From Saprospiraceae bacterium (lineage in GTDB: Bacteria; Bacteroidota; Bacteroidia; Chitinophagales; Saprospiraceae), in NCBI GenBank assembly GCA_020852155.1, contig JADZBJ010000287.1:1-36944 (forward strand): DNA of 36,944 nucleotides. The letters run 5' to 3'. This document shows, piece after piece, positions 1 to 36,944 of this stretch (position 1 is the first letter of the stretch; each line of letters opens with the position of its first letter). The notes beneath the pieces are model-generated. The model was not told where the DNA came from, did not search any database, and saw nothing but the letters and a program-made list of their open reading frames with translations. The position numbers and the translations under genes were made by a program.

Positions 1-474
1 ATACATGAAGACACTACAGTAAATGAGACCACGCAAGAACTTGACATCTGTGCTGGAAACGATATATATCTTCCAGATGGAATACGCGCCACACAGCCAG
101 GCATATACAAAACTATTTTAAAAACGCAACTTACAGGTTGTGATAGTATTATTGTCACTACCCTTAAAGTAATGCCCAACAATTTTTACATACCCAATGC
201 TTTCCTGCCTGATGGAAACGGGTTAAATGATTTTTTTACCATTTTTACTAACACTGCATGTATTCCAACGATACGCCTTCGGGAGATTTATGATCGTTGG
301 GGAGAATTATTATTTCAAAAGAAAAATTTTCCGGCTAACATTGAAAATGAAGGATGGAATGGCTTTTACAATGGAAAACAAATGTTACCGGGCGTTTATA
401 CCTGGCGATTAGAACTTGATTTGCCCGGAGGACAAATATTAACTCAGACGGGCGATGTTACATTGATTCGATAA
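1..474 (+). CDS. T9SS type B (gliding motility-associated) C-terminal sorting domain protein, 5' truncated by window edge
   Basis: Frame 1 is open from base 1; C-terminus YIPNAFLPDGNGLNDFFTIF...IYDRWGELLFQ...WNGFYNGKQMLPGVYTWRLEL matches the type B CTD pattern. Confidence 0.85.
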   Translation: MHEDTTVNETTQELDICAGNDIYLPDGIRATQPGIYKTILKTQLTGCDSIIVTTLKVMPNNFYIPNAFLPDGNGLNDFFTIFTNTACIPTIRLREIYDRWGELLFQKKNFPANIENEGWNGFYNGKQMLPGVYTWRLELDLPGGQILTQTGDVTLIR

Positions 475-510
475 GGCATTGTACTTTTACATCTCTAACT
501 TATTGTCACT

Positions 511-1230
511 TTGTCCTGGAAAAAATCACCTCTCTATTTTGCCTGGCAGGCCGTCAGCAAATCGCAAAATTTCGCGCATTTTCAAAAAATATGGGCAAAC
601 CATGCCCGATTCAACGCTTCATTGGCCCCCGGCCATAATTCAGTCGCCGATGAAAGTGCCTGGTTGAATTATGAAGCCCTTGATCTACTTGATCAAACCC
701 TGACGCCCGAACATCGTGTTTTTGAATACGGCGGGGGTGGTTCTACCTTGTTTTTTTGCAAAAGAGCGGGCTTTGTCGCAACTGTTGAGCATGACAAAGA
801 ATGGTTTGAGATTTTGCAAAAAAACATAAGAACAAAGGGGTATACAAATTGGCAAGGCGTGCATATACCTCCTGTAACTGTCTCTGACGGCAAGCATATT
901 GACCCAGCCAATCCATCAGATTTCGGTAGTGCGTCTCCCGAATTTGGAGCGCATCAATTCGAAGCCTATGCCAAGGCCATTACGTCATATCCCGTCAATT
1001 CATTCGATGTTGTGCTAGTGGATGGCCGTGCCAGACCATCTTGTATTCAGGAATCTATGCCCTATTTGAAATCTGGAGGGTTGCTTATTATTGACAATGC
1101 CGAACGGCAATACTACCGTTCGGCATTTCAAGCAATATTTTCAAAAAATTTCGAAGTTGTACTGGATCGTTTTTTCCCAGTATCTTATACTCCTGATTTT
1201 ACCATTACTATGGTTTTACGCAAGAAATAA
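511..1230 (+). CDS. Class I SAM-dependent methyltransferase-like protein (TTG start)
   Basis: RVFEYGGGGSTLFFCKRAGFVATVEHDKEW (SAM-binding loop-like) and VLVDGRARPSCIQESMPYLKSGGLLIIDNAE. Confidence 0.6.
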   Translation: MSWKKSPLYFAWQAVSKSQNFAHFQKIWANHARFNASLAPGHNSVADESAWLNYEALDLLDQTLTPEHRVFEYGGGGSTLFFCKRAGFVATVEHDKEWFEILQKNIRTKGYTNWQGVHIPPVTVSDGKHIDPANPSDFGSASPEFGAHQFEAYAKAITSYPVNSFDVVLVDGRARPSCIQESMPYLKSGGLLIIDNAERQYYRSAFQAIFSKNFEVVLDRFFPVSYTPDFTITMVLRKK

Positions 1231-1237
1231 CCCTCCC

Positions 1238-2806
1238 CTAAAACACCTTCTTCCTGATTTTCACGCCCATTTTAACGACTGCGCTGTTTTTCGCGAGCAG
1301 TTTGACGATTTTTTCACCGCCTTCGGCTGTGGTGAATGACGTTTTTAGGAAAGCTTTTTTCGCTTTGCGTATCCGATCAAAACGGCTGATGGGCATTTTG
1401 ATAAAATAATCATCGCTGACATTTTGTATAGCAATACCATCCGCTCCGACAATGGCAGATTTTAGCACTGGTTGATCCACTGGTTTAAATAGTGAATCCA
1501 GTGTTACGCCAGCTTCATCCTGAAAATACAATTGCACGTCAACATTGATGGGAGTACCGTTGTCCACAACGAGTTTGAATTCCACTTCCTCGATTTTTGC
1601 GGTATCCAGGTCGCCGTAATCGCCAAAATTCAGGTCGAGCGTTTGCTCGGCGCCGAAGTTGCGTACAGAGCCGACCAGATCAAGTACCACCTGCATATTC
1701 AGGCTGATAATACTTTCATCGGTGATAAAACCAATGATATCAGGATCCTGATTGGCGTTGGCAATACCGGCCAGGTCGTAGATCAGGCGTGTAGGTTGCA
1801 GTTTGAATATTTCGGCAATATTCGAGTTGCTTTCATCCAGGTAAATATCTGTGTATTTGGTCTGCCCTACTTCGCCGGCGGCAAAGGATGGGTAGGCAAA
1901 ATCAACATAACCTGTCGGGAAAACGCTGTTGCTCAGGGCCACGGTATCGCCGTCAGGCGCCATGAATACCAGGGTTTTCACAACACCGCGTGTCGGGAAT
2001 CCCCAGGAGTTTTGAATGCGCATACGCACCCTCGGATTCTGGATGGTAACGTCGCCTTTCAGGTCAGTCTGATTGATCTCGATTTCGATGGTATCGCGCG
2101 TGAGTGGGTATTCGGTATACCCCCAATAGCCTTGCAGGTAAGTGAATTCCAGGCTGTCGAATTGTACGATCATGCTGGGAATGCCCGGAAATGCCTCGAC
2201 TTTGGTGCGCGTACCGTCTGGCAGGCGCGCATCATAAATGTATTCCAGTTTGTTGTTGTCGGAGCGAAGTTTATGGTTGGTTACATCCAGAATAGGCGAT
2301 ACATAATTGCCCAGGGCTGGAATCACGAACGAGTGTGAAAAAACCGCTCCGGTCGGCGTTGTCATCTGCGGCACCTTGACGGTACATGAGATCGGAAAAG
2401 GTTGATAGTTGTACAGGACAGAAATACCAAAGCGCCCTTTTTTCAAGTCAGCATGCGTAATGGTCACACCCGCAATCGTATCAAACGGCGCGGCGGTCAG
2501 GGTGTCCGTCAAAGGGAAAGCCCCGCCAGTGAAACTTTTAAAAATGTCGGTAGCAGGTTTTTGTGCCACATCGCCGGAATAATAGAGCGTCATGGAGCCG
2601 TCCGGGTGGATAAGCAATGTATCGCCTGGCACGGAGTCATTCAGAATCTGGCCCATCAGGTCTTCAAGACTCAGTTCCGTATTAAACAGCGGAAATGCAT
2701 ATTCCGCACTGTGCTCGACGAAGTCAGGATTGTCAAAATCGCTCTTTTGACAGGCCGACCAGATGCTCAGAAAAACCGCAAGGGTTAAAAAAGAAAGTAA
2801 ACGCAT
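1238..2806 (-). CDS. Uncharacterised predicted lipoprotein, 522 aa
   Basis: N-terminal signal MRLLSFLTLAVFLSIWSACQKS with lipobox-like SAC; long ORF with no clear family. Confidence 0.7.
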   Translation of the reverse strand: MRLLSFLTLAVFLSIWSACQKSDFDNPDFVEHSAEYAFPLFNTELSLEDLMGQILNDSVPGDTLLIHPDGSMTLYYSGDVAQKPATDIFKSFTGGAFPLTDTLTAAPFDTIAGVTITHADLKKGRFGISVLYNYQPFPISCTVKVPQMTTPTGAVFSHSFVIPALGNYVSPILDVTNHKLRSDNNKLEYIYDARLPDGTRTKVEAFPGIPSMIVQFDSLEFTYLQGYWGYTEYPLTRDTIEIEINQTDLKGDVTIQNPRVRMRIQNSWGFPTRGVVKTLVFMAPDGDTVALSNSVFPTGYVDFAYPSFAAGEVGQTKYTDIYLDESNSNIAEIFKLQPTRLIYDLAGIANANQDPDIIGFITDESIISLNMQVVLDLVGSVRNFGAEQTLDLNFGDYGDLDTAKIEEVEFKLVVDNGTPINVDVQLYFQDEAGVTLDSLFKPVDQPVLKSAIVGADGIAIQNVSDDYFIKMPISRFDRIRKAKKAFLKTSFTTAEGGEKIVKLLAKNSAVVKMGVKIRKKVF

Positions 2807-2807
2807 C

Positions 2808-2865
2808 GGTAAATGAGTGATTAGTGATTAGTGATTAGAGGTTAGTGGTTAGTTTTGAAGGATAT
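2808..2865. repeat. C-free simple-sequence tract with TAGTGAT/TTAGTGG units upstream of the 1238..2806 gene
   Basis: aaatgagtgattagtgattagtgattagaggttagtggttagttttgaaggatat; no C for 58 nt. Confidence 0.8.
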
Positions 2866-2902
2866 CACCTGGATAACATTTTGATTATCAGGTAAACATT
2901 CA

Positions 2903-3748
2903 TCATTCTTCATTGCCAAATTTTCCGCCGGTAGGCGGGCGATAGGATTCAAATGGAATTTTCAGCAGTCGGCCGATGTCGGAGTGTTCATGTTTTTCCA
3001 TGTAGGTATCAATACCAAAAACAATATCCTCCTGTTTCATCTCTGCATAGGTACCGAATAAACGATCCCAGAAGGAAAAAATATTGCCATAATTTGTGTC
3101 GGTATAAGGCAAAACATAATGATGATGCACGCGATGCATGGAAGGCGTGACCAAAAACCAGCCCAGCGTTTTTTCGAGCCATGCCGGAAACTGAATATTG
3201 GCATGATTGAACTGTGACAACCCCGCCGACAAACTCTGGTACATCATGACGACGCTGATGGGCGCACCGGCCACAATTACACCCAATACTGTAAATACAA
3301 AACGAAAAACGCTTTCGCCCGGATGGTGACGATTAGCCGTCGTGGTGTCCACATTCGGGTCGGTATGATGAATCAAATGAAAACGCCACATCCACCTGAC
3401 ACGGTGCTCGGCCCAGTGAATCAGGTAAGCGCCTATCAGATCAAGCAACAATAAACCCACGATAGCGTAAAGCCATAAAGGCATTCCCGGCAGCCATTGC
3501 AAAATTCCAATGCGTTCGGCCGAAACCCAGTCGCAGGCACGCAGCAGGATAAAGGCCATCAGGAAATTGATTAAAATGGTCGTAGCCGTAAAAAACAGGT
3601 TCAGTCCCGTGTGCGGCGCTTTGCGATATGCCTTGGTGAATACCGGAATGATCTGTTCCAGTGACATAAACAGCGTCAGTCCACCAAGGATGATCGCCGC
3701 CCGATGCGACGAAGGAATATGGGCAAAGTACTCCAGTATTGACTCCAT
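2903..3748 (-). CDS. Sterol desaturase / fatty acid hydroxylase family membrane protein
   Basis: Multiple TM segments and His clusters HWAEHRVRWMWRFHLIHHTD, NRHHPGE, HRVHHHY. Confidence 0.85.
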   Translation of the reverse strand: MESILEYFAHIPSSHRAAIILGGLTLFMSLEQIIPVFTKAYRKAPHTGLNLFFTATTILINFLMAFILLRACDWVSAERIGILQWLPGMPLWLYAIVGLLLLDLIGAYLIHWAEHRVRWMWRFHLIHHTDPNVDTTTANRHHPGESVFRFVFTVLGVIVAGAPISVVMMYQSLSAGLSQFNHANIQFPAWLEKTLGWFLVTPSMHRVHHHYVLPYTDTNYGNIFSFWDRLFGTYAEMKQEDIVFGIDTYMEKHEHSDIGRLLKIPFESYRPPTGGKFGNEE

Positions 3749-4239
3749 TTTTTATGTGGTTAGAATGCTCGCTGGCGCTCGCGTTTGAATGGCGCTGCGC
3801 GCCGTTTGATGTGGTTAGAATGCTCGCTGGCGCTCGCGTTTGATGGCGCTTGCGCGCCGTTTGATGTGGTTTGATGTGGTTTGAAATGGTTTGAATGCTC
3901 GCTGGCGCTCGCGTTTGAAGTTGTTTGATATTTGTAGGGCGGTGGATTGGAGGCAAATTTCAGGCTTTTTTACCACATTACCGAAATGGTTTTGAAAACT
4001 GTGTCATGAATTCCTCAAGCCTGAAATCCGCTTTTCAAGCCACATTCAAACGGCGCACAAGCGCCATTCTAACAACCTCAAACGCGAGCGTCAGCGAGCA
4101 TTCAAACAACTTCTAACAACTTCAAACGGCGCGTCAGCGCCACTCAAACGCGAGCGCCAGCGAGCATTCTAACTATTTCTAACTACATCAAACCACTTCA
4201 AACGGCGCGCCAGCGCCATTCAAACAATTTCAAACCACT
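3749..4239. repeat. Intergenic inverted-repeat region (locus A): forward GCTCGCTGGCGCTCGCG / GGCGCTGCGCGCC modules on the left, reverse-complement modules on the right
   Basis: Three gctcgctggcgctcgcg copies in 3767-3915; inverted gcgagcgYcagcgagc and ggcgcgYcagcgcc modules in 4045-4220; inner inverted repeat ATTTCAGGCTT (3957-3967) / AAGCCTGAAAT (4017-4027). Confidence 0.9.
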
Positions 4240-5289
4240 TCAAATCCCCAGGGAAACGAATACCGGATAATGATCGGAATAGTTGCCGCGAACCGTCCGG
4301 CAGGAGAAAGTTTTCAGGCTTTTTTCAGTTAGAATGTAGTCAATGCGCAGCAAAGGCAGTACGCCGGCGAAAGTAGTGCCCAGTCCCAGGCCTTTTTCCC
4401 GAAAAGTATCGCTCAGGCCACCGGACAACACGGCATAGACATAAGAGTTGGGTGTGTCGTTGAAATCACCGCACAGCACGACCGGATATTTGCAGGCATT
4501 GATATGCTCCCTGAGGCGAATGGCTTGTTCAGCCCGCACGCTGGTAGCCGTTCCAACGCGGCCCAGTACCGAGCCGATGTCGTGCCAGGTTTTTTCTTCA
4601 TCCAGTTCACCCTCATCCAGCACTTTCTCAGTCTCAACAGTCACTTTGTTTGATTGCAGGTGGACATTATAAACGCGAATGATTTTCCCTTCCGCCAGTT
4701 GAACGTCGGCCCAAAGCGTCGAGTTGGCCGTTTTACCAAAGGGCACATCACCGCCGGCGACAATAGGATACCGGCTCAGGATAACCGTGCCTTTTTTTAG
4801 GTTGAACGTATGCGGATAGTTCATTTTTTCTGCCAGCATACGGTAAAATTTGCCACTGGTTTCCTGTGTACACAACACGTCGGGGAATCCGTTTTCCTGT
4901 AAAAAACGCGCGTAGTTGGATACCATTTTCTCGCGCAGGGCATCGGTTACTTTTTGTCCGCGAAAAAGCCCTCCGAGGTTGTGGGTCGCTACCGTGATGG
5001 CGCTTTCAGGCACTACATCTTTCCCAAAATCAAAACCGATAAAACCAGTGATGTATGCCCAGCCAAAAGCCAGAATGCCCGCGTGATAAATGGCGAAACG
5101 ATTCCAGCGCCAGAGCCAGACGCCCATCAAAAACAGATTGGCCAACAGCAGCCACGGGAACGCCGTCCCGAAAAAAGAAAACCAGGAAAATGTAGTCGGA
5201 TTGACCTGCGGACATATATAAGCAAACAAGGTCAGCAGGATGATGACCGCGCTGATCAGTTGTACGGAATGTCGCAGGAGGGTTCGCAA
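4240..5289 (-). CDS. Endonuclease/exonuclease/phosphatase family protein with N-terminal TM helices
   Basis: VATHNLGGLF, CTQETSG, VVLCGDFNDTPNS, YILTEKSL, SDHYPVFVSL motifs of the EEP fold; TTG start at 5289. Confidence 0.85.
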   Translation of the reverse strand: MRTLLRHSVQLISAVIILLTLFAYICPQVNPTTFSWFSFFGTAFPWLLLANLFLMGVWLWRWNRFAIYHAGILAFGWAYITGFIGFDFGKDVVPESAITVATHNLGGLFRGQKVTDALREKMVSNYARFLQENGFPDVLCTQETSGKFYRMLAEKMNYPHTFNLKKGTVILSRYPIVAGGDVPFGKTANSTLWADVQLAEGKIIRVYNVHLQSNKVTVETEKVLDEGELDEEKTWHDIGSVLGRVGTATSVRAEQAIRLREHINACKYPVVLCGDFNDTPNSYVYAVLSGGLSDTFREKGLGLGTTFAGVLPLLRIDYILTEKSLKTFSCRTVRGNYSDHYPVFVSLGI

Positions 5290-5305
5290 TTGGGTATTAT
5301 TTTTA

Positions 5306-5362
5306 TACCAGGATTTAAGTGATTTTGAGGATTTCCATGATTGATTTTCTTGATTTTCAAGG
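5306..5362 (-). repeat. 57-bp leader repeat, copy 1 (upstream of EEP gene)
   Basis: Minus strand CCTTGAAAATCAAGAAAATCAATCATGGAAATCCTCAAAATCACTTAAATCCTGGTA; about 51/57 identical to 33427..33483. Confidence 0.85.
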
Positions 5363-5578
5363 ATTTACAGACGTGAGTCGTTCAAAACCACTTTGGGTTG
5401 ACTTTATCAGGAAAATGCCGAAAGCATCATCGTTGCAAATTACATCATTTTTCGTAAAACTCAAGCAAAACCTGGGCCGAAGGTAAGAGGCAAAGCGTAG
5501 AAGATTTTTGTGGATTTCAGGCGGAAAATTTGGTTGTCAAAAAACGCCTTCAACCTTACGCTCATGCTCAAATCATTA

Positions 5579-6709
5579 CTACATCCTCGCGCTTACCTTT
5601 TTCACCATCGTATTTTTCCAGGTCAAAAAACTGCCATCCAGAATTCTTTTTCGGGATTCGCCGACTAACCAAAGGAAAAAACCCAGGTTGTGCAGACTGG
5701 CAATTTGCATACCCAGGATTTCATCATTCACAAAAAGGTGCCTGAGATACGCCTTCGTGTGCAGGCGACTGGTTTCGACCGGACTGTCGGCATCAATCGG
5801 TGTAAAATCGTTGCGCCAGCGTGCATTGCGGATATTGATAATGCCCTCGGCAGTGTACAGCAGACCGTGACGGGCATTGCGCGTGGGCAATACACAGTCG
5901 AACATATCTATGCCTCGCGCGATGCATTCCAGCAGATTTTCAGGCGTACCGACGCCCATCAGGTAGCGCGGTTTGTCTTTCGGCAGAATTTCAGTGACCA
6001 GTTCCGTCATGGCGTACATTTCCTCGGCTGGTTCGCCAACAGAAAGGCCGCCGATGGCATTGCCTTCACGCTCAAAAGATGCGATAGTTTCGGCTGAAAT
6101 GCGGCGCAAATCTGAATATGTGCTGCCCTGAACAATCGGAAACAACGTCTGGCTGTATCCGTACAACGGCGCTGTGCTGTCGAAGCGATCAATGCAGCGT
6201 TTGAGCCAGCGATGGGTCAGGTCGAGCGAATTTTTAGCGTATTTATACTCACAAGGGTACGGCGTACATTCATCAAATGCCATGATGATATCAGCCCCGA
6301 TCACGCGCTGAATATCCATCACGCCTTCCGGCGTAAAAGTGTGCCGCGAGCCGTCAATATGACTTTGAAACGTTACGCCCTCTTCCTTGATCTTGCGTCG
6401 GTGCGCCAGTGAATACACCTGAAATCCGCCGCTGTCCGTCAGAACGGGGCCTTTCCAGCCGTTAAAGCCATGAATGCCGCCCGCTTCACGAAGCACTTCC
6501 AGGCCCGGACGCAGGTACAAGTGATACGTATTGCCCAGGCATATCTGAGCGCGAATATCGTCGCGCAGTTCGTGTTGATGTACTGCCTTGACGGTCGCCG
6601 CAGTGCCTACGGGCATGAAAATCGGCGTTTCAATGACGCCGTGATCCGTCGTTATTCGGCCTGCCCGTGCGCGGCTTTGGGGATCTGAATGTTGGAGTTC
6701 GAAGGTCAT
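5579..6709 (-). CDS. tgt: tRNA-guanine (queuine) transglycosylase
   Basis: TPIFMPVGTAATVKAV, LGNTYHLYLRPG, VLTDSGGFQVYSL, GGLSVGEP, YLMGVGTPENLLECIARGIDMFDCVLPTRNARHG. Confidence 0.97.
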   Translation of the reverse strand: MTFELQHSDPQSRARAGRITTDHGVIETPIFMPVGTAATVKAVHQHELRDDIRAQICLGNTYHLYLRPGLEVLREAGGIHGFNGWKGPVLTDSGGFQVYSLAHRRKIKEEGVTFQSHIDGSRHTFTPEGVMDIQRVIGADIIMAFDECTPYPCEYKYAKNSLDLTHRWLKRCIDRFDSTAPLYGYSQTLFPIVQGSTYSDLRRISAETIASFEREGNAIGGLSVGEPAEEMYAMTELVTEILPKDKPRYLMGVGTPENLLECIARGIDMFDCVLPTRNARHGLLYTAEGIINIRNARWRNDFTPIDADSPVETSRLHTKAYLRHLFVNDEILGMQIASLHNLGFFLWLVGESRKRILDGSFLTWKNTMVKKVSARM

Positions 6710-7992
6710 AGTAAAATGCCGGCCAGGGTCGCAGACATGTAACTGGCCAGTGTTCCTGTAATCAGGGCGCGAAAAACAAGTTTGGTCAAATCTTCACGGC
6801 GCGAAGGCTCCAGGGCTGAAATGCCGCCAATCTGAATGCCCATAGAACCGAAATTAGCGAAGCCACACAGCGCAAAACTAATGATGGCTATAGTTTTAGC
6901 CGACATCGGGTGGCCATTGATGAGCGCTATATCTTTCATCACGGTTGGGTCGGAAGAAGGCAAGTAAGCCGACAGCGAGTTATAGGCTACAAACTCGTTA
7001 GCCACGAGTTTTTGGCCCATCAAAGCACCAGCCTGAAATACTTCATCACCCTGAACGCCCATGCACCAGGCAAAACCGGAGAACAGGAAACCCAGCACCG
7101 TGTCCAGGCTGAATTTCGGGTCGCCCCACAAAGAACCCAGTCCGTTCAATCCATAGTTAATCAGTGCAATCAACGCCAAAAAACCGATCAACATGGCCGC
7201 AACGTTCAGGCCAATGCGCAGGCCGTCGCTGCAACCCATCGAAATGGCGTCAACCAGGTTGGAACTGTTCTTTTTGACGGCTATTTTAACACTGCCTGCC
7301 GTTTCGGAAACTTCCGTTTCAGGATAGACGATTTTGGCAATGGCCAATGCGCCCGGCGCCGCCATAATACTGGCCGCCAACAGGTATTCGGCCGGAACCC
7401 CCAACCCGATATATGCAGCCATAACGCCGCCTGAAATACAGGCAAAACTGCCCGCCATGGACGCCAGCAATTCGCTCATGGTCATGCCCTTGAGGTAGGG
7501 CTGAATCATGATTTGCGCCTCAACCTGTCCGACAAACGCGCTGGAAATATTGGACAACGACTCAGCGCCGCTGGCTTTCATCAGCCAGAACAGGCCCTTG
7601 GCCAAAAGTTGTACAATGCGCTGAATGATGCCAAAATAGTAGCCGATATTAACCAAAACCGCCACAAACAGAATCGTGGGAATGATTTTGAAAAAGAAAA
7701 TAAAACCGCCTGCACCACCAAATGCCTTGCTAACAGCCGGGACATTGATTAACGGGCCGAATACAAACGCTGCACCTTCCTGCGAAAAATCAATAACCTT
7801 GGTGACGGCATCGCCCACGGCTTTAAAAACGGCTTTCCCGACTGACGTTTTTAAGATAAAAACAGCCAGTAAAGCCTGTAACAACAAGCCCATGCCGACA
7901 GTGCGATAATTGTTGGCTTTACGGTTATTGGAAAGCAAAAACGCAATGCCCAAAATAAGTGCAATGCCAAGAAGTCCGGTGAAACGATCCAT
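6706..7992 (-). CDS. NupC-type concentrative nucleoside transporter
   Basis: Hydrophobic protein with QEGAAFVFGPL, ESLSNISSAFVGQVEAQIMIQPYL, GEVxQ-like MGVQGDEVFQAG, CGFANFGSMGIQIGG; 4-bp ATGA overlap with tgt. Confidence 0.93.
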   Translation of the reverse strand: MDRFTGLLGIALILGIAFLLSNNRKANNYRTVGMGLLLQALLAVFILKTSVGKAVFKAVGDAVTKVIDFSQEGAAFVFGPLINVPAVSKAFGGAGGFIFFFKIIPTILFVAVLVNIGYYFGIIQRIVQLLAKGLFWLMKASGAESLSNISSAFVGQVEAQIMIQPYLKGMTMSELLASMAGSFACISGGVMAAYIGLGVPAEYLLAASIMAAPGALAIAKIVYPETEVSETAGSVKIAVKKNSSNLVDAISMGCSDGLRIGLNVAAMLIGFLALIALINYGLNGLGSLWGDPKFSLDTVLGFLFSGFAWCMGVQGDEVFQAGALMGQKLVANEFVAYNSLSAYLPSSDPTVMKDIALINGHPMSAKTIAIISFALCGFANFGSMGIQIGGISALEPSRREDLTKLVFRALITGTLASYMSATLAGILL

Positions 7993-8076
7993 GCCTGGTG
8001 TTTAGGTGTGAGTAAAATTTAGACCGCGGGGCAACGGTTCGGGGGGCCAAAATACACAGGGTCAGCGAATTGCAGC

Positions 8077-8376
8077 AAAAATGATGATTGTTAAGTTGAA
8101 AGTTGAAGTGGTTGAAGGAGTTGAAAGTTGAATGTGGTTGAAGGAGTTGAAGGTTGTTGAAGTAGTTGAAGTGGTTGAAGTGGTTGAAGGTTATCATTCT
8201 CAAAAAGGGTGTCATCCTGAGCGTCAGCGAAGGATCTGCTCCCCACGAAGGGGTATGTTTCACATCTGTTTGGCCAGATCCTTCACTGCGTTCAGGATGA
8301 CAATCTTTTTGAGCAGGCAAATACCCGCTTTTCAACCTTCAACCATTTCAACCTTCAACAATTTCCAACCAAAAAA
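8077..8376. repeat. Intergenic inverted simple-sequence arms (locus B): TTGAAGTGG-type C-free arm 8077-8194 and G-free CTTCAACC-type arm 8328-8376
   Basis: gttgaaggagttgaaagttgaatgtggttgaagg... (118 nt without C) versus ttcaaccttcaaccatttcaaccttcaacaatttccaacc (49 nt without G). Confidence 0.9.
8211..8301 (+). repeat. GTCATCCTGA palindromic interspersed element, copy 1
   Basis: gtcatcctgagcgtcagcgaaggatctg...cagatccttcactgcgttcaggatgac; arms extend as CTCAAAAAG (8199) / CTTTTTGAG (8313). Confidence 0.9.
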
Positions 8377-8377
8377 G

Positions 8378-8420
8378 AAAAGGCCCCTCATCTGATACAG
8401 TATCAGACAAGGGGCCTTTT
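8378..8420. terminator. Long hairpin terminator downstream of the S74 gene
   Basis: AAAAGGCCCCTCATCTGATAC-A-GTATCAGACAAGGGGCCTTTT; ~21-bp stem with 2 mismatches; minus-strand transcript continues into TTTTCTTTTTT. Confidence 0.85.
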
Positions 8421-8446
8421 GATGCACTCAGATTATCAGGCTGACC

Positions 8447-8521
8447 CGCGTAAATCCGCGTTTCATCTGCGTAAATCCGTGTTTTACAAAATCTGCGTAA
8501 ATCCGCGTTTCATCCGTGTTT
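8447..8521. repeat. CGCGTAAATCCGCGTTTCATCTG interspersed repeat abutting the 3' end of the S74 gene
   Basis: cgcgtaaatccgcgtttcatctgcgtaaatccgtgttttacaaaatctgcgtaaatccgcgtttcatccgtgtt; 3-4 degenerate units, overlapping the stop codon at 8520. Confidence 0.8.
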
Positions 8522-11500
8522 ATTTCTGCTTTTCCAGTTCGGAGAGGCGTTTTTCGAAATCCTGCATTTTTTTCAGCAAAGCATCTTTTTCTGCTTTTAA
8601 AGTCTGGATTTCCGACTGTTGTTCCTGAATGGCTTTTACCGCCAGCACACCGAAACCGGCATAATTCAGCGACAGATAATTTTCATTTTTATCACGATCA
8701 AAACGCTGACCAACCAATTCCGGGAACAGCGTTTTTACCTCCTGTGCCAGGAAACCCATCGTAGCTGGCGCATCTTCATTTTCAGAAGTGTAGCGATAAG
8801 TGACCGGATGCAGTTTCATGATTTTTTCCATCAATTGCGCAGGCAAGTCCATGATGTCTTTTTTCAGGCGCTGGTCAGAAATCTGTGTGTAAGCGCCCGT
8901 GGTGGAAAACGAACCTGCCGGATTGCCATTGGCGATGAGGTTCAGGCTGCCATCAGCGTTACTTACCCACAACTCCCAGTTGTCGCCACTGCCGCGGTGT
9001 TCCATCGTAAAGCCTTTGGCATCGTGAAACAAGTGCATGCCTGGTGTTGTGGTACTTCCGCCAATACCTACGCCGCCCACGTCATTGATGGTCAGCATTT
9101 TATCAACAGTTGTATTTTTACCATACTCGATGACAAATTCACCTCCATTGTTGGTATTACGGCTTGCAACACCCCAATAGCTGCCTACACCTGCACTTTG
9201 CATTTTCATGCGAGAGACGCTGGCATCGCTTTCCAGGGTGAGTTGTGGCAAGGTACCGCCGGTTTTAATGTGCGCATCACCATTCACGTCAAGTCTGTAA
9301 GCCGGATTGGAAACATGAAGGCCAACATTGCCATTGTCTGTGACCAAAGCCGGGCCGGAGGTATTATCAATAAAGGCTGCCGGCTCTGCATTCGTGTTAT
9401 ACACTTGTAATTTTCCGGAAGTATTCAGGTCTGCACCGATGATTACATTACCATCGTTGGTGCTGGCAATGTGCGGACTATTGGCTCCGGTAGCCGTCCA
9501 GAAACTGGACGAATTAAGTAATGGCGCCAGATTGACCGAACTGTTATTGACAGACAAGCTAAGCGTAGTATTGTTGAGCGACAGCGTCTGTAATTCGTTA
9601 GTGTTGCTCAGATCGCCAGTATTATTGACTTGAAAAACAGTTGCGCCAATGTTAGTGATGCTAATACCTGCGCCAGCCTGGTAAGTACCGCCACCGCCGC
9701 CTGTGCTGACATCGTCAATGCCAGGCGCCCAGGCTGTACCATTCCATTTCAGTACCTGACCAGTAGTTGCGCCTTGTTGGGCGAGTCGCAATTTGTTAGC
9801 CGTTGTACCATTTCCGGTCAGCGTTGCGTCTGTGCTGGCTGTTTGTGTGCCCCAGTTATCACCTGCTGCTGCGCCCGGCGACCAGGAAGTACCATTCCAG
9901 CGCAGTACCTGACCTACGGTTGCGCCTTGCTGGGCCAGGTTGAGCGGATTTGAAGAAAGTCCATTACCCGTCAAAACGTTGGAGACCGAAACCACCTGCG
10001 TACCCCAGTTATCGCCGGTAGATGTCACGGTTGAAGGTTTCCAGGCAGAACCGTCCCAGCGCAATACCTGACCTGTTGTAGCGCCTTGTTGCGCAATTTT
10101 CAACGGGCTGGCATTCGTGCCTGCGCCGGACAATGTTGCATCCGGTACGACGACTTGAGTACCCCAGTTGTCGCCGCCTGTGCCGTTGCCGGTTTCGTCG
10201 TTGGCGGGCGCCCATTTAACGCCGTCCCACTTCAAAACCTGGCCATCGGCAGCGCCCTGTTGGGCAATGGTCAATGGCGTAGCGGCCGTGCCATTGCCGG
10301 ATAAAACAGTACTGGTTACGGCTGTTTGCGTACCCCAGTTGTCGCCGCCTGTGGCGGAAATGGTTGCAGGAAGCCAGGTAGAAGAAGCGGCATTCCAGCG
10401 TAAAAACTGCCCGTCGGTCGCGCCTTGTTGCGCAATTTTCAACGGGCTGGCATTCGTGCCTGCGCCGGAAAGCGTTGCATCGGGCACGACAACCTGAGTG
10501 CCCCAGTTATCGCCGCCTGTGCCGTTGCCGGTTTCGTCGTTGGCGGGTTGCCATTGTCCGCTCACATATTTGAGCACCTGACCATTGGCGGCGCCCATGT
10601 TGTTGATTTTTGGTCCGGTTACAGCGCCGTTGATGAGGTTGTTCGTACCAACAGCAGCAGGAGCAATTTCTGGATTACCGACAACGCCGGGTTTGATTTG
10701 CAGGTTGCTGAAAATTCCGGTGATGTCACCGTTGGCGTTGGTCGTGGTATTCACATCGTCGTTGCCATCGAGGTCGCCTGTATTGGAAACCGTGTAGGTT
10801 GTGCCATTCAACGATACATTAATACCGTTGCCTGCCTGAATGGTGTTACCGCCGCCTGTGCCGCCCGTTTGATCGGCCGCCGGCGCCCAGGCTGTGCCGT
10901 TGTATTTCAGCACCTGGCCCGTGGTTGCGCCCATGTCGTCCAGTTTGGCAGCAGACACTGCACCGTTGGCAATATTGAGGCTTTCCACGGCATTGTTAGC
11001 CAGTTCACTGGTTGTGATGACATCGGGTTTGATTTGCAGGTTACTGAAAACGCCACTCACATCGCCATTGGCAGTACTGGTTGTGGTCAGGTCGTCAGTG
11101 GCGTTGGTGTCGCCTGCATTGACGATGGTGAATGTCGGGTAAGTGCCGTTCACCGTGATGCCTGTACCGCCACTGATACTGACGGTTTGGCCGCCGTTAT
11201 CAGCGGCAGGCGCCCACGAAGTACCATTCCATTTCAACACCTGACCATTGGCAGCGCCCATGTCGTCCAGTTTGGCTGACGTTACGGCCTGGTCAGCCAG
11301 TTTGACCGTTGAAACCGAACCATTGGCCAGTTCGGCAGTATTCACCGAGCCATCCGCGATTTCAGCAGCGCCAACGACGCCGGGTTTGATTTCTAGCGCA
11401 TTGTAAGCGCCGGTTACATCGCCATTAAATGTTGTATTGGTGAGCAGATCGTCATTGGCATTGACGTCGCCTGTATTGGTAATGGTATAGATCGAACCAT

Positions 11501-12326
11501 TTTGCTGCACATTAATGCCCGCAGCGCCTTGAATATTCGGCAATACCGGCGACAGGAAATGTGTGCCGACATTGGTAATGCGGCCTTCAGCATTGACCGT
11601 AAAATAAGGGATTTGCGTTGCGCTGCCGTAGCTGCCCGGATTGGACAGAACGTTGGTCAGACTGATGGTGCCTGTTCCGGTAATCGGCCCGCCGGTAAGT
11701 CCTGAACCTGTATTGATCTGCGTAACGGTACCTGTAGTGGTGCCCGTATCGTCGTTGGATGGAACCCAGGCTGAGCCATTCCATTTCAATACCTGACCAG
11801 CCTGAGCGCTTTGTTGCGCCAGTCCAATCGGATTAGCAGGCGTGCCGTTGCCTTTGAGGGTCGCATCAACCGACGCAGACTGGCTACCCCAGTTGTCGCC
11901 GCCTGTACCGCCGCCATTGGCTGCGTTTTGCGCATACAACGCATAGGGAACGCTCAACAGTTCGGAAGAACCCAGTACATCAAAAACGTTCGGAGATGAT
12001 TCGAGCGATACCGTCAGGTATTTGCTGCCGCCACCCCAGTTGATGTTGGTAAAACTGCCGACTACTGCCGTACCGTTACCGATGCGCGCATTGATAATGC
12101 CAAATTCGTTGGCGGTGACGGATTGTTTTTCGGAGTAAGCGACAGGGCCATTGGGCGCGCCGCTTTTAATCGCAAAAAGCAGGGTTACATTTTGATTCGT
12201 AATCGGATTGCCATTGTTATCGCGGATGACGCTCTGATAATTGAACATCTGCGGTACAAATTGAGCGGCAATCGGCGCAATAGCGCAAAATACGAACAGC
12301 AAGAGAAGGGTCAGACGCTGTTGCAT
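8520..12326 (-). CDS. Large repetitive tail-fibre-like surface protein with C-terminal S74/intramolecular chaperone (ICA) domain
   Basis: Signal peptide; many GDNWGTQ...ATLxGxGTxxxPLxxAQQGATxGQVLKWNGxxWxP repeats; C-terminus SDQRLKKDIMDLPAQLMEKIMKLHPVTYRY...MGFLAQEVKTLFPELV. Confidence 0.9.
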   Translation of the reverse strand: MQQRLTLLLLFVFCAIAPIAAQFVPQMFNYQSVIRDNNGNPITNQNVTLLFAIKSGAPNGPVAYSEKQSVTANEFGIINARIGNGTAVVGSFTNINWGGGSKYLTVSLESSPNVFDVLGSSELLSVPYALYAQNAANGGGTGGDNWGSQSASVDATLKGNGTPANPIGLAQQSAQAGQVLKWNGSAWVPSNDDTGTTTGTVTQINTGSGLTGGPITGTGTISLTNVLSNPGSYGSATQIPYFTVNAEGRITNVGTHFLSPVLPNIQGAAGINVQQNGSIYTITNTGDVNANDDLLTNTTFNGDVTGAYNALEIKPGVVGAAEIADGSVNTAELANGSVSTVKLADQAVTSAKLDDMGAANGQVLKWNGTSWAPAADNGGQTVSISGGTGITVNGTYPTFTIVNAGDTNATDDLTTTSTANGDVSGVFSNLQIKPDVITTSELANNAVESLNIANGAVSAAKLDDMGATTGQVLKYNGTAWAPAADQTGGTGGGNTIQAGNGINVSLNGTTYTVSNTGDLDGNDDVNTTTNANGDITGIFSNLQIKPGVVGNPEIAPAAVGTNNLINGAVTGPKINNMGAANGQVLKYVSGQWQPANDETGNGTGGDNWGTQVVVPDATLSGAGTNASPLKIAQQGATDGQFLRWNAASSTWLPATISATGGDNWGTQTAVTSTVLSGNGTAATPLTIAQQGAADGQVLKWDGVKWAPANDETGNGTGGDNWGTQVVVPDATLSGAGTNASPLKIAQQGATTGQVLRWDGSAWKPSTVTSTGDNWGTQVVSVSNVLTGNGLSSNPLNLAQQGATVGQVLRWNGTSWSPGAAAGDNWGTQTASTDATLTGNGTTANKLRLAQQGATTGQVLKWNGTAWAPGIDDVSTGGGGGTYQAGAGISITNIGATVFQVNNTGDLSNTNELQTLSLNNTTLSLSVNNSSVNLAPLLNSSSFWTATGANSPHIASTNDGNVIIGADLNTSGKLQVYNTNAEPAAFIDNTSGPALVTDNGNVGLHVSNPAYRLDVNGDAHIKTGGTLPQLTLESDASVSRMKMQSAGVGSYWGVASRNTNNGGEFVIEYGKNTTVDKMLTINDVGGVGIGGSTTTPGMHLFHDAKGFTMEHRGSGDNWELWVSNADGSLNLIANGNPAGSFSTTGAYTQISDQRLKKDIMDLPAQLMEKIMKLHPVTYRYTSENEDAPATMGFLAQEVKTLFPELVGQRFDRDKNENYLSLNYAGFGVLAVKAIQEQQSEIQTLKAEKDALLKKMQDFEKRLSELEKQK

Positions 12327-12372
12327 AAATCGTAATTAGTTTTGGAATGAAATTTTAAATCGGTTCATGTTA

Positions 12373-12528
12373 GTGCCAAGGCATAATTATTTTAAATTTT
12401 AATCTAATTCTTTTTCGCCCCTACTTCCCCATTTTTTCGTCAGATAGCGCTGCTATCTTCCTCAAAAATGGCTCGTACGGACAAAAAATCCATTCGCTTA
12501 ATTCTTTAAACTAATTATGACTTGGCAC
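12373..12528. mobile_element. MITE-like element with ~24-bp terminal inverted repeats and TTA flanking duplication
   Basis: GTGCCAAGGCATAATTATTTTAAA ... TTTAAACTAATTATGACTTGGCAC; flanked by TTA (12370-12372) and TTA (12529-12531); internal palindrome CCATTTTTTCGTCAGATAGCGCTGCTATCTTCCTCAAAAATGG (12429-12471). Confidence 0.7.
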
Positions 12529-12551
12529 TTAGACTCATTTAGAGCCAAAAA

Positions 12552-13046
12552 TCACAACCTTATGATTCGAACGGTGGCAATTGCACGCGTTTTCGGGTCG
12601 GTCAATTGTAGAAAATACGCTCCGGCAGGCCAGGTGGAGCAATCAATCGGCGAACCATCGGCCTGATCCAGCCACTGGTTATCCAGCACCAGTCGCCCGG
12701 TGATGTCCATTATTCTGGCGGACAGGCCACCTGTCTGCTCAGGCGAAAAACGCACCTGAATCAGGTCGGTTGCCGGGTTAGGGAACACCTCAATATTCCA
12801 GTCGGCTAATTCTGTCTGGTGAGTCGAGACAGAAATACAGACATCAGGCTGCTGAAACCCTTGTGTGAATTTACGGCCAGCGCCGGCAATCGTCAGCGTA
12901 GCCACTTCACCAACCGTCCAGTCATGGTGTTGGCCGTTCAGGGTGGCCGAGCCGCCCGAACTGGATAGCACCTGCATGCAAATACTTTGGGAAAAGCTGC
13001 TTTGGGACAGGAAGCAGCACAGAGAAAGGAGTAATAATCGGCTCAT
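12552..13046 (-). CDS. Small secreted protein with T9SS type A C-terminal sorting domain
   Basis: Preferred start MSRLLLLSLCCFLSQSSFSQ at 13046 (ORF extends to 13292); VFPNPATDLIQVRFSPEQ...ARIMDITGRLV...STWPAGAYFLQLTD. Confidence 0.8.
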   Translation of the reverse strand: MSRLLLLSLCCFLSQSSFSQSICMQVLSSSGGSATLNGQHHDWTVGEVATLTIAGAGRKFTQGFQQPDVCISVSTHQTELADWNIEVFPNPATDLIQVRFSPEQTGGLSARIMDITGRLVLDNQWLDQADGSPIDCSTWPAGAYFLQLTDPKTRAIATVRIIRL

Positions 13047-13475
13047 GGTCAAGCGCGGTAAATCGGTTAATTTAAAGTACAAAGAACTGAATAAAAAACA
13101 GATTATACCCCAAATATAGTGCCATTGTCGCCTGTTTGCCACTTTCTGTATGTTAATAACCTGCCCTTGAGTTATTGAAAATTGGCACTTATTCCGTTTC
13201 ATCCCCAAAAATGGTGGTTTCAGATTCATTTTGAGGCCAGGCAACGTGTTGACGGGTAAATTTGTATCAGCAAAAGCCAAAAGGATGCGCACAGGCGCTT
13301 AATCGGCTTATCCAAAATAAACAGTAAGGTAAAACCCTTAATTTTAGATTCAATCAAATAATAATTCGTTAAAACAGGTCTTTTGATATTAAAATATCTG
13401 TTAACGCATGTTACCAAAGATCGCTGCGGCGTTTATAGTTTGTCTGCTGCCGACGAGGCGTCAGACCCATTTACC

Positions 13476-13540
13476 GGAAGATTGTTTTCATTTGGTTTTT
13501 TGGGGTTTTAGCCGTTCGCTTGCAAAAGTGGACGGCTTTT
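13476..13540 (+). terminator. Terminator block copy A
   Basis: ggaagattgttttcatttggttttttggggttttaGCCGttcgcttgcaaaagtggaCGGCtttt. Confidence 0.65.
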
Positions 13541-13576
13541 CTCCCGAATCATGTTCAAAGAAAACTATAAGATAAA

Positions 13577-13642
13577 GGAAGATTGTTTTCATTTGGTTTT
13601 TTAGGGTTGCCGCTCGCTTGCAAAAGCGGGCGGCTTTTTTTT
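13577..13642 (+). terminator. Terminator block copy B (direct repeat of copy A)
   Basis: ggaagattgttttcatttggttttttagggttGCCGCTCGCTTgcaAAAGCGGGCGGCtttttttt. Confidence 0.75.
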
Positions 13643-13647
13643 GTCCG

Positions 13648-14928
13648 CTATTTCACCACCTCTTTCCAGTGCGTTAAATCCGGACGAAACTGCCGCGGAC
13701 GATCTACTTCGTATCGCCAGACAGCCTGCCCCAGACGCGCCAGAAAAGGCACGCCGGTTTGCTCGTAATCATACTTGTCGTCGTTGAAAACGCCATCGGC
13801 ATTACACAGGATGGTAGCCGCCAGAATGAACTCGACCTGATGCGCAAAATCCACGATATAAGCAGCGTCGGTCAGCGTGCCATAGGCTTCGCCGATTTTG
13901 TTAAAACTGCGCACTGCCCCGGACTGTCGCCCCTTGTCTTCACCGAACCATAAAAACTTGCAATAATTGTCGGGGTACTCGCTTTCCAAATATTTCGGAT
14001 GGGTACACTCGCGGGGCCAGCCGCCCATTTGGCGATGCACAAAAGCGTAATCATCGTCGGTGATTTGAAAGCGCATTTGTTCCGGCGCTTCATTCGGGAA
14101 CATGACAGCTCGTATCATTTTTTCCATATCATTCAGGGCAAACCAGTTTTTCCCGCTCATATCAAACGGCTTCCAGATCAGGCTGTCGCCCTGATAATAA
14201 CCGCGCCCTTTGGTGGTGTTGTGCTGCGGATTTGTCCAGGTCTGGCGGCTTTTAATTTCGCCTTGTTTGTACACACCATACGTCGGTTTGTAAAATGTCA
14301 TCGGACTGGTATAGCGGTTGTCGCGCTCCGGGAAACTGTATCGCTTCAGCATCCCCGTGCGGGTGAAGCCTTTTCCCGCTAATTGCTCATTAATGAAATC
14401 TATTCCCAAAAACTCGCACAGGCGGTTGGGGGCGATGTTGTCGCTCACCGCAAAGATTTGCCGAATGTCATGGGCGATATTGGGCTTTCCCGAAGGCGAA
14501 GTAGAGTCTTTTTCAAATACCTGCTGAAAAGGCCGAAGCGAGTCTATGCGATAGGGCGTTTCTTTCGTCAAAGCCGGAAAACCGCTGCGTTGTAAATACC
14601 GGATACGCTCCAGCGACAACAGGGCATAAGGCAGCTTCATCATGCTGGCCGGATAAAAATAACGGCTCGAATCAACATTGAATTCATACGACCGAAAATG
14701 TGGTCGCCCCTCTGCGTCGCGATCAATTTGGGTGTAAATAATCTGCACTTCGTACAACGCCTTATTGTCCAGCACCCGCCTCGAAACCGTGTCCAGTCGG
14801 AGTTCTTTTAAAATGTCAGCCAATGGACCCGACCCATATCGCCCGAACGATGAGCCTTTCAAGCGTGAACAGCCATTTTGTAAAAATAGAAAACTGGCAA
14901 ACGTCAGACAAATCAGGAGTTGGCGCAT
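13648..14928 (-). CDS. Predicted lipoprotein serine hydrolase, class A beta-lactamase-like
   Basis: Preferred start MRQLLICLTFASFLFLQNGCS at 14928; SxxK in PASMMKLPYALLSL, SDN in FAVSDNIAPNRL, NKIGEAYGT as possible KTG counterpart. Confidence 0.65.
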   Translation of the reverse strand: MRQLLICLTFASFLFLQNGCSRLKGSSFGRYGSGPLADILKELRLDTVSRRVLDNKALYEVQIIYTQIDRDAEGRPHFRSYEFNVDSSRYFYPASMMKLPYALLSLERIRYLQRSGFPALTKETPYRIDSLRPFQQVFEKDSTSPSGKPNIAHDIRQIFAVSDNIAPNRLCEFLGIDFINEQLAGKGFTRTGMLKRYSFPERDNRYTSPMTFYKPTYGVYKQGEIKSRQTWTNPQHNTTKGRGYYQGDSLIWKPFDMSGKNWFALNDMEKMIRAVMFPNEAPEQMRFQITDDDYAFVHRQMGGWPRECTHPKYLESEYPDNYCKFLWFGEDKGRQSGAVRSFNKIGEAYGTLTDAAYIVDFAHQVEFILAATILCNADGVFNDDKYDYEQTGVPFLARLGQAVWRYEVDRPRQFRPDLTHWKEVVK

Positions 14929-14933
14929 AGGGT

Positions 14934-14992
<59 letters not shown>

Positions 14993-15246
14993 ATACCAAT
15001 AAAATTGATAATCAATATATTATATGGTAGTGACAAGCAAAATTTGCCGTTGCCAAAACAGGAAAAATTGAGTCCTGAAATTTTTATTGAAAAAATTTTC
15101 AGTCACTGGCAGCGAATGGAAATACCCGTCCGTTAATATCTCGTATCAAACATTGATACTCCGACAAGCAGGCCGCAAGGGTGCTCTTGGCCGGACTTCA
15201 TACGAAGAAAGCAGGTTTTAATTTTTTTAGTTGGTTTTGTTAGTTG

Positions 15247-15282
15247 CAAGAGGCCCGCCGTAAAGTGGGCCTCTTGTTTTTT
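15247..15282 (+). terminator. Rho-independent terminator on + strand without upstream + strand CDS
   Basis: CAAGAGGCCC-gccgtaaagt-GGGCCTCTTG then TTTTTT; perfect 10-bp stem. Confidence 0.75.
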
Positions 15283-15310
15283 GGTGAATGCATCCCTTTC
15301 AGAAAAAAAT

Positions 15311-15400
15311 GTCATCCTGAACGAAGTGAAGGATCTGGTCAAACAGTTGTGCGTGTTTCCGCTTCGTGGGTTGCAGATCCTTCACTGCGTTCAGGATGAC
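15311..15400 (-). repeat. GTCATCCTGA palindromic interspersed element, copy 2 (opposite orientation to copy 1)
   Basis: gtcatcctgaacgaagtgaaggatct...agatccttcactgcgttcaggatgac; loop matches reverse complement of copy 1 loop. Confidence 0.9.
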
Positions 15401-15447
15401 AAACCGTATTTTTTTGCAAATTATTAATTTACAATGAGTTAAAAAAT

Positions 15448-15534
<87 letters not shown>

Positions 15535-15543
15535 AACAAGCGT

Positions 15544-16560
15544 TCATTTTTCAAGCAATTTTTCAAACACCATCGCGCCCGCCAACATCAGGGGCAAAGC
15601 AGGAAACAACGTAACAACATTGGGCGTCATTCCGTTTTTTTCCAAAAATAGCAACCACATATCCAGTAGCAGCACGTGAATCAGGTACAGCGAGAAAGAG
15701 AAACTGCCCACCCACAAAAAGAATCGTTTCAGCCAGGCCAATCCGGTCAGGTACAGTCCGAAACACAAGGAAGTATAACCCGCCAGCGCCGGCATATCAT
15801 TGAAAATTCGGCCGGGCGCACCCATGCGCCGAACCATCAAAAACATTAGCCCCATTGAAAGGGCCGCCACTATGCCGGTCAGCAAAACTTTTGCCATGAG
15901 CGACAAACGTTCGAAGCGCTGCCAAAGAATCGGAAATCCATTGTTGTGCCATTGTTTCCAGGCATCTGCCAAAGCCATACCCAGCGCAAACTCCCAGATA
16001 AATTGCAGCGAACAGCCGTTCCAGGTGCGGTGACTGCCCTTGTCCAGCGCATACGTCAGCACCCACCAGCCTGTCGAAATCAATAATCCTGTGAGCGCAA
16101 ACGGCCAACGTCTCAGGCGGCGCAACATCGCCAGCAGCACCGGAAAAAGCATATAAAACTGTACTACCGCGCTGATAAACCAGAAATGCCCGCCAAACGA
16201 CTCAATGTATTCATCCGAAAACATCTGATACAACAGCACACCAGCCAGCCAGGCGTCCCAGTCATTCGGGAAAAAACCCAGTGCATAATGCGCCAGTAAA
16301 CTCAGCGTCAGCGCCACCACGAATGGCCACCAGACTTTCAACAGACGCCGCTGCCAAAAATCTACTGCCTGAAATGGTTCCCTGACCGACAACATCAGCC
16401 CGAAACCTGACAATAAAAAGAACAGATGAACGCCAGTGCCGCCAAAAGTAATTGCCTGTTGCAAGCCCTGCGAAAGTGGCGCTTTTTGCAGCAGGTGAAA
16501 TACGACAATCGTAAAAATGGCGTAACCTCTGGCAAAATCTATGAACTCAATTTTTTTCAT
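15544..16560 (-). CDS. Acyltransferase 3 family membrane protein
   Basis: Preferred start MKKIEFIDFARGYAIFTIVVFHLLQ at 16560; GTGVHLFFLLSGFGLMLS, GHFWFISAVVQFYMLFP; ATGA overlap with upstream gene. Confidence 0.88.
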   Translation of the reverse strand: MKKIEFIDFARGYAIFTIVVFHLLQKAPLSQGLQQAITFGGTGVHLFFLLSGFGLMLSVREPFQAVDFWQRRLLKVWWPFVVALTLSLLAHYALGFFPNDWDAWLAGVLLYQMFSDEYIESFGGHFWFISAVVQFYMLFPVLLAMLRRLRRWPFALTGLLISTGWWVLTYALDKGSHRTWNGCSLQFIWEFALGMALADAWKQWHNNGFPILWQRFERLSLMAKVLLTGIVAALSMGLMFLMVRRMGAPGRIFNDMPALAGYTSLCFGLYLTGLAWLKRFFLWVGSFSFSLYLIHVLLLDMWLLFLEKNGMTPNVVTLFPALPLMLAGAMVFEKLLEK

Positions 16561-18200
16561 CGCTTCAGCCAGTTGGAAACATCGCCTGCATTCAGGCAAT
16601 GCGCTGCCGTCAGCCCGCCTTTTCGGGCGACCATCAGGCCATATTTCACATCATGGATACCCTCGCGGCTGTGCGCATCGGGGTTGATGCTGATTTTGAT
16701 GCCCCGGCGCATGGCTTCAGGAATGAGCGTCCAGTCAATATCCAGGCGGTGCGGATTGGCATTCAATTCAATGGCCACGCCGTGTTTTTGGCAGGCGTCC
16801 ATCACGGCCGTCCAGTCCAGCGGGTAGCCTTCGCGGCTCAGCAAGAGCCGTCCGGTCGGGTGCCCCAATATGGTGGTGTACGGATTTTCGATGGCCCTGA
16901 CGACCCGTTCAGTGGCCTTTTCGATGGCCATTTTCAGGTTGCTGTGTACCGACGCAATGACGAAATCAAAACCGGCCAGTATGTCGTCGGGATAATCCAA
17001 TGAGCCATCGTTCAGGATGTCGCTTTCAATGCCTTTCAGGATGCGAAACGGCGCCATTTCCTGATTGAGTGCGTCAATTTCAGCCCATTGGGCCACGACC
17101 CTGTCTGCTTTCAGGCCATTGGCATAAAAAGCCGATTGGCTGTGGTCTGTAATACCGATATAGGCATACCCCAGCGAGCGTGCGTATTCGCACATGTCGC
17201 GCAGCGAATGCAGACCGTCGCTCCAGGTCGTGTGAATGTGCAGCACACCGCGCAGGGTTATGTCAAGTGCTGCTTTAGGTAAAATGGGGGGCTGGCCTCC
17301 TTCGGGCAACAAATCGCGTTGTTCGGGCCAAACAAAGGCAGTGCTTGAACGCTCGAAAACAGCCGTTTCGTCAGGTAAATTCCTGAAATCAACGCCTGCA
17401 TTGTCACGGACAAACTGCTCGACAAACTCGCGGCTTCCCGTCAGTTTGAATTGTTTGGAACCCCATTCATCGGGCTGGCAAGTATGTACCCATACCGTGG
17501 CATTGTCGCCAATTCGAATTTTGTAGCCACCGCCTTCGGCGCTTTGTACAGAACGGTCATCGCTGTCTTCCAGGTTCAAGGTCAGCGCCTCGTTACTGGC
17601 GGCCAGCAATTCGACCTGGCTCACCACAGGGGCTGTCCGACGCAGATCGCCGACGGTTTCGATGCGCGCCGATGGCCAGCATTCGCGCAGCCATTGAATA
17701 GTTTGTTCGGCAGCGTCAAAAGCGGCGTCAAGGCGTAGTTTGTCGCGACTTTTAAAGAAATATTCCAGTTTTTTCTGAAGGTCTTCCTGCGTTTTCAGGC
17801 CAAAACCCTTGAATTCAATCAGTCGGTTTTCGTTGCAGGCATACCAGAGTTCGCCGACGGTTTCGATGCCCATATCTTTCCAGACGACGCGGACTTTCTT
17901 GGGGCCAAATCCGTTTACTTCGAGCATTTCCACCACGCCGGGCGGCGTTTTTTCGCGGTATTGTTCGAGAGTCGTCATGCGGCCGTTGCCGAGCAATTCC
18001 CGAATTTTGGAGGCAATGGCCGGGCCAACGCCCTTGATATTTTTGATGTCGGCATCGCTCATGCCTTCCAGCGGCGCATCAAGTTTGCGCAGGTTCAGGT
18101 AGGCATTTCTGTACGATCGTATGCGAAAGTCGTCTTCCTCATGCAATTCCATGAGGTTGGCCAGATCGTCGAAGGCGTAAGCGATTTGTTTGTTCGTCAT
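16557..18200 (-). CDS. polX: PolX-like protein: HhH + degenerate X-family polymerase core + PHP domain
   Basis: IKGVGPAIASKIREL, VNGFGPKKVRVVW (HhH); GDLRR polymerase motif; PHP motifs HIHTTWSDG, ITDHSQS, GIESDI, ASVHSN, GHPTGRLL, INPDAHS. Confidence 0.85.
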   Translation of the reverse strand: MTNKQIAYAFDDLANLMELHEEDDFRIRSYRNAYLNLRKLDAPLEGMSDADIKNIKGVGPAIASKIRELLGNGRMTTLEQYREKTPPGVVEMLEVNGFGPKKVRVVWKDMGIETVGELWYACNENRLIEFKGFGLKTQEDLQKKLEYFFKSRDKLRLDAAFDAAEQTIQWLRECWPSARIETVGDLRRTAPVVSQVELLAASNEALTLNLEDSDDRSVQSAEGGGYKIRIGDNATVWVHTCQPDEWGSKQFKLTGSREFVEQFVRDNAGVDFRNLPDETAVFERSSTAFVWPEQRDLLPEGGQPPILPKAALDITLRGVLHIHTTWSDGLHSLRDMCEYARSLGYAYIGITDHSQSAFYANGLKADRVVAQWAEIDALNQEMAPFRILKGIESDILNDGSLDYPDDILAGFDFVIASVHSNLKMAIEKATERVVRAIENPYTTILGHPTGRLLLSREGYPLDWTAVMDACQKHGVAIELNANPHRLDIDWTLIPEAMRRGIKISINPDAHSREGIHDVKYGLMVARKGGLTAAHCLNAGDVSNWLKR

Positions 18201-18348
18201 GTTGAGGAGGCAGTCGGTTTATAACGGGCAAAGAAAATGAAAAACAGGATAAAGGTGGCAGGGAAAAGGTGAAGGATTCGCGGTCTCCGGCATTTGAAAT
18301 ATTCAGGAAAAACACCTGACTTTTCACGAGGAAAAACCTACAAAAAGA

Positions 18349-20931
18349 TCATTGTCTCTCAACTTTTACCAACCGGATCATGGTGGTTCCGGCATCCGTG
18401 CGAATGTTCAATTGATACATACCTGGCGGCAAATGTCCGGCATTCAACCGTGTTGCCAGAGGTTGCTCCGGCTTGTGTTCCACCACTACCCTGCCAGCCA
18501 TATCGAACAGGGTTAGTGCAGTCAGGCAAGCGCCGGATGACTTCACTTCAATCCATGAACCGACCGGATTGGGAAAAACCTGAATACCGCTCATTTGATC
18601 TATTTCATTTGTGCCCACTGTAACGCCGATGGTTTGTTGAATAATGTTTGCGCCGCAAGGGTTACTGGCCACCAAAGTCACCACAAACGTCCCATTTTCC
18701 GCGTACTGATGCTGTGGGTTGATGGCTTCTACAAAACCGGAACCATCGCCAAAATCCCAGGTGTACTGTGTCGCGCCAGCGCTTGAATTATTAACCTGAA
18801 GCACACCGCCGGGCAATAGTTGCGCCGTAAATCCCGCTACCGGAGCATCATATACCGCTACTTCGATGGTCGCCTGACTTTGGCTGCTGCCGACGCCGTT
18901 GCTCGCCGTCAATGTCACGGTGTAGGAACCACTGGCACTGTACGTCACTTCAGGATGAACCGACGACGAGGTGGCTGGCGTCCCGCCTGGAAATTCCCAC
19001 GCAAACGACTGCGCATTATTGGAAGATGTATTTTCAAAGGTCACGACCACTGGCCCGCAGGATTGAACGGTATCCGGCGCTATAAAACTGGCCTCCGGCG
19101 AAAAGTAAATTGCTACAGGTTTGGTGATCGAAATGCTGTCGCAGCCATTCCAGACGGTAAACGTCACGGCATAGGTGCTGTCTTTGGGGAAAAAATGAAC
19201 AGGAGCAGCTTCATGACTAATCGGACTGCCATCGCCAAAATTCCAGGTATAACCCAAGGCGTTTTGGCTGAAATTGACAAAAGTCACTGTATTGTCCGGC
19301 TGTAAAATATAGTCAAAATCTGCCGCAGGCGCTGGTAAAACAGTCAATGCAGATTCGGATGATTGAATTTCGTAGCAGCCCGGCCGAATGACACGGCAGC
19401 GCACTTTCAAGCCGGTTTGCGACAATTGTACATTCGGAATGACCAGTGTATCGCCATTATATCCGGGCCACATGAGGTTAGCCAGAATGTCCGCCCAGCC
19501 GTTGCCGGCATTGATTTGCCATTGATAATTCCATACGCCTGTGTTGGCCGCAATGCCGAACACCGCGTTTTGGCCAAGGCATACGGTATCTGGTATTTGG
19601 GCAGAAATCAGGACTGGTGCGAGGTTGTTGTTATTATCCTGAGGCACGACATTTAATGCTCCCAAAACGCCCGAACTGCCGTATGCGGCATTGCTTGTGC
19701 TACCGACGCAACCATTGGTGGATAAGGTGATGATACCTGGCGCTCCGCCCTGTGGCACACCGATGCCTGTCAGGTTGGTACTGATATGCCCTCCTGCGCC
19801 GCCGCCGCCGGGGCCGTTGCAACGGTCATTATTCAGGTTGGCAGTGTTGCCGCCGCGGCCGCCATCTGCCCGAACCGTCGCATTGGATATACCGGATGAG
19901 ACATCTAATTGAATATACCCGCCTGCGCCGCCGCCACCCGCACCATCGCCAGTAGCAGTCCGGGCTGATGCGCCATTAGCAGTTATGACAGCATGACTGC
20001 CCTCTATACGCCCTGCGCGAACCATGACAATGCCGCCGCCATTGGCTCCGTCGCTGCCTGTCCCGTTGTTGCTGTGGCCAGCGCCGCCGCCGCCGCCCAG
20101 ATAAATGCGATGGTCATTGACGTTAAGTCCGCGACCACCAAGGCCAGGGAAGTAACCATCGCAGCCGAAGGTGGCTGGTTCGTCGTTTTCACCACCTTGT
20201 CCGCCAGCCGATGTATTGCCGCCACCGCCACCACCGGAGTTGTGGTCGTTGCCGCCGCCGCCGCCATTGGCCTGAGGTCCGCGCCCAAGTTCCTGACCAG
20301 GCAGTATTTTGGCGATGCCTTCGCCTTTGGTACCGCCGCGCCAATTACCCAGCCCATAAACATAACCGGATTCGCCCACCACCCAGGAGCAATTATTGTT
20401 CGGTGCTACATACGCTACCCCGCCGCGAAAGCCGCTGCCGTCGGCAATAATTGGCGCATTCAAGGTTAAGGCGCCACTGACTTCCAGCGCCATTACGCCT
20501 CCGGTTTGGCCATTCCCCGGCTGTGGTCGAAGCGTATCCTGTACAATTACATTGACAAAACGGGGAATACTGACTGCCTGAAACTGCCCGGCAACCCAGT
20601 TGTGCCGAAAGCGGTATCTGACAAAAATATCCGAACTGCCCACAGAATCAATTTCATTGCGCTCGTATTGCCCGGCCATTCCCAGGGTCTGAATGCTGCC
20701 AAACTGTGCATTATTGGAAGTCTGGATACTCGCGCCCTGCATTTGAATCAGTAACAACGCATCGCCTTGTCGGAAACCGGTCGTATCGTTTACGATCAGG
20801 CGACCCAGGCAAGTATCTATCGCGGTAATGGTGGTATAATGGTTGATAATTCCGCTAATGGCCGTATTTTGGCTGTTTAATGACAACGCGATACTCCAAA
20901 AACAAATCAGAAGAAGGGGAAATTTTATCAT
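18349..20931 (-). CDS. Secreted Gly-rich, PKD-domain protein with T9SS type A sorting domain
   Basis: Preferred start MIKFPLLLICFWSIALSLNSQ at 20931; Gly-rich central region; PKD motifs YTWNFGDGSP, YTWDFGDGSG; C-terminus VFPNPVGSWIEVKSS...LFDMAGRVV...LPPGMYQLNI. Confidence 0.85.
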   Translation of the reverse strand: MIKFPLLLICFWSIALSLNSQNTAISGIINHYTTITAIDTCLGRLIVNDTTGFRQGDALLLIQMQGASIQTSNNAQFGSIQTLGMAGQYERNEIDSVGSSDIFVRYRFRHNWVAGQFQAVSIPRFVNVIVQDTLRPQPGNGQTGGVMALEVSGALTLNAPIIADGSGFRGGVAYVAPNNNCSWVVGESGYVYGLGNWRGGTKGEGIAKILPGQELGRGPQANGGGGGNDHNSGGGGGGNTSAGGQGGENDEPATFGCDGYFPGLGGRGLNVNDHRIYLGGGGGAGHSNNGTGSDGANGGGIVMVRAGRIEGSHAVITANGASARTATGDGAGGGGAGGYIQLDVSSGISNATVRADGGRGGNTANLNNDRCNGPGGGGAGGHISTNLTGIGVPQGGAPGIITLSTNGCVGSTSNAAYGSSGVLGALNVVPQDNNNNLAPVLISAQIPDTVCLGQNAVFGIAANTGVWNYQWQINAGNGWADILANLMWPGYNGDTLVIPNVQLSQTGLKVRCRVIRPGCYEIQSSESALTVLPAPAADFDYILQPDNTVTFVNFSQNALGYTWNFGDGSPISHEAAPVHFFPKDSTYAVTFTVWNGCDSISITKPVAIYFSPEASFIAPDTVQSCGPVVVTFENTSSNNAQSFAWEFPGGTPATSSSVHPEVTYSASGSYTVTLTASNGVGSSQSQATIEVAVYDAPVAGFTAQLLPGGVLQVNNSSAGATQYTWDFGDGSGFVEAINPQHQYAENGTFVVTLVASNPCGANIIQQTIGVTVGTNEIDQMSGIQVFPNPVGSWIEVKSSGACLTALTLFDMAGRVVVEHKPEQPLATRLNAGHLPPGMYQLNIRTDAGTTMIRLVKVERQ

Positions 20932-21077
20932 GTCAACTAAAGTGGTATTGCCGGGAAAAGTGTTTTGGGGCACCTTTGTATAAGAACTTGTTCGTAATTT
21001 TATGCACGAGGTCACATTATCCATTTTCAAATAAACCTTCACCAATTCCATCATCATTCCATCATCCCTGCCGACTT

Positions 21078-21740
21078 ATGGATCACATCAAACTCTGCAT
21101 TGTTGAAGACGAAATCGAGTTTCAAGACTGGATACTTGACGAATTAAGCGCTGACCCTCGCTTTGAATGCCTGGGGGTTTTTGATACTGCCGAAGCCGCT
21201 TTGCGCAAAATTCCGCTATTGCGACCGGATATTGTACTCATGGACCTGGGTTTAAATAAAAGTGAAATGAAAGGACATGAGTGCATGTTGCGGCTTAAAC
21301 TCATCAGTCCTGACATGAAATTTATCGTCATTTCTTCTTTCAGCGACGACGACAAGGTGTTTGAAGCCCTGAAAGTCGGCGCAGGCGCATACATCGTTAA
21401 AGGCGATATTTCCAAAACGTTGCTGACGGTTATCGAAGAATTTTACCTGGGCGGCGCGCCTATGTCGCCCGAAATTGCCCGAAAAGTACTGATGAGTTTT
21501 CACAAACCAGCTGAAGACATGGCGTTGTTGCAAACCCTGTCGGATCGGGAACGCGCCGTTTTGGAGCCGTTGTCAAAAGGGTTTTTGTACAAGGAAATTG
21601 CCGACATGCTGCCCAATGAAAACGATCCCAACAAAAACATTTCCGAAGGCACGGTTAAGAAGCACGCCCACAATATTTACCAGAAATTGCAGGTCAACAA
21701 TCGCGTTGAGGCCATCAGAAAATATTTGAACTGGTTCTGA
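21078..21740 (+). CDS. NarL/FixJ-type response regulator
   Basis: Preferred start MDHIKLCIVEDEIEFQDWI at 21078; phosphoacceptor IVLMDLGL; C-terminal LuxR HTH LSDRERAVLEPLSKGFLYKEIADML...ISEGTVKKHAHNIYQKLQVNNR. Confidence 0.93.
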   Translation: MDHIKLCIVEDEIEFQDWILDELSADPRFECLGVFDTAEAALRKIPLLRPDIVLMDLGLNKSEMKGHECMLRLKLISPDMKFIVISSFSDDDKVFEALKVGAGAYIVKGDISKTLLTVIEEFYLGGAPMSPEIARKVLMSFHKPAEDMALLQTLSDRERAVLEPLSKGFLYKEIADMLPNENDPNKNISEGTVKKHAHNIYQKLQVNNRVEAIRKYLNWF

Positions 21741-21798
21741 ACCATAACATACGCTACCTTTGAGCGCCGCGGCAGATGAATGTCCGGCCCTTCAGGTC

Positions 21799-23001
21799 AT
21801 GTCCAACCCGAAACGAATTATCCTCGGCGTTACAGGTTCTATTGCAGCGTACAAGGCCGCACACCTGACGCGTCTTATGATCAAAAAAGGCGCAGAAGTT
21901 CAGGTGCTGATGACGCATGCTGCCACGGATTTTATTGCTCCGCTGACGCTATCCACGCTGTCGAAAAAGCCTGTTATCACCGATGTTCACAGCGAATCGG
22001 CCTGGAACAACCACGTCGAACTCGGCCTTTGGGCGGATGCCCTGCTGATCGCGCCGGCATCAGCCAATACGCTGGCCAAATTGGCCAACGGCCTCTGCGA
22101 TAATGTGGTCAGCGCCGTTTACCTGTCGGCGCGCTGTCCGGTTTTCGTCGCTCCGGCCATGGATGTGGACATGTGGCGTCATCCGGCGACACAAGCCAAT
22201 ATCCGCCGATTGCAGGAACACGGCGTACACATCATCCCGGTCGGGCATGGTGAATTAGCCAGCGGCCTCATCGGCGACGGGCGAATGGCCGAACCCGAAG
22301 AAATCCTCGATTTTACAGAAAAAACACTGCTCGACCTGAAAAGTCGGCAAGGCAGCCTTACTGGCAAAACAGCGCTGGTTACCGCCGGTCCGACCCACGA
22401 AGCACTCGATCCCGTGCGCTTCATTGGCAATCATTCGAGCGGTAAAATGGGCATCGCCATCGCGCAGGAACTCGCCAATCGTGGCGCCGATGTTCGCCTG
22501 GTGTTGGGGCCGGGCACTACTTCGCCTCCTGAGGATAAACGCATCACTGTCGTCAGGGTGCGTTCGGCTCAGGAAATGTACGACGCCTGCGAACCGGCAT
22601 TCGAGCCATCCGACATTGTCGTGCTGGCTGCTGCCGTCGCTGATTATCGCCCCGCCGAAGTATCGGACGTGAAAATCAAAAAGAAAGACACCGACATGAA
22701 CATTGCGCTGGTGCGCACGATTGACATTGCCGCCACGCTGGGCAAGAGAAAGCGCAAAGGGCAGGTGTTTGTCGGTTTTGCCCTCGAAACCAACGACGAG
22801 GAAGCCCATGCCCTCGGCAAACTGGAACGCAAGAATTTCGATTTCATCGTACTCAATTCGATGCGCGATGCCGGCGCCGGTTTTGGCCACGACACCAACA
22901 AAATTACCATCCTCCACCGCTCCGGTCAGCGCAAGGAATATCCCCTGAAATCCAAGACATCCGTCGCTGCTGATATTGTTGATGAAATTCAGGCAACATG
23001 A
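21799..23001 (+). CDS. coaBC: Bifunctional phosphopantothenoylcysteine decarboxylase / phosphopantothenate-cysteine ligase
   Basis: Preferred start MSNPKRIILGVTGSIAAYKAAHLTRLM; APAMDVDMW, TAGPTHEALDPVRFIGNHSSGKMGIAIAQELANRGADV, AAAVADYRP. Confidence 0.97.
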   Translation: MSNPKRIILGVTGSIAAYKAAHLTRLMIKKGAEVQVLMTHAATDFIAPLTLSTLSKKPVITDVHSESAWNNHVELGLWADALLIAPASANTLAKLANGLCDNVVSAVYLSARCPVFVAPAMDVDMWRHPATQANIRRLQEHGVHIIPVGHGELASGLIGDGRMAEPEEILDFTEKTLLDLKSRQGSLTGKTALVTAGPTHEALDPVRFIGNHSSGKMGIAIAQELANRGADVRLVLGPGTTSPPEDKRITVVRVRSAQEMYDACEPAFEPSDIVVLAAAVADYRPAEVSDVKIKKKDTDMNIALVRTIDIAATLGKRKRKGQVFVGFALETNDEEAHALGKLERKNFDFIVLNSMRDAGAGFGHDTNKITILHRSGQRKEYPLKSKTSVAADIVDEIQAT

Positions 23002-23035
23002 TAGCCAACCAGAAAGCCTTTTGGTGCGTCAGGGC

Positions 23036-23145
23036 GATAAATGGTATGTAAAAAGGTATGGGGTAAAGGGTTAAGGGTGAAAGGCATGGGGCGAGCAATT
23101 CGCCCATAACCCAATCATCAGTTTAACCCATACCCGATTCCCGAC
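23036..23145. repeat. Short inverted simple-sequence region (locus F, weak) between coaBC and porD-like gene
   Basis: C-free ggtatggggtaaagggttaagggtgaaagg then gggcgagcaattcgccc hairpin then cataacccaatcatcagtttaacccatacccg. Confidence 0.55.
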
Positions 23146-23164
23146 TCCACAACAAAAAATAACG

Positions 23165-24082
23165 ATGTTGAATAAAATTCTGCTTCTCTTTTTTGCCTGT
23201 TTCATAGCCCAAATGGCTAATGCGCAGGGCGAATTGAATGCCAGCGTGCGCGTTTCCACGCCTCAGTTGCAACGTACCGAGCGCCGCGTTTTTGACGAAC
23301 TGGAAATAACGCTCAAAACCTTCCTGAACACCACCAAATGGACCAGCGACATCTATGAGCCTGACGAGCGCATCGAATGTAATTTCATTCTGACCATTTC
23401 GGAAGAATTGGATAATAATGGTTTTAAGGGCGAACTGGCGGTGCAAAGCACCCGGCCGGTGTATGGTTCAGGCTACAAAACGGCCTTGTTGTCGCACCTT
23501 GACAAGGATATCACATTTACGTACGAGCAAAATCAGCCCATCGAGTTTGTACTCGACAATGCTGAAAACCCCAATCTGGCGGCCTTGTTTGCTTTTTACG
23601 CTTATGTAATTCTGGGACTTGATTATGATTCCTATGCCCTGTATGGTGGTGACAACTACTTGCTGAATGCGCAGCAGATTGTCCAGAATATTCAGAACTC
23701 CAGCACCAATAATACAGCCGGCTGGCGTCCTTCAGATGGCGGTAAAAACCGCAACCGTTACTGGATTATTGAAAACCTGATGAATCCGAGGGTTAAACCT
23801 TTCAGGGCTGCCATGTACACCTACTATCGCAAAGGCCTGGATACATTTACGGCCGATCAGGACGGCGCCAAATCTGAAGTCCTGAAAGCGCTCGAAGAGG
23901 TGGAAAAAGTGAACGTGGCGTATTTCAACTCCATGATTGTACAAATGTTTGCCAACGCCAAGCGTGACGAACTGGTTGAAATGTGGAAAATCGGCGGCAA
24001 ACCGCAGAAAGAACGTGTGATTCAGATAATGAGTAAAATTGACCCGGCCAGTGGTGCGCGTTATCGCGAAATCGGGTTTTAA
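23165..24082 (+). CDS. porD: DUF4835 / PorD-like T9SS-associated protein
   Basis: Signal peptide MLNKILLLFFACFIAQMANAQGELNASVRV; family-typical ...EFVLDNAENPNLAALFAFYAYVILGLDYDSYALYGG...WRPSDGGKNRNRYWIIENLMNPRVKPFRAAMYTYYRKGLD; located after coaBC. Confidence 0.88.
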   Translation: MLNKILLLFFACFIAQMANAQGELNASVRVSTPQLQRTERRVFDELEITLKTFLNTTKWTSDIYEPDERIECNFILTISEELDNNGFKGELAVQSTRPVYGSGYKTALLSHLDKDITFTYEQNQPIEFVLDNAENPNLAALFAFYAYVILGLDYDSYALYGGDNYLLNAQQIVQNIQNSSTNNTAGWRPSDGGKNRNRYWIIENLMNPRVKPFRAAMYTYYRKGLDTFTADQDGAKSEVLKALEEVEKVNVAYFNSMIVQMFANAKRDELVEMWKIGGKPQKERVIQIMSKIDPASGARYREIGF

Positions 24083-24142
24083 GCGTGTGTTCGGGAATTC
24101 GGTTTGTGCCGAAGTTATTTCGAACCATAAGGCATAAAAGAC

Positions 24143-24175
24143 AAACGCCTCATAGCATTGCTACGAGGCGTTTTT
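24143..24175 (+). terminator. Rho-independent terminator after porD-like gene
   Basis: AAACGCCTC-atagcattgctac-GAGGCGTTTTT. Confidence 0.85.
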
Positions 24176-24361
24176 GATTTCAGGCGTTTAAACCTGAGAA
24201 TCAAAAAAGGCTGTCCCCTTTACATTGGCCTCGGATGAATGACGCTCTAGTGCTACCCTGGCTTTGCATCCACCCTTTTCGAAAGAGAACAAGCCTTATT
24301 TCTTAAGCTTGTCATGGAAATCTCCCGCCGCTTGAACGGAAGGATGGACAAAGAAACGGAA

Positions 24362-24417
24362 TTTTTTTTTGCTGCAAGATTTTTTTTCGTTTTTTTTTAG
24401 CAACGTGCATTTTTTTT
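24362..24417. promoter_or_regulatory. Four T-tracts (8-9 nt) with ~10/20-bp spacing upstream of the dehydratase gene
   Basis: T-runs beginning at 24362, 24380, 24390, 24410. Confidence 0.4.
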
Positions 24418-24532
24418 CTTTCAGGCCAAACACTACCCTGCAACTGATCGCAAAATGGTGCTGTCGAGAGATAAATTACGTTAGCCAAATCACTTAGAGG
24501 TTGTTTTGCGCAGGATAACTAACTTGCACGCC

Positions 24533-25465
24533 ATGAGCATCACACTTTCCGACATCATTTCTGCGCATGAGCGCATTCGGCCTTATATCCACCGGACGCC
24601 TGTGTTGCGTTGCAGCAGCATTGACCGCATGGCGCAAGGCGAACTGTTTTTCAAATGCGAAAATTTTCAGAAAATCGGCGCTTTCAAAATCAGGGGCGGC
24701 ATGAATGCAGCCCTGAGCCTGGCGCCTGATGAACTGGCCAAAGGGCTGGCTACTCACTCGTCGGGCAATCACGCGCAGGCCATAGCGCTGGCGGCGCAAC
24801 AGTTGGGCGTACGCGCATGGATCGTAATGCCTGAAACATCGCCGACGGTTAAGGTAAACGCCGTCCGTGGTTACGGTGCGGAAGTGATCTTTTGCGCGCC
24901 CAACCAACAGGCGCGCGAAACCGCCATCCAACAAGTGATCGCCGAAACAGGTGCGACATTTATTCATCCTTTTGATAATGCGCGCGTCATCACAGGGCAA
25001 GCCACTTGCGCCAAAGAACTTATTGAGGATGTCGCTGGTCTGGAGGCCATCATTGCCCCGGTTGGCGGCGGTGGTTTGCTGTCGGGCACGGGTTTGAGTG
25101 CCCATTATCTTTTGCCCGGCGTGCCCGTGTATGCTGGCGAACCCGAAGGCGCCGCCGACGCTGTATTGAGCATTAAAAGTGGTAAAGTTGAAAAAGCGCC
25201 CTATGTCAAAACCATCGCCGACGGTCTGATGACCACCTTGAGCGATCAAACGCTGGGTTATATTTCAAAGCACGTTCGGGAAATATACACCGTTTCGGAA
25301 GATGAAATAAAATCTGCCCTTCGGCTTTTACTGGAGCGCATGAAAATTGTGGTCGAACCCAGCAGCGCCGTTGCGCTGGCCGCTGTACTCAAGCATCCTG
25401 AAATATTTGCCGGCAAAAAAACAGGCATTATCCTCAGTGGCGGCAATGTTGATTTGTTGGGTTAG
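24533..25465 (+). CDS. PLP-dependent threonine/serine dehydratase or serine racemase family
   Basis: Preferred start MSITLSDIISAHERIRPYIHRTPVLRCSS; KCENFQKIGAFKIRGGMNA (PLP Lys), SSGNHAQAIA, PVGGGGLLSG. Confidence 0.92.
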   Translation: MSITLSDIISAHERIRPYIHRTPVLRCSSIDRMAQGELFFKCENFQKIGAFKIRGGMNAALSLAPDELAKGLATHSSGNHAQAIALAAQQLGVRAWIVMPETSPTVKVNAVRGYGAEVIFCAPNQQARETAIQQVIAETGATFIHPFDNARVITGQATCAKELIEDVAGLEAIIAPVGGGGLLSGTGLSAHYLLPGVPVYAGEPEGAADAVLSIKSGKVEKAPYVKTIADGLMTTLSDQTLGYISKHVREIYTVSEDEIKSALRLLLERMKIVVEPSSAVALAAVLKHPEIFAGKKTGIILSGGNVDLLG

Positions 25466-25846
25466 GATGGCGCTGACGCGCCATTTGATATGGTTAGAAA
25501 TTGTTAGAATGCTCGCTGACGCTCGCGTTTGATATAGTTTGAATTGCGCTTACGCGCCGTGTGAAATGGTTAGAAATTGTTAGAATGCTCGCTGACGCTC
25601 GCGTTTGAAGTTGTTAGAAGTTGTTACTGAATATGTTCTCTGTGTACTCTGCGTTGTACTCTGTGTACTCTGTGTTAGAAAAAAGGGAGTGTTCGGCAGT
25701 GTTCAGATTTCCAAGTTGGTATTTCTACTGAATCGGCGCGCCAGCGCCTTCTAACCACTTCAAACGCGAGCGCCAGCGAGCATTCAAACAATATCTAACC
25801 ACATCAAACAATATCGAACAATTTCAAACGGCGCGTCAGCGCCTTC
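25466..25846. repeat. Intergenic inverted-repeat region (locus E), second occurrence of the locus A modules
   Basis: Left: ggcgctgacgcgcc, gctcgctgacgctcgcg (x2), TTTGA/TTAGAA spacers; right: ggcgcgccagcgcc, gcgagcgccagcgagc, ggcgcgtcagcgcc; centre has ctctgtgtactctgYgtt direct repeats. Confidence 0.92.
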
Positions 25847-26608
25847 TCACCACTCATTCCCGGGGTAAGTTCTTTGTAAATGCTGCATTTCAGCCAGGAT
25901 AAAGCCCAGATGCTCGGTGTGCCGACCTTGTTTCCCGCCTTTTTGCATCCAGTCATTGTCGGGTTTTTGGAGCGTAGCCTCCTGAAGAATACTGTCTACT
26001 TTAGTTTGCCAAAATGCTTTGATCTGTTGCAGATCGGGCGCGACACCTTGAGTCAGCAAATCATTGTCCAACTCATCGGCGGTGCAAAGTTCACCCGCAT
26101 ACATCCAGAGCGAATCGAGGGCTGTTTGCATTTTTTGGTGGCTGACTGCTGTGCCGTCGCCGAGGCGTACGACCCATTCGGATGAAAAACGCAGGTGGTA
26201 AGTCGCTTCCTTGAGCGCTTTTTCAGCAATGGCGGCCAGTTGCGGCACATTGCTTTTGGCTAACCCATTCAGGAAGGCAAAATTCCAGGCGTCGAAAAAA
26301 AACTGTCGCATGATGGTATGCGCCCAGTCGGTATTGGGTTGTTCGACGAGCAGGAAATTCTGGAATTCATGCGCATCGCGGAAGTAAGCGATATCATCTT
26401 CGGAGCGCCCCTTACCTTCCAGTTCGCCAGCGAACGTATAGTACATGCGCGCTTGCCCGAGCAAGTCCAGCGCAATATTGGTCATGGCGATATCCTGTTC
26501 CAAAACAGGGCCGTGCCCGCACCATTCACTGATGCGTTGAGCGAGGATCAAAACGTTGTCGCCAAGTCGGATGGCGTAGTTGATTACCGGGTGTTTATCT
26601 GATGTCAT
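25847..26608 (-). CDS. paaC: 1,2-phenylacetyl-CoA epoxidase subunit PaaC
   Basis: Preferred start MTSDKHPVINYAIRLGDNVLILAQRISEWCGHGPVLEQDIAMTNIALDLLGQAR; ...EATYHLRFSSEWVVRLGDGT...GKQGRHTEHLGFILAEMQHLQRTYPGNEW. Confidence 0.92.
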   Translation of the reverse strand: MTSDKHPVINYAIRLGDNVLILAQRISEWCGHGPVLEQDIAMTNIALDLLGQARMYYTFAGELEGKGRSEDDIAYFRDAHEFQNFLLVEQPNTDWAHTIMRQFFFDAWNFAFLNGLAKSNVPQLAAIAEKALKEATYHLRFSSEWVVRLGDGTAVSHQKMQTALDSLWMYAGELCTADELDNDLLTQGVAPDLQQIKAFWQTKVDSILQEATLQKPDNDWMQKGGKQGRHTEHLGFILAEMQHLQRTYPGNEW

Positions 26609-26749
26609 GACTGTTTGAAATTGCATTCCGGTGCTAAGGTCGGTCATCTTTTGACATTTTCCGTTTTCAAAAATAATTGCATGAATCAATGCAATTACAT
26701 TCGCGGTCAATACTACATCTCTTTCCACCTTTTCAACCCAACCTTTACA

Positions 26750-29700
26750 ATGTTGAGACTAATTACCTTACTCTTCATGGTGGTGTTTTTTGCCGGATCG
26801 GCTGAAGCGCAGCGGGCATGGACCGATGTTCCTGAAGCGCAAACGCTTCCCTCCGGCGAACGTCGAATTGTGCCAAATGTTTACAGAGCGGTGCGATTTG
26901 ACATCCAACAGTTGCAATCCGTGCTGGCGGCAGCGCCGGTGCTGGATCTGCAAAACCAGAGCAGTCCTGAAAGTCTGCCAGTGCTGGATTTGCCCATGCC
27001 CAACGGTGTTTCCGGTCGTTTTCGCATTTACGAAACGCCTGTGATGCACCCTGATTTGCAGGCAAAATTTACGGGTATCCGCACGTACACCGGACAGGGC
27101 ATTGACGATCCGACCGCAAGATTGAAGTGCGACCTCACTCCCTGGGGTTTTCACGCCATGGTGATGTCGGCTACTTCCGGCACAATTTACATTGATCCGT
27201 ACGTACACGGCAATACCGAGTATTACAGTGCTTATTTTAAAAAGGATTATCCGGTTTCCAAGTCAAATCTGGAGTGGGAATGCGGTGTAGAAGACGCGAT
27301 TAAAATTGATTACGGTACTGAATTGCCAGAATTTCAGGGCGATGGCAAAATACGCCGCTACCGCCTGGCGCTGGCTTGCACCGGTGAATATGCTGCTTTT
27401 CACGGCGGAACAAAACCGCTGGTACTGGCAGCCATGAATACCACCATGAACCGCGTAAATGGTCTGTATGAAAATGACTTCTCCGTAACGATGCAGATCG
27501 TCCCCAACAATGATCTGATTATTTACCTGAATGCTGCAACTGACCCTTACACCAATAATGACGGCGCAACCATGTTGGGACAAAACCAGACGACTTGCAC
27601 CAACCTCATTGGCTCGGCTAACTACGACATTGGCCACGTGTTCAGCACTGGTGGTGGCGGTATTGCCGGACTTGGCGTTGTTTGTAATGCAGGAAATAAA
27701 GCACGCGGTGTCACCGGCGGCCCTGCTCCTGTGGGCGACCCGTTCGATATTGACTATGTAGCGCACGAAATGGGTCACCAATTCAGTGGCAACCATACGT
27801 TTAATAACTGTGGCAGTGCAAATGCTCAACCTTCAGCAGTTGAACCAGGCAGCGGCACGACCATCATGGCCTACGCAGGTATTTGCGGCGCTACGCAAAA
27901 CGTTCAGAGCAACAGCGACGACTATTTCCACGCATACAATGTTGCGGAAATGGGCAATTTCATTTACAACAGCACGGGCAATGTTTGTCCGGTAAAAATC
28001 ACTACGGGCAATAACACACCCCTCGTCAATGGCGGCCCCAATCGCACCATTCCGAAATCCACGCCTTTCGATCTGACAGCAACAGGCTCGGATATTGACG
28101 GCGATACGCTGACCTACACCTGGGAGCAAATGGATCAGGGCGGTACTTCCCCCCCGGCAACGACCAATGCTACGGGATGTAACTTCCGTTCGTTTAAAGG
28201 GACAACCTCGCCGACGCGTACCTTCCCGCGTATGCAGGACATCGTGACCAATGCCAATCCGAAATGGGAAAAATTGCCTTCCGTGGCGCGCACGATGAAT
28301 TTCCGCGTCATTGCCCGTGATAACGACTGGCAGAGTGGAAGTACTGAATTTGATAATGTGTTGATTACCGTAGACGGCGCCTCCGGTCCATTTCAGGTAA
28401 CAGAACCCAATACAAATGTCTTGTGGTATGTCGGCGACACCAAGACCGTCACCTGGAATGTAAATGGAACCAATGCAGGCAATGTTAACTGTGCCAATGT
28501 GAGCATTTTGCTCTCTACCGATGGCGGTTACAACTATCCTGTTGTATTGGCTGCTTCAGTGCCCAATAATGGTACTGCAAGTATTGTCGTACCGAATAAC
28601 GTGTCCAGTACTTGCCGTGTACGCGTACAGGCCGTTGGCAATATTTTCTTTGATATTTCAAATGCCAATTTCAGGATTGAAGTGCCACCAGTACCGACTT
28701 TCCTGCTGTCAACTTCTACCTCAAGCCTGACTGCCTGCGCTGGCGAAACGGCCAGTTTCTCCGCTACGCTCAATAGCGTCTTAGGCTTCACGACAGCGGC
28801 AGATGTTGCTGTCACTGGCGGCCCTGCGGGTGCAACCATCGCTGTAACGCCTAACCCGGTAACGCCTACCGGCACTGCCAACATCAGCATTTCAGACCTG
28901 ACGCCGGCAATGGCTGGCAATTACACCCTGACGCTCACCGTTACGGCTGGTACAGAGGTAAAAACAGCCACTATAGCCCTGGAAGTTCTGCCTGGCCAAC
29001 CAGCAACGCCATCCCTGACCTCGCCTGCAGACGGCGCCAGTGGACTGGGCGCTAACGTGACCCTTAACTGGGATGCAGCTACTTTTGTGGATAATTATAC
29101 TGTTCAGGTAGCTACTTCGCCATCTTTTAGTGCAGGGGCAATTGTCTGGACAAATTCACCAGTCACTAACTCGGCGACAACAGTCAACCTGACGCCCGGA
29201 CAAGTATATTACTGGCGTGTAGCAGCCCAAAACGATTGCGGAACTACTGATTATTCTGCGGTTCGGGCATTTCAGGTCAATACGGCCAATTGCGGTTGGG
29301 CTTATGATTACAGCGGCCCCGCAGTTGTCATTGATGCCAATTCTGTCAATACCGTTACTTCAACCATCAACGTTTCGGACAATTTCGAAATTTCCGATTT
29401 GAATATTTTTCTTCAAGTAACGCACACCTGGGTGGGCGACCTGAAGGCACAACTCACTACGCCTGCTGGTACCGTAATTGACCTGTTTGATCAACCTGGC
29501 GTACCGCTTGATAACTTTGGTTGCGGTGGCGATAACGTTGACCTTGTATTTGACGATCAAGCCACCAACACTGCGGCACAATTGGAAGCGCTGTGTAATG
29601 GCACCGCTCCGGCACTGGGAGGAACCTATCAACCTGTCGGATTTCTGGCCGCAGCAGACGGTCAGTCTGTTTCCGGCACCTGGACATTAACAGTATCAGA

Positions 29701-32122
29701 CAATTTTGCCGAAGATGGTGGTGAAATTACTTCATGGGGTATTGAAGCGTGCAGCGATGGCACATTGGCGGCTGGCGAAATGAATGCTGTGGTTGACCTG
29801 TCATTGCCAGCCGGAACAACGGCGACCATCGGGATGGCCAACCTGGATATGAACCTTTCAGGCACGGCAGCACAAGGCGTTTACACGGTCATTACGGTGC
29901 CTTTGTATGGTCAGTTGCTGTTAAACGGCACGCCACTTTCCGTAGGCAGTACGTTCACACAGGCCGATGTGAATGCCGGAAATCTGGTATATCAACATGA
30001 TGGCGGCCCGCAAACCTTCGACTGGTTTTATTTCGACGCCCTGGATCAGGAAGATTTCGGTTGGGTGCACTATACACCGTTGCACTTTAACATTACACAA
30101 AATAACCTGACCGCTTCAGCCAGTCAGACACAGGCTATTTCCTGCTTCAACGGCACGAACGGACAAATTACCGTAATGGCTTCCGGCCTGAATGGCGATT
30201 ATACCTACAGCATCAACGGCGGTACTCCTCAGGTATCCAATGTGTTCAGCAATCTCGGTCCCGGCGTTTACACGGTTACCGTAATTGGCCAGTTCGGATT
30301 TACTGCAACCTCCAATACGATTACACTTGACAATCCGGCAGCCATCGTAGCGAGTTCTTCAGTTACTGACGACGATGTAACAGTTACTGCAACGGGTGGC
30401 GCTGGCTCACTGGAGTACAGCCTCAATGGCATGACCTTCCAAACCAGCAATACCTTCCTTGATTTGAGCAACGGCGTTTATACCATTACCGTCAAGGATG
30501 CCAATAACTGCACAGTAACCACGCAGGCTATTGTCGCTGTCAATACGCTGATTACTACCCTTCAGGTCGGTGCTGCCGTTACTTGCAATGGCGGCAGCAA
30601 CGGTACTGTCCTGGTGGAAGTTGGCGGTGGACAAAGTCCGTTTGAATTTAGCCTGAATGGCGGATCATATCAGAATTCAAATGTCTTTACCGGCCTGCCG
30701 GCAGGCACCTACACGGTTACGGTTCGCGATGCATTAGGATTTGAAGGCACGACCAACTCGGTTACGATCAACGAACCAACGGCCATCGAAACAAGCGGCT
30801 CAGCCAACCTGAATATTATTACTGTAACAGCTACCGGCGGTACAGGAACACTCAGCTACAGCCTGAATGGTAGCGCACCACAATCCACAGGCGTATTCAC
30901 AGCGCCCGCCAACGGCAACTACCTGGTGATCGTATCAGATGCCAATAGTTGTACTGCTGTTCAAGCGGTTAATGTGTCCGTACCGGCTCTGCAGGGCAGT
31001 GTCGTTGCGAGCAGCAACATCAGCTGTTATGGCGCCAACAACGGCAGTATTGAGGTACAGGCTACACAAGGTCTTCCGCCATACCAATACAGCCTGAACG
31101 GCGGTGCATTCCAGAGCAGCGGCTCATTCACCGGATTGGCGGCAGGCGCTTATACTGTCGAAATTCGCGATGCATTTGGCGGGCAAGTTTCTGTCAATCA
31201 GTCTGTTACAGAGCCTGCTCAAATCGGTATTCAGGTATCCGTGACCGGCAATGACGCTACTCTATCATTCAATAGCGGCGTTTCGCCTTACATATACACG
31301 CTGAATGGCGTACCAAGTGCACCAACCACTAACCTGCCCAACGGCAATTATCAGGTAGTGGCTACCGATGCTAACGGTTGCACGAACAGCACCAGCTTTA
31401 CAGTTAACTACACCCTTCCAACGGCAACATCACAAGTGAACGACCCGGACAAATGCGACGGTCTGGCGAATATTGTTGTTTTGGCCCAGGGTGGTACGCC
31501 GCCTTACGAGTATGCTATCAACGGTGGCGCATTCCAGAACGGAAATATCTTTGCTGACTTGCCACAGGGTAACTACACCGTCGTGGTGAAAGATGCACTG
31601 GGCGACCAGACAACTCCGTTTGCAGTGGCGCTGCAACCAAGCACCTCTCCAGTGATCAGTGCAGCAGCAGTCGGCGATAGCATCGTAGCTAGCGCAACCG
31701 GCGGTCAGGCGCCATACCAGTTCAGCATTGACGGTGTGGCATTCCAGTCTTCGCCTATTTTTGCTGACTTGCCCAATGGCACCTACACCGTGACGGTGCG
31801 TGATGCCAATGGCTGCCTGCATGAAGTTGGTGTTGTGGTATTTGTAAGCGGCACTGTTGAGCCTGCATCGGCCTGGGGATTATTGGTGTCGCCCAACCCA
31901 AGCGCCGGTCTGTTCCGTTTGTCATTTACCAATGCGCCAAACGTATTGCGTGCAACGCTGTTTGACCTGGCCGGACGCAAATTGGATCAAATTGATTTTG
32001 GTAAGGTTTCAGGCGATTTCAACACTGAAATTGACCTGCAACAACTGCCGCAAGGCATGTATTATCTGCAACTCAGCGACGGCCAGTCTGTTGGCGCGGT
32101 CCGGTTGAGTGTTGTTCGATAA
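26750..32122 (+). CDS. Secreted reprolysin-like metallopeptidase with proprotein convertase P-domain, SprB-type repeats and T9SS type A sorting domain
   Basis: Preferred start MLRLITLLFMVVFFAGSAEAQ at 26750; zinc motif HEMGHQFSGNH; P-domain THTWVGDLKAQLTTPAGT...GTWTLTVSDNFAEDGGEITSWGIEAC; repeats CxGxxNGxIxVxxxGGxxPYxYSLNGGxFQxSNxFxxLxxGxYTVTVRDA; CTD VSPNPSAGLFRLSF...FDLAGRKL...LPQGMYYLQLSDG. Confidence 0.92.
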   Translation: MLRLITLLFMVVFFAGSAEAQRAWTDVPEAQTLPSGERRIVPNVYRAVRFDIQQLQSVLAAAPVLDLQNQSSPESLPVLDLPMPNGVSGRFRIYETPVMHPDLQAKFTGIRTYTGQGIDDPTARLKCDLTPWGFHAMVMSATSGTIYIDPYVHGNTEYYSAYFKKDYPVSKSNLEWECGVEDAIKIDYGTELPEFQGDGKIRRYRLALACTGEYAAFHGGTKPLVLAAMNTTMNRVNGLYENDFSVTMQIVPNNDLIIYLNAATDPYTNNDGATMLGQNQTTCTNLIGSANYDIGHVFSTGGGGIAGLGVVCNAGNKARGVTGGPAPVGDPFDIDYVAHEMGHQFSGNHTFNNCGSANAQPSAVEPGSGTTIMAYAGICGATQNVQSNSDDYFHAYNVAEMGNFIYNSTGNVCPVKITTGNNTPLVNGGPNRTIPKSTPFDLTATGSDIDGDTLTYTWEQMDQGGTSPPATTNATGCNFRSFKGTTSPTRTFPRMQDIVTNANPKWEKLPSVARTMNFRVIARDNDWQSGSTEFDNVLITVDGASGPFQVTEPNTNVLWYVGDTKTVTWNVNGTNAGNVNCANVSILLSTDGGYNYPVVLAASVPNNGTASIVVPNNVSSTCRVRVQAVGNIFFDISNANFRIEVPPVPTFLLSTSTSSLTACAGETASFSATLNSVLGFTTAADVAVTGGPAGATIAVTPNPVTPTGTANISISDLTPAMAGNYTLTLTVTAGTEVKTATIALEVLPGQPATPSLTSPADGASGLGANVTLNWDAATFVDNYTVQVATSPSFSAGAIVWTNSPVTNSATTVNLTPGQVYYWRVAAQNDCGTTDYSAVRAFQVNTANCGWAYDYSGPAVVIDANSVNTVTSTINVSDNFEISDLNIFLQVTHTWVGDLKAQLTTPAGTVIDLFDQPGVPLDNFGCGGDNVDLVFDDQATNTAAQLEALCNGTAPALGGTYQPVGFLAAADGQSVSGTWTLTVSDNFAEDGGEITSWGIEACSDGTLAAGEMNAVVDLSLPAGTTATIGMANLDMNLSGTAAQGVYTVITVPLYGQLLLNGTPLSVGSTFTQADVNAGNLVYQHDGGPQTFDWFYFDALDQEDFGWVHYTPLHFNITQNNLTASASQTQAISCFNGTNGQITVMASGLNGDYTYSINGGTPQVSNVFSNLGPGVYTVTVIGQFGFTATSNTITLDNPAAIVASSSVTDDDVTVTATGGAGSLEYSLNGMTFQTSNTFLDLSNGVYTITVKDANNCTVTTQAIVAVNTLITTLQVGAAVTCNGGSNGTVLVEVGGGQSPFEFSLNGGSYQNSNVFTGLPAGTYTVTVRDALGFEGTTNSVTINEPTAIETSGSANLNIITVTATGGTGTLSYSLNGSAPQSTGVFTAPANGNYLVIVSDANSCTAVQAVNVSVPALQGSVVASSNISCYGANNGSIEVQATQGLPPYQYSLNGGAFQSSGSFTGLAAGAYTVEIRDAFGGQVSVNQSVTEPAQIGIQVSVTGNDATLSFNSGVSPYIYTLNGVPSAPTTNLPNGNYQVVATDANGCTNSTSFTVNYTLPTATSQVNDPDKCDGLANIVVLAQGGTPPYEYAINGGAFQNGNIFADLPQGNYTVVVKDALGDQTTPFAVALQPSTSPVISAAAVGDSIVASATGGQAPYQFSIDGVAFQSSPIFADLPNGTYTVTVRDANGCLHEVGVVVFVSGTVEPASAWGLLVSPNPSAGLFRLSFTNAPNVLRATLFDLAGRKLDQIDFGKVSGDFNTEIDLQQLPQGMYYLQLSDGQSVGAVRLSVVR

Positions 32123-32178
32123 GTATCATGTAATTCAAATGGGGCGAAGGGCAATAGCCGCCACCGCTCCTTCATACT

Positions 32179-32224
32179 AAAACATGAGTCATCCCGAATT
32201 TTGGGGTGGCTCATGTTTTTTATA
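32179..32224. terminator. Terminator hairpin between convergent genes
   Basis: AAAACATGAGTCATCCC-gaatttt-GGGGTGGCTCATGTTTTTT. Confidence 0.85.
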
Positions 32225-32285
32225 TAGTAGCTATTAAAAAAAGGAAGACCCTCTCTTATTTTAGTGGCCTGCCTCGCGCGAACGC

Positions 32286-33020
32286 TTACTTCATCTCTTT
32301 ATCCGTCTTCACCTCCCCGCTTTCGTCCACCAGGGCCAGTACCACGCGGCGGTTCCATTTGCGGTTTTCGGGCAGGTCATCGCCGCCGTCGTCGGCATTG
32401 GGCGCTGCGGGATCGGCTTCACCAAATACCTTGATATACATACGGTCGGCCCGTATGCCTTTATTGATCAGAAAATTGCGCGCTGATCTGGCCCGATTGG
32501 TGGCCAATTGCACATTAGCCTGCGCCGAACCGACGCCGTCGGTATAGCCCAGCAGTTTGAGGCGCAGTTTGGTATTTTGCGACATGATATCGGCTACTTC
32601 TTTAAGCACCTCGCGCGATTCCTGATTGAGACTGTAACGACCGAAATCGAAGTAAATATTGCGCAGTGTGGATTCGCGCTGTTTGTCCTGCACGAAAATG
32701 ACGCCATTGCGGAAATAGGGGCACCCATGTCCGCAAAGCAGGCGTTGCTCTTCAATATCAATGACTGTGGCGAAAGGGAAGCCTTTTTCCTGAAGTTCAA
32801 ACTGGACTTTTTCGGCTTCATCGCGGGTTTTGTACGAACCGGCCAGGTAGCGGTACATGCCCATCTGGTCGCTGGTTTCGATGAAATGTTCCAGCCCTTT
32901 GTCATGGAAGTAGGAGGCTGGCATTTGCTCGCCAAAGGCGGCAATCTGAACCCTGAAATCCTGCGCTGACAAGGCCAGGCAGCAGCATAAAAAAATCGGA
33001 AAGAGGATGATGCGATGCAT
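32286..33020 (-). CDS. OmpA-family protein with N-terminal SPOR-like region
   Basis: Signal peptide; FRVQIAAFGEQ...YLAGSYKTRDEAEKVQFELQEKGFPFATVI (SPOR-like); IYFDFGRYSLNQESREVLKEVADIM...LLGYTDGVGSAQANVQLATNRARSARNFLINKGI (OmpA C-terminal). Confidence 0.88.
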   Translation of the reverse strand: MHRIILFPIFLCCCLALSAQDFRVQIAAFGEQMPASYFHDKGLEHFIETSDQMGMYRYLAGSYKTRDEAEKVQFELQEKGFPFATVIDIEEQRLLCGHGCPYFRNGVIFVQDKQRESTLRNIYFDFGRYSLNQESREVLKEVADIMSQNTKLRLKLLGYTDGVGSAQANVQLATNRARSARNFLINKGIRADRMYIKVFGEADPAAPNADDGGDDLPENRKWNRRVVLALVDESGEVKTDKEMK

Positions 33021-33274
33021 GGTGTTGGATGAGTAAATCGGCAGGAAAACTGCCGAAAATAGTTGCTACTGGATGAAAAATAACGGTATGGTGCATGTAA
33101 ACAAATCATATCCGTTTGTTGAATAGAAATTCAGCATGACAAAGGTACATCATGCACTAAAAACCAACTTCATTTTGTCAACTTTGGCTTTTTGTAAACA
33201 AATCCTCGCGCTCCGAAAATTGACGGGCTATCTTCGGCGCTCATTTTTACAGTCAATCCTAAGTAATTTTGAAT

Positions 33275-33427
33275 GAGATTGTCTCATAAGTCATAAAATC
33301 GAGCAAATTAGTTTAACCGCTAATAACGCTAAATACGCTAAGTTTTTGATTTTCAATATTTTGCGTATTTAGCGTCATTAGCGGTTAATCATAAAAAGCA
33401 CAGAATCGCTACTGATGAGACAGCCTC
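33275..33427. mobile_element. MITE-like element: outer GAG(A/G)(T/C)TGTCTCAT inverted repeats enclosing a near-perfect 26-bp inverted repeat
   Basis: Outer arms 33275-33287 / 33415-33427; inner arms TTAACCGCTAATAACGCTAAATACGC (33313-33338) / GCGTATTTAGCGTCATTAGCGGTTAA (33363-33388), 1 mismatch. Confidence 0.6.
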
Positions 33428-33483
33428 CTTGAAAATCAAGGAAATCAATCATGGAAATCTTCAAAATTATTTAAATCAGGGTA
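33427..33483 (+). repeat. 57-bp leader repeat, copy 2 (upstream of M14 carboxypeptidase gene)
   Basis: CCTTGAAAATCAAGGAAATCAATCATGGAAATCTTCAAAATTATTTAAATCAGGGTA. Confidence 0.85.
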
Positions 33484-33497
33484 CATTTTTTCGCAAG

Positions 33498-35891
33498 ATG
33501 AAACAAACGTTAATCCTTTTCCTTTTTCTCCTGACCCAGGTAACCATTGTTTCGGCGCAGCAAGCGACGGAAATCTATTCAGATGTGCAAGTGTCGCTTC
33601 GGAATGGCAAAACCCTGGCACAAGTTGCCCGTACGGGCGTTGATGTAGATCACGCCATTCATTACCCCGGCAGGTACGTACAGGTTGTGGTGAATCAAAA
33701 AGAACTGCAACAACTCCGCCAGCAGGGTTTTGAATGTCAGGTCATGATTGATGACCTGTCAAAGCACTACCTCGAACACAAAAACGATCCTGCGCAGCCG
33801 CGCGGTCAGGATTGCCAGACGAGTACCAGTCAAAATAACTGGCAGACGCCAGCCAACTATACCTATGGTACGATGGGCGGCTACCACACCTACGATCAGA
33901 TGATGGCCGTGCTGGACGATATGCACGCCAAATTCCCGAACCTGATCTCGGCCCGCGCCATCGTCAGTGATACCATCCTGACACATGAAGGGCGTCCGTT
34001 GTGGTATGTAAAAATTTCGGACAATCCCGATCAGGACGAAGCAGAACCAAAGGTTTTATACACCGCCCTGCACCATTCCCGGGAGCCTAATTCGGCGTCG
34101 CAGTTGTTGTTTTATATGTGGCATTTGCTCGAAAACTACACCACCGACCCGGCTATCGGCTATTTGCTCAACAATGAAGAATTGTATTTTGTGCCCTGCG
34201 TCAATCCTGACGGCTACATCTACAACGAAACGACCAACCCTGAAGGCGGCGGCTTCTGGCGCCTGAACAGACGCCCCAACGACGACGGTACTTATGGTGT
34301 TGACCTCAATCGCAACTATGGCTGGGAATGGGGCTATGACGACGATGGCTCGTCGCCGGTCCCCGGCAGCCAGACCTATCGCGGCCCATGGGGATTTTCA
34401 GAACCTGAAACCCGCACCCTGCGCGATTTTCACCGTAAAATTGATTTTACGTTCACCTTGAATTACCACACACGCGGCAACCTGCTGATCTATCCCTGGG
34501 GCTACAGCGACCAGTTGGCCGACTCGTCATTTTTTAAGTTTTCAAGATTCTTTACCCGCGAAAACCATTACACCACCGGAGTAGCCACCGAAACAGTGGG
34601 CTACAACGTAAACGGCACTTCCGACGACTGGATGTATGGCGAAACAGGTTCGATGGCATTCACGCCGGAAGTCGGTTTGCCGGCGGATGGTTTCTGGCCG
34701 CCGGAATCCAAAATTGACGGATACAACAAGGACAATGTGTGGCAAAACCGCGTCATGGCGCTTTCAGCCCTGCGCTTTGGTGAGGTGGAAGACCTGAATG
34801 GCGAACTTTTATCCTCGTCAAGCCTGAATATTGATCTGGCTGTGCGTCGCTGGGGATTTCAGGATGGCGCTTTCACGGTGTCCATGACGCCCCTGACCAG
34901 CAATGTGGTTTCTGTGTCAACCAGCCAGCCCGTGGTGAATTTGCAGCAGTTTGAGCAGAAAGTCGTCACATTCAATGTCGTGCCGGCAGCCGGTGTGGCC
35001 AATGGCGAAATCATGCAGTTTTTGGTCAAATTAGACAATGGCTTCTACACGGAAGTGGATACGCTGACCAAACATTTCATTGCCGGAACATCCATGACAG
35101 CACTTAATGACGACTGCTCAAATCAGCAAAACTGGCAAGGCGACTGGCAGATCACAACCGAATCCTTTGTGTCCGCGCCAACCAGTATGACGGATTCTCC
35201 AAATGGCGACTATCCGCCGAACGTGACGTCGCTCTGCACTACTGATGCGCTGGTGAGTTTGCCAGATAATGCCCTGAACCCGCAGTTGAGGTTTTTCGCT
35301 CGGTGGGCATTTGAGGAAGATTACGACTACGCCGCCGTGCAGGTGCAATCCAGTTCCGGCTTTTTTGAAAGGCTTTGCGGTCGTTACACAGAGCCTGGCG
35401 TCATTAGCCAGCCTGAAGGAGAACCTGTATTTGATGGTATTCAGGAAACGTGGGTCGAGGAGTGCATGAGCCTTTCAGACCTGATCGGTGAAACATTCCA
35501 GTTGAGTTTCGAACTGGGCGCCGACGGTTTCCTGCAATACGATGGTTTTTATTTCGATGACGTGCGCATCACTTACGTCAATCAGGAAAGCGGCGTGGAA
35601 ACCATTCTGCCGCTTGAGCGTTTCCGCCTGCTGCAAAACCAGCCCAATCCGGCGTCAGATTTCACGACCATACGCTGGAATCAGGCATTGACTCAGGGCG
35701 ACAAAGACGCTGAGGCAATATTGTTGGTCGTGAATGCGCTGGGTAAAACCGTGCTGATGCAAACCGTTCAGGTTAACACAGAATCCTCCTGCCAACTGGA
35801 CGTTCGTTCGATGGCACAAGGCGTTTATACTTGTTTTGTGAAAACTGCTTCGGGGCAATCAGCACCCGTCAAAGTGACGGTACTGCGTTGA
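33498..35891 (+). CDS. Secreted M14 zinc carboxypeptidase with T9SS type A sorting domain
   Basis: Preferred start MKQTLILFLFLLTQVTIVSAQ at 33498; YTALHHSREPNSASQ, FVPCVNPDGYIYN, GVDLNRNYGWEWG, FTLNYHTRGNLLIYPWG, FTPEVG; C-terminus NQPNPASDFTTIRW...QGVYTCFVKT. Confidence 0.93.
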   Translation: MKQTLILFLFLLTQVTIVSAQQATEIYSDVQVSLRNGKTLAQVARTGVDVDHAIHYPGRYVQVVVNQKELQQLRQQGFECQVMIDDLSKHYLEHKNDPAQPRGQDCQTSTSQNNWQTPANYTYGTMGGYHTYDQMMAVLDDMHAKFPNLISARAIVSDTILTHEGRPLWYVKISDNPDQDEAEPKVLYTALHHSREPNSASQLLFYMWHLLENYTTDPAIGYLLNNEELYFVPCVNPDGYIYNETTNPEGGGFWRLNRRPNDDGTYGVDLNRNYGWEWGYDDDGSSPVPGSQTYRGPWGFSEPETRTLRDFHRKIDFTFTLNYHTRGNLLIYPWGYSDQLADSSFFKFSRFFTRENHYTTGVATETVGYNVNGTSDDWMYGETGSMAFTPEVGLPADGFWPPESKIDGYNKDNVWQNRVMALSALRFGEVEDLNGELLSSSSLNIDLAVRRWGFQDGAFTVSMTPLTSNVVSVSTSQPVVNLQQFEQKVVTFNVVPAAGVANGEIMQFLVKLDNGFYTEVDTLTKHFIAGTSMTALNDDCSNQQNWQGDWQITTESFVSAPTSMTDSPNGDYPPNVTSLCTTDALVSLPDNALNPQLRFFARWAFEEDYDYAAVQVQSSSGFFERLCGRYTEPGVISQPEGEPVFDGIQETWVEECMSLSDLIGETFQLSFELGADGFLQYDGFYFDDVRITYVNQESGVETILPLERFRLLQNQPNPASDFTTIRWNQALTQGDKDAEAILLVVNALGKTVLMQTVQVNTESSCQLDVRSMAQGVYTCFVKTASGQSAPVKVTVLR

Positions 35892-35979
35892 TTGGTTATT
35901 TGTTGAATTGGTTATTTGGTTATTTGTTTTCATCATTCAACAGATAACCAAATAACCAGTTCAACAAATAACCAATCAA
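35888..35979. repeat. 39-bp inverted repeat (locus D) filling the convergent intergenic gap, 14-nt loop
   Basis: TTGATTGGTTATTTGTTGAATTGGTTATTTGGTTATTTG / cagataaccaaataaccagttcaacaaataaccaatcaa, 2 mismatches. Confidence 0.95.
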
Positions 35980-36656
35980 TTCAACTTCTCCATATCCCGA
36001 ATCAGGATCGTATTTCGGTTGAAATGGATGAGGTTTGATTTTTTCAATTCATTCAGAATGGCCGTGACGGTCTGGCGGCTCGCTCCGACGAGGTTAGCGA
36101 TGTCTTGCTGCGTCAGGCTGTGTTTCACCATGGTTTCGAAGCCGACCTGACGGCCGCGTTCGTCGGCGCTTTCTTTGAGGAAGGCCACCACGCGTGAGCG
36201 CACATCTTTGAGGATGAGTGATTCCCAGTGTCGTTCGGCGCGGCGAAGGCGTTCGCCAAGCATCAGCATGATGGCTTGCGACAATTGGAAATTTTGCTGC
36301 ATTAATTTTCGGAAATCTTCGACTCGAATAACGAAATAGTCAATCTCGCGGGTCATGGCACAGGCGAATTCTGTGCGTTTGATTTCGCCGGTCAGGCCCA
36401 GCTCGCCGAACAATGACAAAGGGTGCTGTATGCTTTTAATGATCTCGCGTCCATCGGGCGAGTAGATGCCGATTTTGACCGAACCATTGGCTAAGAAAAA
36501 AATACTGTCACTGGGTTCGTCAGCCAGATAAACGTATTCGTATTTCTGCGCCGAACGCCGTTCGGAAATTTGCGACAGCAACTGGATGTCTGCTTCGTTC
36601 AGGGTGCTGAGGATTGGAAATTGACGGAAGATTTGTTGTACCGTTGGAGCATTCAT
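35976..36656 (-). CDS. Crp/Fnr-family transcriptional regulator
   Basis: cNMP-binding fold (YVYLADEPSDSIFFLANGSVKIGIYSPDGREIIKSI...LFGELGLTGEIKRTEFACAMTR) and C-terminal HTH SLTQQDIANLVGASRQTVTAILNELKKSNLI. Confidence 0.94.
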   Translation of the reverse strand: MNAPTVQQIFRQFPILSTLNEADIQLLSQISERRSAQKYEYVYLADEPSDSIFFLANGSVKIGIYSPDGREIIKSIQHPLSLFGELGLTGEIKRTEFACAMTREIDYFVIRVEDFRKLMQQNFQLSQAIMLMLGERLRRAERHWESLILKDVRSRVVAFLKESADERGRQVGFETMVKHSLTQQDIANLVGASRQTVTAILNELKKSNLIHFNRNTILIRDMEKLN

Positions 36657-36723
36657 TGTTACACTGCTAAGGATTAGAAAAGAAGTACGGGAAAATACTG
36701 CTTTAACTAAAACTGTGCCATAA

Positions 36724-36944
36724 TTAACGCAGTGAAAAAAGCGACCCTAACCTCGCCGCTTCCTCAGCCAAACCCGCCGTAAACTCTTCGGAGAATACGA
36801 AAAAATGGTGAATTGCTACAGGTAAAATATCCACGCCTTCGATGCCGATGACAGACTCTACGTGCTGACGCGGCATCCCGCTGATGCGTTCCAGATGACT
36901 CCACATCGCTTCGTCATATTGAGGCCAGGGCAACTGCGGGTGTG
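36724..36944 (-). CDS. Uncharacterised protein C-terminus, 5' truncated by window edge
   Basis: Open frame to the window end; ...MPWPQYDEAMWSHLERISGMPRQHVESVIGIEGVDILPVAIHHFFVFSEEFTAGLAEEAARLGSLFSLR; too short to assign. Confidence 0.5.
   Translation of the reverse strand, partial: HPQLPWPQYDEAMWSHLERISGMPRQHVESVIGIEGVDILPVAIHHFFVFSEEFTAGLAEEAARLGSLFSLR

Follow-up and report, generated by a model that had tools for sequence, protein, structure and literature searches.

Locus A, the 491-nt spacer at positions 3749-4239 of the window (the whole stretch of 36,944 nucleotides analysed here, contig C288 of a MAG of 3.63 Mb in 485 contigs that is 78 % complete), is one of dozens of loci of an intergenic, composite repeat family specific to its lineage. 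The arrays of this family are anchored at ORF borders, where they often keep register with the stop codon, and their G/T-rich strand reads outward from the gene. That arrays start at borders, often keep the stop-codon register and point the G/T strand outward at stops and starts alike is newly described here. The original prediction for locus A had missed the outward polarity, the register, the strict order of the modules and the existence of the same architecture with other units in congeners.

The mosaic fills the entire spacer between the EEP gene and the membrane protein gene, which are both on the minus strand with the membrane gene downstream (Table 1). Several proteins of the window carry type IX secretion sorting domains, which points to a source within the Bacteroidota. 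ORFs were predicted by a home-made hexamer caller and certain start borders are therefore uncertain. The two-module mosaic that had been predicted is real, with modules, orientation and spacers as described: three forward copies of module 1 and two of module 2 on the left face two reverse copies of module 1 and three of module 2 on the right. The inverted repeat predicted in the core is likewise present, and the cores of other loci differ. A second locus of the same family lies in the window between convergent genes, its left array (+) following the stop of a dehydratase gene and its right array (-) preceding the stop of a paaC-like gene. Another repeat, CTCTGTGTACTCTGCGTTGTACTCTGTGTACTCTGTGTTAGAAAA, is found in the cores of several array loci (window 25634-25676; L051, L059, L067 and L070).

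Table 1. Features of locus A and its neighbourhood, and the second locus in the window (window coordinates)
Feature	Position	Strand	Remarks
Flanking gene, membrane protein	2903..3748	-	weak match to ornithine lipid hydroxylase OlsE model (fatty acid hydroxylase-like)
Left array	3749..3930	+	GTTWGA 10-mers with 3 module 1 and 2 module 2 copies; outward from start codon of gene 2903-3748 (-)
Module 1	3767..3782	+	GCTCGCTGGCGCTCGC
Module 2	3791..3803	+	GGCGCTGCGCGCC
Module 1	3822..3837	+	
Module 2	3845..3858	+	GGCGCTTGCGCGCC
10-mer spacer run	3859..3896	+	GTTTGATGTG GTTTGATGTG GTTTGAAATG GTTTGAAT
Module 1	3897..3912	+	
Unique core	3931..4044	.	separates both arrays; absent from other loci
Core inverted repeat, left arm	3957..3967	+	ATTTCAGGCTT
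Core inverted repeat, right arm	4017..4027	-	AAGCCTGAAAT
Right array	4045..4239	-	outward from stop codon of EEP gene 4240-5289 (-)
Module 2	4052..4065	-	GGCGCTTGTGCGCC
Module 1	4084..4099	-	GCTCGCTGACGCTCGC
Module 2	4128..4141	-	
Module 1	4150..4165	-	
Module 2	4204..4217	-	
Flanking gene, endonuclease/exonuclease/phosphatase (EEP)-fold protein	4240..5289	-	weak VanJ/ExoIII matches
Second locus, same family	25466..25846	.	convergent genes

Module 1 occurs eight times in the window, where dinucleotide shuffles lead us to expect 0.05 copies. Across the genome we found 113 matches to module 1 with at most one mismatch (one for the reversed-pattern control) and 124 matches to module 2 with its token (none for the control). 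The modules are thus not confined to the two loci of the window. The family appears to be limited to this lineage: among the 150 genomes searched only the source genome contains the module 1-token pattern, which is absent from 149 relatives including 41 congeners. Each of the 41 congeners has zero to two one-mismatch matches to the module 2-token pattern, which is background level, unlike the 127 of the source genome. In a collection of 84,980 genomes the module 1 pattern matched only twice, both times in haloarchaea. Viral contigs contain no match to the module 1-token pattern and 48 matches, mostly single, to the generic GTTTGA-N4 triple. The original prediction recognised no known family in the modules, and the Rfam search agrees in matching none; a tRNA search was likewise empty.

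We derived the grammar of the arrays from 64 parsed arrays on 0.70 Mb of contigs, the majority of which were picked for carrying modules. The repeating token is a 10-mer, GTTWGA plus four nucleotides, with GTTTGA counted 500 times, GTTAGA 126 and GTTGGA 24. The predicted spacer periodicity of about 10 nt extends to the whole family, since the filler is exactly 4 nt long in 384 of about 650 token-to-token gaps; the remaining gaps hold either module 1 (RTGCTCGCTNNCGCTCGC, usually 17-18 nt) or module 2 ((R)TGGCGCTNNCGCGCC, usually 15-16 nt). Helical phasing was considered as the source of the 10-nt period and rejected, as congener units span 6-14 nt.

Both modules had been predicted to be palindromic, which holds for module 2 and only in part for module 1. 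Module 2, GGCGC-TNNC-GCGCC, is a clean hairpin of 13-14 nt with a loop of 3-4 nt. Module 1 is 16 nt long and is built as GC(TC)GC-TNNC-GC(TC)GC, with a TGGC loop at locus A; it is an imperfect palindrome containing a direct repeat of GCTCGC, and because of this build it can fold only with a 2x2 internal loop. The two share the centre CGCT-NN-CGC and fold together with their flanking tokens as units of 27-29 nt. Their order is strict, in that module 1 can come before module 2 and module 2 never before module 1: in the 64 arrays there are no steps from module 2 to module 1 or from module 2 to module 2 (shuffled means of about 21 each), a single step from module 1 to module 1 (shuffled mean 17.6) and an excess of steps from module 1 to module 2 (41, compared to a shuffled mean of 21 and maximum of 34).

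The position of the arrays is set by the ORF border, be it a stop or a start codon. Read on the GTTWGA strand, 45/60 arrays have their 5' end no more than 20 nt from an ORF edge, and 4/54 their 3' end (p = 4e-14), with median distances of 9 and 223.5 nt respectively. The distances between array and stop codon cluster at -6, -5, -1, +4 and +16/17, which are the spacings predicted by the array grammar. Many arrays keep this register: the stop coincides with the TGA of a GTTTGA token or with the TAG in GTTAGA or in GTAG-TTTGA, or else the first token follows it after a gap of one filler length (4 or 16-17 nt). In the right array of locus A the first filler sits at the exact 4-nt spacing from the native TGA of the EEP gene. 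The original prediction had the array end supply this TGA (GGG ATT TGA). This is contradicted by relatives whose EEP genes have that end without an array (GGGATTTGA in G033 and G010, GGAATTTGA in G041), so the stop is native and the array begins at it rather than having created it. The homologous EEP border is free of arrays in all relatives examined except congener G005. The closest EEP homologues are 73 % identical, and the relatives are too distant for an empty-site comparison.

To assess polarity we took Tandem Repeats Finder arrays whose |G+T - A - C| was 0.2 or more and which had a border no farther than 40 nt away. Of 82 such arrays in the source genome, a count that includes the family's own, 77 have the G/T strand pointing outward (55/60 at stops and 22/22 at starts). 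Two congeners behave alike, with 22/23 in G021 (13/14 stop, 9/9 start) and 18/20 in G005 (11/12 stop, 7/8 start). A third, G009, has few arrays and just 6/10 outward, indicating that the pattern is not genus-wide. As a control, ordinary start borders have G-poor leaders and ordinary stop borders have no strand asymmetry; the polarity on the stop side is therefore a property of the arrays. Array-bearing spacers make up 12/44 convergent, 23/161 tandem and 4/56 divergent spacers, a weak deficit of the GTTWGA family in divergent spacers (4/56 vs 35/205 elsewhere, p = 0.09).

The GTTWGA mosaic is part of a broader class within the genus, as shown in two congeners: tandem arrays of short units at gene borders, with the same polarity and other units. 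Contigs of the source genome and of congeners contain many further border arrays of this kind, detected with Tandem Repeats Finder. In G021 and G005 the border anchoring and polarity are alike and the units are unrelated to the GTTWGA modules. In G005 the EEP gene is followed by an array of GGTTCGGAGGTTTGG, a core and a complementary array reaching the next start codon, and thus by the same design as at locus A made of an unrelated unit. The window itself contains further short-unit arrays. Between two minus-strand genes, positions 14934-14992 and 15448-15534 are pure (AATGATG)n and (ATTCATC)n (8.4 and 12.4 copies), facing each other; their units are complementary and they obey the outward rule. 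Another spacer between two minus-strand genes (8094-8370) holds GTTGAAG-type arrays and their complement (TTTCAACCTTCAAC), after which an GCGTAAATCCGCGTTTCATCT repeat lies at 8448-8514.

With moderate confidence, we read the family as a REP-like, locally amplified, lineage-specific composite border repeat that is copied between borders without the RAYTs found here and is probably either tolerated at transcript borders or of use there. Two GC-rich hairpin modules take the place of the 4-nt filler at intervals and in strict order, and the units would grow through local tandem duplication seeded at an ORF border. Copying from border to border may proceed via recombination or some trans activity other than these RAYTs; no mobilising enzyme or growth mechanism for the arrays was identified. 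At locus A one array runs out from the start codon (3748) and the other from the EEP stop (4240), and they meet around the unique core. We infer that arrays survive chiefly in convergent and tandem spacers since their orientation suits transcript borders, giving G-free leaders ahead of starts and hairpin-rich trailers behind stops. A positive role, whether in protecting 3' ends or in stopping read-through, is plausible.

More tentatively, it is conceivable that in some Bacteroidota a sequence-independent process grows border arrays, phase-locked to the stop codon or the pre-start leader and with G/T outward, while the units vary by species and spacer. The GTTWGA/GC-module mosaic would then be one lineage's version of a border-forming process rather than a repeat family in itself. 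Interspersed repeats are usually defined by their sequence; here the gene-relative position and the polarity are constant and the unit changes between species. If this is true in more genomes, it offers a concrete test between DNA-level growth at gene ends and selection at transcript borders. With its strict module order and stop-codon register, the family is also well suited for testing how a mosaic is put together in the absence of a matching RAYT.

An alternative that we regard as rather unlikely is neutral slippage, by which simple repeats would expand in spacers of every kind and be kept only at harmless sites. The units vary between species and loci, the EEP border of relatives is empty except for the unrelated unit in G005, and selection on pairing is not seen (below), all of which would be expected. 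Purging, however, predicts neither the fixed polarity at stop borders, which is absent from ordinary sequence, nor the stop-codon register, nor the strict order of modules.

Two outward arrays facing each other make the spacer of locus A a long imperfect palindrome, and its predicted RNA fold reaches -281 kcal/mol compared to -149 in shuffles (z = -21). Facing arrays might therefore be selected as giant stem-loops at transcript 3' ends, acting as bidirectional terminator, exonuclease barrier or insulator. Such a role gains from the distribution of long inverted arms, which on unselected contigs of three genomes occur in 10/27 convergent and 2/44 divergent spacers (p = 7e-4). It also gains from an 84-nt convergent spacer of the window (35889-35976, including both TGA stops) that is as a whole a near-perfect hairpin of GGTTATTTG units (-59.8 kcal/mol, z = -13.6), the GGTTATTTGG unit of which recurs in seven genomes of the genus but not in the other genera that were searched. 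The arms in G005, moreover, match mainly inside their own spacer. This last feature sets G005 apart from the GTTWGA family, in which two facing arms resemble each other no more closely than arms taken from different loci (p = 0.17 for the spacers and 0.47 for the module centres), and copying of an arm from the facing arm was rejected on this basis. Selection on arm pairing was rejected as well, as stem mismatches in tandem spacers are equally G-U (46) and A-C (48). Furthermore, 28/39 array spacers have only one arm, the divergent spacer L047 holds both, and our terminator scan found no GC-rich hairpin with a U-tract inside the arrays. The lack of locus-specific likeness and of a G-U excess suggests that the palindrome is mostly a by-product of polarity. 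We thus consider selection for a stem-loop unlikely, and the palindrome of locus A is best read as resulting from two outward arrays that are independent of each other. Bidirectional intrinsic terminators between convergent genes are similar in filling the spacer with hairpins right after the stop codons, whereas the arrays reach about 500 nt, are built of tandem units, miss the U-tract, are likewise found at start borders and within tandem spacers, and have mismatches without G-U bias.

The original prediction likened the layout to REP/BIME mosaics, in which the modules would be REPs moved by a REP-associated tyrosine transposase (RAYT) and the arrays would be BIME-like clusters. The likeness stands as far as it concerns a genome-wide interspersed mosaic: the modules are small, GC-rich, high-copy extragenic palindromes in two-module mosaics, direct and inverted. 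With their tokens they fit the size of REPs as high-copy extragenic palindromes of 20-40 nt, the bare palindromes being 13-16 nt and that of module 1 imperfect. RAYT-linked REPs are species-specific, and the restriction of the modules to one genome is what they would lead us to expect. Membership in a REP-RAYT system is the part that failed. The genome has five Y1 transposases, two above the IS200/IS605 cut-off and three closest to the REP-associated model, below its cut-off. We found no modules beside any of the five and no arrays of the GTTWGA family on their contigs, and mobilisation by a RAYT is therefore not supported, although in a genome that is 78 % complete a RAYT may be missing. The palindromes beside the Y1 genes are other sequences (GTTTCGCCGAACCCCGTTCGGCG on C259, GTCGAAACACCAGTTTCGAC on C291, GCGAGGC..GCCTCGC on C105 and CCCACGACTAAAGTCGTGGG on C253). 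The modules also lack the GTAG/CGTC tag that, according to the available part of PMC3733652, defines most REPs, and GTTWGA tokens flank them on both sides. As described there, REP/BIME systems with RAYT share with our family the high-copy small palindromes, the extragenic mosaics, the species-specificity and the gene-end bias; that part lists neither border anchoring nor polarity nor 10-mer tokens as REP features, and here the modules are fillers between GTTWGA 10-mers in border-locked arrays of a single polarity. Taken together, these results make a RAYT-driven origin improbable. The three Y1 genes closest to the REP model (L081 3110-3355, L079 9592-9840 and L080 10857-11054) each adjoin palindromes of their own, with tandem copies of GTTTCGCCGAACCCCGTTCGGCG at the L081 gene and GTCGAAACACCAGTTTCGAC at the L079 gene, and are apparently true REP systems of this genome.

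Quite improbable to us is a Rho-type border, in which the A/C-rich strand, the one presented to a polymerase on its way into an ORF, would be a rut-like loading site blocking untranslated or antisense transcription into genes. It would account for the identical polarity at starts and stops and for the deficit in divergent spacers. The inward strand has C > G in 64/64 arrays, and a basic rut criterion, with C at regular spacing and C > G across 78 nt, fits 60/64 inward vs 0/64 outward strands. That pattern is unspecific, however, fitting 24-69% of ordinary inward border flanks, and rut sites in leaders would endanger expression of their own gene.

Within the open PMC literature, the TAACTGA heptamer, an intergenic direct repeat of Beggiatoaceae, Cyanobacteria and some Bacteroidetes (PMC4679880), comes closest in position and orientation. 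In the available part of that report, the heptamers are short tandem spacer units lying mostly immediately upstream of start codons in one orientation, and GTTWGA arrays resemble them as tandem units at an ORF border in fixed orientation. The unit of our family is not the heptamer but the GTTWGA-N4 10-mer with inserted modules; the TAACTGA set, so far as described there, consists of a single 7-nt unit across phyla, is dominated by start borders and has neither GC-rich hairpin modules nor facing arrays. The minisatellite-bearing MITE of Porphyromonas gingivalis, from what the accessible sections of PMC4596501 describe, is similar in being intergenic in Bacteroidota and in combining inverted repeats with tandem units. 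Our family differs from it, as we found neither a fixed terminal inverted repeat nor a transposase partner and ORF borders set the ends; no MITE-like constant termini were seen among the array loci compared.

Two spacers in congener G006 (L088, about 1300-1650) have GTTTGA-type arms around a hairpin core, GGTAAC-YCT..GGCTT..-GTTACC. The inner pairs of the two hairpin cores differ in a compensating manner, CTC/GAG in one and CTA/TAG in the other.
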